Below, one piece after another: positions 1 through 64,000 of a stretch of DNA of 64,000 bases. This DNA comes from Turneriella parva. Lineage in GTDB: Bacteria > Spirochaetota > Leptospiria > Turneriellales > Turneriellaceae. The first letter of the stretch is position 1. Each line of letters starts with the position of its first letter. A program made the position numbers and the translations under genes. The DNA is taken from NCBI GenBank assembly GCA_020719945.1, contig DYPL01000001.1:3528-67527 (forward strand). Reading direction: 5' to 3'. Below the pieces are notes generated by a model. It had not been told where the DNA came from. It did not search any database and saw only the letters and a program-made list of their open reading frames with translations.

Positions 1-84
1 TTTTAATCTCCTGAATATTACCATTTAACGTTCCCGGTGATGAAATAATCACGAGAATGCTAATTGGATTGGCAGGAGAATACC

Positions 85-129
85 ATGTTTAAAAAAAATT
101 GCAAGTACCCAAATGGGTATAAAGTGTAG
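85..129 (+). CDS. possible 14-codon leader ORF
   Basis: An ATG at 85 follows a good Shine-Dalgarno (AGGAG at 74-78) with spacing like that of tsf, and reads MFKKNCKYPNGYKV before a TAG at 127. The palindrome at 106-119 lies inside it. It could be a leader peptide of the regulator gene at 285 or the stub of a lost gene; no function is assigned. The rest of 1-284 holds a small CCAGC/GCTGG hairpin at 237-250 and nothing else I can support. Confidence 0.25.
   Translation: MFKKNCKYPNGYKV
106..119. promoter_or_regulatory. TACCC-N4-GGGTA palindromic operator, copy 1
   Basis: The 14-bp sequence TACCCAAATGGGTA is the exact reverse complement of the site at 1379-1392. Each copy precedes one of the two regulator genes of this locus. 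A dyad with 5-bp arms is typical of a dimeric HTH regulator. The LuxR-type regulator encoded at 1429 is the obvious candidate to bind it, but that is inference. No clear -35/-10 pair is seen next to this copy. Confidence 0.55.
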
Positions 130-284
130 TTTTATTCTCTGATTTTTGATTGTATTTTTGATTTTATCCTGTCTTTTTCTCACAGATTAAGACTTACCCT
201 CTCCCAGCGGAGGTCGAACAAAAAAACCCGCTTAAAACCAGCCGCCGCTGGTATTCTTCTTGTGCTTTTGCCCGTACACGAGAA

Positions 285-1319
285 ATGAACCTTATGGATT
301 CATCTTCCCGGTTTTTAATCTATGCAGCCGATGACCATCCCCTGAACAGAGGAGTGCTCTTTCGCCAGCTTTCCGCAACGGATAATTCCATAGCGGTCTT
401 TGAGGATGAGCAAAGCCTGTTCCATGCCATAAAACAGAACAAACCGGATCTCGTCATATTCGATTCAGAAATGCAGGGAAAAGATATGTTTGCAGAAATC
501 CGGGAACTGCGCAAACAGCACTCTAAAACCGATCTGCCCATCCTGATGCTCACCAAAAATGACAGCAATGAATACCTTGCGCTGGGCAGGGAGGCAGGCA
601 TTAACGCATTCTTAAAAAAACCGTTCGAGCGGGAACAATTGCTCATTCTCGTTCAGAACTTTCTCGACTTTGCCGGCAGAGAACAAAAGAACGAAACTAA
701 GCAGACGACATTAGATATTGAGGCGGTCAAATCGAATCTCTACGAAGATCTACACGATTATCTGGGTTCCCGCTTGGTCGACTTGCGGATTCTGCTGGGC
801 AAAGTGCGCGAAGATGGCATTGTTCTTCCCGAAATTATAGAATCGTCGGATAGAATTCTCAACCAGGCAACCGTTTTCCTGCGATCCAAAATAGCCGGAG
901 CCGAAGAACTGCTTGAAATGGAGGTAAATTTTTTACCCGGAATTCATTCCCTTTTGCTGAACCGATATGCTGCCGCAGAGAGAAGATTTCTTTTTGATTA
1001 CACAGAAAAGGAAGAAGATTTTTTTAATGCTATCACAAACCCGGAAATGCGACAAAATCTGTTATCCTTTTTTGAGGAAGTAACGACAAACGATCTTAAG
1101 TATGGGAAAGATGAAAGCCGCTGGCATTTTGCCTTACAGCCTGATGGTGCTTTGGTGATACAGTTTCTGGCCCCTTCTTTGTATACTGGTTTGAATAAAG
1201 AGGCAGGAACAGGCAGCACGAGCATCCGCCACCGTGCAGAAAAAACTGGAGCCCTGCTGGAAATTTCCCAACAGCCAGAATATTATTATTTGAGGGCAAC
1301 ACTGCACCATGGTCGCTGA
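285..1319 (+). CDS. hybrid response-regulator / HisKA_3-like histidine kinase
   Basis: A cytoplasmic signalling protein of 344 aa. Residues 8-125 form a REC domain with the acidic pair Asp16-Asp17, phospho-acceptor Asp60, Thr90 and Lys111/112. Residues 150-210 resemble a HisKA_3 dimerisation helix with the LHDYLG motif (His157). The C-terminus is a HATPase-like fold: an N-box-like TTNDLKYG and a glycine-rich GTGSTSIRHRAE are present, but the DxGxG (G1) motif is not recognisable, so ATP binding may be weak or lost. REC in front of kinase in one chain is the reverse of the usual hybrid order. It is followed by a NarL-type regulator, its likely partner. An alternative ATG lies at 294. Confidence 0.7.
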   Translation: MNLMDSSSRFLIYAADDHPLNRGVLFRQLSATDNSIAVFEDEQSLFHAIKQNKPDLVIFDSEMQGKDMFAEIRELRKQHSKTDLPILMLTKNDSNEYLALGREAGINAFLKKPFEREQLLILVQNFLDFAGREQKNETKQTTLDIEAVKSNLYEDLHDYLGSRLVDLRILLGKVREDGIVLPEIIESSDRILNQATVFLRSKIAGAEELLEMEVNFLPGIHSLLLNRYAAAERRFLFDYTEKEEDFFNAITNPEMRQNLLSFFEEVTTNDLKYGKDESRWHFALQPDGALVIQFLAPSLYTGLNKEAGTGSTSIRHRAEKTGALLEISQQPEYYYLRATLHHGR

Positions 1320-1378
1320 GGTTTATTTGTGAAGGCTTTGTACTACCGGGATATTTTTATGTTAAAGATGAGATTTTG

Positions 1379-1392
1379 TACCCATTTGGGTA
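1379..1392. promoter_or_regulatory. TACCC-N4-GGGTA palindromic operator, copy 2
   Basis: TACCCATTTGGGTA is the reverse complement of copy 1 at 106-119. It abuts the -35 hexamer (TTGACT, 1393-1398) of the promoter for the response regulator at 1429. Occupancy could touch RNA polymerase at -35, so the site could act as an activator or repressor site. Negative or positive autoregulation is an inference. Confidence 0.6.
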
Positions 1393-1421
1393 TTGACTTT
1401 TCTTTTTATATGCAGTAGGCT
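1393..1421 (+). promoter_or_regulatory. sigma-70 promoter of the LuxR-type regulator
   Basis: TTGACT (1393-1398), a 17-nt spacer, and TAGGCT (1416-1421). The expected transcription start falls at about 1428-1429, the A of the ATG, so the mRNA is predicted to be leaderless. No Shine-Dalgarno precedes the ATG. Confidence 0.5.
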
Positions 1422-1428
1422 AAACCAA

Positions 1429-2073
1429 ATGTCCTCCGCAATTAAAAAAAAGGCTTCCGTGTTCGTAGTCGAGAACGAGGAAACCTTTCGGTTTTTTCTG
1501 GAGAAAAAAATAGCCGACCACCCAGCGGTAAAATCAGTTTTGAGCTGGGCCGGCGGAGAAGAATTTTTGCAAGACTTTACGCCACCCTGTCCGGATATTC
1601 TGTTTATCGATATTCGCCTTAAAGAGATGAATGGCATAGATCTTGCCAGAATGGTCGCGCAAAAAGCAGAAAACTGCCGCATTGTCATGCTGACCGCCCT
1701 TTCCGGTACGGACTTTATTTTTCAAAGTCTCAAGAATGGAGCAATTGGATATATACTCAAAAACGACATTGATAATTTGCACCACTATATAGATATTTTT
1801 TTAAACGATGGAGCCATTCTAACTCCAGAGATTGCCCTTAAAATTCATCGTTCTTTTCATAAGCGCAATCCTGAATCCAAAATTGTACTAACGGTTCGGG
1901 AACAGCAAATTATTGAACTCATCTCGCAGGGACTCAAAACAAAAGAGGTAGCCCGCCTGTTAACTTTAAAAGAAGATTCTGTTCGCCAGTATATAAAGAG
2001 AGTGTACCAGAAACTTCAAGTAAATTCCAGAGTAGAACTTATTCGCAAGGCAGAAGAACAGGGTCTTCTATAA
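1429..2073 (+). CDS. NarL/FixJ-family response regulator, LuxR-type HTH
   Basis: A DNA-binding response regulator of 214 aa. The REC domain (about 8-125) carries Asp61 as phospho-acceptor, Thr89 and Lys111. The last 65 residues form a GerE/LuxR helix-turn-helix with a recognisable LTVREQQIIELISQG start. The ATG at 1429 is preferred to an in-frame ATG at 1393, because the latter lies inside the promoter and its extra residues precede the conserved core. The gene is paired with the kinase hybrid upstream, and the same palindrome precedes both. Targets beyond this locus cannot be inferred. Confidence 0.85.
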   Translation: MSSAIKKKASVFVVENEETFRFFLEKKIADHPAVKSVLSWAGGEEFLQDFTPPCPDILFIDIRLKEMNGIDLARMVAQKAENCRIVMLTALSGTDFIFQSLKNGAIGYILKNDIDNLHHYIDIFLNDGAILTPEIALKIHRSFHKRNPESKIVLTVREQQIIELISQGLKTKEVARLLTLKEDSVRQYIKRVYQKLQVNSRVELIRKAEEQGLL

Positions 2074-2113
2074 AAACCGATTGACATTGGCCAAAACCCT
2101 TCCATTGCATCGC

Positions 2114-3259
2114 ATGCAGCCCCAAGGTAAAAAGTATTTGTCTGAGAAAATTCTCCGGATGGAATCCTCTGAAATCCGCAAAGCTTTTGAACTGGCCTCC
2201 AGAATCGAGAACCCCCTCAATCTTTCCATTGGCCAGCCAGATTTTCCCGTGCCCGAACCCGTCAAAGAAGCCATGATTCAGGCCATCCGCGACAATAAAA
2301 ATTCGTACACTCCTACTACCGGCATTCCAGAGCTGCGCGAGAGAATATCGCGCAAATGGAAAGAAGAAAACGGATTCTCTGTTCTGCCACAAAACGTAAT
2401 CGTCTCAACCGGCGTTGCATCGCTGCTCATGCTGCTGTTTGAAACCATGTTCAACGAGGGAGATCATATTCTGCTAATTGAGCCTTACTTTCTGATTTAT
2501 CCAAGTCTTTCTAAATTTAACAATGTCACCATGCATTTTATCAGTGAAGACTTTGATGCAGCTTCTCTCGATTCCCTTGCAGATAAGCTTTCGCGGGAAA
2601 AGGTTCCTCTCAAATCAATCATATTTTCCAATCCCTCTAACCCCACTGGGAAAATTTTAAGTCGTGAGCAGCTCACTTCCCTGGCCGACTTTGCGCAAAA
2701 AACTGGAGCAATCATTATCTCTGACGAAATTTACGAGACATTCGACTACGACAAACAACTTGTATCGACGGCATCCATTCTGCCGGAACAAACGATCACT
2801 CTCAACGGGTTTTCTAAATCTCATGCAATGACGGGACTTCGGATAGGTTATGCAGGGGCTCCCGAAAACCTATCCGAAATAATTCAGAAAATGGCCGCTC
2901 TTCAGCAATACTCTGTAGTATGCGCTCCTCACCCCGTTCAGTGGGCCGCCATAGCTGCTCTCGACAATCCCATTCAGGCAGAACTTGCATCCATGAAAAA
3001 GCGCAGAGACTATGTTGTAGAAACGCTACGGGGCAAAACGCAATTCACTCACCCAGCCGGAGCCTTTTACGCATTTCCAGAAGTTCCCATATCTGGCGGA
3101 GACTTTGCTTTGCGTGCGGCAGAAAAACGACTTATCGTAGTGCCCGGTCATATTTTCACGGCAAAAACCAACCATATCCGAATCAGTTACGCCGTATCAG
3201 AAGACATCCTCGAAGAGGGATTGTCTTTCTTTTTAAATTTGCTGCAGGATCTCAACTGA
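2114..3259 (+). CDS. PLP-dependent aminotransferase, class I/II
   Basis: A fold-type I aminotransferase of the aspartate aminotransferase superfamily. The chain has NLSIGQPDFPVPEPV near the N-terminus, SYTPTTGIPELR, SNPSNPTG, SDEIYE and the PLP lysine in LNGFSKSHAMTGLRIGY (Lys235 from the ATG at 2114). A conserved arginine for substrate carboxylate binding is likely in HIRISYA near the C-terminus. The amino-acid substrate cannot be told from sequence. A TTG at 2081 is an alternative start; neither has a clear Shine-Dalgarno. It begins 40 nt after the response regulator and may be read with it. Confidence 0.85.
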   Translation: MQPQGKKYLSEKILRMESSEIRKAFELASRIENPLNLSIGQPDFPVPEPVKEAMIQAIRDNKNSYTPTTGIPELRERISRKWKEENGFSVLPQNVIVSTGVASLLMLLFETMFNEGDHILLIEPYFLIYPSLSKFNNVTMHFISEDFDAASLDSLADKLSREKVPLKSIIFSNPSNPTGKILSREQLTSLADFAQKTGAIIISDEIYETFDYDKQLVSTASILPEQTITLNGFSKSHAMTGLRIGYAGAPENLSEIIQKMAALQQYSVVCAPHPVQWAAIAALDNPIQAELASMKKRRDYVVETLRGKTQFTHPAGAFYAFPEVPISGGDFALRAAEKRLIVVPGHIFTAKTNHIRISYAVSEDILEEGLSFFLNLLQDLN

Positions 3260-3274
3260 GTTCCGGAATATACT

Positions 3275-3907
3275 ATGCCTAAGAAAGAATTCGAAATCAA
3301 ATTAGCCATCCAGAAAACGAAAATGCACCTTCCGGAAATAGCCAATCCGGAAGAGTACCAGCAATTTCCTTTACCGGGCAGTTTAGAGAGGTTACTCGAA
3401 AAATACCCTCCCAACCGCTTCTTTGTCCAGGAAGATTCCTACTTTCAGCATCCCTGTTACGACATGCGCGATAAAGACTACGTATTGCGTCGCCGCTCTT
3501 CTCTTTATTACGATAGAAAAAAGAAAGGCTGGCAACTGAAAGCGGAAGAAGATCGCCTTACCTGGAAAGGTCCGGCGAATTTTAACGATGGTGTAAAAAG
3601 CCGGGAAGAGAGCGAGTTTCCGTCTCCCGGAGAAATCTGGACGGTTCTGAATCGGCTGGGCTTTGTTCCCTCTCTCTCTGTCAAAAAGCATCGCTGGACT
3701 TTTCCCGCCCACTATAAAGGGCACGAGTTGGAAATATGCCTGGATGCCGTACAGGGCCTAGGCATTTTTCTGGAGGTAGAAATTGTTCTCGAAGAATCAG
3801 ATTCTAACAATGTCACCAGTCTCCTCAACGGCTTTTTGTTAGATCACCATCTGGAATCGTTTCCCGCAGAAAGCCTGTCTTACGCGGATCTGCTAAGCAA
3901 TTCCTGA
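3275..3907 (+). CDS. CYTH-domain protein (CyaB / thiamine-triphosphatase-like)
   Basis: A 210-aa protein whose N-terminus has the ExExK signature (Glu5, Glu7, Lys9 in KKEFEIKLAI), the hallmark of triphosphate tunnel enzymes. Further basic residues (YVLRRR, KKGWQLK), an internal SVKKHRW and a late LEVEIVLEE pattern match the alternating charged strands that line the tunnel. Family members hydrolyse or cyclise triphosphorylated substrates (thiamine triphosphate, ATP, polyphosphate); the substrate here is unknown. It follows the aminotransferase by 15 nt and probably shares its transcript. Confidence 0.7.
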   Translation: MPKKEFEIKLAIQKTKMHLPEIANPEEYQQFPLPGSLERLLEKYPPNRFFVQEDSYFQHPCYDMRDKDYVLRRRSSLYYDRKKKGWQLKAEEDRLTWKGPANFNDGVKSREESEFPSPGEIWTVLNRLGFVPSLSVKKHRWTFPAHYKGHELEICLDAVQGLGIFLEVEIVLEESDSNNVTSLLNGFLLDHHLESFPAESLSYADLLSNS

Positions 3908-3936
3908 ATCGGTTCGACAAATACCCTCTATTAATT

Positions 3937-3952
3937 ATGAACAAATGTTCAT
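3937..3952. promoter_or_regulatory. ATGAAC-N4-GTTCAT palindrome, ArsR/SmtB-like operator candidate
   Basis: ATGAACAAATGTTCAT has 6-bp arms and a 4-bp centre, close to the TGAACA..TGTTCA core of ArsR/SmtB-family operators. It lies about 70 bp before the flavoprotein start at 4020, in the only sizeable gap of this segment. No ArsR gene is in the window. Confidence 0.4.
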
Positions 3953-4019
3953 TTTATTTTTGCCGTCCATTCGGTGTTTTCGTATTATGAAGATACGAAA
4001 TCAGAGCGAAGGAGAGTAT

Positions 4020-5195
4020 ATGCTGAAACATCAGAAAGTTTATGTCATCGGAGGGGGGTTTGCAGGTGTGGAATCAGCCATCCAGCTAACCAAAAAGGGA
4101 TTCAATGTTACCCTGGTCTCCAATAGAGATTTTTTCTATATTTATCCTTTAGCTATTTGGATTCCCACCGGTGAAAAAACGGTAGAAGATATTTCCCTCT
4201 CTATTCCAGAGCTCGCAAAACGGCACAAGTTTACCTTCCGCAAAGGAAACGTGGAAGGGGTCTCCGGAGCTAAAAAAGAAATCATTGTAGATGGGGAAAC
4301 GATCCATTATGACTACCTGGTCGTTGCCATTGGAGCTCCCAAAATGCAAACTCCCGGCATTGCTCAAAACTCCTATTCCATCTGTGGAGAACCAGACGAG
4401 GCCACAAGGCTGGCTGGTGAGGTGCAAAAAATTATCGCAAAGGGCGAGGGTACCATAGCAGTCGGATTTGGCGGCAATCCTAAAGATCCTTCAGCCGTGC
4501 GCGGCGGCCCTGCCTTTGAAATTCTCTTTAACTTAGAGCATTTGCTCGAAAAAAAGAAGCTACGCGACAAAATCAAACTCGTGTTTTTTGCTCCCATGGC
4601 AGAACCCGGCAAACGCATGGGCGAGAAATCCATGAAAGCGCTCTTTAAATATTTTTCCGATCTTGGCATCCAGGAATATTTTGGCAGAAAAATAAAAAGC
4701 TTTGAACCCGACGGTATTGTTCTCGAAGACGATTTCAAAATCAAAAGTGATCTGACCATTTTTGTGCCGGCCGGGAGGGGCAATGATCTTCTGATGAAGT
4801 CCGACCTGACACAATCAGAAGCGGGATTTGTCAAGATTAACGGATATTCGCAAGTTGATAATTTTGACCACGTATATGCTGCAGGCGATGCTATCGATTT
4901 TCTCGGTCCCGAATGGAAGGCCAAACAGGGGCATCTCGCTGAAGTCATGGCTAAGATCATAGCGAACAATATGTATGTTCAGGCTACGGGTCGTGGTCAT
5001 ATGCACGGATACGAAGAGCACGTAAATATTCTGTGCATCATGGATACCGGGCGCGAAGCTTCGTTTATCTTCCGCGACGACAGCAAGGCACGCTTTATGC
5101 GGCTGCCATTCATTGGCCACCATATGAAACAGCTTTGGGGTCATTATTTCCGCGCCAGCAAAATGAAGCGCTTCCCCCGTTTGCCGGGTATGTAA
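4020..5195 (+). CDS. NAD(P)/FAD-dependent oxidoreductase, SQR/NDH-2-like
   Basis: A 391-aa flavoprotein. It has an N-terminal FAD dinucleotide fold (VIGGGFAGVES, residues 9-19), a glycine-rich second region (AVGFGGNPKD) and the C-terminal FAD motif VYAAGDAIDF. The order fits sulfide:quinone oxidoreductase or type II NADH dehydrogenase, which pass electrons to membrane quinones. Only two cysteines are present (Cys122, Cys339). Sulfide:quinone reductases need a redox-active pair, so SQR is possible but not proven. The start at 4020 is fixed by GAAGGAG at 4008-4014; the in-frame ATG at 3945 lies inside the operator-like palindrome. Likely monocistronic, ending at the terminator at 5231. Confidence 0.75.
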   Translation: MLKHQKVYVIGGGFAGVESAIQLTKKGFNVTLVSNRDFFYIYPLAIWIPTGEKTVEDISLSIPELAKRHKFTFRKGNVEGVSGAKKEIIVDGETIHYDYLVVAIGAPKMQTPGIAQNSYSICGEPDEATRLAGEVQKIIAKGEGTIAVGFGGNPKDPSAVRGGPAFEILFNLEHLLEKKKLRDKIKLVFFAPMAEPGKRMGEKSMKALFKYFSDLGIQEYFGRKIKSFEPDGIVLEDDFKIKSDLTIFVPAGRGNDLLMKSDLTQSEAGFVKINGYSQVDNFDHVYAAGDAIDFLGPEWKAKQGHLAEVMAKIIANNMYVQATGRGHMHGYEEHVNILCIMDTGREASFIFRDDSKARFMRLPFIGHHMKQLWGHYFRASKMKRFPRLPGM

Positions 5196-5230
5196 CTGGG
5201 AGTATCTTTTCCCCGAAAGAATGCTCCACC

Positions 5231-5257
5231 GGGACCAGGCAACTGGTCCCTTTTTTT
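5231..5257. terminator. rho-independent terminator
   Basis: Perfect 8-bp stem GGGACCAG / CTGGTCCC with a GCAA loop and seven T residues. It sits between the flavoprotein gene and the convergent pepF gene, whose stop codon it touches, and can serve the plus strand. Confidence 0.9.
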
Positions 5258-6932
5258 ACCCGGAAAGAAATTCATCTACCGCGCTAAGAATGTTACCAAG
5301 CGATTTTCCATCGAACGGATTCGACAAACCTGCGGATGATAACAGTTTCTGGTAACTGAGAGATCCACCCAGCCTTGAAAGAGCAACGTAATCCTTCCAT
5401 GCGTTCTCTTTATTGACTATAGATCGCTGCCAGAATTCCAGAGCCGACACCTGTGCTAATGCATAGTCGATATAATAAAATGGTGACCGATAAATATGGC
5501 TCTGCGTTTGCCACAATCCTCCCGATTCGTAGAAGGGCAGGCCATCGTATTTGCGCCAAGGCAAATATTTCTGCTCCATTTCTTTCCATACCGCGCGCCG
5601 TTTTTCTGGCGACATTTTTGGCTCGTAGTAAATGCGATGCTGGTATTCATCGACGGCAGCCGCATACGGAAAAAAGTACAATGCGGACAGTAAATGTCCC
5701 TGCTTGAATTTCTGTGCATCTTCTCCAAAAAATAGATGCATCCACGGATAGGTTATGTACTCCATGGACATGGAGTGAATTTCTGCTGCCTCCATGGTGG
5801 GGAATACGATTTCTTCGAGAGGGAGTTCCCTTGCCAGATAACTTTGAAACGCGTGGCCTGTCTCGTGGGTAAGCACCTCTACATCGTCTGTCGTTCCGTT
5901 AAAGTTAGAAAAAATAAAAGGCACTTTTTCTTCTGTGATAAAGGTGCAGTATCCACCACCGGCTTTGCCGTCTCGGCTTTCCAGATCCATCAGCTCTCTT
6001 TCTCGAAGCATGCGAAAAAAACTGCCGGCCTCCTCTGACAGTTCGCTGTACATGGTTTGGGCTGCTTCTACAAGTCCGACCGGGTCAGCGTGCAGCTTTG
6101 CGTTGCCATATGGAAAATAAATGGATTCGTCGTAGATATAATATTCGCTGATGGCCAGTCTTTCCTGCTGCTTTTTTCTTTCGCGGTCGGCTAACGGTAC
6201 CGCAAGATCCAGAATCTGCTTTCTGAATATTTCTACATTGCTGGGGGAATAATCAGTTCGGGTCATTCTATCATAGCCCATTTCGACGAAGCTGGCGTAT
6301 CCCTGCCTTTGTGCCATCTCGTGGCGCTTGTTAACCAGCTCATCGTAAATTTCATCGAGTTCGCGAGCATTTTCTACAAAGAATGAATCGCGTGCAGCTG
6401 CGGCCCTCTTGCGATCCAACCGCTCCGGGCGAGTGGTCCATGAACGCAGCTGCGATAACGTATACTTCTGGCCGTCAAGTTCTATCTGTGCCGAACCCAG
6501 TATTTTTGTGTATCTGGTGGAAAGCTCGTTTTCCTGCCCACTCAGCTCAATGATTTTAGAAGAAAAAACTTTTCGCTGAAGTTCTGCCATCCGAAAAATC
6601 TGCCCGCCCCATTCTTTCTCGAGATCAGCACGGAATGGAGACTCCAGAATAGCAGAAAAAAAATCTGTAACTGCTTCTTCTATCAGGGGAGAATTCGCAT
6701 CCAGAAAATTTTGTTCCTCGGAGTAGAAAGCATCTTTTGTATTCTGGGAAAATCGAATATGCGCAAGAGTAGAAGATCTGGATATTCCATTCTTGAGCTT
6801 AATAAATTCTTCCGCTGTATTCCTTACCACGACATACGAATCTGCCGTTTTTATTTTTTGTGTCAGTTCCTTGACCGAACTATGGAAGCCCTTGATATCC
6901 GGACGCTGGTATTGCATTTCACTGAGTTTCAT
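5256..6932 (-). CDS. pepF: M3-family oligoendopeptidase F
   Basis: A cytoplasmic zinc metallopeptidase of 558 aa that cleaves short peptides. The thimet-type motif [10 protein letters not shown] (HExxH, near residue 355) gives the two zinc histidines and the catalytic Glu; the third ligand is the Glu in the downstream [12 protein letters not shown] helix. Length fits the shorter M3B clade. The ATG overlaps the 3' end of glyQ by 14 nt on the same strand, so the two are translationally coupled. Peptide-scavenging role inferred from the family. Confidence 0.9.
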
Positions 6933-7824
6933 TATTTACCCGCTTACTTAACAACGGAAAACCAAGTTGCTCGCGAATTTCCAGATAGCGAGAAGCAATA
7001 GCGCGAGCCAGGTGTCGCATTCTGGCAATGTACTGGGCGCGTTCGTTGGGCGAAATGGCTCCGCGTGCGTGGAGCAAATTGAATGCATGCGAACACTTCA
7101 GCATATAATCGTACGCCGGCAGCACGACACTGCCTTTCTCATTACTGTACGCTAAAATGGTATTGGCTTCTTCCTCGTATTCTTTAAACCATCGAACCAG
7201 TTTTTCGGTACTCGCTATTTCAAAATTATACGTGGAAAATTCTACTTCGCTGCGGTGGTGTACATCTCCATACGTAAACTGATCGTTCCAACGGAGATCG
7301 TACACGTTTTCTACTTTCTGGAGATACATAGCCAGACGTTCTAATCCATACGTTAATTCAACAGAAACCGGATTTACGGGAATGGAGCCTACCTGCTGAA
7401 AATAGGTAAACTGGGTAACCTCCATTCCATCCAGCCATACCTCCCAGCCAAGACCAGCTGCTCCCAGAGTAGGGGATTCCCAGTCATCCTCTACAAACCG
7501 AATATCGTGTTCCTTTAAATGAAAACCGAGAGCTTCCAATGAACCGAGATAGAGTTCCTGCGCATTTTCTGGCGATGGTTTAATGATAACCTGGTATTGA
7601 TAATAGTGCTGCAGTCGGTTAGGGTTTTCGCCATATCTCCCGTCGGTGGGTCTGCGCGACGGCTCCACGTATGCAACAGCCCATGGCTCTGGACCCAGCG
7701 CCCGCAAAAACGTGTGGGGATTAAATGTACCAGCGCCCACTTCCATATCGTAACCCTGTGCAATAAGGCAGCCTTTTTGTGCCCAGTATTCATTTAGCGT
7801 TTGAATTATCTTCTGGAAGTGCAT
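6919..7824 (-). CDS. glyQ: glycyl-tRNA synthetase alpha subunit
   Basis: The alpha chain of the bacterial-type heterotetrameric glycyl-tRNA synthetase, which activates glycine. The 301-aa sequence is typical throughout: [24 protein letters not shown] near the N-terminus, then [18 protein letters not shown] and [18 protein letters not shown]. The beta subunit gene, usually directly downstream, is absent here; pepF takes its place. glyS must therefore lie elsewhere, because the alpha chain cannot charge tRNA alone. Confidence 0.95.
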
Positions 7825-7856
7825 GAGCCATTCTTTGCCCCGGAATCAAGACATCA

Positions 7857-8039
7857 ATGGGAAAAAGGAGGAGACGCGAAGTTTTTTCTTTTTTGCAGAA
7901 AAAGGTGACGACTGATTTTGGCAAAGACCAAGATGAGGCTTATGCATTGACCATCGACAACACCAGTAGAATTGTTGTTGGAGGACATATATATATGGGT
8001 CAAACAAACACTTTTACTTTACGCCGCTACAACCCATGA
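7857..8039 (+). pseudogene. fragment of a delta-60-repeat (beta-propeller) protein
   Basis: A 60-codon reading frame ending in a single repeat: TDFG, then DEAYALTID, then RIVVGG and finally FTLRRYNP. This is the pattern of delta-60 repeats found in large secreted propeller proteins (xDFG...ALAIQ..GKIVVAG...F.LARYN). One repeat alone cannot fold as a propeller; there is no signal peptide and no Shine-Dalgarno. It is best read as the 3' remnant of a lost gene. Confidence 0.5.
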
Positions 8040-8161
8040 CCGTTCGCCATCCTTTTCATGGAAAGGTCGCAGTTGTTGCTTTTCAGCAAACTCATATGCA
8101 CAAAAAATATTAAACAGCTATTATACTTTACAACATAACTCTATAAGAAAATGGAACCTAA

Positions 8162-8222
8162 CCGGGAAACCGGAATCTCGCGAAAGCGATATCAATAGTT
8201 TAGAATATGCTGCCGCATATTC
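8162..8222 (+). promoter_or_regulatory. structured rpsB 5' leader (three hairpins)
   Basis: Three hairpins stand in tandem just before the rpsB Shine-Dalgarno. CCGG-GAAA-CCGG (8162-8173) and TCGC-GAAA-GCGA (8178-8189) both have GNRA loops. GAATATGC-TGCC-GCATATTC (8203-8222) has a perfect 8-bp stem and ends close to the AGGAG before the ATG at 8237. Autogenous control by S2 is known in other bacteria; the same role here is inference. Confidence 0.5.
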
Positions 8223-8236
8223 CAACAGGAGAAACT

Positions 8237-9055
8237 ATGGCAACAATTTCCATGAAGAACCTGCTCGAATCAGGCGTCCACTTCGGTCATCAGACACGTC
8301 GCTGGAATCCTAAAATGAGCAAGTTCATTTTCACAGCCCGCAACGGGATCCACATAATCAACCTCCAGAAGACCATTGTGATGGCAAAGTCCGCGTACGA
8401 AAATATGCGCGATCTTGCTTCCAAAGGCGGGAAGATTCTTTTTGTGGGAACGAAAAAGCAGGCCCAGGCAGAAATCGAAAAAGCAGCCCTTAAAAGCGGA
8501 ATGTTCTTTATAAACAACCGCTGGTTAGGCGGACTGTTGACAAACTTCAAAACAGTGAAACAATCCATTGCAAGACTTCGCAAACTGGAAGAAGCTTTCG
8601 AAACCAACACTATCAACGAACTGGCTAACACCAAGCGTGAAGTGCTTCAACTCGAAAGAGAACTTGCCCGTCTGCGTAAAGATCTCGCTGGTATTCGCGA
8701 CATGGTAGATCTTCCGGATGCTCTCTTCATTATAGACCCGGAAAGAGAAGCCATTGCCGTTCAAGAAGCGCGCAGGCTCAATATCCCTGTGTTTGCTATC
8801 GTAGACACCAATTGTGATCCAGAAGTAATTGATTTTCCGATTCCTGCCAATGATGACGCAATACGCGCAATCACTCTGTTCCTGGAAATTATGGTTAATG
8901 CCATTCTGGAAGGAAAAGAGGGCGGAGATTTTGCCCAGGTCGAAATAGATACCGATGGCGAATTCAATGACGATTCGTACCACAAGACTATCGACAAGTA
9001 CGAAGAACAGGATGAACTCGAGAAAAAGTACACAACCAAGTACGAAGACGACTAA
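8237..9055 (+). CDS. rpsB: 30S ribosomal protein S2
   Basis: Small-subunit ribosomal protein S2 of 272 aa. It opens with [20 protein letters not shown] and carries [21 protein letters not shown] and the late [18 protein letters not shown] block. The ATG at 8237 follows AACAGGAG; the in-frame ATG at 8207 lies inside the leader hairpin and is rejected. The C-terminus has an acidic, lysine-rich tail of about 35 residues beyond the conserved core. tsf follows, but a terminator at 9063 separates them. Confidence 0.97.
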
Positions 9056-9062
9056 ATCCAGA

Positions 9063-9088
9063 CTCCGGCAGATGCCGGAGTTTTTTTT
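9063..9088 (+). terminator. rho-independent terminator after rpsB
   Basis: CTCCGGCAGATGCCGGAG forms a 7-bp stem with a 4-nt loop, followed by eight T residues. It can reduce read-through from rpsB into tsf, so tsf may be expressed by attenuation or from its own promoter. Confidence 0.85.
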
Positions 9089-9162
9089 GCATCCCGATTA
9101 TGTCGAGTCGCGGGATGCTATTCTCATAATTAAATGAGGCTTTCTAAAAAAAGGAGAATACC

Positions 9163-9753
9163 ATGGCTGTAGATTCAGAAAAAATTAAACAACTCAGAGC
9201 GATGACATCCGCTGGAATGATGGATGTAAAAAAGGCGCTCGAAGAAACAGACGGAGACATTGACAAGGCTGTTCAGCTCCTCCGCGAAAGGGGCATTATT
9301 AAAGCTGCCAAAAAAATGGACCGCCAGGCAAGCGAAGGTGCTGTATTTTCTTACATCCACCACAACGGTAAGCTCGGCGTATTGCTTGAACTCAACTGTG
9401 AAACAGACTTTGTCGCCATGAACGAAAAATTCGCAGAGATCGGCAAGAACATTGCCATGCACATTGCTGCATCGGCTCCTCAATATGTTCGCGCAGAAGA
9501 AGTGCCAGAAGAAGCAATCGCTGCAGAACGCGAAATCCAGAAGCAGACTCTTATTGAAGAAGGCAAACCGGAAAACGCTATTGAAAAAATCCTCGAAGGA
9601 AAAATCAAAAAGTTTCTTTCTGAAATCTCTCTTCTCGACCAACCATTCGTGAAAGACCCAAAAACAACAATCGGGGATCTCATTAAGGAAGGCGTAACAG
9701 CTCTTGGCGAAAACATTTCTGTAGCTCGCTTTACAAGATATTCCATTAAATAA
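9163..9753 (+). CDS. tsf: translation elongation factor Ts
   Basis: Guanine-nucleotide exchange factor for EF-Tu. The 196 aa match the short form of EF-Ts: an N-terminal UBA-like helix bundle ([21 protein letters not shown]) and the nucleotide-exchange motif [13 protein letters not shown] around residue 80. The second half of the dimerisation domain is reduced compared with E. coli EF-Ts (283 aa). Strong Shine-Dalgarno (AAAAAGGAG) before the ATG. First gene of the run tsf-pyrH-frr-uppS. Confidence 0.96.
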
Positions 9754-9763
9754 GAGTAATCCT

Positions 9764-10525
9764 ATGCCCGCCGAAAACCAAAAATATCCAGGAAAACATT
9801 ACAGGCGGGTTCTCCTGAAGCTTTCGGGGGAAGTACTCGCCGGGCAGGATAAAACCGGAATAGACGTTGCGGTTGTCCAATCCCTTGCTCGGCAAATTCT
9901 CGAAATTCACAAACTCGGCGTTGAGCTCGCCATTGTAATCGGCGGTGGCAATATTTTTCGCGGCATGCAGGCAGCCAGCAAAGGCATGGACCGCGTTACC
10001 GCAGACTACATGGGAATGATGGCTACCATCATTAACGGGCTTGCTCTCCAGGATTTTCTCGAAAAAGAAGGACTCGTAACGAGAGTGCAAACTGCCATTG
10101 AAGTAAAATCTGTGGCCGAACCTTTTATTCGCAGAAAAACCATGCGCCATCTTGAAAAACAGAGAGTGGTAATTCTTTCCGGGGGAACAGGAAACCCCTA
10201 TTTCACGACAGATACAACGGCAGCACTTAGAGCCATAGAAATCAGTGCCGATGTAATTTTTAAAGCAACAAAAGTGGATGGAGTTTACGATAAGGACCCC
10301 AAACAGTTTCCTGATGCAAAGCGATTCCGGTATCTGAGCTTTATGGATGCCCTCCAAAAGCAACTGAAGATAATGGACACTACTGCATTCACACTCTGCA
10401 TGGACAATCAAATGCCAATCCAGGTATTTGATGTAACCGAACCAGGCAATCTGCTCAAGGCAGTGCAGGGGGAACAAATCGGAACTCTCATTACTTCTAA
10501 TGAAGGAGCAGAATATTATGAGTAA
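9764..10525 (+). CDS. pyrH: uridylate kinase
   Basis: UMP kinase (UMP + ATP to UDP + ADP) of the amino-acid-kinase fold, 253 aa. Recognised by [25 protein letters not shown], the [18 protein letters not shown] helix and the [12 protein letters not shown] and [11 protein letters not shown] segments. It begins 10 nt after tsf and overlaps the start of frr by 8 nt, which implies translational coupling. Confidence 0.96.
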
Positions 10526-11084
10526 CCCAGCCGTTCAGGAAATTATTAACTCCACGCAGGGAAAAATGAAAAAATCCCTGGAGGATCTTCATCATTCCCT
10601 TTCGCAGGTGCGCAGTGGACGGGCCAATACTGCTATTGTCGATGATATTCGCGTAGAAGTGTATGGCCAGATGATGCCCTTAAACCAGGTTGCCGGAATT
10701 TCCATTCCAGAGGCAAGATCCATCTTGGTCGATGTATGGGACAAAAGTAATCTGAGCGCTGTAGAAAAAGCTATTCTTAAATCCGGGAGAAACCTGAACC
10801 CGCAGAACGATGGTATTTCTATTCGCATAAACCTTCCCGAGATGAACATGGAAACGAGAAAAGAACTCGTCAAAGTGGTTAAAGCAAAAGTGGAAGATCA
10901 TAAAATTGCCGTTCGCAATGTACGCCGCGATGCTAACGACAAAATAAAAAAATTGAAGGGAGACGGCCTTTCTGAAGACGATATCAAGGCACACCAGGAC
11001 GAAATCCAGAAGCTGACAGATAAATTCATTGCCGAAATAGATAAATCTGGTGAAAGCAAAGAAAAAGATATTATGACGGTGTGA
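10518..11084 (+). CDS. frr: ribosome recycling factor
   Basis: Splits post-termination ribosomes together with EF-G. The 188-aa sequence is typical, with [21 protein letters not shown], a [15 protein letters not shown] helix near residues 130-145 and a basic C-terminal helix. The ATG at 10518 is chosen because GAAGGAG precedes it at the right distance; the in-frame ATG at 10500 has no such site. Confidence 0.96.
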
Positions 11085-11091
11085 GGAATCA

Positions 11092-11847
11092 GTGCCAGAA
11101 CATTCCTTACCAATTCAGTCTCTCGATCCAGAAAAGCTCCCTCGCCATGTTGCCATTATTCTCGATGGCAACGGGCGATGGGCCACTTCCCGGGGACTTC
11201 CCCGCATAGAAGGCCACCGCAAAGGCGCAGAACAACTCCACGATTTGTTTGACGTTTTTCTTGCTCTCAATATTCCCTTTCTATCCCTGTATATTTTTTC
11301 AACGGAGAACTGGAAACGCCCCCGCCAGGAAATCGATGCCCTTTTTCAGTTGCTCTCTTTCTTTATAGACGAAAACCTAAAAATATTTAAAAAGAATAAA
11401 ATCCGGATGATTGTCTCTGGAGACATATCGCCACTGTCCAATGCAATCCAGAATAAACTCAACAGTGCCATAGCAGAAACCGCAAAAAATTATCTTCTCA
11501 CGGTCAATTTCTGCCTGAACTATGGCAGTCGTGCAGAAATTTTGCGGGCAGCCAAAGACGCCATTCTTTCCATCCATAAAAACCAAACCGCGCAGGATCT
11601 AACAGAGCGCATAGAATCAATCTCTGAGTCTGAGTTTGAGCAGTATCTGTATACGAAAGATCTTCCTGATGTTGATTTATTGATTCGTACCGCCGGAGAG
11701 CAACGTCTGTCTAATTATTTGTTATGGCAAAGTGCTTACGCTGAACTTTTTTTTACCCCCGTATTTTGGCCGGATTTTTCTAAAGACGATATTTTCCAGG
11801 CATTACTGGACTATCAAAAACGTATTCGGAAATTTGGGTCAATCTAA
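11092..11847 (+). CDS. uppS: isoprenyl (undecaprenyl) diphosphate synthase
   Basis: Cis-prenyltransferase that makes the C55 carrier lipid for cell-wall synthesis, 251 aa. The substrate-binding loop HVAIILDGNGRWATSRG contains the catalytic Asp. GHRKGAE, the SLYIFSTENWKRP segment and the C-terminal DLLIRTAGEQRLSNYLLWQSAYAE block are all present. The start is GTG at 11092, seven nt after the frr stop. Confidence 0.95.
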   Translation: MPEHSLPIQSLDPEKLPRHVAIILDGNGRWATSRGLPRIEGHRKGAEQLHDLFDVFLALNIPFLSLYIFSTENWKRPRQEIDALFQLLSFFIDENLKIFKKNKIRMIVSGDISPLSNAIQNKLNSAIAETAKNYLLTVNFCLNYGSRAEILRAAKDAILSIHKNQTAQDLTERIESISESEFEQYLYTKDLPDVDLLIRTAGEQRLSNYLLWQSAYAELFFTPVFWPDFSKDDIFQALLDYQKRIRKFGSI

Positions 11848-11887
11848 GCTTGACACTCTGTTTCTTTTTTTTGCGTAATCTGAATCC

Positions 11888-12802
11888 ATGTCCGAAACCC
11901 TTCAGAGAATCATTAGCGGATTCTCTCTTGTTATTATTTTTGTATTTGCATTCACGTATGAAGGCCTTCAAAAAATTCCGTTTTACCTCCTTGTATCTGG
12001 AATGGCTCTGCTTGGACAACTCGAGTTTTACAAAATGGTTAAAAAAAATGCCGATGAAAAAGCATTCCCTGTCTCTGGAATCATCCTCGGCCAGACTCTT
12101 TTACTAATTGTATTTTTGTATTCACTAAAAACTCAATATCTTCCCGGATTCCTTCATTACAATGCTGCCATTCGTTCGGTTCTCGATTCTCTTTCTATAG
12201 GATTCCCATTTATTTTCTTTCTATTCTTTTTGAGCATTGTGTATCTGCTTGTTCGAGAGTTGACGCGCAGGCATCTGCAGGGAAGTTTCTATTCAATTTC
12301 TGTAACGCTTGCTGGAATAATTTATGTACCATTAACCTTTTCCCACATGTTTCTTCTTGAATCTCTTCCCCATGGTACGTTTTATATCTGGCTTGTTTCC
12401 TGGGCAACGTTTATGACGGACACATTCGCGTATTTTGCGGGAAAATTTTTAGGAAAGCATAAGGTAGGGTTTGGAATTTCTCCCAACAAGACATGGGAAG
12501 GGTATCTGGGTGGACTGATCGGTTCGGCAGGAACGCTGCCCATTTATTATTATTTTGCTGATAAGTCGTTTACTGTTCCGGATATCCATATGGCAACAAT
12601 CATTCTCATTGGAGTAATTCTGTTTGCCATGGCAACATTGGGCGACCTCTCTGAATCTCTGCTTAAGCGAAATGCCGGTGTAAAAGACTCGGGGAAAATA
12701 ATTCCAGGACATGGCGGAATTCTCGATCTTCTCGACGCTCTCATGTTCACCATACCTGCCGGTTATTATGTTATTTTGTTTATTCAATATATATCCCAAT
12801 AA
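11888..12802 (+). CDS. cdsA: phosphatidate cytidylyltransferase
   Basis: Integral membrane enzyme making CDP-diacylglycerol, the precursor of bacterial phospholipids. The 304 aa contain several hydrophobic segments and the C-terminal signature SLLKRNAGVKDSGKIIPGHGG. At the end of the signature the usual D-R-x-D is D-L-L-D here, so the arginine is missing. No Shine-Dalgarno precedes the ATG. A TTGACA (11850-11855) and TAATCT (11876-11881) lie upstream, but with a 20-nt spacer. Order uppS-cdsA-dxr is the conserved bacterial arrangement. Confidence 0.93.
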   Translation: MSETLQRIISGFSLVIIFVFAFTYEGLQKIPFYLLVSGMALLGQLEFYKMVKKNADEKAFPVSGIILGQTLLLIVFLYSLKTQYLPGFLHYNAAIRSVLDSLSIGFPFIFFLFFLSIVYLLVRELTRRHLQGSFYSISVTLAGIIYVPLTFSHMFLLESLPHGTFYIWLVSWATFMTDTFAYFAGKFLGKHKVGFGISPNKTWEGYLGGLIGSAGTLPIYYYFADKSFTVPDIHMATIILIGVILFAMATLGDLSESLLKRNAGVKDSGKIIPGHGGILDLLDALMFTIPAGYYVILFIQYISQ

Positions 12803-12811
12803 AGGTAACAC

Positions 12812-13969
12812 ATGCAAAAAGTAATCATTCTTGGAATAACCGGATCCGTAGGCGCTACGGCCCTGCGTATTTTAAACAACGATCCAGAAAAATTTTATCT
12901 CACTGGATTTTCGTATCATTCTAACTTCAAACAGGCCCAGGATATCGCCAGGATCTGGAAGCCTTTAGCTGTTTCCTGCACCAATCCACACATACAGGCA
13001 GAAGAAATTGAATACTGGAAAAAAGAAGGAATCCTGTTTTTTGAAAGAATGGAAGAACTGCTGTCCATAGAATACGATGCTGTTCTGGTTGCAGTAGTTG
13101 GTTCAATTGGTGCCCTAGCCACAAAAACAGCAGCTGACCAGGGCAAAAGAATATTGCTGGCAAACAAAGAAAGCCTTGTTATGGCAGGGTCTATTATCAT
13201 GGAAAGCGTTGCAAAAAACAGCGCTACTCTGGTGCCCGTGGATTCTGAGCACAGCAGTCTGTTTCGATTGCTCCACAATAGCAGAGCCATTGATTCTCGT
13301 TCCATTAAAAAATTAATTCTAACGGCATCCGGAGGACCCTTTCGGACTCATACTCCAGAAGAAATAATGCAGACCCGAAAAGAAGATGTACTGAAACATC
13401 CCACCTGGAATATGGGCCAAAAAATCACCGTAGACTCAGCATCCATGGTTAATAAAGCACTGGAGCTTATGGAAGCCAGCCATTTGTTTGGCATGGATTA
13501 CAACCATCTCGATGCAGTGATTCATTCCAAAAGTCTTGTGCATGCCATCTTGCAGTATAACGACGGAAGCCACTCCTTTCACGTCAGCCATCCCGATATG
13601 GTTTATCCCGTTGCACATGCATTATATTATCCCCATGCGGCGCCCGAGATCTTGCCATCGGTTGCTTTGGGGGATTATGAACAAATCTCTTTTGAAAGAA
13701 TTGATCCTAAAAAATATCCCGCTTTTTTTATCGGAAAAGAGGCTGGCGCGCGGGGCGGAATTTTTCCATCTATATTCAATGCTGCTAACGAAAAAGCTGT
13801 ATCCCTATTTTTAGAAGACAAAATACGTTTTCAGCAAATCCCGGCAGCAATAGAACATGCCTTAAATAAAATTCCCGATCAGCCCGCATCTTCTTTAGAA
13901 GATTTTATGGAAATTGATCAGATGGCAAGAGATATAGTCTCAGAATATTTCAAAGGTAAATATGCTTAA
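12812..13969 (+). CDS. dxr: 1-deoxy-D-xylulose 5-phosphate reductoisomerase
   Basis: Second step of the MEP isoprenoid pathway, NADPH-dependent, 385 aa. Visible motifs are the Rossmann loop GITGSVGATALRIL, LLANKESLVMAG, the metal-site PVDSEHSSLFRLL, TASGGPFR and HPTWNMGQKITVDSASMVNKALE. It overlaps proB by 8 nt. In many bacteria rseP follows dxr; here proB does. ispE, a later step of the same pathway, is at 49.6 kb. Confidence 0.96.
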   Translation: MQKVIILGITGSVGATALRILNNDPEKFYLTGFSYHSNFKQAQDIARIWKPLAVSCTNPHIQAEEIEYWKKEGILFFERMEELLSIEYDAVLVAVVGSIGALATKTAADQGKRILLANKESLVMAGSIIMESVAKNSATLVPVDSEHSSLFRLLHNSRAIDSRSIKKLILTASGGPFRTHTPEEIMQTRKEDVLKHPTWNMGQKITVDSASMVNKALELMEASHLFGMDYNHLDAVIHSKSLVHAILQYNDGSHSFHVSHPDMVYPVAHALYYPHAAPEILPSVALGDYEQISFERIDPKKYPAFFIGKEAGARGGIFPSIFNAANEKAVSLFLEDKIRFQQIPAAIEHALNKIPDQPASSLEDFMEIDQMARDIVSEYFKGKYA

Positions 13970-15047
13970 TAATGAAAAGTTTAATACTATATTGCAATCA
14001 ACGCAAATCGTTGTAGTAAAAATTGGGACAGCTACGCTAACACCGCATATTGCAGACCCTGAATCGAGCTATTTCACGGAGCTCGGAAAAATAATACGTG
14101 ATCTCATGGATCAAAAAAAGAAAGTAATTATTGTTAGTTCGGGTGCCGTGGGTTATGGTAAACGAATCCTGAATCGGAGTTTTTCCAGGACCGTATCCCT
14201 TACAGAGAAACAGGCACTCGCGTCGATTGGTCAAACAGTCCTTGTCAATAAATACAGGGAAGCATTTCGCAAATCAGATTTAATTGTTTCGCAAATATTA
14301 CTTTCCGCATCCGATTTTATGAACCGTTCCCATTACAATAATCTACGCAGTACCCTTAACCAGCTGCTCGACTGGAATATTGTACCCATAATCAATGAAA
14401 ATGATGTTGTTGCAACGCGTGAATTAAGGATGGGGGATAATGATACTCTATCGGCTTCTATAGCAGGTTTGTATCCTTCTGCTGTTTTGATTTTACTGAC
14501 TACCGTAGATGGATTCTATGCCAACGGCGAAAGAGTATCTACAATTACGTCCATTGATGATGAAGTGTTATCGCATGCTGGCAACGCCGGCACGGACGGA
14601 AGCGGTGGCATGGTTACGAAACTTCTTGCCGGAAAAAAAATTCTGCAGTCTGGACAGGTTATGGCTATTGCTTCCGGACAATCTCCGGACATTTTAACAA
14701 AACTGTTGCAGGGAAGTTCAGATGCGACTTGGTTTTATCCGGAAATTGCAGAAAATCTGAATTCAACAAAACGGTGGCTTTTGCACAATTATTATTATAA
14801 AGCCAAATTAATGATAGATGAAGGCGCAGAAAAGGCATTGCGCTTTTCGTCCGCCTCTCTACTTGCTGTTGGCATCACTAATATTTCAGAATCGTTCAAG
14901 AAAGGAGATATCGTCCTTGTAGAATCGAGTGGAGAGAAAATACTTGCTCGCGGAATTGCCAGCATAGATAGTACATCCATACCAGCATCCCGGGAGGAAA
15001 AGCATGGCATTCAGATTATTCACAGGGATTCCATGGTTCTTCTCTAA
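13962..15047 (+). CDS. proB: glutamate 5-kinase with PUA domain
   Basis: First step of proline synthesis, phosphorylating glutamate. The 361 aa contain an amino-acid-kinase domain (VVVKIGTATLT, VIIVSSGAVGYGKRIL, NENDVVATRELRMGDNDTLSASIAGL, GTDGSGGMVTKLLAGK) and a C-terminal PUA domain from about residue 275 (ADEGAEKALRFSSASLLAVGI..F.KGDIV). It overlaps dxr by 8 nt. Its last 44 nt are also the start of the lipoprotein gene. Confidence 0.94.
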   Translation: MLNNEKFNTILQSTQIVVVKIGTATLTPHIADPESSYFTELGKIIRDLMDQKKKVIIVSSGAVGYGKRILNRSFSRTVSLTEKQALASIGQTVLVNKYREAFRKSDLIVSQILLSASDFMNRSHYNNLRSTLNQLLDWNIVPIINENDVVATRELRMGDNDTLSASIAGLYPSAVLILLTTVDGFYANGERVSTITSIDDEVLSHAGNAGTDGSGGMVTKLLAGKKILQSGQVMAIASGQSPDILTKLLQGSSDATWFYPEIAENLNSTKRWLLHNYYYKAKLMIDEGAEKALRFSSASLLAVGITNISESFKKGDIVLVESSGEKILARGIASIDSTSIPASREEKHGIQIIHRDSMVLL

Positions 15048-15432
15048 ATCAACCATATTTCTTTACGCCTCTATTGCTCTTTTTACAGGATGCGTTTCAC
15101 CGACAAACAAGCCGTCTGCTTATGGCTCCATTCATATGAAAAATGTACAATGTGCATCCATTCCCCTAAAATCAATTTCCGTTTTAGAGACTAACAGCAG
15201 ACTCCTTTTTCTAAGCAGACAATGTTCAGCTCTATTAATATATTCAGAAAACAAGGCATCGAAAATCTATTACGAAGATTCCATACAACAAAAGTCTGAA
15301 ATATGCACCTTAAAAGGCACCCAAAATAATTCATTTGGCATCATTGCAGATTTCGATTGTAAAACATTGAATTTTCGCGTGCTTATCAACAGACAATTGA
15401 AAGTGAAACTGTCTGAAAAAGTTTTCCACTAA
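15004..15432 (+). CDS. putative small lipoprotein
   Basis: A 142-aa protein with an N-terminal hydrophobic segment ending in ALFTGC, compatible with the relaxed spirochaetal lipobox (Cys30). The mature part has six further cysteines and no recognised domain. GGGAGGAAAAGC directly before the ATG strongly supports the start, although it lies 44 nt inside proB. The stop overlaps the first DnaA-like box. Function unknown. Confidence 0.6.
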   Translation: MAFRLFTGIPWFFSKSTIFLYASIALFTGCVSPTNKPSAYGSIHMKNVQCASIPLKSISVLETNSRLLFLSRQCSALLIYSENKASKIYYEDSIQQKSEICTLKGTQNNSFGIIADFDCKTLNFRVLINRQLKVKLSEKVFH

Positions 15433-15660
15433 ATTTAGAAATTGTGGAAAAAGAACGAATACAGTGGGGATAGATGTGAAAACCAGTGGATATTGACGGT
15501 GATCTATGTCAAATGAATCTCCTCACTTTTTGCATGTGGATTTCTGTGAATAAAAATATCTCCCATTTCGTTAGAATAACTCATTCTCTTCTTTAAGTAA
15601 TATTATTTATCAGAATCTGATACAGTTATCCACTTATCCACAGGTTATAGTAGTATTTAT
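15422..15660. other. oriC: candidate replication origin (DnaA-box cluster)
   Basis: Eight DnaA-like 9-mers lie in 221 bp: TTTTCCACT 15422, TGTGGAAAA 15443, TGTGAAAAC 15475, AGTGGATAT 15485, TGTGGATTT 15535, TGTGAATAA 15545, TTATCCACT 15626 and TTATCCACA 15634. Three match the consensus TTWTNCACA exactly on one strand or the other. An AT-rich stretch (15555-15625) could be the unwinding element. parS sites and parAB are within 6.5 kb. Against it: dnaA is not adjacent, and rpsB-dxr point towards the site. Confidence 0.7.
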
Positions 15661-15674
15661 AAATAATAAGCTAT

Positions 15675-16400
15675 CTATAAATGAATATGAATACGTGTAC
15701 GGTTCAGTTTCTCTGTGAAGCCTGATTCTGATTTTATATCTCTACTTTTTTTAAGAGCCGATATTAAATCGCCACTTTGCTCTAAAACATTCAAGGCAAT
15801 GGAATCAGCTTCTATTTCAAATAAAGCCCACAATCTATAATACAAAAAGTTTACGGATAAAAATATAACAAACAAAACAAATGGGATCCAGGGAGTCAAA
15901 CCGTCTAACGCCCTTATCGTAATCATCCTCGATTGAAACATAAACGTTAATAGAACGAAGACCAATAAACTCTGGCGAATAATGCGCACGAACGATATAA
16001 TAAGAAAATGCTTTCTCTGTATGTGAGCGGCTTCATGAAAAGTGACAGCTTTCAATTCCTCTTTTGTAAGCGCTTTAGTACTTTCGGAGGACAGCATGAT
16101 TCGTGGTACAGCGAATGATACAGCGACTGCGTTTATTTCACTGGATTCATATTCGTAAATATCCGGTTTGAATAAAAAATGAGATGTAATGTTTTCTAAA
16201 AGATAATTATAGAGCTCCGGATGGTTTTCGGAAAGCGGTCTTGCGGTGGTCTGGTTTATGAATGCTTTTCTTTTATGAATAAATTGATAATACATTGCTG
16301 TCGCAAGAATGGCATAAACGATCAAACCCCAGTGCGCAAACAGTAGAAGAGGAATGATACCAGTAATAGCAGTAAATATCAGAATTAAGTTTCTGGCCAT
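15675..16400 (-). CDS. M48-family membrane zinc metalloprotease
   Basis: A 241-aa membrane peptidase related to HtpX and Ste24. Two N-terminal and two central hydrophobic segments flank the zinc motif FHEAAHIQRKH (HExxH). The third ligand is in LFEIEADSIAL. It lies downstream of flgE on the same strand but 128 nt away, and may be independent. Role in membrane protein quality control is a family-level inference. Confidence 0.8.
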   Translation of the reverse strand: MARNLILIFTAITGIIPLLLFAHWGLIVYAILATAMYYQFIHKRKAFINQTTARPLSENHPELYNYLLENITSHFLFKPDIYEYESSEINAVAVSFAVPRIMLSSESTKALTKEELKAVTFHEAAHIQRKHFLIISFVRIIRQSLLVFVLLTFMFQSRMITIRALDGLTPWIPFVLFVIFLSVNFLYYRLWALFEIEADSIALNVLEQSGDLISALKKSRDIKSESGFTEKLNRTRIHIHL

Positions 16401-16463
16401 TTGGTCCGATGGTTCTGACTTATCAGGCTGAAAAGAATTTATGGTAAAACAGAAAGGAAGAAT

Positions 16464-16498
16464 CCCGTTCCTCTGGAATGGACGCCGGAGTGAACGGG
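16464..16498 (-). terminator. hairpin downstream of flgE, possible terminator
   Basis: CCCGTTC and GAACGGG arms enclose a second CTCTGG/CCGGAG stem. On the minus strand the hairpin is followed by a T-rich but interrupted tract (GATTCTTCCTTTCTGTTTT). It could end the fliK-flgD-flgE transcript. Confidence 0.45.
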
Positions 16499-16528
16499 AA
16501 ATACTATTAAGCGCGAAATCAGTTATTC

Positions 16529-17923
16529 TTAACGCTTGAGTCCAAGAAGTTCCTGCAACAATTGATCCGATGTCGTTATACTTTTAGAATTAGCTTGAAA
16601 ACCCCGCTGTGTTACAATCATATCGGTAAACTGGTCGGCAAGATCAACGTTACTCATTTCGAGATAACCAGCGTTTATCTTTCCAAGACCCTGTACACCG
16701 GCTTCTGCAATAATAGGATTACCGGAGTTATTCGATACTATGTAATTTGTATCGCCCGCTTTTGTTAAGCCTTCTGGGTTCGTAAAGTTTGCCATAGCTA
16801 TCATTCCCAATGGTTGCTGTACACCATTAGAAAAAATTCCCGTAATCGTTCCAGATGGGTCAATCGAAAAACTTTCCATATATCCCATTGTATATCCATC
16901 CTGCTCCACCGCCTTTGTAGTAAAGGTAGAAGAAAATTGCGTGATTCCGTCGACTGTACCGGCCTCGCCAAGTCGGAGTTCAATGGTTTTTGGCTCAGGA
17001 TTCCCAGGAATGCGGAACGAGACACTTGCGGTTAGTAGATCCTGAGAAGCCGTATCTACTCCATCGCTTACAGAAGTAAGTTTGCCGTCCGGAGAAAATC
17101 CAAGATTAATCCGTTTATTGCCAGGAACGGAAGTATTCTGACCTTGGGGTCCTGTAACATCTAGAGACAACTGGTCTGATCCGGATACGTCGATAGAAGC
17201 AGTCCACATATTTTCATCTGTTTTCCAGAGGAAGACTTTCAATGATCTTTCTGCGCCCAGATCATCATATACTTTAATATTGGTCATGTGACCGCGGCGG
17301 TTGTTTGGATTTGGATCAGTAATCATCCTGTATCTGGTAGCGTCGTCCGCATCTGCCGGTACTGACGCAACAGCAGAATTCAAGTTACTCTGAAAACGAA
17401 CGAACGAAGTTTCTTTGGCCGGCTCTTTTACGTAAAGAGGAATAATGATATCATCTATATCACCGGCAGAATTTACAGATCGATTTCCATTTGCGTTTAT
17501 CTGTGCATTCCAGCCCTGCACCTTCATACCATTTGCGGGATTAACAAGCAGACCATTCTGGTCTACATCAAAATTTCCGGCGCGCGTATAGAAGTCTTTA
17601 TCGCCATCTGCAAGAACAAAGAATCCTTCGCCCGTTATGGCAAGGTCAGTATTTTTTCCCGTGGTTTGCAATGCACCCTGCTGCATCATCTTATCGATAG
17701 AAGCAGTCATGGAGCCAAGACCAATCTGCTTGGGGTTTACACCACCTACATTGTCCTTAGGTTCAGCTGCACCAGACATAAGCTGGGAGATCATATCCTG
17801 AAAATTTACACGTTCAGATTTAAAACCCGTAGTATTTACATTGGAAATATTGTTACTCACAACATCCATGCGGATTTGGTGATTTTTTAATCCGGATACT
17901 CCGGAATAGAGTGAGCGCATCAT
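16529..17923 (-). CDS. flgE: flagellar hook protein FlgE
   Basis: Structural subunit of the flagellar hook, which in spirochaetes sits in the periplasm. The 464 aa open with [19 protein letters not shown] and the [16 protein letters not shown] rod/hook motif. The chain ends in the conserved coiled-coil stretch [23 protein letters not shown]. The protein has no cysteine at all, although spirochaetal hooks are described as cross-linked through a conserved Cys and Lys (lysinoalanine). Last gene of fliK-flgD-flgE; the ATG overlaps the flgD stop. Confidence 0.95.
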
Positions 17924-18522
17924 AGTTTTGAATCTCCTTCGATTAGTTTTGTTTTGGTTTCTGGTATTTCTATATCAGTACTGTTTGTTTTGGCAGCTGG
18001 TTCATTATCTGCCTTTACTTTAGTGGGGAATAATTCCCCATTGTAGGAGGCCTCAATTTGCTGATGTGTTTCACGTGAAACATCGGGTGCCTGGGATACG
18101 CTGGTTACATCCTTGAACAGAACGCTTTTGCCACCTACCCGCAGGATTACTTTTCCATCGGCATCGTATATTACCTGGGTTACAATGCCAGATACTGGAT
18201 TCCCGGTTAAAAAATCCTTGCCACTGATTTCCTTTCCTGTTAAAAAGCTTGCCTGAAAGGATTTTAAACCCTTCATTTCTGCGGCCACATTATTCATCTG
18301 CTCCAATGAAGAAAACTGCGCCATCTGGGAAATGAACTCGCGATCGTTCACGGGATTTAATGGATCCTGCTTGGCTAATTGCGTAACGAGAAGCTTCAGG
18401 AAACTGTTTTTATCGAGCCCATCATTTGGACCATTGACAATTTTCACGTTCATGGGAGGCCTTTTTCCCCGATCAATAATCTGCTGGACGTTCGTAGGGG
18501 TTGTAACTGATAAATCAGGCAT
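17920..18522 (-). CDS. flgD: flagellar hook capping protein FlgD
   Basis: Cap that assembles FlgE into the hook. The 200 aa carry the typical N-terminal block [38 protein letters not shown]. After it come the short beta-rich region and a linker with VSRET, which is encoded by a perfect parS site (18067-18082). It overlaps fliK by 8 nt and flgE by 4 nt, so the three genes are coupled. Confidence 0.93.
18067..18082. promoter_or_regulatory. parS: parS centromere site inside flgD
   Basis: TGTTTCACGTGAAACA is a perfect 16-bp palindrome identical to the ParB-binding consensus of bacterial chromosomes. It lies within flgD coding sequence, 2.7 kb before parA and 2.4 kb from the origin candidate. ParB (21558) is the expected ligand. 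Confidence 0.93.
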
Positions 18523-19966
18523 AGAGCTCTCCTTCTTCGCTGGACGCGGTTTCAGCCGTTGCTTTTGACACGGTTCCGGCTAAAGCTCCGGGTTCTGATG
18601 GTGGATGGTCCCCATCTTTATTTCGCTCAGAATGGGAATCGCCGGAATAGGCGGCATTATGGGGATCTACTTCTACGGAGATCTTTCCAATCTGCTGTCC
18701 ATTCGCACGAAGATCCTGCAGCATTCTATCTACATGTATTTGTACTTCGCGCAAAACCGATTCGCCGCCAACAACGAGCTTACCATTCAATACACCATCC
18801 TGCAGAATAAGCGTTACAGTGATTCGACCCAGCTCTTTCGGGTTGAGTACTGTAGTCAATATAGCATTACCCTCTTTGAACACCTGAATCTTTGCCTGTT
18901 TCAGAATTTGCTCTATTTGCGTACCAGTACCAGGGATTGGATTTCCGCGCGATACCCGGAAATTTGTCTGGAGTCCAAGGGGCGTCTGGTTCAAGGAAAG
19001 ATCATTCCTGTTTGTGACAAGGCGAAAAGCAGGCGAAGCAGAATCATTTGCAGGCCGAATATTTTTCGCAAATTCCGCAAAGGCCGGATTGCTTTTTAAC
19101 GCAGGATTAAGCACAGGTATATGATTGGCAGTATTTGTTTCACGTGAAACATTCGCTGCTCCTGCGGCAAGATTTGCAACCGATTTAGCGGGTTCATTGA
19201 ACACCAGATTGGATTTTTTTGCGGACTGTTCTGGTTTGTGATGCCTGTCTTTTGCAATTGTCTGTGCAAGAAGTCCTGCTGCAGAGCCGAGTTTTTCAGA
19301 AGCCTTCAGTGCATCACCTGTGGAGACGCTCTGCTGTTCCAGTATCAATTTGGAAGAAAGAGTCTGTGGATGTAACGGTTTTTTTTCGGGAGATGATCCT
19401 GAATCCTGTAAAGAAGTGCTGCTGCCATCCCGTTGCATTGGTTTCTCGATTTTGGCATCAGCGACTCTGGGGTTTACCAGAATCAATTCAGCAGAGCTTA
19501 TTTTCGGCAGGGAATTTTCCTGTGCTGCTTTAGCGGTTTCCTTTTTAGATGATTGTACCTTTGTGGACGGTTCTTCCTTGTCGCCCGGAGTTAAGGGAAT
19601 ATTATTTTCGGTAGTTTGTTCTATAGCTAGTGAGGCCTGCTCGCCTACCTTGGGTGCACTCTCCCGTTTTCGGACAGGTTCTTCCATTTCCTTTGCAGGC
19701 GACTGTTGTTCTATGGGTTGTGTTTCTGCGCGGACAAAATTCTGTCTTGCAGGCTGTTTTGCTTCTGCGCGCGATGCCAGGTTCGCCGTACTCGAGATTC
19801 CAAGAGCAGGCGTCGCATTCAGGGAGGCATTCAATTCCATGACCTTAAGCAAATCCTGAAAAGGCGCATTTCCGCCCTGTTTTGCAGGAACGACAGAGCC
19901 GCGTTTATTTGCTGCTGGCAGAGGAGAGTTGTTCTGTTCGGGTAGAGAACGAATCATGTAATGCAT
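18515..19966 (-). CDS. fliK: flagellar hook-length control protein FliK
   Basis: Secreted molecular ruler that sets hook length and switches export specificity. The first 350 of 483 aa are low-complexity, rich in Ala, Ser, Lys, Glu and Pro, with no domain, as usual for FliK. The C-terminal Flg_hook domain (about 355-435) is recognisable: LTTVLNPKELGRITVTLILQDG, then REVQIHVDRMLQDLRANGQQI. A second parS site (19136-19151) encodes NVSRET in the low-complexity part. ATG at 19957 is an alternative start. First gene of the minus-strand operon. Confidence 0.88.
   Translation of the reverse strand: MHYMIRSLPEQNNSPLPAANKRGSVVPAKQGGNAPFQDLLKVMELNASLNATPALGISSTANLASRAEAKQPARQNFVRAETQPIEQQSPAKEMEEPVRKRESAPKVGEQASLAIEQTTENNIPLTPGDKEEPSTKVQSSKKETAKAAQENSLPKISSAELILVNPRVADAKIEKPMQRDGSSTSLQDSGSSPEKKPLHPQTLSSKLILEQQSVSTGDALKASEKLGSAAGLLAQTIAKDRHHKPEQSAKKSNLVFNEPAKSVANLAAGAANVSRETNTANHIPVLNPALKSNPAFAEFAKNIRPANDSASPAFRLVTNRNDLSLNQTPLGLQTNFRVSRGNPIPGTGTQIEQILKQAKIQVFKEGNAILTTVLNPKELGRITVTLILQDGVLNGKLVVGGESVLREVQIHVDRMLQDLRANGQQIGKISVEVDPHNAAYSGDSHSERNKDGDHPPSEPGALAGTVSKATAETASSEEGELYA
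19136..19151. promoter_or_regulatory. parS: parS centromere site inside fliK
   Basis: Second perfect copy of TGTTTCACGTGAAACA, 1069 bp from the copy in flgD. It falls in the disordered region of FliK, where coding constraint is low. Two sites about 1 kb apart and near oriC are typical of ParABS loading zones. Confidence 0.93.
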
Positions 19967-20034
19967 TATCGATCATTTATTCAGGAGCTGAAGAAAAAAT
20001 CTTTCCTGCTTCACTCTATTGCCGGAACTGAATT

Positions 20035-20766
20035 ATGAAAGATTGCCCTTTTCAGGATTTTGAATCGTATATTCAGCCGCTCCATGCCCTGCCTGAATGG
20101 AGCGTAAAGAGCAACAAGCTTTGCCGGTACTTTGAATTATTGCTGCAGGATGCTTTGCCAAAAGGGTATATAGGACCAGGCGATGAGCCGCTGCTGTTTG
20201 CCCGCCACATTATCGATTCTCTGCTGCCGTACACACTGCCAGATGTGTACGGCATCACGGAGCGGTCTGGTGCGATAGCGGACCTTGGCAGTGGCGCAGG
20301 TCTGCCAGGTATTGTCACGGCCATACTGTTTCCAGCGTCCCACGTATATTTAATTGATTCTGCTCGCGGTCGATTGGAGTTTGCAGAATATGCTGCCAAG
20401 CACGCAGGTGTAAACAATGTAAAACCAGTAGCTGCCAATCTTTCTTTGGACCTGGGCTTAAAGGCAGACCTTGCAACATTTCGCGCTTTCCGCAAACCTC
20501 TTGCATCTCTGGAATATTCCCTGATGGTATTAAAGTCGGCGGGAAAAGCGCTTTACTGGAGGTCTTCTAAATTGATTTTAAATGGAGCAGCGGAAGACAG
20601 GCTTGCATCTCTGGGATTCTCTTCGGGCACATACTATTCCCTCCCCGCGCCGGAGCTGATCGGCAACAGAGGTGTTTATCTGTTCGAGAGGCTTAGAGCT
20701 GCAAACGGATTTCCCCGCTCAGGAAAAAAAATAATGGCAGACCCGCTGGTTCTATCTGTAGAATAA
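20035..20766 (+). CDS. rsmG: 16S rRNA (guanine-527 N7)-methyltransferase
   Basis: SAM-dependent methyltransferase of the small ribosomal subunit, formerly GidB, 243 aa. The family pattern is clear: FARHIIDSLLPY, the SAM loop IADLGSGAGLPGIVTAI and YLIDSARGRLEFAEYAAKH. It is divergent from fliK and 33 nt ahead of parA. rsmG-parA-parB is a frequent arrangement near bacterial origins. Confidence 0.93.
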   Translation: MKDCPFQDFESYIQPLHALPEWSVKSNKLCRYFELLLQDALPKGYIGPGDEPLLFARHIIDSLLPYTLPDVYGITERSGAIADLGSGAGLPGIVTAILFPASHVYLIDSARGRLEFAEYAAKHAGVNNVKPVAANLSLDLGLKADLATFRAFRKPLASLEYSLMVLKSAGKALYWRSSKLILNGAAEDRLASLGFSSGTYYSLPAPELIGNRGVYLFERLRAANGFPRSGKKIMADPLVLSVE

Positions 20767-20799
20767 AGCGGGAATTCAGGATCACGAAGGATAGTAACA

Positions 20800-21561
20800 A
20801 TGGGAAAAGTAATCACTCTTGCAAACCAGAAAGGTGGCGTAGGAAAAACAACGACGACAATTAACCTGGGTGCTTATATAGCAGAGCATCGCAAAAAGGT
20901 CTTGATTATTGATATTGATCCGCAGGGCAATGCCGGCAGCGGTCTTGGGCTCGATGTCATGACAGAAGAAAAAAACATGTACAAGTGGCTTCTCGGTGAA
21001 CTCGACCACAATACCGTTATTCATAAAACCAAAATAGAAGGGCTCGATATTATTCCATCCAACATTGATCTTGCGGGCATCGAAATAGACTTGAGAGATA
21101 ATGATCAGCGCGATTTTATTTTAAAGGGATTTATAGAACCACTGCGCAGCCAGTACGACTACATTCTCATTGATTCTCCGCCGTCTCTTGGTCTGCTTAC
21201 CATTAATGCTCTCACTGCGTCTGATTCTGTATTGATCCCATTGCAGTGTGAATACTTTGCTCTCGAAGGACTCACACAGCTCCTGCGGATTATCAAGCTT
21301 GTACAGAGCAAGTTAAATCCGTCTCTGCTGCTCGAAGGAATTCTACTCACCATGTACGATTCCCGCACACGTCTTTCTTCGCAAGTTGTGAACGATGTTC
21401 GCAGTCATTTTGGAAAGCAGGCGTTTGAAGTAATAATTCCGCGAAATGTAAAACTATCCGAAGCTCCCTCTTTTGGAGAACCCATTGGCGTCTACGATCC
21501 CGCCTCGACTGGTGCCATGGCTTATAAAAATCTCGCTCGCGAAATCGTTTACAAGCAATGA
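20800..21561 (+). CDS. parA: chromosome partitioning ATPase ParA (Soj)
   Basis: Deviant Walker ATPase that moves ParB-parS complexes. The 253 aa carry the Walker A box [15 protein letters not shown] at residue 8, Walker A' [14 protein letters not shown] and Walker [25 protein letters not shown] before the ATG. It overlaps parB by 4 nt. With parB and the two parS sites it makes a complete ParABS system. Confidence 0.96.
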
Positions 21562-22442
21562 CAAAGAAAGATCCCAAAAGAGCTTTGGGGCGCGGGCTCG
21601 GCAATCTTCTCGAATCTACTCCGGAGGCAAAAGCGGAAAGAGCGAATCTCGGCATTGTAGAAATCGAGACAGAAAAGGTTCGTGCATCCGAAGACAACCC
21701 TCGCAAGAGGTTCGATAAAACAGCGATAGAAGAACTTGCTGCTACCATTAAATCGCATGGTCTTCTCCAGCCTGTTCTGGTACAAAGTGAGGGAGCGGGT
21801 TATGTTGTCATTTCTGGCGAAAGACGCCTGCGGGCATGTCGGCTTCTTGGGCTTGAAAGAATTCCATGCATTGTTAAAAATCTCAATAAGGAAGAACAGC
21901 TTGCCGTATCGCTCATTGAAAACATACAGCGGGAGCAGCTCGATGCCATTGAAGAGGGTGATGTTTACCGCCGCCTGGTAGAAGAGTATTCTCTGACTCA
22001 GGAGCAGGTAGCCGAAAAGGTTGGAAAAAATCGCGCTACCATTGCCAATCGAATTCGCCTGCTGCAGCTTCCGGAGCCAATCCAGACAGCTATCGCCGAC
22101 GGTCGCCTTACCGAGGGACAGGCGCGTCCCCTGCTCTCCCTTAAAAACGAAGCTCTTCAGTTGAAGCTGTTGCGGGAGATTCTTACAAACTCCATGAATT
22201 CACGCGAGGTAGAAGAGCTTGTGCGCAGGCAGAAGGGCGAAAAGAAAAAGCCTTCAAGTATAAAAACAGGAAAATCCGATGTTGATATAACAGAGGTTGC
22301 TCGTTCCATGGAATCTGCCCTGGATACGCGGGTTAAGATTCAGCATAACAGTGCAACAGGGGCTGGAAAGATTGTTGTCGAGTATTTCAGCATAGATGAC
22401 TTTGAACGGTTGCGAAAATTTATTATGTCCCATAAGAAATAA
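21558..22442 (+). CDS. parB: chromosome partitioning protein ParB (Spo0J)
   Basis: CTP-dependent DNA clamp that loads at parS, 294 aa. N-terminal [12 protein letters not shown], the CTP-binding [14 protein letters not shown], the [14 protein letters not shown] box and a helix-turn-helix ([24 protein letters not shown]) are present, followed by a C-terminal dimerisation region. The cognate 16-bp palindrome is found twice in this window. Confidence 0.96.
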
Positions 22443-22498
22443 TTTAGAAGGGTTTCGTTCTTTTTTAATAAATTTTGAAATTCAGTCAGATCTTCGGT

Positions 22499-22525
22499 TA
22501 AGAAAACGGTTGCCAACTCCGATAA
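22499..22525 (+). promoter_or_regulatory. sigma-28 (FliA) promoter of the flaA operon
   Basis: TAAGAAAA (22499-22506), 11 nt, and TCCGATAA (22518-22525). The FliA consensus is TAAAGTTT-N11-GCCGATAA, so the -10 element differs at one base and spacing is exact. The flaA2 ATG lies at 22582 behind its own Shine-Dalgarno (AAGGAG), leaving a leader of about 50 nt. Confidence 0.65.
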
Positions 22526-22581
22526 AAAAATCATAGAAGTATATACTTCCATTACTGAATGGTTTTGATAAGGAGATCAAA

Positions 22582-23313
22582 ATGAACCGTGTACACAAAA
22601 TAAAAGGATTTAACCTGGCTCTTGCTGTCATGTTTGGGATTGTTTTCGTCGGCAGTTCTTATGCCCAAGAAACAGCGGAAACAAACGATGCCGGTACGAA
22701 AGCACAAGCTACCCTCGAAGATATTCTACTCAACGATTTCGAAAACTCAGAAGACTGGCGCGCTTTCGCTACATCTCCCCTTGGAGATACACGCATTAAA
22801 AAAGTTGTGCAGCAGGGACCCATCGAAGATGTTTTCAATCCGGCTGAACTTTCTGCAGAAGAGAAAGAACGTTTCAAGCCCGGCGTGAACCATGTTCTTG
22901 GTGTGAAAACTTTCTTTAAGGATCGCGGATTTGACCGCGTAGAAGCGCGTCCCCCACACGAATATGTGATCAAGGGAACAGGTCGTCAGCTTTCGGTATG
23001 GGCGCTGGGTCGTAACTACCGCCATACTCTGTACGTTAAACTGAGAGACTATAAAGGTAACATCCACAAGCTGAGACTTGGCAGGCTGGATTACCTTGGC
23101 TGGAGAAAGCTTACCGTAACACTTCCCGGCTGGTTGCCGCAGAGCACAAGATATTCTCTCCTCGATAAAAATCTCCACTTTGTTTCCCTTTTCGTAGAAA
23201 GTGACGTTCATGAAACAGGCGGAGACTTTTATTTTTATATGGATGACTTGCGCATAAAAACCGATAAAACAGAAATGATGTACCCTGGATCTCTGATCAA
23301 GGATACATGGTAA
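22582..23313 (+). CDS. flaA2: flagellar filament sheath protein FlaA2-like
   Basis: Outer-layer protein of the periplasmic flagellum, 243 aa. A signal peptide (FNLALAVMFGIVFVGSSYA, cleavage about residue 29) directs it to the periplasm. The FlaA core is recognised by LSVWALGRNYRHTLYVKLRD, then GRLDYLGWRKLTVTLPGWLPQ and a terminal FYFYMDDLRIKTD. The size fits the shorter FlaA of Leptospira-type pairs, hence FlaA2; numbering is provisional. Followed 16 nt later by a second FlaA. Confidence 0.85.
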   Translation: MNRVHKIKGFNLALAVMFGIVFVGSSYAQETAETNDAGTKAQATLEDILLNDFENSEDWRAFATSPLGDTRIKKVVQQGPIEDVFNPAELSAEEKERFKPGVNHVLGVKTFFKDRGFDRVEARPPHEYVIKGTGRQLSVWALGRNYRHTLYVKLRDYKGNIHKLRLGRLDYLGWRKLTVTLPGWLPQSTRYSLLDKNLHFVSLFVESDVHETGGDFYFYMDDLRIKTDKTEMMYPGSLIKDTW

Positions 23314-23329
23314 TCTCCGGGGGTATACT

Positions 23330-24169
23330 ATGAGCATTAAAAATAACTGGAAACTTATAGCAGCAGTAACTATCGTTACAGTAGCCGGAGCGATGGCTTC
23401 GGTTCTTACCGCAAAGGCAGCAACGGTAACAACAATGAATGGTGAGGACGTAGATTCTCAGGAACTGCGGTCTATCATTGTAGAGGGCTGGGAAAAAGAG
23501 GCTTGGGTAGTAGAAGCAAACCCTGCCGCCCCCGAAAGCAAAATAGAAGCCAACATAGTAGAGGGCCGTCCAAAGAATCTTTCTTTTGACGAGAACAATA
23601 AAAACTCCATGGGGCTTCGCTATCGCTTTGTGTATCCGGGCAATAGCACGGTAACAATAACGCCTCCTGAATCCAGAAAGGTAAAAAGATTCAGTGGTCA
23701 GTTAGATGAAAACAACGAACCAAAATTTTACGAGACAGCCGGGATTGAACTTCCTGGTCGCGTAGTCGCTGTTTCTGTCTGGGTGCTTGGCCGTGGCAAT
23801 GAATATAACCTCGAATGCTGGATAGAAGACTGGAAGGGCGATACTCATATTTACGATTTTGGGTCGCTCGATTTTATTGGCTGGCGACCGCTTTCCATTG
23901 AAATCCCTGCATCTGTACCACAGGACGTAGAGTCCTACCCCCAGACAAAAACTCTTGTGTTAAAGAAGTTTGTGGTTCGTTCAACACCATATACTTCTCA
24001 GGAAGAAGTAGTCTTCTTCTTTGATACTTTAAAGGTATTAACAGACATGTTTGATCTGCACTTTGATGGAGCAGAGATGCACTTTGACGATAAAGATAAG
24101 CAGGACAAAGAACGCATGAAAGCTTACCAGGATCAGTTGAAAAGCAATTACGAAGGCAAATCTGAGTAA
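23330..24169 (+). CDS. flaA1: flagellar filament sheath protein FlaA1-like
   Basis: Second FlaA-family sheath protein, 279 aa. It has a signal peptide ending near AKAA and the same core as its neighbour: VSVWVLGRGNEYNLECWIED, DFGSLDFIGWRPLSIEIP and FFFDTLKVLTD. The C-terminus is a charged extension rich in Asp, Lys and His (HFDGAEMHFDDKDKQDKE). Co-transcribed with flaA2; ends at the terminator at 24219. FlaA proteins affect filament stiffness and curvature in spirochaetes. Confidence 0.85.
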   Translation: MSIKNNWKLIAAVTIVTVAGAMASVLTAKAATVTTMNGEDVDSQELRSIIVEGWEKEAWVVEANPAAPESKIEANIVEGRPKNLSFDENNKNSMGLRYRFVYPGNSTVTITPPESRKVKRFSGQLDENNEPKFYETAGIELPGRVVAVSVWVLGRGNEYNLECWIEDWKGDTHIYDFGSLDFIGWRPLSIEIPASVPQDVESYPQTKTLVLKKFVVRSTPYTSQEEVVFFFDTLKVLTDMFDLHFDGAEMHFDDKDKQDKERMKAYQDQLKSNYEGKSE

Positions 24170-24218
24170 TTGAAAATTGCTTGACGTTACAATCTAAATG
24201 TTAAGCATTGAGAAGAAA

Positions 24219-24245
24219 GCAGTAGCGATTGCTACTGCTTTTTTT
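24219..24245 (+). terminator. rho-independent terminator of flaA2-flaA1
   Basis: GCAGTAGC-GATT-GCTACTGC perfect 8-bp stem followed by seven T residues, 50 nt after the flaA1 stop. Confidence 0.9.
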
Positions 24246-24265
24246 ATTTGAATCGGGAGAATACA

Positions 24266-27094
24266 ATGGAAGAGACAATGGAAAACATTTCTGAAAATAC
24301 ATCAACTGAGCAGACTCCGGAGGACATAATTGTCTCAAAAATTCAGGGTCAATTCAACGAGGAAAAATGGACCCGTATGACAGCTAAGGATGTTTCCATT
24401 TCCCGTTTTAAAATTCTCGACGATATTTATGCAGAAGCCAAAGAAGCTGGCAAGCTCAACCATTTAATTAATCTTTCTCAGACACAGCTTAGTGAATATC
24501 CTGAAACTGTTTCTGCCCCGTATTTTATCGGAATGCACGGTTTATCCGTAAATTCTCCAGAAGAAATAGTTCATCTTAAAAATCTTCTCGATTCTTTTCA
24601 AGATCACGCTAAATGGGCGGTTGTAGATTATCTTTCCGAGAAAATGCTTAAGGTAACAGAAAACCGAACCATTTTAAGAGCTCGTGCAACTGCTCTGGAA
24701 AAACTCGGTAAAACAAAAGAGACTACTGAAATTTACGAAAAACTTGCCCGTCTCGATAAAAAGAATCCAGACATAGCGCTTCGCTATGCAGACGCCATTG
24801 CCGGCGAAGACCCGCAAAAGGCCGTCCAGTTTTACAAGCAGGCAGCCGAAGCCTTTGTTAAATCTCACAAGTACGATAAATTAAAAACCGTATGGACCAA
24901 GCTGATTCAATTCAGCCCGGAAGATTTCAACTTTTACAGAAAGATTGAACGCATCCTTTCCGGGTATCGCCAAAAAGAACTGATCAGTGAACTCTACACG
25001 CAGTTGGCGCAGCACTTCATTAAATCCGGAGACAACGAGCAGATTATACAGCTCAGTAGAAAAATTCTGGAATACAATCCTAATTTCACAAAGTACCGCA
25101 ATGAACTCATAAAAGCGTATCGAGAAAAATATAAAGAGCATTCTCTTCTCGAAAGATTTCTGGAGCTTTCCGGGCTTGTCGCTCCCAAAAAAGGATCCGA
25201 TCATAGCGATCCGGATGCCTTTAAAAAAAGCCTGATTACAGCCATTCAAAACTTTGAAACCAATATTGTATTCGACTCAAGAAATTACGTGTTCCATCGT
25301 TCCTGGGGTGTGGGCAAGGTTCGTGAAATTACGAACGAAAAATTTGTTGTCGATTTTTCCAACAAAGAAAGCCACACCATGGATATGCAGCTTGCTCTTA
25401 AATCATTGAAGCCGCTAAAAGAAGATCATTTCTGGGTCTATAAATACGAAAGAATGGATGAGTTAAAAAGCCTGCTGCAGGAAGATATTGTTTCCTTTTT
25501 CAAAATTCTGATACAATCCTTCGGCAACTCCATATCGGTAAACGATATTAAGTCCGAAATTGCCGGCACGTTTATTCCCGCTGGAGACTGGACCAAGTGG
25601 TGGGCCAAAACCCGCCAGATTATTCTTAAGGACAGTATGCTCCATGTGTCTTCACGCAAAAAGGATGTTATTGAACTGCAGGAAACCCCTGTCTCCTCTG
25701 CCGAAAGAGAAACAGAAAAATTCCAGAATGCAATTGGCTTTGATGACAAGCTCGATGTGCTGTTGACCGCATTAAAAGATCCGGAAAATAACGAAGAAGC
25801 CATTGAGTACATGCTGCCCTATTTTTCTGACTCGCTGAAAGCGCTCGAGGTGGAAGTTGCTGTCCAGGCATTGCTCGCGCAGCGCAAGGCAGGAGAGTTA
25901 TTAAGCCAGGATGAAGAAGATACCAGCGATAATGCAACCGTCGCAGAGATTAAGCAGAAAGTGCAGAAGCTGCCTGTAGGTCGCCTTATTGAGATTTTCC
26001 GCTCTTTCAAATCGCAGGAACTCAAAAAAGAGTTTATTGTGTGGATCCAAGAAATATATTCTGAGTGGGCTGCTGTATTTTCTGAACTACTTCTCGATAC
26101 TCCTATTAAACACCACAAGGTTATGCTGTCTTCTCTTGTTGAGGCCGGCAAAGCAGAGCACATCCATGAACTCGTCAATAAAGTACGGAGAGATGCAAAA
26201 GATAACCTTGAAGTATTCCTGTGGATTGTAAAGAATCTCATTTCTGGCGGCCTAGAAGGCAAAGACCTTCTTAACGAAAATCTCCTCATGACATTCTTTA
26301 GACAGCTTAAAACAATCCAGAAGAAAGAGCTTAAAGGCAATAAATTTAAAAATGCTGCGGCGGATATTCTTTTCGGGAATACGTCCGAAGATTTGCTCGA
26401 ATCTATAGCGAGCCTTACGCCAGATTCCACGCGCAAAATTGCTGGTCTCCTTAAGGATGTTCATTTTCTACCCGTTGATTCTGTTAACAAATTCATTGCA
26501 GCGTTGATAAAAATCAATCCTGACGCATTTGAGCAGGAAGAGACTACCGGGGAGGATGTTCGCAAAGAAAACGTTCTCGATCTCATTCGTGGGTCGGACA
26601 AAATTCTTACTTCGGTAGACGGACTCGATAAAAAGAAAAAGGACCTCGAATATATTCTATCTGTAGAAATGCCGGCTAACTCCGAAGAAATCGGTCTTGC
26701 TCAGGAAAAAGGTGACTTGCGCGAAAATGCGGAATACAAAGCAGCCATGGAGCACCAGGCCATTCTTCAGGCTCAGGTAGTAAGACTTGAAACCGAAATT
26801 AAGAACTCTGTGATACTGACTGGAGATATGATAGACGAAAATACTGTTCTTCCGGGTACCAAAGTTCGTCTAAAAGATACTACCGCAGGTGACGTGTTTG
26901 TGTATACTATAATGGACCAGTGGGATGCCGACGTAGACAAAGGAATTATTTCGTTCCGTTCACCTTTGGGCCAGTCTCTTCTTAACCACAAGGTGGGCGA
27001 GACGGCGGTCTTCCAAAGCGGCGGAAAGCAGGAGATGAAACTTGAAATACTCTCAATTCGCAAAGCTGTCAATAAATCCGGCTCTCTTGTTTAA
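24266..27094 (+). CDS. greA: GreA-type transcript cleavage factor with long helical N-terminus
   Basis: The last 150 of 942 aa are a GreA/GreB factor. The antiparallel coiled coil carries the catalytic acidic tip (EKGDLRENAEYKAAMEHQ), followed by the FKBP-like C-terminal domain (VLPGTKVRLKDTTAGD..YTI..P LGQSLLNHKVGE). It rescues backtracked RNA polymerase. The preceding 790 residues are mostly helical with TPR-like repeats, plus an SRDY-like central segment (SRNYVFHRSWGVGKVREI). This architecture is typical of spirochaetes. The ATG at 24266 follows CGGGAG; a TTG at 24248 is rejected because it lies before that site. Confidence 0.88.
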   Translation: MEETMENISENTSTEQTPEDIIVSKIQGQFNEEKWTRMTAKDVSISRFKILDDIYAEAKEAGKLNHLINLSQTQLSEYPETVSAPYFIGMHGLSVNSPEEIVHLKNLLDSFQDHAKWAVVDYLSEKMLKVTENRTILRARATALEKLGKTKETTEIYEKLARLDKKNPDIALRYADAIAGEDPQKAVQFYKQAAEAFVKSHKYDKLKTVWTKLIQFSPEDFNFYRKIERILSGYRQKELISELYTQLAQHFIKSGDNEQIIQLSRKILEYNPNFTKYRNELIKAYREKYKEHSLLERFLELSGLVAPKKGSDHSDPDAFKKSLITAIQNFETNIVFDSRNYVFHRSWGVGKVREITNEKFVVDFSNKESHTMDMQLALKSLKPLKEDHFWVYKYERMDELKSLLQEDIVSFFKILIQSFGNSISVNDIKSEIAGTFIPAGDWTKWWAKTRQIILKDSMLHVSSRKKDVIELQETPVSSAERETEKFQNAIGFDDKLDVLLTALKDPENNEEAIEYMLPYFSDSLKALEVEVAVQALLAQRKAGELLSQDEEDTSDNATVAEIKQKVQKLPVGRLIEIFRSFKSQELKKEFIVWIQEIYSEWAAVFSELLLDTPIKHHKVMLSSLVEAGKAEHIHELVNKVRRDAKDNLEVFLWIVKNLISGGLEGKDLLNENLLMTFFRQLKTIQKKELKGNKFKNAAADILFGNTSEDLLESIASLTPDSTRKIAGLLKDVHFLPVDSVNKFIAALIKINPDAFEQEETTGEDVRKENVLDLIRGSDKILTSVDGLDKKKKDLEYILSVEMPANSEEIGLAQEKGDLRENAEYKAAMEHQAILQAQVVRLETEIKNSVILTGDMIDENTVLPGTKVRLKDTTAGDVFVYTIMDQWDADVDKGIISFRSPLGQSLLNHKVGETAVFQSGGKQEMKLEILSIRKAVNKSGSLV

Positions 27095-27854
27095 GAGAGC
27101 CCTTGTCCTGCTTTTACTCTCGGCAGGCGCCGGATTGAGCGCGCAGGAAACTTTATCTGCCTATGAAATCATGGACAAGGTAGATGCGCGTTTAAAATAT
27201 CCGGATGGTCTTTCCAAATTTCAAATAACCATCACGGCCCGAAACGGATCTATTTCCGTAACCAAAGGTTCACTGTACCAGAAAGAGGACAGCAGCCTTT
27301 TTCTTTTTGACAGCATTAGCCGTGGCAGGGAACTAAAGCTTCTATACACGGATCGCGGTTTTAACACGTACGCCTATTTCTTCCACGATAAAAAGCTGTA
27401 TCATAAGCGGGATAACGACAGATTTGAATCTGTATTGTATTCTTCCTTTAACTACCAGGATCTTGGAAATTTGTCGCTTTTAGATAACTTTACACCCAGG
27501 ATCAATGGGTACGAAGAGGCCGAAGGAAAGCAATTTCTGCGCATAGAAAATATTCCCCTGGACAAGGGTCTCTACAGTAAACTGAATATTCTCGTCGATC
27601 CCTCCACCGATTACAGCATTTATCGAATGGACTACTACGATCGCGCCGGTATAATCATTAAGAGTATGGAAGTAGAGCAAAGGCTCTATCCGGTAAAAAC
27701 CTCCCAGGGGAGTGAATCTGTTTCCAAATTTATTTCTGTGCGCAGCATGGTCGACATGAACACTGGAAGAATCTCTACGTTTGAACTTCTGATCACGGAC
27801 AAAACAGCCAGGCTCGATGAGTCTCTTTTTAAACCAGAAAACATTGAAAAATAA
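27042..27854 (+). CDS. LolA-like periplasmic protein (TP0789-type)
   Basis: A 270-aa protein with a signal peptide (ALVLLLLSAGAGLSA, cleavage about residue 35). The mature domain resembles the LolA_like outer-membrane lipoprotein-sorting family known from Treponema TP0789: a beta-rich fold with SAYEIMDKVDARLKYPDG at the start and VDPSTDYSIYRMDYYDRAGIIIKSME near residue 190. Start is a TTG at 27042 placed 8 nt after AGGAG, which puts the first 53 nt inside greA. Role in lipid or lipoprotein handling is inferred from the fold. Confidence 0.7.
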   Translation: MKYSQFAKLSINPALLFKRALVLLLLSAGAGLSAQETLSAYEIMDKVDARLKYPDGLSKFQITITARNGSISVTKGSLYQKEDSSLFLFDSISRGRELKLLYTDRGFNTYAYFFHDKKLYHKRDNDRFESVLYSSFNYQDLGNLSLLDNFTPRINGYEEAEGKQFLRIENIPLDKGLYSKLNILVDPSTDYSIYRMDYYDRAGIIIKSMEVEQRLYPVKTSQGSESVSKFISVRSMVDMNTGRISTFELLITDKTARLDESLFKPENIEK

Positions 27855-28568
27855 ATGAATCCGCTCATCGGGACAACACATCCCTATCTGCTTTTGACAG
27901 AAGAAGAATGGCTACCCTTTGCTTCGGGGCTTGCCATAGCTGTGCCCAGTCGCCATAAGGTGCATTACGGAAAAGTGCTTAAAAAAAAACAGGAGCCGGT
28001 TCTTATTGGTAATGGAAAAGGATTTCTGTATCTTGCCCAGATGAATGGCGATACCCTTCTATTGGTAGAACAAATGGGCCAGCTTCCTCCGCCGCGCCCG
28101 GCATACCACAGTATGAATGCATACATAAAGCCTGGCCCCATGGAAGAAGTAGTGCGGCACGGCACGGAGCTGGGCGTAGCTACAATTCGCTTTGTCGTAA
28201 CAGATTATTCCGTTGCGCGCGAAGCCCGTCTGGAAAGACTCCAGAAAATTGCCGAAAGCGCTGCCATGCAATCGAGAAATCCGTTTTTGCCAAAATTGGA
28301 GTTCTCGGAACGCTGGGAAAATCACGTTCAACGAGACATGGCAATCGTTTGGGGAGAATGGAGAGACGCAACGAAGCGTGGCCCCATTTTGCCAAACGCA
28401 GAAAATTACTATTTTATTAACGGCCCGGAAGGGGGATGGAGCACTCGAGAAAAGGAGATTCTGCAGGACTACCCCGCCCTCTCCTTCGGAGAAACCGTGC
28501 TGCGATCTGAAACAGCGGCCCTTGCCGGTATTGTTGCGTTAAAGCAATTGACAGCCCAGATTTCTTGA
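27855..28568 (+). CDS. rsmE: 16S rRNA (uracil-1498 N3)-methyltransferase
   Basis: SPOUT-class methyltransferase of 237 aa. The C-terminal knot motifs INGPEGGWSTREKEIL and VLRSETAALAGIVALKQL are those of RsmE. The N-terminal PUA-like domain has HKVHYGKVLKK. The conserved arginine-rich loop usual before the SPOUT domain is present in part (VAREARLERLQKIAESAAMQS). Starts directly after the LolA-like gene. Confidence 0.9.
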   Translation: MNPLIGTTHPYLLLTEEEWLPFASGLAIAVPSRHKVHYGKVLKKKQEPVLIGNGKGFLYLAQMNGDTLLLVEQMGQLPPPRPAYHSMNAYIKPGPMEEVVRHGTELGVATIRFVVTDYSVAREARLERLQKIAESAAMQSRNPFLPKLEFSERWENHVQRDMAIVWGEWRDATKRGPILPNAENYYFINGPEGGWSTREKEILQDYPALSFGETVLRSETAALAGIVALKQLTAQIS

Positions 28569-28580
28569 AAACTCTCTCCC

Positions 28581-28775
28581 ATGATTGTTAATGGCGAAGC
28601 TCACGATTTGCCCGGTGTAAAAACCGTATCCGATTTACTGCAACATTTCCAACTTGCCGACCGGCCCGTTGCGGTAGACCATAACGGAATCATTCTGCAG
28701 GCTGATCTGTTTGCCAGTACTCCAATATCTTCTTCTGATGTCATAGAGCTCATTGAATTTACCGGAGGCGGCTGA
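28581..28775 (+). CDS. thiS: sulfur carrier protein ThiS
   Basis: A 64-aa ubiquitin-like protein that carries sulfur as a C-terminal thiocarboxylate for thiazole synthesis. MIVNGE at the start, VAVDHNGIILQAD in the middle and the terminal EFTGGG are typical. No other thi gene is adjacent, so it could serve another thiocarboxylate pathway. Its stop overlaps the next start (TGATG). Confidence 0.85.
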   Translation: MIVNGEAHDLPGVKTVSDLLQHFQLADRPVAVDHNGIILQADLFASTPISSSDVIELIEFTGGG

Positions 28776-29311
28776 TGTACCAGGATCTGGTTCCCCTGAT
28801 GATTTCTTTTCCGGCGGCCCTTGCCGTTTATACTGGAAGAGAGATTTTCAGAAATTATCTTTTGCATTCTTTAACGGGCAAACGGCAGAATCATCCCCTG
28901 TATTACCTCGACATCTGGGCTGTGGGCACTGCCGCGCTTTTTCCGCTTTCCTGGGGCGGGATGGTACACAGGGAGCGCATGGACAACCGACTAAGTTACC
29001 TTCTTTCGCAGATATTTTTTGCGTTGATTGTCGCGGCCTTGTTTGTGTATTTTTTGTTGAAGGGGAACCATGTTGCGGGATATGTATATGAACTTCTTCG
29101 CTATGCCATGCAGCTTAGCTATACACTGTTTCTGATCAATTTTATACCCTTACCGCCTTTCGATGCGTCGTATCTTTTCGTAAAACTTTTTCCCCGGAAC
29201 AGAGCAGTGCGGCACCTCTTTACAGCATCCAAACTGGCACTTATAGCCTTTGCTCTTTTTTTTGCGGATAGACTTCCCGGCTGGTTGACGGGAGACTTTC
29301 TGATTCAATAG
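28775..29311 (+). CDS. site-2-protease-like membrane protein lacking HExxH
   Basis: A 178-aa protein with four or five hydrophobic segments. Two regions match M50B site-2 proteases: the segment after the first helix (LTGKRQNHPLYYLDIW, like LTLNPLxHID) and the helix NFIPLPPFDASYLF, like N-x-x-P-x-P-P-x-D. The zinc motif HExxH that should precede the first is replaced by YTGREIF, so no histidine ligand remains. It is likely a catalytically dead homologue. Function unknown. Confidence 0.6.
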   Translation: MYQDLVPLMISFPAALAVYTGREIFRNYLLHSLTGKRQNHPLYYLDIWAVGTAALFPLSWGGMVHRERMDNRLSYLLSQIFFALIVAALFVYFLLKGNHVAGYVYELLRYAMQLSYTLFLINFIPLPPFDASYLFVKLFPRNRAVRHLFTASKLALIAFALFFADRLPGWLTGDFLIQ

Positions 29312-29317
29312 ATACCC

Positions 29318-30322
29318 ATGAGCAAGCAACGTGTACTAAGCGGAATGCAACCTACTGGCCCTCTTCACATTGGGCACTATCTTGGCGTTTTGAAAAATTA
29401 CGTCAAACTGCAGGAAGATTACTCGGCCTATTTCATGGTGGCAAATCTGCATGCGCTCACTGTTTTTTACACAGAATATAAAAAGGCGCATGCCTTTATT
29501 TCACCTCTCGTATCGGACTGGCTTGCTGCCGGCCTGGATCCAGAAAAAGCTGTGTTGTTTGTGCAAAGCGATGTACCTGCCCACAGCGAGCTGTATACCA
29601 TATTATCCATGTATACTCCCGTTTCATGGTTGATGCGCAATCCTACCTACAAAGAAAAGCAGGATAACATGGATAAAGATATAGATTCGCATGGATTTCT
29701 TGGCTATCCTGTGTTGCAGGCGGCAGATATTCTTTTGTATCGCCCTGAGTTTGTGCCAATCGGGGAAGACCAGTTGCCGCATTTGGAATTAACGCGCGAA
29801 ATAGCGCGCCGTTTTAACTATTACAATGCCGAAGGCGGCCCACTGCTTTCGGAGCCCAAGGCTCTTCTTTCCGAGTTTCCCAAAGTGACAGGAACCGATG
29901 GTAGAAAAATGTCTAAGAGTTACGGTAATGTAATCAACCTGGCGGACAGCCAAGAAGAGCTTTCCCAGAAATTAAAGGGAATGAAGACAGATACAAACAG
30001 AGTGCGCAGGAATGATCCCGGAACTCCGGAAAACTGTCCTGTTTTTTCTTACTATGATTTTTTTCTGCCAGCAGAGAAAGAAGAAGTAGCCGAGTCGTGC
30101 AGAACTGCTTCCATTGGCTGCAAAGACTGTAAGCAAAATGTTTTAGAGCAATTGCTCCAAACATTAGAACCCTTCAGAGCGCAAAGGGTGAAATGCCAAA
30201 GCAATCCAGAACGAATTAATGAAATTCTCTCAGCGGGAGCAGACAAGGCTAAGAATACAGCGCGGGATACAATGAACGATCTTTCGAATGCTATGGGTCT
30301 GATAAAAAATTACACCCTTTAA
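29318..30322 (+). CDS. trpS: tryptophanyl-tRNA synthetase
   Basis: Class I aminoacyl-tRNA synthetase of 334 aa charging tRNA-Trp. The HIGH motif is GPLHIGHYLG (residues 14-23) and the KMSKS loop is GRKMSKSYGN near residue 200. VLQAADILLYRPEFVPIGEDQLPHLELTREIARRF is typical. It lies 3 nt before scpA. Confidence 0.97.
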   Translation: MSKQRVLSGMQPTGPLHIGHYLGVLKNYVKLQEDYSAYFMVANLHALTVFYTEYKKAHAFISPLVSDWLAAGLDPEKAVLFVQSDVPAHSELYTILSMYTPVSWLMRNPTYKEKQDNMDKDIDSHGFLGYPVLQAADILLYRPEFVPIGEDQLPHLELTREIARRFNYYNAEGGPLLSEPKALLSEFPKVTGTDGRKMSKSYGNVINLADSQEELSQKLKGMKTDTNRVRRNDPGTPENCPVFSYYDFFLPAEKEEVAESCRTASIGCKDCKQNVLEQLLQTLEPFRAQRVKCQSNPERINEILSAGADKAKNTARDTMNDLSNAMGLIKNYTL

Positions 30323-30324
30323 GT

Positions 30325-31074
30325 ATGGATAACACATTTCAGGTAGCTTTTATTACAAGGGATGGCAATGCTGAAAATGCCCCCCTGGAATATCTTTGGA
30401 AGCTGATAGAAAGCTACGAAGTTGACATTTTTGAAGTATCGCTTTCCCGCATAACCGATGATTTTATTGCCTATATGAAAAGCGGTTCCATTACTCTCGA
30501 AGAGCAGTCTGACTTTGTATTTATGGCTGCCAGGCTGATCTATTACAAATCCCGCCTGCTGCTGCCAAATCCGGGATTCGAGGAAGATGAAGAGAATGAT
30601 TTCCTCCCCCTGGAACTTGTAGAGCAATTACTCGAATACAAGCGCTTTCAGGCGGCGGCTGAAAAGCTTTCTGCCCTGGAAGCTGCAACTCAGTTTTCCT
30701 TTCCCAGGGAGCAGACATGGTCGCAATACGAGGAAGATCTGGATTTTCTGGAAGTGGATCTTATATCTTTTTTGAAAGCGTTTCGCGGGTTTCTGGAACG
30801 GGAACAAAAAAAGCGACCTCTAAAAATAGAGGAGGAAGAGGTAACGGTACAGGAAATGATGCTGTACTGGGATTCCCTGTTTGATCAAAAAGGATCTCAA
30901 TTATCCTTTTTTGCGGAACTGGGTACCTTTTCCAGGATGCGGATTGTTGCGTCTTTTCTTGCTGTTCTGGAACTGGCAAGATTAAAGCGTTGTTTCTTAA
31001 CGCAGGACGCACAATATACCGATATACTACTCATGGAAATTCCGGAAAACAGAAAGGAGACGGTCTATGTCTGA
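30325..31074 (+). CDS. scpA: segregation and condensation protein ScpA
   Basis: Kleisin subunit of the SMC condensin that compacts the chromosome. The 249 aa begin with the typical GNAENAPLEYLWKLIESYEVDIFEVSLSRITDDF, followed by an AARLIYYKSRLLLP helix; a winged-helix C-terminus ends in LARLKRCFLTQD. The gene overlaps scpB by 8 nt. SMC itself is not in the window. Location close to oriC and parS fits ParB-guided condensin loading. Confidence 0.9.
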   Translation: MDNTFQVAFITRDGNAENAPLEYLWKLIESYEVDIFEVSLSRITDDFIAYMKSGSITLEEQSDFVFMAARLIYYKSRLLLPNPGFEEDEENDFLPLELVEQLLEYKRFQAAAEKLSALEAATQFSFPREQTWSQYEEDLDFLEVDLISFLKAFRGFLEREQKKRPLKIEEEEVTVQEMMLYWDSLFDQKGSQLSFFAELGTFSRMRIVASFLAVLELARLKRCFLTQDAQYTDILLMEIPENRKETVYV

Positions 31075-31606
31075 CGCCGTTGAACTGCGCTCTGCTGTAG
31101 AGGCTCTCCTTTTTATTTCCGGGACTGGATTAACGGCGCGCGAAATTGCTTCTGGTCTGTCTGCCGATCTTGTGGAAATTCAAATAGCACTGGATTCACT
31201 GGTAGACGACTATCTCGATAGAAACGGTGGAATTGTTATTTCCGAAGGCGGCGGCGTGTATCGCTTTACAACGCGTGGCTCTGTGTTTCCGTACATTCAG
31301 AACTTTTTAAAAGAGAAAAAAAAGGAAACACTGTCACGCACCATGATGGAAGTCCTCGCCATTATTACTTATAAACAGCCCGTCACATTGTACGAGATCG
31401 ATGAAATTCGCGGGGCAAGTTCTCGCTCACAGGTAACCAGCCTGGTATCGCGCAATCTAATCAAGGTTGTTGGACAAAAAGAGGTGCCAGGGCGGCCTTC
31501 GCTGTATGGCACAACCCGCGCATTTTTAGAATATTTTAATTTGAACAGCCTGGAGGAGTTGCCACCTCCCGAAGAAGTAAAAGCTTTAAATTTTGAGGAA
31601 TTATGA
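31067..31606 (+). CDS. scpB: segregation and condensation protein ScpB
   Basis: Winged-helix partner of ScpA, 179 aa. LRSAVEALLFISGTGLTAREIAS, the segment ETLSRTMMEVLAIITYKQPVTLYEIDEIRG and the closing VPGRPSLYGTTRAFLEYFNL are characteristic. Overlaps pheA by 4 nt, so scpA-scpB-pheA is one coupled unit. Confidence 0.93.
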   Translation: MSDAVELRSAVEALLFISGTGLTAREIASGLSADLVEIQIALDSLVDDYLDRNGGIVISEGGGVYRFTTRGSVFPYIQNFLKEKKKETLSRTMMEVLAIITYKQPVTLYEIDEIRGASSRSQVTSLVSRNLIKVVGQKEVPGRPSLYGTTRAFLEYFNLNSLEELPPPEEVKALNFEEL

Positions 31607-32691
31607 GTAACAAGACGCTCGAAGAAGTACGAAAAAAAATCAATGAACTGGACTCTGACATTATAGAACTCCTTGTAGAAAGGCTGGCACTTTCTGCCGA
31701 TGTTGCGCGCGCCAAAAGTCTGGACAATTCTCCGCTGTACAGGCCGGACAGAGAAAAACAGATTTTTGAACGCATTTCTACCATAAACGGTTCGCGAATT
31801 CCAGACAGATTTATAATTCCCGTGTATAGAGAACTGATTGGTGCTTCGCTAAATATGCAGGGCCAGTTTCGTGTTGGCTATTTTGGGGATCCTGGTTCTT
31901 TTACACATGCCGCTGCCATTAAGAAATTTGGCGGGTCGTATGAGTTTCAGTCTTACAAAACAAGCGAACGTGTTTTTGATGCTGTCCAAAAAAATGAAAT
32001 CCGGTATGGGGTTGTGCCCATAGAAAATTCTACAGAGGGCATGGTAAACAGTACTCTGGATTCACTGCTGGCTTTTGATTTAAATATATACAGCGAAGTA
32101 TTGCTGCCGATTGAGCAATCTCTGTTGGGTTATGCGAATGACGTTGCAGAGATAAAAAAGATTTATACCCACCCCCACGCTCATGCCCAGGTTAAAAAAT
32201 GGTTGGAGGCAAATATACCCCTTGCAGAATATATTCCCACGGATTCCACTTCTGCCGGTGTTCGCATGGTGTCCGAAAATTCAAATCCCGAAAATGCCGC
32301 TGTCGGACCTTTTTCTGCCTCAACCGTGTATAATGTACCTGTTCTAAGAAAGAACATTACAGACTATAACAGAAACTTTACAAGATTTATAATAATTTCT
32401 TCTGAAAAGGCCCTGCCCTCGGGAAAAGATAAAACTATTATTTCATTCATATTGCCCGATACTGCAGGTGCTCTGTACGATGCTCTGGAGCCTTTTAAGA
32501 GGTACGGCATAAACATGACATCGATAGAATCCAGGCCGCAAAAGTCGGGGATATGGAGCTATGTATTCTTTGTGGATTTTGACGGGCATTCAGACAGCGG
32601 GCCAAGTCTGTCCGTTTTATCCGATTTGCGGCCCAAAGTGAGCAATCTTCGCGTTCTGGGATCGTATCCCGTCGACAACTCGGAGTTTTAG
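31603..32691 (+). CDS. pheA: bifunctional chorismate mutase / prephenate dehydratase
   Basis: Phenylalanine synthesis from chorismate, 362 aa. Residues 1-85 form an AroQ chorismate mutase (EEVRKKINELDSDIIELLVERLAL). The dehydratase domain starts at GYFGDPGSFTHAAA and carries NRNFTRFIII (TRF motif). The ACT domain with SIESRPQKSG near residue 310 is the expected phenylalanine feedback site. DAHP synthase, the first step of the pathway, is 3 kb downstream. Confidence 0.95.
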   Translation: MSNKTLEEVRKKINELDSDIIELLVERLALSADVARAKSLDNSPLYRPDREKQIFERISTINGSRIPDRFIIPVYRELIGASLNMQGQFRVGYFGDPGSFTHAAAIKKFGGSYEFQSYKTSERVFDAVQKNEIRYGVVPIENSTEGMVNSTLDSLLAFDLNIYSEVLLPIEQSLLGYANDVAEIKKIYTHPHAHAQVKKWLEANIPLAEYIPTDSTSAGVRMVSENSNPENAAVGPFSASTVYNVPVLRKNITDYNRNFTRFIIISSEKALPSGKDKTIISFILPDTAGALYDALEPFKRYGINMTSIESRPQKSGIWSYVFFVDFDGHSDSGPSLSVLSDLRPKVSNLRVLGSYPVDNSEF

Positions 32692-32712
32692 GCCTGCAAA
32701 ATCTTGTTCTGC

Positions 32713-33012
32713 TTACTCGACAATTTCTACCTTGGAGAGATACTCGCTAAGCTGTTCCAGCTCCTGGCTGATTCTGTCTTTGGCCTGATCTTTGGCTGCA
32801 ATTTCCATGGCGGCTCCAATTTCTGTAATTCTATCAAATCCATAACTCCCGCCGGAGCCTTTCATTCGGTGTGCTAAAACTCGAATCTCTTCAAAGTTAC
32901 CATCTGCAAGAAGATTTTTTATGGCACCAATATCGTCACGCCTTTTATCGAGATACCCTGGTATTAGATCGATCAGGTCCGGATCGGCTTTAATGAAAAT
33001 TTTTTCAGACAT
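32713..33012 (-). CDS. histidine phosphotransfer (HPt) protein
   Basis: A 99-aa helical protein with the HPt motif LAHRMKGSGGSYGFDRI; His48 is the phosphorylated residue. Stand-alone HPt proteins shuttle phosphate between a hybrid kinase and a response regulator. No kinase is adjacent; the REC-kinase hybrid at 0.3 kb is one possible donor, purely by inference. Convergent with pheA. Confidence 0.85.
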   Translation of the reverse strand: MSEKIFIKADPDLIDLIPGYLDKRRDDIGAIKNLLADGNFEEIRVLAHRMKGSGGSYGFDRITEIGAAMEIAAKDQAKDRISQELEQLSEYLSKVEIVE

Positions 33013-33061
33013 ACAGAGGCCTTATGAATATATCCGCTCTGTCAAGAAAATTTGTAAAGCA

Positions 33062-33415
33062 TCAGGCTGCTTTCTTTTGGGAACTGCAGAAAAAATACAA
33101 AGCTTCCTCTGATATCCACGATACCGAAAATCCAATGCGCGCAAGTCTGCGCAGGTACCGAAGTGTGTCCTTGCGGATAACGAGATGGGCCTTCCGTGTT
33201 TGTCCCGGAGGCAGTAATGGTGTTGTATACCGGATTCCGTGCGGGGAAATTTGAAATGGCGGAGCGTGCAGAAAACTGCGGTATCGGTTGCCAAAGACTG
33301 CGTCCGAAAACAGCATTAATGCCAGATCCAGAGAATCTTGAGCCATGATTTTTTTAAGTTTGGTCTGTCCCACTACGGAAAGCCTCACAGGAATAATGAT
33401 TTTTGCTTTGTCCAT
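33062..33415 (-). CDS. hypothetical protein
   Basis: A 117-aa reading frame between the GH31 gene and the HPt gene, all on the minus strand. The first half (KIIIPVRLSVVGQTKLKKIM and LDLALMLFSDAVFGNR) looks like a normal folded protein. The second half is basic and aromatic. No Shine-Dalgarno precedes the ATG at 33415. I do not recognise a family; other reading frames of this stretch are less protein-like. Confidence 0.45.
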   Translation of the reverse strand: MDKAKIIIPVRLSVVGQTKLKKIMAQDSLDLALMLFSDAVFGNRYRSFLHAPPFQISPHGIRYTTPLLPPGQTRKAHLVIRKDTLRYLRRLARIGFSVSWISEEALYFFCSSQKKAA

Positions 33416-33447
33416 ATAATAGTAATGTGGACAAATTTCAAAAAGGT

Positions 33448-35754
33448 TTATTTTTTTGCGAAAAAAACGGACCGAATACTCGTAGGCAGTAAAAATTCTG
33501 ACACTATTGTGTCCCGCCCTTCTTCTGCCAGGGAAACAGTTTCCCTTCTAAAGTCTTTTCTACCCGATTTGGCGATTGTGTATTCCTTTGGTAAGCGCAC
33601 CGAAATAAATGCATAAGCCGGATTATACTTTTTATTTTTTACAGAAATGTTTAGATGAATCTTGCCAGACTTATCCATGCTTCCGTCCATAATCAAAAGA
33701 AAGAATTTGTCTTGGAGATAGGATTTGCTGCTGCCATCGTCCAGATAGTATTCCCCATACATTTTTGCATCAGGATATATTTCCAGCACCAGCGAGCCCT
33801 GGAGGGTTTCCGGAGCATTGCGTCCCGGAATTGCTTTGGGTAAAATGCTGCCAGATTTAACAAACATGGGGTAGCGTCCAAGCGGAGATGGTTCGGTGAT
33901 TTCTGTGTTGCTTGCCATGAGTTGGAGAGTTGAGTAAGAATACCAGTTGCCCGGGGGAAGGCGCAGTGTTTTTTCTTTTTGGCCTTTTTGGAGAATGGGA
34001 GCCACGAGAATAGAATTCCCAATCAAAAATTTATCCTGGTGTTCAGAATGAGACAGTTCTGGAAAAAGCGAAAAAACGGGGCGGATGACAGGAATTCCCG
34101 TGAGAGTGCTTTCCCGGGCCAGCCAGTAATAATACGGCAGAAGAGTATAGCGACGAAAAATCTGCATTCGCGTCAGCCGCAATGCCTCTTTCCCCAAAGA
34201 CCAGGGATCCTGCGAATAGGAATTTTTGACCGTGTGGATGCGGTAGAATGGCATGAGAGAGCCGAGTTCATTCCAGCGAATAAAAAGTTCCCTGTCTCGA
34301 ATGAGCTTTACCATCCGCATAAAGGGATTTCTGCTACCAAATCCACCGACATCCGCTCCCGTAAACGGTACTCCGTTAATTCCAAGATGCAGTACATGGT
34401 GAAGGTTTTCGGAAAGATGTTTCCAGCTCGTTATATTGTCCCCCGTCCATAAAAAAGAATATCGTTGTATTCCCGGGGAACCAGAACGCGTGAGTACAAA
34501 CGCTCTTTTTTCGGGTTGTATTTTTTCGAGGGCGTCCAACGTGCTGCGCGCCATTTGAATGGCATACAGATTTCTGTATCTGGCATGGCTGCCAAATTCA
34601 TGTTTTATATTTTCTGCGAGGGGATTATATTTTTTATCGAGCCAGAGTACGGGATCGTTCATATCGTTCCAGATTCCTGAAACGCCGTTCTGGAGCAGTT
34701 CGGAGTGTAGATGCGCCCACCACTCGCGCACATCTTCTCTGGAAAAATCGGGAAAGATTGTTTTTCCTGGCCAGACTTTTCCTACAAAAAGATTGCCCTG
34801 CCTGGTTTTCAGGAATACATCGCGCTCTAACCCGTCTTGGTACACGGGCCACGAGCTATCTACTTTAATGCCGGGATCTACTATGGCTACCGTCCGGAAA
34901 CCGTTGCGCTCTAAGGTGGCATTCATTGTTTCAGGATCTGGGAAATTATGTCGATTCCAAGTGAATACTTTAAATGCATCCATGTAGTCAATGTCGAGCC
35001 ATATAGAATCGCAGGGAATGTTTTCCCTTCTCATGCGATCTGCAATGCTGTAAACTTCAGCCTCGGATTTGTAGGAATAGCGCGACTGGTGAAAGCCCAG
35101 TGACCAGACGGGTGGTAGATACGGCCTACCCGTTAGAGAAGTGTAAATTTCAAGAATTCTGCCGAAACTTCCCTCCCCTGATTCCTGCAGTAAAATGAGA
35201 TCCAGAGAAACGGGTTCATCGGTTAGACATGTAAAAGAGAATGCACTGCCATTAGATTCAAAGCGGGAAGGATAACTGGAGGGAAGAAAAAAGTAAAAGA
35301 GATCTTTTCCTCTTTTAAGCATAACGCCAGGAAAGGATGCATACACAGATTCGGGTATGCTGTAAAACAATGTGTCTATATTGATCAGGTTTACGGAACT
35401 ATGGTTGCGCAACGCGCCACCCGGCGTTGCACCCAAACCAAGGAGTTCATCGCCCGGTAAAAGGGCAAAGGTGATGCCGGTAACGGCTCCGTCTGCCAGA
35501 ATAATCTCGCCCTGTAAAATGCTGCTTGCCTTGTGTTGGATGCTAAAATTTCTGGAATTTTCTTCTTTGCCAAATAACCAGCCGTTTTGGCGATACCGAA
35601 GAATGTTGTGTAAAGATGTAGATTTAACAGGGGCCGGATTTCTATCTGGCAGTAAGGATTCGTGGGATAAAAAATAGGGAATGTTCTGAATATTGACGGC
35701 CAGTCTGAGAGCAGAATTTTTCTGAGCCGATAACAAAAGCTGCTTTTGCTGCAT
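33448..35754 (-). CDS. glycoside hydrolase family 31 (alpha-glucosidase/xylosidase type)
   Basis: A 768-aa retaining alpha-glycosidase. The (beta/alpha)8 core is marked by PVWSLGFHQSRYSYKSEAEV and DSIWLDIDYMDAFKVFTWN. The nucleophile region GIWNDMNDP lies near residue 361 and the acid/base region SFLWTGDNITSWKHL near 430. The N-terminal galactose-mutarotase-like domain is present. No signal peptide is evident, so it is probably cytoplasmic. Spirochaetes of this type are not sugar specialists, so the substrate (glycogen-like oligosaccharides?) is uncertain. Confidence 0.9.
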   Translation of the reverse strand: MQQKQLLLSAQKNSALRLAVNIQNIPYFLSHESLLPDRNPAPVKSTSLHNILRYRQNGWLFGKEENSRNFSIQHKASSILQGEIILADGAVTGITFALLPGDELLGLGATPGGALRNHSSVNLINIDTLFYSIPESVYASFPGVMLKRGKDLFYFFLPSSYPSRFESNGSAFSFTCLTDEPVSLDLILLQESGEGSFGRILEIYTSLTGRPYLPPVWSLGFHQSRYSYKSEAEVYSIADRMRRENIPCDSIWLDIDYMDAFKVFTWNRHNFPDPETMNATLERNGFRTVAIVDPGIKVDSSWPVYQDGLERDVFLKTRQGNLFVGKVWPGKTIFPDFSREDVREWWAHLHSELLQNGVSGIWNDMNDPVLWLDKKYNPLAENIKHEFGSHARYRNLYAIQMARSTLDALEKIQPEKRAFVLTRSGSPGIQRYSFLWTGDNITSWKHLSENLHHVLHLGINGVPFTGADVGGFGSRNPFMRMVKLIRDRELFIRWNELGSLMPFYRIHTVKNSYSQDPWSLGKEALRLTRMQIFRRYTLLPYYYWLARESTLTGIPVIRPVFSLFPELSHSEHQDKFLIGNSILVAPILQKGQKEKTLRLPPGNWYSYSTLQLMASNTEITEPSPLGRYPMFVKSGSILPKAIPGRNAPETLQGSLVLEIYPDAKMYGEYYLDDGSSKSYLQDKFFLLIMDGSMDKSGKIHLNISVKNKKYNPAYAFISVRLPKEYTIAKSGRKDFRRETVSLAEEGRDTIVSEFLLPTSIRSVFFAKK

Positions 35755-35761
35755 ACGGTTT

Positions 35762-35789
35762 AGTATTGTATTTCGCTACAGAATGTCAA
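35762..35789 (-). promoter_or_regulatory. sigma-70 promoter of the GH31 gene
   Basis: On the minus strand TTGACA (35784-35789), a 16-nt spacer and AATACT (35762-35767). The ATG at 35754 begins eight nt after the -10 element and has no Shine-Dalgarno, so the message is predicted to be leaderless. Confidence 0.5.
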
Positions 35790-35845
35790 CGCTTTGGGCA
35801 ATGTAATTTAGTTTACGACACATCTTAAAGAGGAAACAGGTCGCT

Positions 35846-36913
35846 ATGAAACAATTATCCGAGGTGAACGTGAAGAGCATTGAGCCACTGCTTTCCCCGG
35901 CAGATATTCTGGCAGAGTATCCTTTGCCAGACACTCTAGCCAACCAGATTTTCCAGAGCCGGGAAACTATTAAAAATATTCTCCGTGGCAATGATACCAG
36001 ACTTCTCGCAATCGTAGGACCCTGCTCTATCCATGATACTACGGCTGCCGTTGAGTATGCCCAAAAATTAAAAAAAATATCCGACGAAGTCAAAGACACG
36101 GTCTTTATCGTTATGCGCGTATACTTTGAAAAACCACGCACTACAATTGGCTGGAAGGGACTCATAACAGATCCCCAGGTAGACGGCCGCGACGATATTG
36201 CAACAGGTTTACGGGTGGCACGCAAGCTGCTGCTCCATATTGCAGAGATTGGTCTGTCCTCTGCAACCGAATTTCTCGATCCGATAGTGCCGCAATATAT
36301 CTCTGACCTTGTTTCCTGGGCTGCCATTGGAGCGCGCACCACCGAATCCCAGACGCACAGACAAATGGCGAGCGGACTTTCCATGCCGGTGGGATACAAA
36401 AATTCCACCGATGGCAATACGCAGGTAGCCATTGACGCCATGATTTCATCCCGCGCTGAGCACAGTTTTCTGGGCATTGATCACTCTGGCCGAACAGCAA
36501 TAATACGCACCAGTGGAAATCCATACGGACATTTAATTCTGCGCGGCGGGCACAATCTTACCAATTACCATCCGGAATCGATAGAAGAAGCGGCGGATGC
36601 TCTGCGAAAGGCCAATCTGGAGCCGTTTATTATGGTGGATTGTTCGCACGCCAACTCGCGGAAAAAATACGAAAAGCAGGAAGATGTCTGGAATAATATC
36701 ATTGAACAGCGCCTGGCCGGAAACAAAAACCTGATAGGCATGATGCTCGAGTCAAACTTATTTCCAGGAAACCAGTCCTTGCCTCCGGTGCTTCACACCA
36801 ATGTACTCAACGAACTCAAATATGGAGTGTCCATAACGGACGCCTGCGTTGGCTGGGAAACTACAGAAGAACTGCTGCGCACTGCAGATAAAAAACTCAA
36901 AACCGTTCAGTAA
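35846..36913 (+). CDS. 3-deoxy-7-phosphoheptulonate synthase, class I
   Basis: DAHP synthase, the entry step of aromatic amino-acid synthesis (PEP + erythrose 4-phosphate). The 355 aa carry [10 protein letters not shown], the segment [20 protein letters not shown], then [16 protein letters not shown] and [15 protein letters not shown], as in AroF/AroG/AroH. Which feedback isoform it is cannot be told by eye. Shine-Dalgarno AAGAGGAAA precedes the ATG. The next gene starts directly after the stop. Confidence 0.95.
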   Translation: [355 protein letters not shown]

Positions 36914-37975
36914 ATGCCCAGAGAAATTGCCCATGCCCTGTTCGCCAAACGAATCTGCCGGCATGGGTCGTTTCGCTCTGATTGTACAGGCGAATTTCTG
37001 CACTCTGCGGTATTTGGCTCGCTGCTGCCAGATCTTCTCTACTACGATATTCCGGCATCGAATCCTCCGGGAGTGAGTATGGCGGATGCATTGCACGGCA
37101 AAAACGGAGATCCTGTATTTTTATTCATTCGCACTGCTGCGGGCATTCTGAGTTCAACCCAAAACCAGGTGGATATTTTCGGTCACCAATTTTCACAAAG
37201 AGAAAAGTCTCTGGCTAAGGCATGGTTGGCTGGCTATATTTCTCATGCAGCGCTGGACATTACTCTGCACCCGGCGGTGTATTCAATGAGTGGAAATTAT
37301 TATCATCCCAACAGGGAACAGCGGCGGGAGGCAGTGAAGACACATCGACTCATAGAGACTGCTCTCGATCTGTTTGTTCTGGGCAACAAGGAAACGCCGC
37401 GCGAGTTTATCCGCAGGGAGATTCTCTACCCAAAAAACAAAGACAAATCGTTTCTGCTCCTGTATTACGCGGCTTCGCTTGCGGGCTTCGCAGGTGTGCG
37501 GGGCAAAGAAGAAAAAGAGTTCAGGGGAAAGTGGGTGCAAACCGTTAGGAGCGCACTTGCAAAAATGCAATTCTACAGCAGGCTTTTTAGCCAGATAGAT
37601 GCAGCTTCGATACGCAAGCACGTCAATAAAATGGTGCCGCCATCATTACACAGCGATATAGCCTTGTTTTATCCAAATCTTTTGTATCGCGATTATTCGC
37701 TTCTGCCGGGTGCGTTTTTGCCAGAAAAAGTTTCTTCCTATGTAGATCCAGTTTCGGGAGAAACCAGAGCGATAAGTTTTTGGAGAGCGTACAAAAGTGC
37801 TTACAGGCTGGCCCTGCAGATGATGCGCGAATGTAATCTTTTGGCAAGGGGAGCTAGCCTGCCGCCCTCTGCATTTTTGCTGCAGGATGTATCTCTCAAT
37901 AACGGTCGCTCTAAAATTCCAGTTGATGCCATGAGGCATTTTCATCCAGTAAACTTAGAAGGCAGAGCTCCATGA
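36914..37975 (+). CDS. zinc-dependent phospholipase C-like protein
   Basis: A 353-aa protein with the pattern of the zinc-dependent PLC / S1-P1-like fold. It has an N-terminal HALFA, FGSLLPDLLYYD, the segment AWLAGYISHAALDITLHP and KTHRLIETALDLFVLG, which supply histidines and acidic ligands for a trinuclear zinc site. No signal peptide is seen. Family members in many bacteria are of unknown substrate. Overlaps coaC by 4 nt. Confidence 0.65.
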   Translation: MPREIAHALFAKRICRHGSFRSDCTGEFLHSAVFGSLLPDLLYYDIPASNPPGVSMADALHGKNGDPVFLFIRTAAGILSSTQNQVDIFGHQFSQREKSLAKAWLAGYISHAALDITLHPAVYSMSGNYYHPNREQRREAVKTHRLIETALDLFVLGNKETPREFIRREILYPKNKDKSFLLLYYAASLAGFAGVRGKEEKEFRGKWVQTVRSALAKMQFYSRLFSQIDAASIRKHVNKMVPPSLHSDIALFYPNLLYRDYSLLPGAFLPEKVSSYVDPVSGETRAISFWRAYKSAYRLALQMMRECNLLARGASLPPSAFLLQDVSLNNGRSKIPVDAMRHFHPVNLEGRAP

Positions 37976-38511
37976 AAAAACTGACAATCCTTGTTGGCGT
38001 AACTGCCTCCATAGCAATTTACCGCTCCGCTGATATAGTCCGCGAACTCACCAAGCGCGGCCATTCTGTGCGGGTGGCCATGACGAGAACCGCAGCTTTA
38101 TGGATCTCTCCTGTTATTTTTTCTGCTCTGTCTTCGCATTCTGTCTATACCGAGGATAATCATAAAGAGGACGGGATGCCTCACATAGAGATTCGGGATA
38201 ATCTGGATCTCTTTATTACGGCCCCGGCTACAGCAGATTTTATTTCCCGCGCTGCGGCTGGCCATGCAGACGATATATTAACCGCAACCCTGTTATCTTA
38301 CAGCGGCCCCCGCTGGATCGCTCCTTCGATGAATCCCAATATGTTCAGGCATCCGGCTACGCAAAAGAATATTGACATGCTTGAAAGCTATGGCTACAAA
38401 ATCCTTTCGCCAGCTGACGGAGAAGCCGTGTGTGGCGATAACGGCGAAGGCAAGATGATGTCGGTTCAGGATATTTTATCAGCTATAGAGGATTTTGCAG
38501 CGCATGGCTAA
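37972..38511 (+). CDS. coaC: phosphopantothenoylcysteine decarboxylase (CoaC)
   Basis: FMN flavoprotein that makes 4'-phosphopantetheine in coenzyme A synthesis, 179 aa. The catalytic histidine is in MPHIEI, the PxMNxxM motif is APSMNPNMF and the substrate clamp is ADGEAVCGDNGEGKM. Most bacteria have a fused CoaBC; the CoaB ligase half is absent here, so it is encoded elsewhere or replaced. PanB of the same pathway is 3 kb downstream. Confidence 0.8.
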   Translation: MKKLTILVGVTASIAIYRSADIVRELTKRGHSVRVAMTRTAALWISPVIFSALSSHSVYTEDNHKEDGMPHIEIRDNLDLFITAPATADFISRAAAGHADDILTATLLSYSGPRWIAPSMNPNMFRHPATQKNIDMLESYGYKILSPADGEAVCGDNGEGKMMSVQDILSAIEDFAAHG

Positions 38512-39430
38512 AACAAAAAAAAAATCTAAAAAGCTGTCCCATATACTGGAATATATTCTGGTTAAAATTCTCTACGTCAAAATCTCTTTGTTCCCTTTTT
38601 CATCTTTGAATGCTGTTGCCCGCTTTCTCGTTTTTATTCTTGGTCCATTGTTAAGTGCCCAAAAGAAAAGAATTCAGGACAACCTTGCTTTTGCCTATCC
38701 AGAATTACAGGGAATAGAAAGGAAACAGTTTATCCAAAATAATCTCGTGCACAATTTCCGCGTTTTTTTGGAAGTAAGCCATGCCAAAAAATTTAGCAAT
38801 GCCGATTTTACGCTCAGCAAGGTATACCCCGATCAAGAAAGCTCCATAGAAATATTTCTAAATCGTAGCCGACCCCTCATTGTCATAGAAGGTCATTTTG
38901 GCAACTGGGAGATTCCCGTAGCCTTTGTATCTGCTCGTGGTGCCTTTGTGAAGTTCGCGGCCAAGCACATGCGCAATCCATACGTCGATGCGTTTACCTC
39001 CAAGCTTCGTGAAAATTATGGGGGCGAACTCATTTATCTGGAACAGTCCCTGCAATTGATGCGGGCACTCAAGGGAAATGGAACGATCGGTCTGGTGGCA
39101 GACCAGGATGCGGGAAGAAACGGAGAGTTCGTTCCATTCTTTGGCAGGCAGGCTTCCACGTTTGCTGGCCCGGGCTCCCTTGCGTATTCTTCCAATGCGG
39201 ATGTGATTCTCGTCACGAGTATTTACGAGAGCAAAGGGCGGTATCGTTTCAGCTCCAGAATTGTTTACCAAGGACTGGCACGCGAAGAATTTCCCGATAT
39301 TGAAACGGCCACAAAGGCAATAACGCAAAAATGGGTAGCTATCCTGGAAGAAGAAGTTCGCAAAAACCCTGAACAATATTTCTGGGTGCACAGGCGCTGG
39401 AAGACGAGACCGCCGGGAGAAAAGCCTTGA
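38504..39430 (+). CDS. LpxL/HtrB-type lysophospholipid (lipid A) acyltransferase
   Basis: Membrane-associated acyltransferase of 308 aa. A hydrophobic N-terminal anchor follows a lysine-rich start. The catalytic motif is IEGHFGNWEI (HxxxxE, near residue 130). LVADQDAGRNGEFVPFFGRQAS and the closing EQYFWVHRRWKTRP are typical of late lipid A acyltransferases. ATG at 38504 lies inside the end of coaC. Coupled to the DUF374 acyltransferase that follows. Confidence 0.85.
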   Translation: MAKTKKKSKKLSHILEYILVKILYVKISLFPFSSLNAVARFLVFILGPLLSAQKKRIQDNLAFAYPELQGIERKQFIQNNLVHNFRVFLEVSHAKKFSNADFTLSKVYPDQESSIEIFLNRSRPLIVIEGHFGNWEIPVAFVSARGAFVKFAAKHMRNPYVDAFTSKLRENYGGELIYLEQSLQLMRALKGNGTIGLVADQDAGRNGEFVPFFGRQASTFAGPGSLAYSSNADVILVTSIYESKGRYRFSSRIVYQGLAREEFPDIETATKAITQKWVAILEEEVRKNPEQYFWVHRRWKTRPPGEKP

Positions 39431-40101
39431 AATCCCTGCTTGCCTGGCTGGTGCCCCGATTTTTAAAATTTCTGATCGTGTCTATTGGCAGCACCGTCCG
39501 CCCTGTAATTGTGGAAGGAGAGGATGTTTTTAGAGATTTGCTTGCAAACCGGCGAAGCGTGATATTTTCTTTTTGGCATAATCGGATTTTTTATGCAGCG
39601 TACTTTATATACAGTAGATTATTTCGCAAGGGATACCCGCTCATGGCCCTCATCAGCCAGTCCAAAGATGGAAAGCTGATTGCGCGTGTTGTGGAGCTGT
39701 GGGGAGGTAAGGTTGCCCGGGGATCTACATCCAAAGGCGGAAAAGAAGCGATGTTCCAGATGCTTCGTGCCATTCGTAAAGAAGGGTATTCTGTGGTTAC
39801 AACCCCGGATGGACCGCGCGGTCCCAAATATCATTTTCAAGAGGGAACTATTGCGCTGGCTCAGATGACGGGGATAGAAATTATTCCGGTCACGTTTTCG
39901 GCAGAAAAATACTGGCAGTTGCGGTCCTGGGATTCCTTTATTATCCCAAAACCATTTTCAAAAATATATGTTTCATTTTTGCCGCCCATCCGCGTTGATA
40001 GAGACTTAACGCCAGAGAATTTTGAAAATATTCGGAAGCAGACAGAATCGATCATGGTGGAACAATCGACCCGCATTGATTCCATGTGGAATGCAAAATA
40101 G
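39427..40101 (+). CDS. DUF374 lysophospholipid acyltransferase
   Basis: A 224-aa protein with FSFWHNRIFY, SQSKDGKLIARVVELWGGKVARGS, a KEGYSVVTTPDGPRGP block and IIPVTFSAEKYW, the pattern of DUF374 proteins found beside lipid A genes. Start is a TTG at 39427 that overlaps the stop of the preceding acyltransferase. The pair suggests successive acyl transfers to lipid A or a related glycolipid; this is inference. Confidence 0.85.
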   Translation: MKSLLAWLVPRFLKFLIVSIGSTVRPVIVEGEDVFRDLLANRRSVIFSFWHNRIFYAAYFIYSRLFRKGYPLMALISQSKDGKLIARVVELWGGKVARGSTSKGGKEAMFQMLRAIRKEGYSVVTTPDGPRGPKYHFQEGTIALAQMTGIEIIPVTFSAEKYWQLRSWDSFIIPKPFSKIYVSFLPPIRVDRDLTPENFENIRKQTESIMVEQSTRIDSMWNAK

Positions 40102-40139
40102 ACTTTTCTCAAAGGCAGGCATGGTCGATACTCTAACGG

Positions 40140-40817
40140 ATGCCTAGGAGTCTTCTGTTGACGGTTCTTTTTTTTCTGCTTTCCAGCGGAGCGCACGCTC
40201 AGCTGCGGCTCGATTACTATTATGATCAATCCGAAATGTATACAAAGTTTTCAGATTGGATCCCAAAGCGCCTGCATCAATGGCACCCCCAGCATGTAGA
40301 AGATTTTTTTTTGTTATACAGTCTCAATCAAATTTATGGCGAACAGGATTTGCTTCGGAATATTTATTTTCTCGAAATTGCTCTTCAGAAAAGATTTCGT
40401 CACCCATCACAGGCACTCGCAAAAATTGAAACTCCCGAGGAGTATCATAAATACAGGCTAATGATATTCATGCATATCAATCTGAAGATAATGCGCTCTT
40501 ACCTGCGCCTCGGATCTCTTTACGACAAGCGACATTTATATTTTTATAACCTCGATTTTGCAGATGAATTGAAAGAATCTTTTGCTGTTGCAGAGGTATA
40601 CTATAAAAAATCGATTCCTTACTGGTTAAAGGCAGTTGAATACGCGGAAGAAGCGTCCGAATATAATTTTGAGCTCGACATGGGACCGCTGGAATCTATC
40701 CGCTACGAAATCATGACGGGCGATATTGATTTTTCTGAGTATACGGCGAATCATCTCGAAAAGCTGAAAGAAAAACAAGAAGCCGTTGATGCATTTCTTC
40801 AGGAAATGAATCCGTGA
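40140..40817 (+). CDS. secreted hypothetical protein
   Basis: A 225-aa protein with a signal peptide (LLLTVLFFLLSSGAHA, cleavage after residue 20). The mature part is helical and rich in Tyr, Leu and Glu, TPR-like in feel (EVYYKKSIPYWLKAVEYAEEA) without a clear domain. The preceding sequence has only a weak AGGC. It overlaps the FolK-PanB start by 4 nt. Not recognised. Confidence 0.65.
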   Translation: MPRSLLLTVLFFLLSSGAHAQLRLDYYYDQSEMYTKFSDWIPKRLHQWHPQHVEDFFLLYSLNQIYGEQDLLRNIYFLEIALQKRFRHPSQALAKIETPEEYHKYRLMIFMHINLKIMRSYLRLGSLYDKRHLYFYNLDFADELKESFAVAEVYYKKSIPYWLKAVEYAEEASEYNFELDMGPLESIRYEIMTGDIDFSEYTANHLEKLKEKQEAVDAFLQEMNP

Positions 40818-42058
40818 AACAGGATTATATTCTCGTTCTGGGCAGCAACCTAGGGAACCGGCTGGAGAATATTCGTACAGCGATGGAACTGGTTGCTTCC
40901 GCCAGTGTTTCCATTCTGGCCAATGTCCCTCCCTTTTCTACCTCCCCGATACTTGTGCACGACCAGCCAATGTTTATGAACGCGGGAGTGTTGGTTCAGA
41001 CAGACCTTGATCCCCTGCCATTGATGCAGATTACGCAGGACATAGAATCTCGGATGGGAAGAAAAAAACGGTTTCGGTATGGCCCGCGTGAAATTGACAT
41101 AGATATAGTATGGTGGAGCAAGGGGCTTTTTACGTCACAGGATTTATCCATCCCCCATCCAGAAAACAGTGCTCGTTTCTGGGTGAGAAAAATTCTTTCC
41201 ACCCTTGCTCCGGAAAAAACTGATCCGGTTACAGGAATTTTATACAGGGATGTATCTCGCATGAGTATTCAAAAAATTACAGACTTTGAAAAAAAGAAAA
41301 AAACAGGCGAAAAGATTTCCATGCTTACCGTATACGATTACAGCATGGCCAGACTTCTCGCGCAAACGAGTGTTGATACCATTTTGGTGGGAGACTCGCT
41401 CGGAAACGTTATTCAGGGTAATACCGATACCCTTTCTGTATCATTGGATGATATGGTTTATCATGGCAGGTCTGTTCGCCGAGCTATACCAGATAAGTTC
41501 ATTACTATAGATATGCCTTTCTTAACATATCAGGTAAGTAACGAAGAAGCCATTCGCAATGCGGGGCTATTGCTCTCAAAAACAGGGGCAGATGCTGTGA
41601 AGCTGGAAGGTGCTGGTCGATTTGTGAAAACAATCAACCTTTTAACCGAAACCGGAATTCCAGTTATGGGACACTTGGGCTTAACCCCTCAATCTGTTCA
41701 TCAACTGGGGGGCTACCGAATACAGGGAAAGACAATCGAGGCTCGGTCGAGGATTATTTCCGATGCAAAAGAAATAGAAGATGCCGGAGCTTTTGCTCTT
41801 GTGTTGGAAATGGTTCCCGCAGAACTGGCCAAAGAAGTTGCACAATCTCTTTCCATACCTGTGATTGGGATAGGAGCAGGACCAGATACAGATGGCCAGG
41901 TGCTCGTGTTTCACGATTACTTGGGATTAATACGCGACTTTCGCCCTTCCTTTGCACGCGCTTACGATCACCTTGCAGAGAGGATTCATATTGCCACAGA
42001 AAAATATTGTGAGGACGTACGCACGGGCCATTTTCCTTCTAAAGATGAATACCACTGA
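40814..42058 (+). CDS. fused FolK (HPPK) - PanB protein
   Basis: A single 414-aa frame with two complete enzymes. Residues 1-148 are 6-hydroxymethyl-7,8-dihydropterin pyrophosphokinase (VLGSNLGNRLENI, RYGPREIDIDIVWW), a step in folate synthesis. Residues 150-414 are ketopantoate hydroxymethyltransferase (MLTVYDYSMARLL, VGDSLGNVIQG, KLEGAG, MGHLGLTPQS, IGIGAGPDTDGQVLVFHD), which uses methylene-tetrahydrofolate in pantothenate synthesis. There is no linker. An internal ATG at 41261 could also give free PanB. I know of no standard FolK-PanB fusion. Confidence 0.88.
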   Translation: MKQDYILVLGSNLGNRLENIRTAMELVASASVSILANVPPFSTSPILVHDQPMFMNAGVLVQTDLDPLPLMQITQDIESRMGRKKRFRYGPREIDIDIVWWSKGLFTSQDLSIPHPENSARFWVRKILSTLAPEKTDPVTGILYRDVSRMSIQKITDFEKKKKTGEKISMLTVYDYSMARLLAQTSVDTILVGDSLGNVIQGNTDTLSVSLDDMVYHGRSVRRAIPDKFITIDMPFLTYQVSNEEAIRNAGLLLSKTGADAVKLEGAGRFVKTINLLTETGIPVMGHLGLTPQSVHQLGGYRIQGKTIEARSRIISDAKEIEDAGAFALVLEMVPAELAKEVAQSLSIPVIGIGAGPDTDGQVLVFHDYLGLIRDFRPSFARAYDHLAERIHIATEKYCEDVRTGHFPSKDEYH

Positions 42059-42305
42059 TGCTGTTGTTTATATTGTAGAATGCGCCGATGGCAGTTTCTA
42101 CACGGGAGCCACTAAAAATCTGGAAAAAAGAATTCATGCGCATAATGAGGGGAAAGGAGCTAAATATACTCGCACCCGCCTTCCCGTCCGGCTTGTCTAT
42201 TCCGAAATACTGGAAGATTACAATGCGGCGTTGCGCAGGGAAAAAGCCCTCCAAAAGCTTTCGCGACGGCAGAAAGAAAGACTTATTGACCATAAGTTGT
42301 CATAG
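42045..42305 (+). CDS. GIY-YIG nuclease-superfamily protein (YhbQ-like)
   Basis: An 86-aa stand-alone GIY-YIG domain. VVYIVECADGSFYTGATKNLEKRIHAHNEGKGAKYTR carries the split motif (VYI..TGAT), the catalytic Arg and the conserved YTR. RREKALQKLSRRQKERLI supplies the Glu and basic C-terminus. ATG at 42045 overlaps the end of the FolK-PanB gene by 14 nt. Family roles in DNA repair are poorly defined. Confidence 0.85.
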   Translation: MNTTDAVVYIVECADGSFYTGATKNLEKRIHAHNEGKGAKYTRTRLPVRLVYSEILEDYNAALRREKALQKLSRRQKERLIDHKLS

Positions 42306-42438
42306 GGTCCAGTTTCTGTTTTGGCAATAGAATAATCGTTTGGGCTGTTAGCCCTGCCTGGGTAAGGCTGCCCCTCGCATGCTGCAACTTCAAAAAGAAT
42401 GCTGTTGACACCATGACTCACTATCCCGATGTGGATTT
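42306..42438 (+). promoter_or_regulatory. leader region of rpmI-rplT
   Basis: A 133-nt gap before rpmI. It holds a GGGCT-GTT-AGCCC hairpin (42342-42354) and a TTGACA at 42405-42410 without a convincing -10. L20 represses its own operon through leader RNA in several bacteria; whether this region does so is open. infC, which usually precedes rpmI, is absent. The ATG has only a weak GTGGA before it. Confidence 0.3.
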
Positions 42439-42636
42439 ATGCCAAAGATCAAAACAAATCGTTCTGCCGCCAAACGCTTTAAAGTTAGCAGTAGTGGCCG
42501 TCTCAAGCGCAGCAAGGCATTCAAAAATCACATCCTGACTAAAAAGCGCTCAAAGCGCAAAGCTGATCTGGCACAGTCAGTTATGGTTCATGAATCCGAT
42601 GAAAAGCGCATGCAGCGGATGCTCGTAATGCGGTAA
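42439..42636 (+). CDS. rpmI: 50S ribosomal protein L35
   Basis: A 65-aa very basic protein: [31 protein letters not shown] is typical of L35. Separated by 16 nt from rplT, with which it is always paired. Confidence 0.96.
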
Positions 42637-42652
42637 TGAACAGGAGACAACC

Positions 42653-43003
42653 ATGCGTGCCGTAAACGGAACTATTCGTAAAAACAGAAGAATTAAGCTT
42701 TTAAAACGTGCCAAGGGCTTCCGTGCGGGTCGCGGCGTACTTTTCCGTACAGCCAAAGACTCCGTAATGAAAGCCGGACTCAACGCTTTCCGCGACCGTC
42801 GACTCAAAAAGAGAGATTTTCGTTCACTCTGGATCGTTCGCCTCAATGCAGCCGTTCGTCCTGAGGGACTCAGCTACTCTCGTTTTATCAACGGACTCAA
42901 GAAAGCAAATATTGACCTGAACCGCAAGGTTCTCAGCGAAATGGCCATCCATAATCCGGATGCCTTTAAGCAGGTTGTTGCCAAAGCAAAAGCTGCCCTC
43001 TAA
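42653..43003 (+). CDS. rplT: 50S ribosomal protein L20
   Basis: A 116-aa RNA-binding protein needed early in large-subunit assembly. [31 protein letters not shown], the [22 protein letters not shown] segment and [23 protein letters not shown] match L20 closely. AACAGGAG precedes the ATG. Confidence 0.97.
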
Positions 43004-43006
43004 GAG

Positions 43007-43372
43007 TTAAATCTCTTCTACCTCGTGGTCTTCCCGGTCCGGATGCTTTAAATCAAATTCGGATTGGGAGACAAAGTGAAAAAACTTTTCGAGCCTTGCC
43101 AGTTGAAACACATTCTGTATTTTAGGCTGGGCTCCGAAAAGCATCATTGTTTGTCCTTGGTTTTTAGCCTCATTCAAGACTTTTATCAAAACGCCCAGTC
43201 CGGACGAGTCTACATATTCAACACTCGATAAATTGATTCCTACGGATTTTTCGGAGTTCCCCTTCAGGATTTTCACAAAGTTAATTTCAAAGTCTTCAGC
43301 CTGGATAATATCGAGTCTGCCAGAGGGAATTACTTCCAGTGCGTTAGTTCGGTGGATTATTTTAAAGTTCAT
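43007..43372 (-). CDS. STAS-domain anti-sigma factor antagonist
   Basis: A 121-aa SpoIIAA-like protein. The phospho-switch VEYVDSSGLGVLIKVL contains Ser56/Ser57. In partner-switching systems such a protein is phosphorylated by an anti-sigma kinase and dephosphorylated by a PP2C phosphatase; neither is nearby. Ends in an acidic tail. AGGA 7 nt before the ATG. Convergent with rplT. Confidence 0.88.
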   Translation of the reverse strand: MNFKIIHRTNALEVIPSGRLDIIQAEDFEINFVKILKGNSEKSVGINLSSVEYVDSSGLGVLIKVLNEAKNQGQTMMLFGAQPKIQNVFQLARLEKFFHFVSQSEFDLKHPDREDHEVEEI

Positions 43373-43558
43373 AACTGAGTCCTGACAAAGAATAGATTGG
43401 GGAGCCCTGATACTTTGTAACCCCGAATGAAAGCGTCAACCTGTTTCCACATATTCCGGAAGAACCTGCATAATAAGCCAACTGAACACTCTTCAAATAA
43501 TCTGAGATTCTATAGAAAATCACTTTACGCCAAAAACAGAAAACCGGGAATATATTAC

Positions 43559-44911
43559 ATGTTCTTTCTGCGGCGGTTTTTCGCCATTCCTGCATTATTC
43601 TTGTCGGGCTTTCTCTCTTTGCAGGCCAATCCCGAAAAAATTCGCGAGGCAATCAACGAGGGCCGAGATAAAAAAATTATTGAGGACTGGAAGGCCGTCC
43701 TGGAACAGCGCGATGAGCTGTGGGTATATCTGGAAGAGCTGCTCAAGAAAGAAGGTCATTCCCTATTGCGGCGGCATGTAATGCGCGATGCTCTTGTTGC
43801 GGAGGAAAAAATTAATTTTTCTCCGGAGACATTTAGCATCGTCGTAAGCCTGGAGACAAAGTCATTGCTTGCCAAAAAAGAAGCCCACGATGATCAGGAC
43901 ATAGAGGCCATTCTAAATCTGTTGACTATTATTGACCAGAAAAATCTGACCAGTAATTTCTACGACGTAATTCCGTTTACTGCCTATCCGCTGACAGATA
44001 TCCGCAGGCGTGCTTACCAGACTCTGGCAGTTCTAAACGACGACCGCATGTACCCAATTATTATGGATATGGCAACTTCAGAAAATTCCATAGAACGGAT
44101 TTATGCACTGGATGCTCTGTATTTTATTAAAGATGACAGAACGGTTCCTCTTCTCATTAATTCTTTGAGTGATGAAAATAAATCTGTGCGATTTTTTGCC
44201 CTTAGAACGCTGGATGAAATGCAGCGCTTGGAAGTTATTCCTCAATTCATAAAAATTGTCACTAACGATACGAATAACGAAGTACGGGTTAAGGCAATAC
44301 AGGTGCTAACCTCGATGAAGGCGAGACAGGCAATTCAGGTGATTGTTCGCACTCTGTCAGATCCGGATCCATCCGTGAAAGAAGCGGCATTGCGTTCATT
44401 AATGGAATTTAACAGTTCTGATACTGCCTATCCGATTTCAATGCAACTGGCACAAGAGAAGAACGATCATTTAAAACTGCTTGGCATTCAGGCTCTTCTC
44501 CACTTGAAATCGAGCGGTGGAATGGCGGGTCTCCAAAGCATTATAGAAAATGATGACAATGAAGAACTTATCGTGTGGGCAATTTATACCTCTGGGGTTC
44601 TGGCAGATTTTAGAGGCTTTGAAACCGTGCATAAAAATCTGAAGCATAAAAACGTTACTATTCGGGCAGAGACGGCACTGGCACTTGGCCGCTATGGAAA
44701 AAGAGAATCTGCGAACGACTTACTAGCTATACTTCGCGATAAAGACGAAGACTACTATGTTAAATCCGCCGCATTGGAAGCGATTCGATGGATAGATACA
44801 ACCGATTCTTATCACGATCTGTTTCTCCTCTCAAGAGAGCATAAAGACATGGCAATTCGAGAGAAGGCGGGAGAAATTCTTGGAGATCTTCTCAAGAAGA
44901 GGTTTGAATAA
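43559..44911 (+). CDS. secreted HEAT-repeat protein
   Basis: A 450-aa protein with a signal peptide (FFAIPALFLSGFLSLQA, cleavage about residue 20) and a solenoid of about eight HEAT repeats, for example SVRFFALRTLDEMQR, EVRVKAIQVLTSMKA and SVKEAALRSLMEFN. HEAT solenoids bind proteins; the partner is unknown. ATG at 43559 is chosen over an in-frame ATG at 43427 because the signal peptide starts there. Overlaps the next start by one base. Confidence 0.75.
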   Translation: MFFLRRFFAIPALFLSGFLSLQANPEKIREAINEGRDKKIIEDWKAVLEQRDELWVYLEELLKKEGHSLLRRHVMRDALVAEEKINFSPETFSIVVSLETKSLLAKKEAHDDQDIEAILNLLTIIDQKNLTSNFYDVIPFTAYPLTDIRRRAYQTLAVLNDDRMYPIIMDMATSENSIERIYALDALYFIKDDRTVPLLINSLSDENKSVRFFALRTLDEMQRLEVIPQFIKIVTNDTNNEVRVKAIQVLTSMKARQAIQVIVRTLSDPDPSVKEAALRSLMEFNSSDTAYPISMQLAQEKNDHLKLLGIQALLHLKSSGGMAGLQSIIENDDNEELIVWAIYTSGVLADFRGFETVHKNLKHKNVTIRAETALALGRYGKRESANDLLAILRDKDEDYYVKSAALEAIRWIDTTDSYHDLFLLSREHKDMAIREKAGEILGDLLKKRFE

Positions 44912-45372
44912 TGCAGGAAAAAGTTATTCCATTCTACTCTATACACTTTACTCACCAGGACCTATTAATCGAATCCTTAAAAACTATAGAAAAGAGAATT
45001 GGCAGGTATGACTATTTTTCCGCAGACACTCCGGCTGGTGAAGAGAAAGTTCGCTTTATAGGCTATTCAAAACTCACGAATCGAGCAGATCTTTTCCGGT
45101 ATCTGGAACGCATTGAGCGGGCCATACCGAACAGCTCCGTTGCCCTGTGGTTTTCAGTTGGCTATATTTCCATGCAGCAGGTAGTGTCGGCGTGGACGAC
45201 TTACCAGCCAGACAGAATCTTCTGCAACAAGGGATACTATCTAAAACAGGAAATGATGTGGAACGGAGAAACATTTTTGCCGCTGGCTCATGCGGGTAGC
45301 GAGTATAAACAGAAGGTTACTCAATTCTTCTTTCGTTCTTTGCACGCCTCTCTGATTGCGAAACTTCGCTGA
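44911..45372 (+). CDS. DUF4416-like hypothetical protein
   Basis: A 153-aa cytoplasmic protein. The start (LLIESLKTIEKRIGRYDYFSADTP) and end (RIFCNKGYYLKQEMMWNGETFLPLAH..) resemble DUF4416, a family of unknown function common in spirochaetes and deltaproteobacteria. The last 56 nt overlap the 3' end of tilS on the other strand. Confidence 0.55.
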   Translation: MQEKVIPFYSIHFTHQDLLIESLKTIEKRIGRYDYFSADTPAGEEKVRFIGYSKLTNRADLFRYLERIERAIPNSSVALWFSVGYISMQQVVSAWTTYQPDRIFCNKGYYLKQEMMWNGETFLPLAHAGSEYKQKVTQFFFRSLHASLIAKLR

Positions 45373-46588
45373 TGTCCTTCCAGCCACAATAGCTACCCCA
45401 AATGCGCAGCACCCTGTGAGAGTGAGGGTGAGAGTGTTCAAACTCAAATAGAATAGAATTTTTCTGTCGAATGGATAGTTTTTGTTCGTTAATTAATTTG
45501 CGAACACTCTTATGCCCGTAGTGGAGCATGATAACGTCTTTTTTGGTTAGATCATTAAATCGTTTTGTAGGGCCCTGGATGGTTGTGGGAGGAAGGCATA
45601 CAGATCTGCCTTTTCGGAAAACAATAAAATTTATATTTCCCTGTTTCTCTATTTCTGCAACAAACGGCCCATAACGGAAAAATAACTTGTTCAGAAAAAT
45701 TCTTCGATGTGATGTGTTAAGGACGCCTAAACCAAGCTTGCGCATTGCACGACCAAGCAATATTTCCCTGTCTACCTCTGGCAACAGAAGATATTTTTCC
45801 AAAGGATAAACAAATTCTCTATCCGGGACCACCATTTGCAATAGAGAAAGAATCTTGAGGATTCTATTTTCGCGGGCCTCCCGCTCTGACAGGAAAAGGA
45901 GAGCGCTTTGGCGTATGCCATCCAGATTCCAGATGGGTAATGCAGATCGCAAAACAACTCTTCTAATTTTTTTTGAATCATTTTCGGGATCTTCCCACCA
46001 GGGCAAATTATTCTCTTCTGCTAATTTCCGAATAGAGGCCCTGTCAGTCAGGGCGAGAGGACGAACTTCGTTAATTCCGTATTCATTAGTAACAAATGGA
46101 AATGGTGCCAAAGCTTGAGGCGAAGCCCCGCGGTTTATTTTTAAGACAAGAGTTTCGTACCAGTCATTTAAATTATGCCCCCAAAAAACAATGCCATTGG
46201 GAGACGCTAACCGGCAGGCAAGTCTCCGGCGAACGAGAGAACCTGCCCGTTCAAAGGAGGTCTTCATCATACGAGCGATTCGGGGGACATTTCTTTTGTA
46301 GCAAATAAGTTGGGCCTCCTCAAATCCATTCTTCTTGAGTAAAAGGAGGTGTTCTCTTAAAATCGATTTTCTATCTTCCTGTACCGACTCTGGGTAGGGA
46401 ATAGAATGATCAACACAGACGAGAGTTATACTGGGAGGGGGAGAAAGTACTTTGGCTGTCTGCATGAGTACAAGCAAACTTACGGTAGAATCTGCACCGC
46501 CCGATGTAAACAGAAACCAGTCTTTTGATTGTAGTTGGTGCTTTGTAAAAACGCTGGTAAGATTATTTGAGAGCGCGTCCAAGTTCAT
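45317..46588 (-). CDS. tilS: tRNA(Ile)-lysidine synthase
   Basis: Modifies C34 of tRNA-Ile(CAU) to lysidine so that it reads AUA, an essential step. The PP-loop ATPase motif is FTSGGADSTVSLLVLM at residue 29. VCVDHSIP, GHNLNDWYETLVLKINRG and RPLALTDRASIRKLAEENNLPWWEDPEND are typical. The C-terminal domain is present; total 423 aa. It overlaps pth by 26 nt and is convergent with the DUF4416-like gene. Confidence 0.92.
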   Translation of the reverse strand: MNLDALSNNLTSVFTKHQLQSKDWFLFTSGGADSTVSLLVLMQTAKVLSPPPSITLVCVDHSIPYPESVQEDRKSILREHLLLLKKNGFEEAQLICYKRNVPRIARMMKTSFERAGSLVRRRLACRLASPNGIVFWGHNLNDWYETLVLKINRGASPQALAPFPFVTNEYGINEVRPLALTDRASIRKLAEENNLPWWEDPENDSKKIRRVVLRSALPIWNLDGIRQSALLFLSEREARENRILKILSLLQMVVPDREFVYPLEKYLLLPEVDREILLGRAMRKLGLGVLNTSHRRIFLNKLFFRYGPFVAEIEKQGNINFIVFRKGRSVCLPPTTIQGPTKRFNDLTKKDVIMLHYGHKSVRKLINEQKLSIRQKNSILFEFEHSHPHSHRVLRIWGSYCGWKDISEVSQSERRAKNERRIE

Positions 46589-47150
46589 ATCGGCTTAGAA
46601 CGTCTTTGATATCCTGTGTTAGAATGGAGCGCAATGCTGCTTCTGCATCATTAATAACGTTAATAATTTTCAAATTTTCTTTGGGTTGAAAATCGGAGAG
46701 AACAAACTTCTCTATTTTGGGTTCTGGCATGTTTTCTTCGGGAAGAGGACCAACGCCAACGCGAATACGAATAAACTTATCGGATTTCAGCTCTTTGGCG
46801 ATAGAAAGAATCCCTTCATGATTAATTTCTACCGGGCCTCTCGCAACCTGAACTTCTCCATATAAAATATTATAGTCGTCATACACGATAATAATATTTT
46901 CCACTCGAACGCGCAAAAAGGAGGCTATGTAAAGCACAGCCTCCCCGGAAAGGTTCATAAAAGTCTGCGGTTTTAGAAGGACAATTTTGTGCCCTTCAAA
47001 ATCGCCCTGCCCTAGAAGGGATTTCTTTTTTTTCGTTTTGATCTGGATACTGGTGTTGTTTGCGATTACGTCTACAATCTTAAACCCAATATTCCGGCGA
47101 TTGTTCATGTATCTATCGCCCGGATTGCCGAGACCAATAACTAATTTCAT
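46563..47150 (-). CDS. pth: peptidyl-tRNA hydrolase homologue with altered active site
   Basis: A 195-aa protein clearly of the Pth family: VIGLGNPGDRYMNNRRNIGF, LLKPQTFMNLSGEAV and IIVYDDYNILYGEVQVARG. Two catalytic positions differ. The TRHNxG segment is NRRNIG, so the catalytic histidine (His20 in E. coli) is arginine. GGHNG is INHEG, so Asn114 is glutamate. Asn10, Asn68, Asp93 and His113 equivalents are kept. It may be inactive, or act on another substrate. Position between rplY and tilS is the standard pth locus. Confidence 0.85.
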   Translation of the reverse strand: MKLVIGLGNPGDRYMNNRRNIGFKIVDVIANNTSIQIKTKKKKSLLGQGDFEGHKIVLLKPQTFMNLSGEAVLYIASFLRVRVENIIIVYDDYNILYGEVQVARGPVEINHEGILSIAKELKSDKFIRIRVGVGPLPEENMPEPKIEKFVLSDFQPKENLKIINVINDAEAALRSILTQDIKDVLSRYELGRALK

Positions 47151-47167
47151 GCTGTTCCCTTCTGCTA

Positions 47168-47740
47168 TCAGGCAGTTTCCTCTGTAGTTTCCAGTTTAGC
47201 TGGTTTGGCAATATGGCAAACAATCGGATTTCCTTCCATAAGAATTTTAGTATCTGGCGGGAGAGGAAGGTCATCTGTGTGGATACCTTCGCCCATCTGG
47301 AGGTGCGAAATATCTACATTGAGTGCCGGAGTCAGGTGTCTTGGGAATGTTTCGATTTCTACTTCGTGCAGGAAAGTTTCCAGAACGCCGCCTGCAATTA
47401 CACCAGCGGGTTTGCCTTCAAGGTGAATTGGAATATGCGTTTTGATTCTTTCTCCGAAAGTGACACGGTAAAAATCGAGGTGCAGAACCTGATCTGTGAC
47501 AGGGTGCATTTGAAAGTCTTTCACAAATGCTGTTTCTGTCTTCCCGTCAATTTCGAGATCGTACAGCTGCGATTCAGAAATTCCATAAACAAACAGTTTG
47601 CGGATATCATCAGAAAGAATTTCAATATGATCCGTTTTCCCATGGTTGTAAATTACTGCCGGTACAAAGCCAGATGCTCTGATTTTTGCAGATTTTGTTT
47701 TGAGGTCGCGTTTTTTCGCTTTGATTACTATGCGTTCCAT
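47168..47740 (-). CDS. rplY: 50S ribosomal protein L25 / general stress protein Ctc
   Basis: A 190-aa 5S-rRNA-binding protein of the long (TL5/Ctc) form. KRDLKTKSAKIRASGFVPAVIYNHGK, the middle VLHLDFYRVTFGERI and the C-terminal beta domain with GVLETFLHEVEIETFPRHLTPALNVDISHLQMGEGIHTDDL are typical. Follows prs in the conserved prs-rplY-pth order. Confidence 0.94.
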   Translation of the reverse strand: MERIVIKAKKRDLKTKSAKIRASGFVPAVIYNHGKTDHIEILSDDIRKLFVYGISESQLYDLEIDGKTETAFVKDFQMHPVTDQVLHLDFYRVTFGERIKTHIPIHLEGKPAGVIAGGVLETFLHEVEIETFPRHLTPALNVDISHLQMGEGIHTDDLPLPPDTKILMEGNPIVCHIAKPAKLETTEETA

Positions 47741-47764
47741 TTTATCTCCTTTAATTAATACAAG

Positions 47765-48706
47765 TTACAGGAAGAGCGAGCTGACAGATCTCTCTTCGTG
47801 TATCCTCAAAATCGCTTCTCCAATAAGCGGAGCAACCGAGAGGATTTTTAAATTATCCAGCCTTTTTTGCGGTGGGATCACCAGCGTATTAGTTACGATA
47901 ATTTCATCTATAGGGGCTTCGCGCAATCTTTCAATTGCGGGCCCGGAAAGAACGCCATGCGTGGCAGCAGCCAGAACTTTTTTGGCTCCCTGTGCTTTCA
48001 GAGCAATCGCGGCTTTTGCGATAGTTCCCGCAGTATCGATCATGTCGTCTATAAGCAGGGTGTTTTTCCCGGCCACATTCCCGACAATGTTCATGACTTC
48101 GGACTCATTTGCTCGTTCGCGGCGTTTATCAATAATGGCAAGGCCGGCATCGAGATGCTTGGCAAAAAAACGGGCTCTCTCAGCCCCGCCAGAATCAGGT
48201 GAAACAATGACGAGATCCGAAAGGTTAAGCTCTTTAAAGTATTTTACAAGAACGGGAGAGGAAGAAAGATGATCTACCGGGATTTCAAAAAAGCCCTGAA
48301 TCTGATCGGCATGGAGGTCCATGGAAATAACGCGACGCACGCCAACCGCTTCTAACACAGTCGCTACAAGCTTGGCAGAAATGGGAACGCGCGGTTGTAC
48401 TTTTCTGTCCTGGCGGCCATATCCATAGTAGGGAATTACGACGGTAATGCGCCGGGTAGACGCCCTGCGAAGAGCATCTACAATCAGAAGCAGCTCCATT
48501 ATGTTATCGTTAGCAGGTGCTCCCGTAGATTGAATTACGAAAACATCTGCCCCGCGCACGTTGTCCGTAATTTTGACCGAGATCTCTTCGTCGGAGAAGC
48601 GCTTTATTTCAATGGGGCTAAGGTCCACTCCCATATATCGGGAAATTTCACGGGAGAGTTCCTGATTGGAGGTTCCCGCAAGAATTTTCATTTCGGCTTC
48701 TACCAT
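47765..48706 (-). CDS. prs: ribose-phosphate pyrophosphokinase
   Basis: Makes PRPP from ribose 5-phosphate and ATP, 313 aa. KILAGTSNQELSREISRYMG, VQPRVPISAKLVA, ISMDLHADQIQGFFEIPVDHL and the PRPP loop NTLLIDDMIDTAGTIAKAA are diagnostic. The first ATG shares a base with the glmU stop (TAATG); a second ATG at 48691 fits the usual N-terminus better. Confidence 0.96.
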   Translation of the reverse strand: MVEAEMKILAGTSNQELSREISRYMGVDLSPIEIKRFSDEEISVKITDNVRGADVFVIQSTGAPANDNIMELLLIVDALRRASTRRITVVIPYYGYGRQDRKVQPRVPISAKLVATVLEAVGVRRVISMDLHADQIQGFFEIPVDHLSSSPVLVKYFKELNLSDLVIVSPDSGGAERARFFAKHLDAGLAIIDKRRERANESEVMNIVGNVAGKNTLLIDDMIDTAGTIAKAAIALKAQGAKKVLAAATHGVLSGPAIERLREAPIDEIIVTNTLVIPPQKRLDNLKILSVAPLIGEAILRIHEERSVSSLFL

Positions 48707-49491
48707 TAGAAAACTCCCTGCGCAAGGCGCGACTCAAGATAGGCAAGTTGTTCAGGTGAATTAACACCAAGAAATTCGTCCGGATTCTGTGAGCGGAAAA
48801 CAATAAACTTATAACCATTATTTTTCATCAATTCCACGATATCTGTCAAGTAGAACTCACCCTGTGCATTATTGTTCTCAATGCGATGAATCTGGGTGCG
48901 CAGGACGGAAAGGCGGAAAACGAAGACTCCGGTGTTTACTTCTCGTACTGTTTTTTCGTTCTCAGATGCATCTTTTTCTTCTATAATTTTGAGTAGTTCA
49001 TTGTTGTTGTCACGAATAATTCTACCATATCCGGTTGGATCCGCAAGATCCATACTTATCACAAGGCCGTCTGCGTTTTCTTCCAGAAGCAGATGATAGC
49101 TTTTTATCATGGTTTCGGGAGTTATAAGAGGAACATCGCCATATAAAACAATGGCAAAGTCTGCACTGCTGCTCAAGTAAGGCTCAGAGACAGCTACAGC
49201 ATGACCTGTTCCCTTTTGTTCTTCTTGTACAGCGAACGATATTTCTGAAGCTAATCGAGATTCTTGGATATACGAACCAACCGTGCTGCGAACTTCGTCT
49301 TTGCCATAACCAATAATGACCGTTGCTTTTTGTATTTGAGCCTTGGAGAGATTGTTGAGTACGTGCAGAAGCATGGGCTTGCCCGCGAGTGGGTGTAAAA
49401 CCTTCGGGAGGGGACTCTTCATCCTGGTGCCCTTACCAGCCGCCAGAACAATTGCCTGCAATTTTGTCATGTCTGGACTTGTGTTCAGCAT
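48706..49491 (-). CDS. glmU: UDP-GlcNAc pyrophosphorylase, GlmU N-terminal domain only
   Basis: Nucleotidyltransferase domain of GlmU, 261 aa. AIVLAAGKGTRMKSPLPKVLHPLAGKPML, then EQKGTGHAV, YGDVPLI and EVNTGVF are conserved. The left-handed beta-helix acetyltransferase domain of full GlmU (about 450 aa) is missing, so GlcN-1-P acetylation must be done by another protein. ATG at 49491 follows GGAAGAAAAA; the longer frame to 49551 runs into the tRNA and is rejected. Confidence 0.88.
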   Translation of the reverse strand: MLNTSPDMTKLQAIVLAAGKGTRMKSPLPKVLHPLAGKPMLLHVLNNLSKAQIQKATVIIGYGKDEVRSTVGSYIQESRLASEISFAVQEEQKGTGHAVAVSEPYLSSSADFAIVLYGDVPLITPETMIKSYHLLLEENADGLVISMDLADPTGYGRIIRDNNNELLKIIEEKDASENEKTVREVNTGVFVFRLSVLRTQIHRIENNNAQGEFYLTDIVELMKNNGYKFIVFRSQNPDEFLGVNSPEQLAYLESRLAQGVF

Positions 49492-49511
49492 TTTTTCTTC
49501 CGACGTTTTTG

Positions 49512-49583
49512 CTGGGCCGGGAGGATTCGAACCTCCGTATGGCGGTACCAAAAACCGCTGCCTTACCGCTTGGCGACGGCCCA
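49512..49583 (-). tRNA. tRNA-Gln (UUG)
   Basis: On the minus strand a 72-nt cloverleaf. The acceptor arms are TGGGCCG and CGGCCCA with discriminator G, the anticodon loop TTTTGGT carries the anticodon TTG, and the T-arm contains GGTTCGAATCC. CCA is not encoded (GCAAAA follows the acceptor). It lies between ispE and glmU in the same orientation and is probably processed from the operon transcript. Confidence 0.95.
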
Positions 49584-49619
49584 GTGTTTATCTGCTGAAA
49601 AGCTTTACTGGAAAACCTT

Positions 49620-50696
49620 TCAGAAGCTTTGGATCGAATACCAGTTTATATGCGAGATATCTCTTTGCAATGTTTCCAGCGCACGAGTAACCTTTCCGGA
49701 ATCCGGGTCACCAGGGGAGATGGCATAAAAAGATGAACCACTTCCGCTCATCCCGTAAAAAACATTCTGCCCGGTTTCCAGTGAAAGAGTGCGACTAAGG
49801 GCATCCATTCCACTCTGCAGAATCATGCCGTTTTCTGGAAATAACCGTACAGCTACATCAAGAAATTCATTAAAAGCAAGCGTTGAATCTGCTGGAATTG
49901 CCTGTTCCCATTGGAAAAGAAATTCTTTCAATTCTTTGCTGCGCTGTTCTGCAAATGGGAGGGATAGACCGTTGGAGCCGTTATCCTTCCAGACTCTTTT
50001 CAATAAACTTGCGCACTCCCTGAAAGAATGCGCAAGTACAGACTTGTTTTCCGCATCACTTTGTAAAGTCTTTTTCAGCTCTGCAAACATAACTCGGGTA
50101 GAAAAACCAAAATCAGGAATCCCTGCAATACCTGCAAACGAAGGGAAATGAATTTCTGTAATGACTTCTCCCTGGCCGCTCACAAGAGAAGGAACAGGAT
50201 TTAAAAAGAATGGAATATCGGATCCTATCGAAAGACTTCTATCCCGGAGGGCCGGATACATTCTTTCATAATCGTCCGGAGGGAGCATGCTGGCCAAGTG
50301 TTTCAGAATGGTTCCGGCATTAGAGCTGCCGCCGCCGAGCCCTGCGGGAGAAGGTATTCTTTTTTCAATGGTTACGTCCAGTTTAGGAAGCGGCGGCAAA
50401 TTGTGTTCGCGCAGAATTTCGGAAAAGAGAGAGAGGGCTTTTCCGATCAGGTTTTCCGAAAGCTGATCGGAGGAAAAAGCAGGCTTGAGCTTTTCTTCAA
50501 AGTGAGTGGGCAGCCTGGAAATAAAATGCGCCTTCCCATGGCCCCGTTCAAGGTAGAGGGTGTCTTGCAGGGAAACAGGCAGGAACAGGCTTACTATATG
50601 GTGAAATCCATCTGGTTTTCGGAAGGGAATCCACAAACCAAAATTAATTTTCGCAGGCGACGCAATAGCTGCGCGAGAGGAAAAATCAAGGTTCAT
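49620..50696 (-). CDS. ispE: 4-(cytidine 5'-diphospho)-2-C-methyl-D-erythritol kinase
   Basis: GHMP kinase of the MEP isoprenoid pathway, 358 aa, longer than the usual 280-300. N-terminal SPAKINFGLWIPFRKPDGFHHI and the ATP loop IPSPAGLGGGSSNAGTIL are diagnostic, as is GMSGSGSSFYAI in the C-terminal half. ATG at 50696 follows GGTGAG and overlaps atpZ by 11 nt. Followed by tRNA-Gln, glmU, prs, rplY and pth. Confidence 0.92.
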   Translation of the reverse strand: MNLDFSSRAAIASPAKINFGLWIPFRKPDGFHHIVSLFLPVSLQDTLYLERGHGKAHFISRLPTHFEEKLKPAFSSDQLSENLIGKALSLFSEILREHNLPPLPKLDVTIEKRIPSPAGLGGGSSNAGTILKHLASMLPPDDYERMYPALRDRSLSIGSDIPFFLNPVPSLVSGQGEVITEIHFPSFAGIAGIPDFGFSTRVMFAELKKTLQSDAENKSVLAHSFRECASLLKRVWKDNGSNGLSLPFAEQRSKELKEFLFQWEQAIPADSTLAFNEFLDVAVRLFPENGMILQSGMDALSRTLSLETGQNVFYGMSGSGSSFYAISPGDPDSGKVTRALETLQRDISHINWYSIQSF

Positions 50697-51015
50697 TATC
50701 GCTCTCACCACCTATGGATATTGCTCCACGGATAACGCGGTATAATCCCAACCCAAACCCAAGCATGGTTCCAATAAAAAAGAAGATGGGCTTTGTTTTC
50801 CAGAGCTTGTCGAGATAAAAACCACCGAATGAGAAAATTATTAAAAATGTAAGAAACTCAAATCCAATCTGGCTTACTTTTCCGATGCTTTGCAGCTTTC
50901 CACCGGATCCGGCAGATGGATTTTTAATCTCGTGATGTTTACGCGCCTGTGTTTCCGAAGCCTGCAGCGAGTCGAGGTCCGACCGCAATTTTTCAATTTC
51001 CTCTCGCGATAACAT
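50686..51015 (-). CDS. AtpZ/AtpI-family membrane protein
   Basis: A 109-aa protein: a charged N-terminal coiled stretch, then two membrane helices (GFEFLTFLIIFSFGGFYLDKLW and FFFIGTMLGFGLGLYRVI) of the AtpZ/AtpI type that assists assembly or Mg2+ supply of the ATP synthase. The rest of the atp operon is not adjacent. It heads the ispE operon. Confidence 0.8.
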   Translation of the reverse strand: MLSREEIEKLRSDLDSLQASETQARKHHEIKNPSAGSGGKLQSIGKVSQIGFEFLTFLIIFSFGGFYLDKLWKTKPIFFFIGTMLGFGLGLYRVIRGAISIGGESDNEP

Positions 51016-51111
51016 GGTTCAAAACGGGAGTCAGAGGCGCCCTGTCAATCAATGCTTATTTGATACTGATTGCATTGGCCCCAGTACCTCCGCTTTCCCT
51101 GTAAGCGAAGC

Positions 51112-51140
51112 AAAAGTTAAGCATGGCAACAAGCCGATAA
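51112..51140 (+). promoter_or_regulatory. sigma-28-like promoter with perfect -10
   Basis: GCCGATAA at 51133-51140 equals the FliA -10 consensus. The -35 is weak: AAAAGTTA (51112-51119) with a 13-nt rather than 11-nt spacer. The ATG at 51147 lies 7 nt after the -10 element, the same geometry as at 59689-59696. Confidence 0.4.
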
Positions 51141-51146
51141 TGAATT

Positions 51147-51893
51147 ATGGCAAGTCCCGGCTTTTTATCGAAAACAATAATGAAGCAGATTGAGCGTGAG
51201 AGAATGCGCATTGGCGGAGCGCGCATTGTTACAGACGATATCAATAAGCTCAAGGGTCTAACGACCGATCCGGAAATTCCTGAAGCCGATAAAATCAATT
51301 CTTACAGAGAGGCTGTAACCATAGAATACTACATTCCCAAAGAAAGCCGTTTTGCCTATGAAGTAAAGAATCTTTACATTCCGTTGCACGATCCCATTCC
51401 AAAAAACGACGACCAGCGTCGCGTTGCTGAATACTTTCTGGAAAAAAAAAAGCCGATTGATATGGTGGAGGTGATGAACGTATTTCCTCAGTACCTCGCA
51501 ACAATTCTTCAATATTTTAATCCCATCATGCACATTCACGAATTTCTTTCCAGAGAACTCCAGACGGGGCTCAACGATGATCTGCCCTCATCTGTGCGCA
51601 GGGCAATGTACTTAACCGAAGTGCTGCGCAAATATGAGCCTACACTCCCATCACTGGAATTGGTGGGCGATTATACCACGTTTAATCTGAACTGGTTTGT
51701 GCGCTATTTTAACGAACGCAGTATTGAAATATCGCTGGAAGACCCCACAGTGGAGTATCTTATAAAACACCATTTGCACGCAATGGAGCAGCTTGGCCAA
51801 CGCGAAACCGAACGCTTTTATATTTTGAAGGACATATATCTGGAGCAGGCATTTTCTAACATTGAAGAAGACTTTGCTGATGAGTTTGTGTGA
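51147..51893 (+). CDS. hypothetical protein
   Basis: A 248-aa soluble, mostly helical protein rich in charged and aromatic residues. No signal peptide, no membrane segment and no motif I recognise. No Shine-Dalgarno lies before the ATG; a perfect FliA -10 element ends 7 nt upstream, which suggests flagellar-class expression and a leaderless message. A second Met at residue 12 is an alternative start. Confidence 0.7.
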   Translation: MASPGFLSKTIMKQIERERMRIGGARIVTDDINKLKGLTTDPEIPEADKINSYREAVTIEYYIPKESRFAYEVKNLYIPLHDPIPKNDDQRRVAEYFLEKKKPIDMVEVMNVFPQYLATILQYFNPIMHIHEFLSRELQTGLNDDLPSSVRRAMYLTEVLRKYEPTLPSLELVGDYTTFNLNWFVRYFNERSIEISLEDPTVEYLIKHHLHAMEQLGQRETERFYILKDIYLEQAFSNIEEDFADEFV

Positions 51894-51903
51894 TATCTTT
51901 TAG

Positions 51904-52821
51904 TTAAAACTCTGCGCGCAGCCCTGCGCCCATTCCCGCAGAATAATCTTCCACAGAGGGAGAATAAAAAACGGTAGTGACAATACTGATCCCGGCAGAT
52001 AAAACGAGAAGTTTAAAGCCTGCAGAAATTTCGTGCAGTGGGTGCGTTATTCCCGCAAAAGAATTCGATTTTTCCCGTTCTCCATGAAACGGAAAGACAG
52101 ATGACCATGAGACAAAGGGAATCCAGGGGAAAAGAATGTCCGAGTTCATCACTACAGAGGCTTCGAGGGCATCGTTGGCAAAATTGTTTGTATAGAAAAA
52201 GTTTTCTGGTTTGTCGGGATGAAACCCAAGCCAGCGGTTCCAAGCACTTTCGCTGAATATATTAAGATCCAGTCCACTGAAAATGCCTGGTTCCTGTCCC
52301 TCCCCCTTGTGCATGCGGCCCGCATACCACAGGTTCGACTGAAAATCTATTGCCCCAAACTGTGTAAAAACAGCGGCCCCCAGTTTCCATTCGGGGTAGC
52401 CGTAATGTTCCACGGGAATCACGCCCTTTTCTGAAAATTGTAAGCCATTGCCCGGGCTTAATTCTATCATGGTATTGATTAGGTTCTGGTCTCTGCTGAA
52501 TATGGAATGAAAGAAAGACAGAGAAATATCGCCAAGACCCGATTGCGGAGTATCGCCAATCGTCTCAAACATGGGAATATTGATTTCCATTTCCATTGAG
52601 TCTGTAACGGGAAGAGTAAGGCGCTGTTCACGGAAAAAGAAAACAGTTTTGGATGAAAAATAGATTTTTTGGTATGCGTCCAGGGCAGAAAAGCCAGACT
52701 CGGTGATATGAACCGTGCGAAGGCGATGGATTGTAATGGAGAAGATAGGGACGGAAAAAAGAAGAAGCCCCAGAATTACCAAGAACTTCTTCCCAAAGCT
52801 AAAAACCGGAAAAACCGGCAA
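51904..52821 (-). CDS. putative outer-membrane beta-barrel protein
   Basis: A 305-aa protein with a signal peptide (FLVILGLLLFSVPIFS). Alternating hydrophobic strands follow (for example SMEMEINIPMFETIG and EWKLGAAVFTQFGAIDFQSNLWY), and the chain ends in Phe (AGLRAEF), the usual end of an outer-membrane barrel. Start is taken as TTG at 52821, nine nt after AAGG and five nt past the small ORF upstream. Function unknown. Confidence 0.65.
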   Translation of the reverse strand: MPVFPVFSFGKKFLVILGLLLFSVPIFSITIHRLRTVHITESGFSALDAYQKIYFSSKTVFFFREQRLTLPVTDSMEMEINIPMFETIGDTPQSGLGDISLSFFHSIFSRDQNLINTMIELSPGNGLQFSEKGVIPVEHYGYPEWKLGAAVFTQFGAIDFQSNLWYAGRMHKGEGQEPGIFSGLDLNIFSESAWNRWLGFHPDKPENFFYTNNFANDALEASVVMNSDILFPWIPFVSWSSVFPFHGEREKSNSFAGITHPLHEISAGFKLLVLSAGISIVTTVFYSPSVEDYSAGMGAGLRAEF

Positions 52822-52826
52822 CAGTC

Positions 52827-52970
52827 TTAGCCTTTTTTGTTGTTTTGCTTTACATAGTACCAAACTGCGAATCCGCCCATTCCAACGAGAAAGGCCACAG
52901 TGAGTGCGGACCAGAGGATTGGTTGTAAGTCAAAGCTGTTGTTAAATGCTGCAAATATTTCCATATTCAT
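52827..52970 (-). CDS. 47-aa small membrane protein
   Basis: On the minus strand ATG at 52970 follows a good Shine-Dalgarno (AAGGGAG). The frame starts with MNMEIFAAFNNSF and encodes one membrane helix (ILWSALTVAFLVGMGGFAVWYYV), ending in a basic tail KQNNKKG. It lies directly upstream of the barrel gene and is likely translated with it. Its size and shape recall small subunits of membrane complexes, but no family is recognised. Confidence 0.7.
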   Translation of the reverse strand: MNMEIFAAFNNSFDLQPILWSALTVAFLVGMGGFAVWYYVKQNNKKG

Positions 52971-53068
52971 CTCCCTTTTATAAATTCCTGACAGAGACTT
53001 TTTTTTTTAGATAAAGAGGCAACCATTTTTTATTTTTTCCGCACCGGGGGAAAAGTACTGGTCTTTTT

Positions 53069-54970
53069 ATGGCTTTGCCCTTTTCCGTGGCTATGAACAA
53101 TCCCGAAGTTTCTTTTTCTGGCAACTCTCTCTATTCCGAAGAATTTGGTGATATCTATTATTCGCGCGAGGGTGGTTGTGCAGAAAAGCGGCACGTTTTT
53201 ATGGAAGGCAATGCTCTGCTGAGTCGCTGGAGTGCAGCTCCCGATCTATTTGTTATAGCGGAGCTGGGCTTTGGCACGGGTTTAAATTTTATTCTAACAG
53301 CCGATTTATATCTATCGCTGCCACAACACCAAAGGCCTTCCCGGCTGGTTTTCATGTCTGTCGAAAAAAAACTTCTTCCTAAGCATCTACTGTTGCAGGT
53401 TCTCGACGCCTGTGCCATACCGTTTGCCGAGAACTTTCTGGGTCGCTATAAGCTTATGCCCAATGGCCTGCACAGTATATTCTTTGACGAAGGTCGCATA
53501 GAACTGCGGTTGCTGGTGGGAGAGGCCGAGCAATTGCTTTCATGGAATGGACCGGTAGATGCCTGGTATCTCGATGGATTTTCTCCACAAAAGAATCCAG
53601 AGATGTGGTCGGAATCTGTTTTTAAGGCAGTGGGCAAACTTTCGGGTCCCAATGCCACAGTTGCTACGTATACCGTTTCTGCAATGGTGCGCGATTCGCT
53701 GCAATCGCAGGGATTTATAACAGAGAAGGTTCCCGGCTTTGGCAGAAAAAAAGAAATGCTGGTAGCCCGCCGGGAGGGCACCCAACCCCACGCTTTGCGC
53801 AAGCCCAAGACTGTGGCCATTATTGGTGGCGGCATTGCGGGTTGTCTGTCTGCGAGGGCACTTGCGCGCAGGGGGTACCATGTGCATCTTTTTGAGGCCC
53901 GTGGGGAGCTTTCTGCCGAGGGTTCGGGAAACAGAGCTGGAATTATTCATCCGCATATGAGTGGAGACGATTCTGTGATGACGCGGCTGAATGCCAGCGG
54001 CTATTCTTTTACCGTGAATCATGTGCGAGATGAATACGGTTGCCGAGAGTTTCAGCAGACTGGTTTGCTGAACATCCAGACAGAGGAAGACGAAGTCCGC
54101 ATGCATAAGGCGATTACCCGCTATAACTTCCCGCCGACGTTTATAGAGGCAGACGGGTGCAACTCATGGCTGGGGTTTTCTGGATTTGCGCGGCCTTCCT
54201 GTTTTTGTGAATCGGTTGTAACCCATCCCCGCATATCGATCCATTTGGGAGAGCGCGTGGAGAACTTTGAGTATCGCGGAGGGGGATGGGAGCTTGCAGG
54301 AGCGAACGGCATTCTGGGGCGTGCGGAGATATTAATTTTAGCGAATGCTGCAGCGGCCAGGCGGGGGAAGGATTTTTCGTGGCTGCCACTGCGGGAAATA
54401 AAAGGGCAGGTTGTCTATGTTCCTTCTCGCTATTTCCAGAATCTTACTGGTTTTCCCGTATCTTCCAAGGTCTATACAATTCCGCTGGGTTCTGAAGTTT
54501 TGCTCGGAGCCACCTTCGAAAAAGAATTTGAACACCGCGATTACGATGAGCAGAAGAATTTTGAGTTATGGGAAAAGCTGGGGGAAGACTACAAGGCGCA
54601 AACCGATTTGCCCGATTTGGCTTCTCTGCCGGGGCGAGTCGGGTTCAGAGCCGTTACCTACGACAGGCTTCCTCTGGTTGGCAGGCTTCCCAGGGAAGAA
54701 TCGTATTCCAGCGAGTATACGGCCAATCTAAAAGCGCGCCGTCCAAGTGATTATCCGGATTCGCCGGAGAGTTATTTTCCGGATCTTTACATTTTAAGTG
54801 GGCTTGGTGCCAGGGGACTTGTCTATGGCCCTTTGCTGGCAGAGCAGCTTGCCGCCGACATAGCCGACGAGCCATATTATATTCTTCCGGCTGATTATGC
54901 TTTCTTGAATCCAGGCAGGTTTCTAATCCGGAATCTTCGCCGCCAGCCAACAGAGCAGATATTCTTTTGA
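53069..54970 (+). CDS. mnmC: bifunctional tRNA mnm5U methyltransferase / FAD oxidoreductase
   Basis: A 633-aa enzyme that finishes mnm5(s2)U34 in tRNA. The N-terminal SAM methyltransferase (1-240) shows IAELGFGTGLNF and DAWYLDGFSPQKNPEMW. The C-terminal FAD-dependent demodification domain starts at VAIIGGGIAGCLSARALARRGY and has RVGFRAVTYDRLPLVGRL and LSGLGARGLVYGPLLAEQLA. The two-domain form is best known from Gammaproteobacteria. Codons are visibly GC-richer than in the neighbouring genes, suggesting possible transfer. Confidence 0.92.
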   Translation: MALPFSVAMNNPEVSFSGNSLYSEEFGDIYYSREGGCAEKRHVFMEGNALLSRWSAAPDLFVIAELGFGTGLNFILTADLYLSLPQHQRPSRLVFMSVEKKLLPKHLLLQVLDACAIPFAENFLGRYKLMPNGLHSIFFDEGRIELRLLVGEAEQLLSWNGPVDAWYLDGFSPQKNPEMWSESVFKAVGKLSGPNATVATYTVSAMVRDSLQSQGFITEKVPGFGRKKEMLVARREGTQPHALRKPKTVAIIGGGIAGCLSARALARRGYHVHLFEARGELSAEGSGNRAGIIHPHMSGDDSVMTRLNASGYSFTVNHVRDEYGCREFQQTGLLNIQTEEDEVRMHKAITRYNFPPTFIEADGCNSWLGFSGFARPSCFCESVVTHPRISIHLGERVENFEYRGGGWELAGANGILGRAEILILANAAAARRGKDFSWLPLREIKGQVVYVPSRYFQNLTGFPVSSKVYTIPLGSEVLLGATFEKEFEHRDYDEQKNFELWEKLGEDYKAQTDLPDLASLPGRVGFRAVTYDRLPLVGRLPREESYSSEYTANLKARRPSDYPDSPESYFPDLYILSGLGARGLVYGPLLAEQLAADIADEPYYILPADYAFLNPGRFLIRNLRRQPTEQIFF

Positions 54971-54995
54971 ACATGAATGAGAGCCTGCGAAATAG

Positions 54996-55024
54996 TTGAC
55001 GTTGTCTGTACAGTGTGGTATTGT
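54996..55024 (+). promoter_or_regulatory. sigma-70 promoter of the toxin-like remnant
   Basis: TTGACG (54996-55001), 17 nt and TATTGT (55019-55024). The ATG at 55032 begins eight nt after the -10 and has no Shine-Dalgarno. Confidence 0.45.
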
Positions 55025-55031
55025 TTCTTCA

Positions 55032-55222
55032 ATGAAAATGATATCCTGGAATCAAGAAAATATAAACTGCTCATTGAAGAAAGAGGTGTATCGTTTGAAG
55101 TGATAGCGGAACAAATACGAAAAAAGAAAATCCTAAATTGCGAGCTTAATTCACAAATGCGTGAACGGTCGGCTGATAGAATAGTAAAACTTTTCTTAAA
55201 ACAGCCGATACTGAAACTATGA
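55032..55222 (+). pseudogene. frameshifted BrnT-like toxin remnant
   Basis: The ATG at 55032 opens MKMISWNQEN, but this frame stops after 23 codons. The next frame continues with KYKLLIEERGVSFEVIAEQIRKKKIL. Joined, they match the N-terminus of BrnT-like toxins (SWN.EKN..L...RGISFE). A one-base deletion at about 55060 explains the break. After ILNCELN the frame no longer follows the family. A long frame from 54977 covers the 3' part but begins inside the promoter. No antitoxin is seen. Confidence 0.5.
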
Positions 55223-56142
55223 AACCAGCGACTTCCGTAGAACCAGTCTACAGGGTGGGTATTTCCCTGTCTTTTGCAGTATTGCTGACCTTAGGCATAC
55301 TTACAATTACTATTGCAGCAGTGCTGGCTGGAGGACTCATGTTTGGCAAAAGCCAGGTACGCGATCTCCAGGTGTACTCAATGGATAGAAATTACCAGCT
55401 TGCGCGAACACTGTTTGGCGTGGCATCTGCATATCCACTCGACAATAAAACGAGCATGGAACTGTCAGGAATATTTGCCGGAATTGTTATGAGTGAAAAA
55501 ACCCATGGAATAAGAATTCACGAAGTATTGATTCTCGGCAAAAAAGGCGAGGTGCTTTCGCACAATGATTTTTCAAAAGTGAGCCCGCGCGATGATTCCG
55601 TAAATATGATTTCGGATCGCTACAATAAAGACGCTTTTCAGAAAGCACTGACAATTCCACGGGGAGAGATACAGGTTTCCCCCTGGCCCTTTGAAATACC
55701 GGCAACAAACAATACATTGCAGGCAGGCTATCTTGCCACATTAAAACTGGTCCATCTGTATTCTACACCGCTCTTTAATGCAAAAGGTGAAGTGATAGCA
55801 TCGATCCACATTGCCATGGAAGATACGCTATTGCAGGCCCAGGCAGAAAAACTTCTTCATTCCCTTGGGCAGATTCTGCTTGTTTCCGTTGTGTTTGCCC
55901 TGTTATTAAGTGCGTTACTGATTGTAGCAGTTCACGGAAGATTTTTGTATGTTCAAAGAACATGGGAAGAGGCCATTCGATACAGGCTTGAAAATGAATA
56001 TGTGAAAGAAGCTTTTTCGCGCGATGTGCAAGGTCTCCAGAATAAAATCACAGAGTTAGAGAGAAAGACAATTGCTTCTCCGGTGCCTCCCAGAAAGCAG
56101 GAAGCAGTAGACGCAATTTTTATTGAGGATGAAAAGGCCTGA
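55219..56142 (+). CDS. membrane protein with periplasmic sensor-like domain
   Basis: A 307-aa protein with two membrane segments (about 18-42 and 217-242) that bracket a periplasmic region of about 170 residues. The region resembles a Cache/PAS-type sensor (HEVLILGKKGEVLSHNDFS, LFNAKGEVIASIHIAMEDTL). The cytoplasmic end is a short coiled coil with no enzymatic output. It overlaps the toxin remnant by 4 nt and precedes a STAS protein by 1 nt, so the STAS protein may be its output. No family assigned. Confidence 0.65.
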   Translation: MKPATSVEPVYRVGISLSFAVLLTLGILTITIAAVLAGGLMFGKSQVRDLQVYSMDRNYQLARTLFGVASAYPLDNKTSMELSGIFAGIVMSEKTHGIRIHEVLILGKKGEVLSHNDFSKVSPRDDSVNMISDRYNKDAFQKALTIPRGEIQVSPWPFEIPATNNTLQAGYLATLKLVHLYSTPLFNAKGEVIASIHIAMEDTLLQAQAEKLLHSLGQILLVSVVFALLLSALLIVAVHGRFLYVQRTWEEAIRYRLENEYVKEAFSRDVQGLQNKITELERKTIASPVPPRKQEAVDAIFIEDEKA

Positions 56143-56143
56143 T

Positions 56144-56809
56144 ATGCTGGAAATGAATACGGTAAAAGATAACAAGATTCTTGTCGTCGATCTTTCCGGG
56201 GCTCTCGATTCACAGACGAGCTCCGATTTTAAATCTTGGGTAGAAGAAAAAATTCTCGATGGATACCGATATTTCTCTCTCAATTTTTCTGACCTTGAGT
56301 ATTTGTCTTCCCGTGGAATTGCGGTTCTTCTGGAAGTGCAGACTATTTTGCGCAAAATGAAAGGCGAAACCGTTCTCATTCATGTGAATGACGAGATATC
56401 CCGGTTGCTCCGATTTTTTCACATTACGGACACAATAAAGGTTTTTGCCGGTAAAACCGAGGCAGCTGCCTATTTTCAGGGGGTAGAGCTCCAGACTCCG
56501 CAAACTGTCAAAAGTAAAGTGATGGAATCAGAAAAATCATCGGGGGTTCTTGAGCTTTCCAGTTCAGAAGAGAATCTTGAGAAAGTGGCATCTATGATTG
56601 AACCCTCCCCTCTTCAGTCTGTAGCAGAGAAACCTGCAGAACAGACTGCACAACCAGCAGAAGTGGCTCCGGAAAAACCGGCAGAAGTTTCTGTGGCGTT
56701 TGGTGTTCGCGAAATATTCTGCCAGAATTGTGGTACAAAATTAAAAGTCATAAAGCCTGGCAAATATATATGTCCTTCCTGCAGGCTTAAGTTTACCTAC
56801 GGCGGCTGA
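56144..56809 (+). CDS. STAS-domain protein with C-terminal zinc ribbon
   Basis: A 221-aa protein. The N-terminal STAS domain (about 1-105) has the phospho-switch region LEYLSSRGIAVLLEVQ. A Pro/Glu/Ala-rich linker follows, and a zinc ribbon closes the chain (FCQNCGTKLKV and YICPSCRLKF, with four cysteines in two CxxC pairs). The ATG at 56144 is preferred over 56123, which lies inside the preceding gene. The joint arrangement with the sensor-like gene suggests a partner-switch signalling pair. Confidence 0.75.
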   Translation: MLEMNTVKDNKILVVDLSGALDSQTSSDFKSWVEEKILDGYRYFSLNFSDLEYLSSRGIAVLLEVQTILRKMKGETVLIHVNDEISRLLRFFHITDTIKVFAGKTEAAAYFQGVELQTPQTVKSKVMESEKSSGVLELSSSEENLEKVASMIEPSPLQSVAEKPAEQTAQPAEVAPEKPAEVSVAFGVREIFCQNCGTKLKVIKPGKYICPSCRLKFTYGG

Positions 56810-57106
56810 TTATTTAGAAGGCTTTTGGGCTTTTGCTTCCGGGATGACAGAAATTTTTTTCTTGAGATCCCACTCTCTGTACGGAGCGAGCGCTTCTATG
56901 CGGGCATCAGTGACAAAGTAAAATTTCTCTGCATATTTCACAAGAGCTCCGTGGTAATCTGCATGTTTCCCCTTGAAGTCTACACGCCCCAGTTCTTTTA
57001 CAGCAGACCAGTTGTCGCATGTTTTCAACACGGGTACTTTGTAAAGGTGGAGTTCGCGTATTTTGCCTTCGGTTAATCCGCGCGATAGTAATGTTTCCCA
57101 ATCCAT
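56810..57106 (-). CDS. hypothetical protein
   Basis: A 98-aa protein, convergent with the STAS gene. It has VDFKGKHADYHGALVKYAEKFYFVTDARIEAL in the middle and a lysine-rich tail. A faint resemblance to RecU-type nucleases (VDFKG...) is too short to use. No function assigned. Confidence 0.55.
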   Translation of the reverse strand: MDWETLLSRGLTEGKIRELHLYKVPVLKTCDNWSAVKELGRVDFKGKHADYHGALVKYAEKFYFVTDARIEALAPYREWDLKKKISVIPEAKAQKPSK

Positions 57107-57146
57107 TATCCCTTACAGGGATAATGGTACGCATGGTCAAGATTTT

Positions 57147-57175
57147 TTGCTTTCTTTTACAGAGCGAACTGATAA
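57147..57175 (+). promoter_or_regulatory. probable dnaN promoter
   Basis: TTGCTT (57147-57152), 17 nt and TGATAA (57170-57175), about 55 nt before the dnaN ATG. Confidence 0.45.
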
Positions 57176-57229
57176 AATGACAATCAAAACTGACAATTGA
57201 GTGCCCGCATATTTGGAGTAAAAGAATAT

Positions 57230-58384
57230 ATGAAATTTCAAACTGGTAAAGATCTCATCGAAAAAGCAATGGCACGCATTGATACAATTGTGCCGGCCCG
57301 CGAAACAACTACGCTTCTGTCGAATGTATTTATTACCATTGAGAAAGATTCGGTGAGTATTACTGCCTCGGATATGGAAAGTACCGTGCGCATAGCCGTG
57401 CCGGCAGAAAATACAGAGCCGGGTGAAATTATTGTGCGGGCAAAAAAATTTTCAGAAATTGCACGCCAGCTCCGTTCTGATCAGATTGTGTTTAAGACTG
57501 TAGAACCCGAGAATGCAGAGTCCGTAGAATCGGATGAAACTCTTTATGATGTGTTAATAGAAGGTTCTGGTAAAAGCTCTGCCCGCTATAAAATGTCTGG
57601 CAAAGATCGCTCTCTTTTTCCTGCCATTAACCAGGTCTCCGAAGACAGGCTTTCTAATGTTCCGTCTGCCGTACTCGACGAAATGGTTAAAAAAACAATC
57701 TACTCCATTACACAGGAAGATAACCGCTATATTTACAATGGCCTTGCTTTTCAGGCAGACGGCAACAAACTTACCGTTATAGGTACGGACGGGCGCCGCC
57801 TTGCCGCTATCAGTCGCACACTAGAGAATCCCGTGACGCTGTCTCTCGATGCAGCAGCCGATACAGTTGTGCATTCCAAAGCAATCCGTGAGCTGCAAAA
57901 ACTCATAGACTCTGCCCCGGTCGTAAAACTGGGTGTAGAGCAGCGCGACATATTTTTTAAAATTGGAGACGCAGAGCTCGTGAGCCGCCTGGTAGAAGGA
58001 AAATTTCCAGATTACCGGCGCGTGATTCCAGAAAGCCTTTCTATTGAATTTACGCTGAACCGCGAAGATCTTCTGAATGCTTTATCTCAGGTGAAAGTAA
58101 TGACAGAGCCGCCTTCGTTTCAGGTTCGCTTGACCCTTGAGGGAGGAGAACTGCACCTCGTTGCGAATACTCCTCAGGTTGGTACAGCAGAGATGACTCT
58201 GCCCATTGGCTATACAGGCGAAAAGCTTGAGATAGGTTTTAACGCAACCTATATGATCGACATTCTTCGTTCTTTGAGCTGTGATACAATAAAACTTGGA
58301 TTTAACGATTCAGCGCGCCCCATTGTTGTTTTTGATACAGACGATGCGGACTTTCTTGCGCTTGTCATGCCCATGAAAATTTAA
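57230..58384 (+). CDS. dnaN: DNA polymerase III beta subunit (sliding clamp)
   Basis: Processivity clamp of replication, 384 aa. Three repeated clamp domains are visible: MKFQTGKDLIEKAMARIDTIVPARET, the middle FPAINQVSEDRLSNVPSAVLDEMVKKTIYSI and the end LVMPMKI. Start is the ATG at 57230, twelve nt after GGAG; a GTG at 57197 is further from the family start. Followed by recF. dnaA, often adjacent, is not here, and the DnaA-box cluster lies 42 kb away. Confidence 0.95.
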   Translation: MKFQTGKDLIEKAMARIDTIVPARETTTLLSNVFITIEKDSVSITASDMESTVRIAVPAENTEPGEIIVRAKKFSEIARQLRSDQIVFKTVEPENAESVESDETLYDVLIEGSGKSSARYKMSGKDRSLFPAINQVSEDRLSNVPSAVLDEMVKKTIYSITQEDNRYIYNGLAFQADGNKLTVIGTDGRRLAAISRTLENPVTLSLDAAADTVVHSKAIRELQKLIDSAPVVKLGVEQRDIFFKIGDAELVSRLVEGKFPDYRRVIPESLSIEFTLNREDLLNALSQVKVMTEPPSFQVRLTLEGGELHLVANTPQVGTAEMTLPIGYTGEKLEIGFNATYMIDILRSLSCDTIKLGFNDSARPIVVFDTDDADFLALVMPMKI

Positions 58385-58482
58385 GGAAATTTAATTTTTT
58401 TAAAAGAATTATTGCCGGTGTGTATAAAGGGTGATCTATTAAAAATTTTAATCAAATTTTTTATTAGTAGAGGTTCCCTTTA

Positions 58483-59649
58483 ATGTTCGCAGAAACCGGT
58501 TTAACAGCTTTGCGGGCTCTTGCCGTTAAGCTTACAAATTTCCGGTGTTATCCCTCTCTGGAAATTTCAATGGACAGCGATCTTGTTTTGATTACGGGCC
58601 ACAACGGTGCTGGCAAAACGTCTATTCTCGAAGCGGTTTCTGTTATTTCTTCCCTTAAATCCTTTCGGGGCGCAAAAGACCAAACCATGGTTCAATGGAG
58701 CCAAGACTTTTATTCCATTCAGTTGCGGTATCGGATATCCGCTGGAGAGGAAGAAGTTCGGCTGGCTTATGGAAAAAATCCGGGAACCTCCGGGCCCATG
58801 CAGAGAAAAATTACTCTCAATCGAGAACAGGTTATTAAATCGGCGGATTTGCTGGGCAGATTCCGCTCGGTTGTTTTTTCTCCCGATGATATTTCGATCG
58901 TGGATTCTGCTCCCGGAGTTCGAAGAAAATTCTTTGATCTCATTTTATCAACCATGTATCCCGCTTACTTTAGTGCCCTGCGCCATTATCAAAAGTCTTT
59001 AGATATGAGATCTTCTCTGTTGAAATCCGGCGAAAAAAGAGCAGATGTGTTTGATGCCATTGAGTCTGAGATGGCGATTCACGGCGCCTCTTTGCAGGCC
59101 TACCGACTGGAGTTTGCTAAAAAATACAGCCAGCCTTTTGGGGAGTATATTGAGCAAATTTCCGGTGGGAAAGATTCATGGACGCTCGTGTATCGGCCTT
59201 CGGTAGAGGGCGGCGAGCAAACAGAGATATTTAGAGCGGCTATGCAGAGTCGACGGGGAAAAGATTTTGTTGTAAAGCAGAATACTGCCGGAGTACAGAG
59301 GGATCTCTGGAAAATAGAAAACCCGCAGAGTGGACAGGATCTTTCTGATATTGCATCGCAGGGCCAAAAGCGGACGGCGGCTCTATCCCTTAAAATGTCT
59401 CAGTATGCGTATTATACCCGGGTTACGCGGCAAATTCCTGTTCTGCTGATAGACGATGTACTCAATGAGTTAGATCTTTCGCGTCGAAAGCAGTTTATTC
59501 AGTTTCTTCATAAAACCGGACAGGCTATTGTCACGACCACGGATGTAACTGGAATGGAAGACTTTCTAGAAGAAAGGGCAGGCAGAACCAGCATAACGCA
59601 TTATGAAATTTCGGGCGATAATATTCCTGTGGCCCGCAGACTGCTATAG
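58483..59649 (+). CDS. recF: DNA replication and repair protein RecF
   Basis: SMC-like ATPase that loads RecA at gaps, 388 aa. LRALAVKLTNFRCYPSLEI, the Walker A box GHNGAGKTSILEAVS, the signature SQGQKRTAALSLKMSQ and Walker B VLLIDDVLNELDLSRRKQF are clear. 98 nt of AT-rich sequence separates it from dnaN. Confidence 0.94.
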   Translation: MFAETGLTALRALAVKLTNFRCYPSLEISMDSDLVLITGHNGAGKTSILEAVSVISSLKSFRGAKDQTMVQWSQDFYSIQLRYRISAGEEEVRLAYGKNPGTSGPMQRKITLNREQVIKSADLLGRFRSVVFSPDDISIVDSAPGVRRKFFDLILSTMYPAYFSALRHYQKSLDMRSSLLKSGEKRADVFDAIESEMAIHGASLQAYRLEFAKKYSQPFGEYIEQISGGKDSWTLVYRPSVEGGEQTEIFRAAMQSRRGKDFVVKQNTAGVQRDLWKIENPQSGQDLSDIASQGQKRTAALSLKMSQYAYYTRVTRQIPVLLIDDVLNELDLSRRKQFIQFLHKTGQAIVTTTDVTGMEDFLEERAGRTSITHYEISGDNIPVARRLL

Positions 59650-59662
59650 TCGGTAATGGTAC

Positions 59663-59689
59663 TAAAGAATCTTAATACCATGCCGATAG
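59663..59689 (+). promoter_or_regulatory. sigma-28 (FliA) promoter of an M23 peptidase gene
   Basis: TAAAGAAT (59663-59670), exactly 11 nt, and GCCGATAG (59682-59689) against the consensus TAAAGTTT-N11-GCCGATAA. The GTG start at 59696 falls where transcription should begin, so the message is predicted to be leaderless. Confidence 0.7.
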
Positions 59690-59695
59690 CATAGT

Positions 59696-60550
59696 GTGGT
59701 CCGACTGTTTGTTCTTGTAGTTCTGCCAGCATTTATCCATGCCAATATTGGAATACCGCGCATACAATCTCTGGAATATTCTGATCTTCAAATCCAAGAA
59801 CAGAGAAAAGAAACCGCTGAAAACCTTCACAGAATTGCAAGCGGTGAAATGCCTTCTCTGCGCTTTCGTTTGTACCGCCTTAAAAAAGAAGATAACTTTT
59901 TTACAGTAATGGCAAAAACAATGCTCGATCATGATACACTTTCTACGGTCAACAATCTTGAAACTCTGTGGTCACATTCTCCCGGTGACGAATGGATTAT
60001 TCCCAATGCAAGAGGGATAGCCATTCAGGGCCAGCCTGCAGAGATTGCTCGTCAATACAAAGTACCTCTTTCCGCCGTGTTCAGCATGCCGGGTCATCCG
60101 GGGTTTTATTTTATTCCCGGTGGAAAACTTGCCGTGGAGCAAAAGGGTTTCCTGAATTTAACAGCTTTTATTAGACCCGTTTCTGGCAAGGTGACTTCGC
60201 GCTTTGGAAAACGATCGGATCCATTTACCCACAAGGAAAAGTTTCACAAGGGAATTGATATTGCCTGCGAAATTGGAACTCCCGTAGTTGCGGCTGCTTC
60301 TGGAACGGTAGAATTTGTCGGGTGGAAAAGCGGCTATGGAAAAACGGTGATTATAGACCATGGAAACGGATACAAAACTCTCTATGGCCATTTGAGCAGT
60401 TACTCTATTGAGCGCGGCTCCAAGGTAGAGCAGGGAAAAAAAATAGCCCTTTCCGGAAATACGGGTAGATCGACAGGAGCGCACCTTCACTTTGAAGTAA
60501 GAAAAGGCGGCACGCCGCAACGCCCGCTGTTTGCAGAGCACGGCATATAG
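59696..60550 (+). CDS. secreted M23-family peptidase
   Basis: A 284-aa LytM-type zinc endopeptidase. A signal peptide (MVRLFVLVVLPAFIHA) is followed by a LysM-like region (EDNFFTVMAKTMLDHDTLSTVNNL). The catalytic domain has FHKGIDIACEIGTPVVAAASG (zinc His and Asp) and GAHLHFEVRKGG (HxH). It trims or cross-links peptidoglycan in the periplasm. The GTG start is supported by the signal peptide. The FliA promoter suggests a role with the periplasmic flagellum, for example local wall remodelling. Confidence 0.88.
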   Translation: MVRLFVLVVLPAFIHANIGIPRIQSLEYSDLQIQEQRKETAENLHRIASGEMPSLRFRLYRLKKEDNFFTVMAKTMLDHDTLSTVNNLETLWSHSPGDEWIIPNARGIAIQGQPAEIARQYKVPLSAVFSMPGHPGFYFIPGGKLAVEQKGFLNLTAFIRPVSGKVTSRFGKRSDPFTHKEKFHKGIDIACEIGTPVVAAASGTVEFVGWKSGYGKTVIIDHGNGYKTLYGHLSSYSIERGSKVEQGKKIALSGNTGRSTGAHLHFEVRKGGTPQRPLFAEHGI

Positions 60551-60786
60551 AGGTTCCCTCTATTTATTTCCTGAGAAAGGTCTGAAAAAGTTTGCCTTCT
60601 GCTCGGTTCGCGTTCAGACCTTACTTCCGGTCCATGGATGGATCGGCAAAACGCGCAGAAAACGACCTGTGCCGAGCCACTTGCACTGAGCTTGTCGAAG
60701 TGAGTCGAGCATAGTTTTCGCCCCAGTGTATTGCGCTCTGAATGCGTAGCAAGCCGTTGGCAAAAAGTCCACACAGAGGGATTTTT
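60551..60786. repeat. repeat-rich intergenic region, possible mobile-repeat remnant
   Basis: A non-coding stretch of 236 bp. A 10-bp inverted repeat AAGGTCTGAA (60577-60586) / TTCAGACCTT (60613-60622) is followed by CTGAGCTTGTCGAAG (60686-60700), a sequence I know as a dispersed repeat in other bacterial genomes. TCTGAAAAA at 60581 is mirrored by TTTTTTCAGA at 60782-60791. No gene or promoter is evident. The inverted ends suggest a MITE-like relic. Confidence 0.35.
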
Positions 60787-61533
60787 TCAGAGTTTAGCTA
60801 AAAGAAATCTGGCTTCCCGCACAACGATGGGATCCTTATTGGTTGATGCAATGGACTGAATCCTCTGCCTTGCGCGCGGGTCAGGTATCTTGATGAGCTG
60901 GTCCATAATCACGATAATTTCTATGGGGTCTTCGTACACGTAACTGCGTTTAATGAGATACGTATATGCGCGTGGATCCTGGTACCAGATGAGCGTATCG
61001 TACACTTCGCGCAAGACATTTATATTCTTCTCTTTTAGCATCAGGAGAATTCCGGAAAAGTAGGCTTTTTTGCCGCGTTCACTCGGAAAGTTGCTTATGT
61101 TGCGCACTGCAATTTCGCGGACCATCCATTCAGGATCGCGAAGCATTTCGCCAGATAGCTTCAGCTCCTGGTCGTCGTTGGGAAAAGAAATCAGAGTGAC
61201 GAGCGCATGGTAGCGCAGCATGGCGCTGTTTGTTTTGAGCATGGGGGGAATATGGCTGATATTATTTGCCAGCGAAAATTGTTCCGTTACCTTCAGGGCT
61301 TCTATCTGGACTCTTTCGTGCTGCGTTAAAAGGCCGGCCAGAATAATTTCGTGCTCTTCTACGGTAGAGGGAGCAACCTGAAACGCGGAGAGTATTTCTA
61401 CTTTCTCCTGCCAGTTTTGGGCCTTAAATTGTTCCAGAGTTATGGAAGGATTGCTCAACGCAACCTCTCGCTTTTTTGGGCTGGCACAACGGATGGCAAG
61501 AACGGCAAGGAGCAATAGTGCGTAGGGTTTCAT
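60787..61533 (-). CDS. HEAT-repeat protein, putative lipoprotein
   Basis: A 248-aa protein of HEAT-like helices (MVREIAVRNISNFPSE, NVLREVYDTLIWYQDPRAYTYL). The N-terminus MKPYALLLLAVLAIRCASP resembles a lipoprotein signal with Cys16, but Arg at -1 is atypical even for spirochaetes. ATG at 61533 is chosen because the hydrophobic segment starts there. Partner unknown; it follows the barrel gene directly. Confidence 0.65.
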   Translation of the reverse strand: MKPYALLLLAVLAIRCASPKKREVALSNPSITLEQFKAQNWQEKVEILSAFQVAPSTVEEHEIILAGLLTQHERVQIEALKVTEQFSLANNISHIPPMLKTNSAMLRYHALVTLISFPNDDQELKLSGEMLRDPEWMVREIAVRNISNFPSERGKKAYFSGILLMLKEKNINVLREVYDTLIWYQDPRAYTYLIKRSYVYEDPIEIIVIMDQLIKIPDPRARQRIQSIASTNKDPIVVREARFLLAKL

Positions 61534-61534
61534 G

Positions 61535-62614
61535 TCAGTACCGAAATTCAAATGTGGCTATTACTCTTTCTATCTGGTGGGACTCTGACCAGAAGAACGA
61601 AGAGAGGTAGGACGAGACGATAGAAAAATCTATCTTCAGTTTTTCCCCCCAAAAATCGCTTCCGGCGTATCCGCCAAGTCCTGCTGTAATCAGCCATTGT
61701 CTATCGTTTTTCCCGTCTGCTGAGTAGAAGTTTTCGGTGAGTAAACCACTGCGGAACAGAAGACCTTTCCAAAATGTAACGGGAAAGGTACCCCCGGCAT
61801 GAATAGTAAAAAAGTCTGCAAATCCGGTTTCCATGGAGGGAACCAGATTTTCGTTGTTTTCGCGGTAGACAGCGCTTCGCCAGTCTAAATATTCTGTTTC
61901 GAGTGCGAGGATGATTTCTTTGTTTCTCCACGCTACTCCGGTGCGAAACAGGCCGGGCTGGCTTTCCTGAATGGGAGTGAGAGATACGGGCGATGGCAGG
62001 GAATACGATGCCCCGGGCCGGAACAGGGCCCCCCAGGAAAAAGATTCTCCCGTCCAAGATACAGAGAAAGAGGAACTAAGCGCGTAGCCAAAGTACAGGT
62101 CGGACTGGTTGGCAAGTCCTAAACCCGCTGTGATGCCAGCGTTCCAGTGCCGCGATAGCGAAACAGCAAGTACTGGTTCTATGGTATAGTAGCGATAGCT
62201 GCCATCCGGATAGCCTCTCATAAACGGGGAATGTATGAGCAGGCCTGTAGAGTAATTACTCCAAAATGGCAAAAGGACAGCGAGCAGCGGGAGCTCCGAT
62301 GCCGATACAGCCTTATGCGCATTAAAGTGATCTACACGGGTAGAACCGAGCACGCTGAGCGCTGCGCCACCATGGATGGCATTGGCTGCAAACGATGGAT
62401 TATATGAAAGGTTTGATATATCTTGAGACCAAGACGTACCTGTATTGCCGGCGCCAGCGCCCGCTCCAGGAAACGTTGTTCCATACGGGCGGAACTCTGC
62501 ATGGCTGTTCCATACGGGCCACAGGATTAAGACACCTGCCACAATGACGCGGGCGGTTGCCCTTTTAACGGCCAGTCCGATTTGATGATACCCGGCAATA
62601 CAGGACACTGGCAA
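61535..62614 (-). CDS. putative outer-membrane beta-barrel protein
   Basis: A 359-aa protein with a signal-like segment (VIVAGVLILWPVWNSHA), then a glycine-rich N-terminus (FPGAGAGAGNTG, with NLSYNPSFAANA after it) resembling FadL/OmpP1-type transport barrels. It shows alternating strands and ends in FEFRY with a C-terminal aromatic. TTG at 62614 follows AGGAT and lies 17 nt after the LOG gene stop; longer starts would overlap that gene. Substrate unknown. Confidence 0.6.
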   Translation of the reverse strand: MPVSCIAGYHQIGLAVKRATARVIVAGVLILWPVWNSHAEFRPYGTTFPGAGAGAGNTGTSWSQDISNLSYNPSFAANAIHGGAALSVLGSTRVDHFNAHKAVSASELPLLAVLLPFWSNYSTGLLIHSPFMRGYPDGSYRYYTIEPVLAVSLSRHWNAGITAGLGLANQSDLYFGYALSSSFSVSWTGESFSWGALFRPGASYSLPSPVSLTPIQESQPGLFRTGVAWRNKEIILALETEYLDWRSAVYRENNENLVPSMETGFADFFTIHAGGTFPVTFWKGLLFRSGLLTENFYSADGKNDRQWLITAGLGGYAGSDFWGEKLKIDFSIVSSYLSSFFWSESHQIERVIATFEFRY

Positions 62615-62630
62615 AAAATCCTGCCAACCC

Positions 62631-63458
62631 TTATTTTCCTTTGTCCGCAGAGAGATGAATTTCGGTGAGTCTGTCGACGAGGTATTTATAGGCTTCTTCG
62701 ACATCGTCCGAAAAGTGCAGATAGTTGAGATCGCTTTCATGTATCATCCCCCACTCGACAAACGTTTCAAAATGGATCAGCTTTTTCCAGTATTCCGTTC
62801 CGTAAATTACTATTGGCAGAGGCTTGGATATTTTGCGCGTTTGAACGAGAGTGAGCAGTTCAAAGAGTTCATCCATTGTGCCAAAACCTCCCGGAAAAAC
62901 GACGAGGGCTTTCGCAAGATTCATGAGCCAGTATTTTCTCATAAAGAAGTAATGGAAGTCAAAGCTCAAAGACGGCGTGATATAGGGGTTGGGTTCCTGC
63001 TCAAATGGCAGCGAGATGTTGAGTCCCACGGAGAGGCCTTTGGCAAGGGAGGCTCCTCTGTTTGCCGCTTCCATCATGCCGGGACCTCCGCCAGAGCAAA
63101 TCAGAAATCTGCGATTGCTGGTTTTCGTGCGGTTAAGCTCTTTAGACCATTTAGTGAGTTTATAGGCAAGGCGCGCCGCATCCCGGTAATAACCAGATAA
63201 TTTCTTTTGTATTTCGAAGCGTTCCCACTCGTCTGCGTCTGCGCCTTTCGCTTTTAGATCTCTCTCCAGCCTGCGTATTTCAGAGGGAGATAAAGAACGT
63301 GCTGAACCAAAAAAGACGATGGTATCTTGCACGCGCATTTCTTTAAATTCTTGATCTGGAAAAATATATTCCGATAATATGCGTATGGGGCGGGCATCCT
63401 TGGATTCTATAAATTCTGCGTTTTCAAAAGCGATAGGATTTCCCTTATTTCTTTTCAT
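62631..63458 (-). CDS. LOG-family (TIGR00730-like) nucleotide-binding protein
   Basis: A 275-aa Rossmann-fold protein related to LOG cytokinin phosphoribohydrolases. TIVFFGSARSLS, the ICSGGGPGMMEAANRGAS loop and VVFPGGFGTMDELFELLT are the family motifs. Bacterial members hydrolyse nucleoside 5'-monophosphates; annotation as lysine decarboxylase is considered mistaken. N-terminal KDARPIRILSEYIF suggests the start at 63458 is right. Confidence 0.88.
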   Translation of the reverse strand: MKRNKGNPIAFENAEFIESKDARPIRILSEYIFPDQEFKEMRVQDTIVFFGSARSLSPSEIRRLERDLKAKGADADEWERFEIQKKLSGYYRDAARLAYKLTKWSKELNRTKTSNRRFLICSGGGPGMMEAANRGASLAKGLSVGLNISLPFEQEPNPYITPSLSFDFHYFFMRKYWLMNLAKALVVFPGGFGTMDELFELLTLVQTRKISKPLPIVIYGTEYWKKLIHFETFVEWGMIHESDLNYLHFSDDVEEAYKYLVDRLTEIHLSADKGK

Positions 63459-64000
63459 TTTGTTAAGTACGGCATTTTTCGCCGAAGGCCAAAGTCAAAT
63501 TTATCCCCCTACACAGGGAAATGTATTTGCCGAAGATTCTGGCGTGCGTTCTACACGGGCGCGCGCCTGGCAGCCACCACAGACTTCTACCGTGGTATCG
63601 CGTCTGCGGACAGAGCGTTATTTTTTTACTGAGGGACTTGGCCTTCACCATGTTCTGCTGGGCGAAGATGAGTTCGCTGTTGCAGCTCGCCTGGGACAGC
63701 CCATTCACAGAAACTATGCCTACCCGGAAACGCTGGAGTACATGGTAGACGGCTGGCGCATTGTGGCGACTTGTCAGGGTGGAGTTGTTAGACGGCTAAA
63801 ATTGTTTCCCCTGCAAACCGGGGATCTGGAGAGTGCGCTTGGCGTGTTTCCCGGAAGCATGCAGCCCATCGCCGAAGACTTTATTCGCCACTATAAAACG
63901 ACCCAGCTGTTTACATTGCCCGACGCCGTTCACATTTACTCTCGCGGTGTTTCTTACTACTGGGTTGCGTCCAGCGACTCCATGAAATTGACAGCTATAG
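63400..64000 (+). CDS. secreted hypothetical protein, 3'-truncated by window
   Basis: An open plus-strand frame runs from at least 63400 past the window end. It opens with a signal-peptide-like stretch (KAIGFPLFLFILLSTAFFA) and continues with no stop for 200 codons. The mature part (LHHVLLGEDEFAVAARLG and YPETLEYMVDGWRIVATCQGG) has no recognised domain. The best start is TTG at 63400, behind GGGGCGGG and TTGATC-N16-GATAAT (63351-63378). It would overlap the 5' end of the divergent LOG gene by 59 nt. Incomplete. Confidence 0.6.
   Translation, partial: MDSINSAFSKAIGFPLFLFILLSTAFFAEGQSQIYPPTQGNVFAEDSGVRSTRARAWQPPQTSTVVSRLRTERYFFTEGLGLHHVLLGEDEFAVAARLGQPIHRNYAYPETLEYMVDGWRIVATCQGGVVRRLKLFPLQTGDLESALGVFPGSMQPIAEDFIRHYKTTQLFTLPDAVHIYSRGVSYYWVASSDSMKLTAI

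Follow-up and report, generated by a model that had tools for sequence, protein, structure and literature searches.

The rplY-linked pth gene of Turneriella parva

We analysed a stretch of 64,000 nucleotides from Turneriella parva (assembly GCA_020719945.1, contig DYPL01000001.1, positions 3,528 to 67,527), referred to here as the window. On its reverse strand, next to rplY, lies a gene for a paralogue of peptidyl-tRNA hydrolase (Pth1) that lacks catalytic residues of the enzyme and is called the disarmed copy below. The gene, its neighbours and the codons of interest are as follows, in positions of the window.

45317..46588 (-), PP-loop ATPase gene (tilS-like; Pfam), whose start overlaps the end of the disarmed pth
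46563..47150 (-), disarmed Pth1 paralogue, 195 aa, ATG start
46815..46817 (-), Glu codon 112 (GAA) at the site of Asn114 (E. coli numbering), motif INHEG
46875..46880 (-), Asp91-Asp92 (E. coli 93-94), acidic adenine pocket, kept (role: PMC11994314)
47022..47033 (-), KKKK block, residues 40-43
47094..47096 (-), Arg codon 19 (CGG) at the site of the catalytic His20 (E. coli numbering), motif NRRNIG
47124..47126 (-), Asn9 (E. coli Asn10, peptide carbonyl contact), kept (role: PMC11994314)
47168..47740 (-), rplY (bL25/CTC; Pfam), ending 17 bases upstream of the disarmed pth
47765..48706 (-), prs, upstream of rplY (Pfam)

A GlmU-like protein is encoded at 48706-49551 (-). It is only 281 aa long, and a Pfam scan found its nucleotidyltransferase domain but no acetyltransferase (left-handed beta-helix) domain.

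The window protein is a full-length Pth1 homologue whose membership of the family is beyond doubt. In profile searches it matched PF01195 at 1.3e-52, its sole Pfam match, and TIGR00447 at 1e-46, and it gave no match to the Pth2 profile (PF01981). Its TIGR00447 score was 158.9 bits against a cut-off of 100 bits, and NCBI's own TIGR00447 model would label it plain 'pth, equivalog'. AlphaFold2, run with our alignment A1, predicted a confident Pth fold (mean pLDDT 86.9, pTM 0.86), and a Foldseek search with the predicted model returned the Pth 8iu6 (TM 0.87/0.91) and the chloroplast protein CRS2 (1ryb, 0.84/0.88).

The active site is only partly preserved. In Thermus thermophilus Pth, His19, Asn57 and Asp82 (E. 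coli 20, 68 and 93) are strictly conserved catalytic residues, Asn9 recognises the peptide, and Asp82/Glu83 lie in the adenine pocket (PMC11994314). The catalytic histidine has been termed absolutely conserved (PMC8071115), and E. coli Pth cannot function without it (Goodall 2004, cited in PMC8071115). The window protein has the oxyanion Asn68 as Asn66 (MNLSG) and Asp93 as Asp91, but the general base His20 is replaced by Arg. The site of Asn114 carries Glu, neither Asn nor a positive residue, and the Gly-rich gate loop that should precede it is also gone (ARGPVEINHEG). A preliminary description of the window had read NRRNIG in place of TRHNxG and INHEG in place of GGHNG, with codons CGG and GAA; both substitutions were found to be real.

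Residue loss and conservation across the disarmed clade

Pth loci from about 110 spirochaete genomes were aligned, giving 56 disarmed orthologues, from Leptospiria (the window's class) and neighbouring spirochaete families, and 131 other Pths. His20 was present in all 131 of the other Pths and in none of the 56, where its place was taken by Q (21 copies), S (15), R (9), A (6), K (3), C (1) or L (1). Asn114 was also absent from all 56, the site being mostly P, A, I, E, L or V. Sequencing error or chance was rejected, both losses being common to every orthologue. The preliminary description had proposed such an alignment of relatives as a check, and its claim held for both residues, with a refinement for Asn114: Arg or Lys stands at this site in other Pths, including T. 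thermophilus Pth, which is active as a purified enzyme (PMC11994314), so that Asn114 by itself is not diagnostic. More broadly, the clade has lost both His20 and the Gly-rich gate loop (GGxGGHNG).

Other functional positions were kept. Asn10 and Asn21 were found in 56/56 disarmed copies, position 93 was acidic (D/E) in 55/56, and position 94 was Asp and position 133 Arg or Lys in all of them; residue 133 has a role in the binding of peptidyl-A76. The equivalent of E. coli His113 (His111 in the window) was retained in 50/56. Positions 67 and 68 vary across the clade; Asn68 was kept in 29/56, with Asp, Glu or Thr in about half. Residues 40-43 read KKKK in 55 copies and RKKK in one. This block is also present in many active-type rplY-linked spirochaete Pths, single-copy relatives included, and we rejected it as a novelty of the disarmed clade; it is ancestral. 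Invariants specific to the clade are K24, N32, I163, N167 and E170, with N31 and V184 nearly so.

The disarmed copy is under strong purifying selection. Among 38 genomes with both this copy and a second, intact Pth (described below), mean pairwise identity was 60.5% for the disarmed copy and 43.3% for the intact one, and the disarmed copy was the more conserved in 99% of genome pairs. Five pairs gave a dN/dS of 0.014-0.052 for it; for the intact copy, the three pairs with unsaturated dS gave 0.056, 0.195 and 0.231. Because it evolves more slowly than the intact copy, with dN/dS of 0.01-0.05, it is no relic, and a pseudogene was rejected by dN/dS and conservation.

The distribution was determined by scanning 296 Spirochaetota genomes with alignment A1. 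Besides the window's class, the disarmed type is found in families f12, f23, f31, f35, f39, f41 and f46, and its members include metagenome-assembled genomes labelled Leptospiraceae (L136-L138, L140) or Spirochaetes (L139, L141-L145). Its absence outside Spirochaetota is unproven. In the phylogeny, the disarmed copies group as a single clade (support 100/99) within the active rplY-linked Pths of spirochaetes (support 95/94). The intact partners belong to a separate Pth lineage, nearer by sequence to gammaproteobacterial Pths; a recent duplication as their source is unsupported, and their donor or age is unsettled.

The position beside rplY was largely constant. rplY lay directly upstream of 53/56 disarmed copies, the remaining three being near contig ends or giving no hit; prs was a neighbour of 50 and glmU of 45, while the tilS-like gene adjoined the copy downstream in 15/56. 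The alternative intact copies were never beside rplY, and the intact and disarmed genes were unlinked. The tree and the rplY synteny together show that it is the copy at the native locus that was disarmed, and that the unlinked copy holds the working residues.

Altered Pths with His20 were also seen elsewhere in the phylum. In Brachyspira-like genomes (f14/g36; L122:4950-6173, L290-L293) two tandem Pth genes follow rplY, and in the upstream one an acidic insert replaces the gate loop while His20 is kept. Pths with a degenerate gate loop and His20 were found at L294 and L308 (G063, G074) and at L125:185-727 (G057), each with a second, normal Pth in the genome.

A second, intact Pth in the same genomes

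The preliminary description had inferred that another enzyme must recycle peptidyl-tRNA, and had proposed a search for a second pth or an arfB/pth2 gene. This prediction was met by a second Pth1. The genome of the window (2.42 Mb in 146 contigs, estimated 100% complete) encodes it on a separate contig (G000:C25:23889-24407, (+)), followed by a signal-peptidase-I-like gene, with the GTRHN and GGGHKGHNG motifs intact; the two Pths are 34% identical. A back-up hydrolase of another kind was not found in this genome: a profile search gave no match to PTH2 (PF01981), and there was no sign of ArfB, since only two RF-1-family matches were obtained, the number expected for prfA plus prfB.

The pair of disarmed and intact copies recurs in nearly all relatives. 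In the 296-genome scan, 60 genomes with the disarmed copy were at least 90% complete, and 59 of them had a second Pth. The exception, G023 (92% complete), showed only the disarmed copy, and a gene that neighbours the intact copy elsewhere was missing as well, which points to an assembly gap. That G023 lives on the disarmed copy alone is therefore unsupported, although the search for this neighbour was run without a positive control.

The intact-type Pth of one genome (G014, L061:4974-5536) is split over two frames, by a frameshift or a sequencing error. Three spirochaete genomes estimated to be 91-97% complete (G244, G049, G070) gave no Pth1 or PTH2 match, which may reflect assembly gaps or another peptidyl-tRNA hydrolase.

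A putative role without hydrolysis

The loss of residues, the single origin, the rplY locus, the intact partner, the slow evolution and the predicted fold are shown by sequence. That the disarmed protein is inactive as a hydrolase is very likely, but this is inferred, and there are no biochemical data. The preliminary description had taken it for a Pth that is inactive or has been repurposed at its standard locus, which is supported by the rplY linkage, the clade-wide catalytic loss and the purifying selection.

We propose, with moderate confidence, that the protein is a Pth1 pseudoenzyme: it would bind peptidyl-tRNA or another RNA but leave it uncut, the hydrolysis falling to the unlinked Pth. 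Peptidyl-tRNA hydrolysis would have been taken over by a distantly related second Pth in an ancestor shared by Leptospiria and several neighbouring families of spirochaetes; the original rplY-linked Pth would afterwards have lost the general base His20, Asn114 and the gate loop, and would have been kept under strong selection for a role independent of hydrolysis. It may serve as a sensor, a protector or an RNA-binding factor of translation, holding peptidyl-tRNA, tRNA or other RNA uncleaved. Binding is suggested because Asn10, the acidic A76 pocket, the basic residue 133 and the lysine block are retained, and binding without cleavage is the simplest reading of a protein in which the peptide contact and the acidic adenine pocket survive while the general base and Asn114 are gone. 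As the retained role, however, binding is only weakly inferred, from these residues and without binding data. Against it, the binding site is partly altered, the gate loop is gone and Asn68 is changed in about half of the copies; against the pseudoenzyme reading as a whole, His111, kept in most copies, could possibly act as a base, and G023 shows the disarmed copy alone, though this points to an assembly gap.

A bolder reading, toward which we are a little more sceptical than favourable, is that the rplY-linked spirochaete Pth already had a second, non-hydrolytic function in translation (binding of peptidyl-tRNA, tRNA or the ribosome), which was exposed when another Pth came to provide the chemistry; the rplY-linked one would then have lost catalysis and kept this function under stronger constraint than the enzyme itself. 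The Pth next to rplY has likewise lost its gate loop, but not His20, in family f21 and in the tandem pairs of Brachyspira-like genomes, and in both cases the second Pth is normal. This parallel loss of the gate loop supports an older hydrolysis-independent role.

Four other explanations were considered. The disarmed protein could be a regulatory partner that pairs with or controls the intact Pth. Dead paralogues regulate their partners in other enzyme families, for example the AdoMetDC prozyme of trypanosomes. The almost strict co-occurrence of the two copies and the new invariants I163, N167 and E170 in the C-terminal helix of the disarmed protein speak for this; but the two genes are unlinked, and only the intact copy evolves fast (43% mean identity), which would not be expected of an obligate pair evolving together. 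We regard this explanation as unlikely.

It is less likely still that the protein remains a hydrolase whose chemistry is done by another residue such as His111, or by a base that has moved, and which may act on a special substrate. The His113 equivalent in 50/56 copies and the retained Asn10, acidic 93 and basic 133 would allow it. Against this stand the essential nature of His20 in E. coli Pth and its conservation, described as absolute, the clade-wide loss of the gate loop and Asn114, the loss of Asn68 in half of the copies, and the presence of a complete, intact Pth.

We have equally little confidence that the protein processes RNA in the manner of CRS2, as a Pth that a protein partner has drawn into RNA splicing or the assembly of RNPs. 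CRS2 (1rym) was the top PDB sequence match, though barely above ordinary Pths (5.4e-28 vs 6.8e-28), and it is described as without Pth activity (PMC9275481). However, in the alignment from this search CRS2 itself keeps the His and Asn motifs, and its partners have CRM domains, for which a search (CRM/YhbY, PF01985) gave no match in any of 41 relatives while the control gave matches in 7 genomes; a CRS2-CAF-like partnership was rejected.

Finally, a decaying relic heading for loss, for which only the lost catalytic residues speak, is all but excluded by intact reading frames, by dN/dS of 0.01-0.05 with evolution slower than that of the working copy, and by retention across a class and several other families, and was already contradicted by the conservation data.

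Throughout an entire bacterial clade, strong selection maintains a Pth without the catalytic histidine at the canonical locus, although this residue is held to be absolutely conserved, and it is likely that Leptospira-type spirochaetes keep this Pth for a different job. We found no description of a His-less Pth in spirochaetes in the literature searched, which left out most subscription journals. Pth is generally regarded as essential in bacteria and is a drug target. Automatic annotation names both copies 'pth', and the whole disarmed clade is probably mislabelled; in Leptospira-type spirochaetes, genetics or inhibitors directed at the rplY-linked gene would therefore hit the wrong protein. 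With two such copies, it can also be asked cleanly whether Pth has a role beyond hydrolysis.

Compared with known systems, the disarmed copy resembles bacterial Pth1 (E. coli Pth, S. aureus 4yly, E. faecium 8iu6) in full-length homology, predicted fold and rplY-linked locus, and in keeping Asn10, acidic 93 and basic 133; it differs in lacking His20, Asn114 and the gate loop and in its variable positions 67 and 68. CRS2, which derives from Pth and acts in the splicing of chloroplast group II introns, is near the top in both sequence and structure similarity and sets the precedent for a Pth that works without hydrolysis (PMC9275481). The Pth fold is kept for a non-hydrolytic role in both, by inference only for the disarmed copy, but CRS2 keeps TRHN and HNG, belongs to a plant organelle and works with CRM proteins. 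The upstream tandem Pth of Brachyspira-like genomes (e.g. G055, G116) is also rplY-adjacent, has the KKKK block and an acidic stretch in place of the gate loop, and shares its genome with a normal Pth, there directly beside it; unlike the disarmed Pth, it keeps His20 and Asn114 and belongs to a separate clade.
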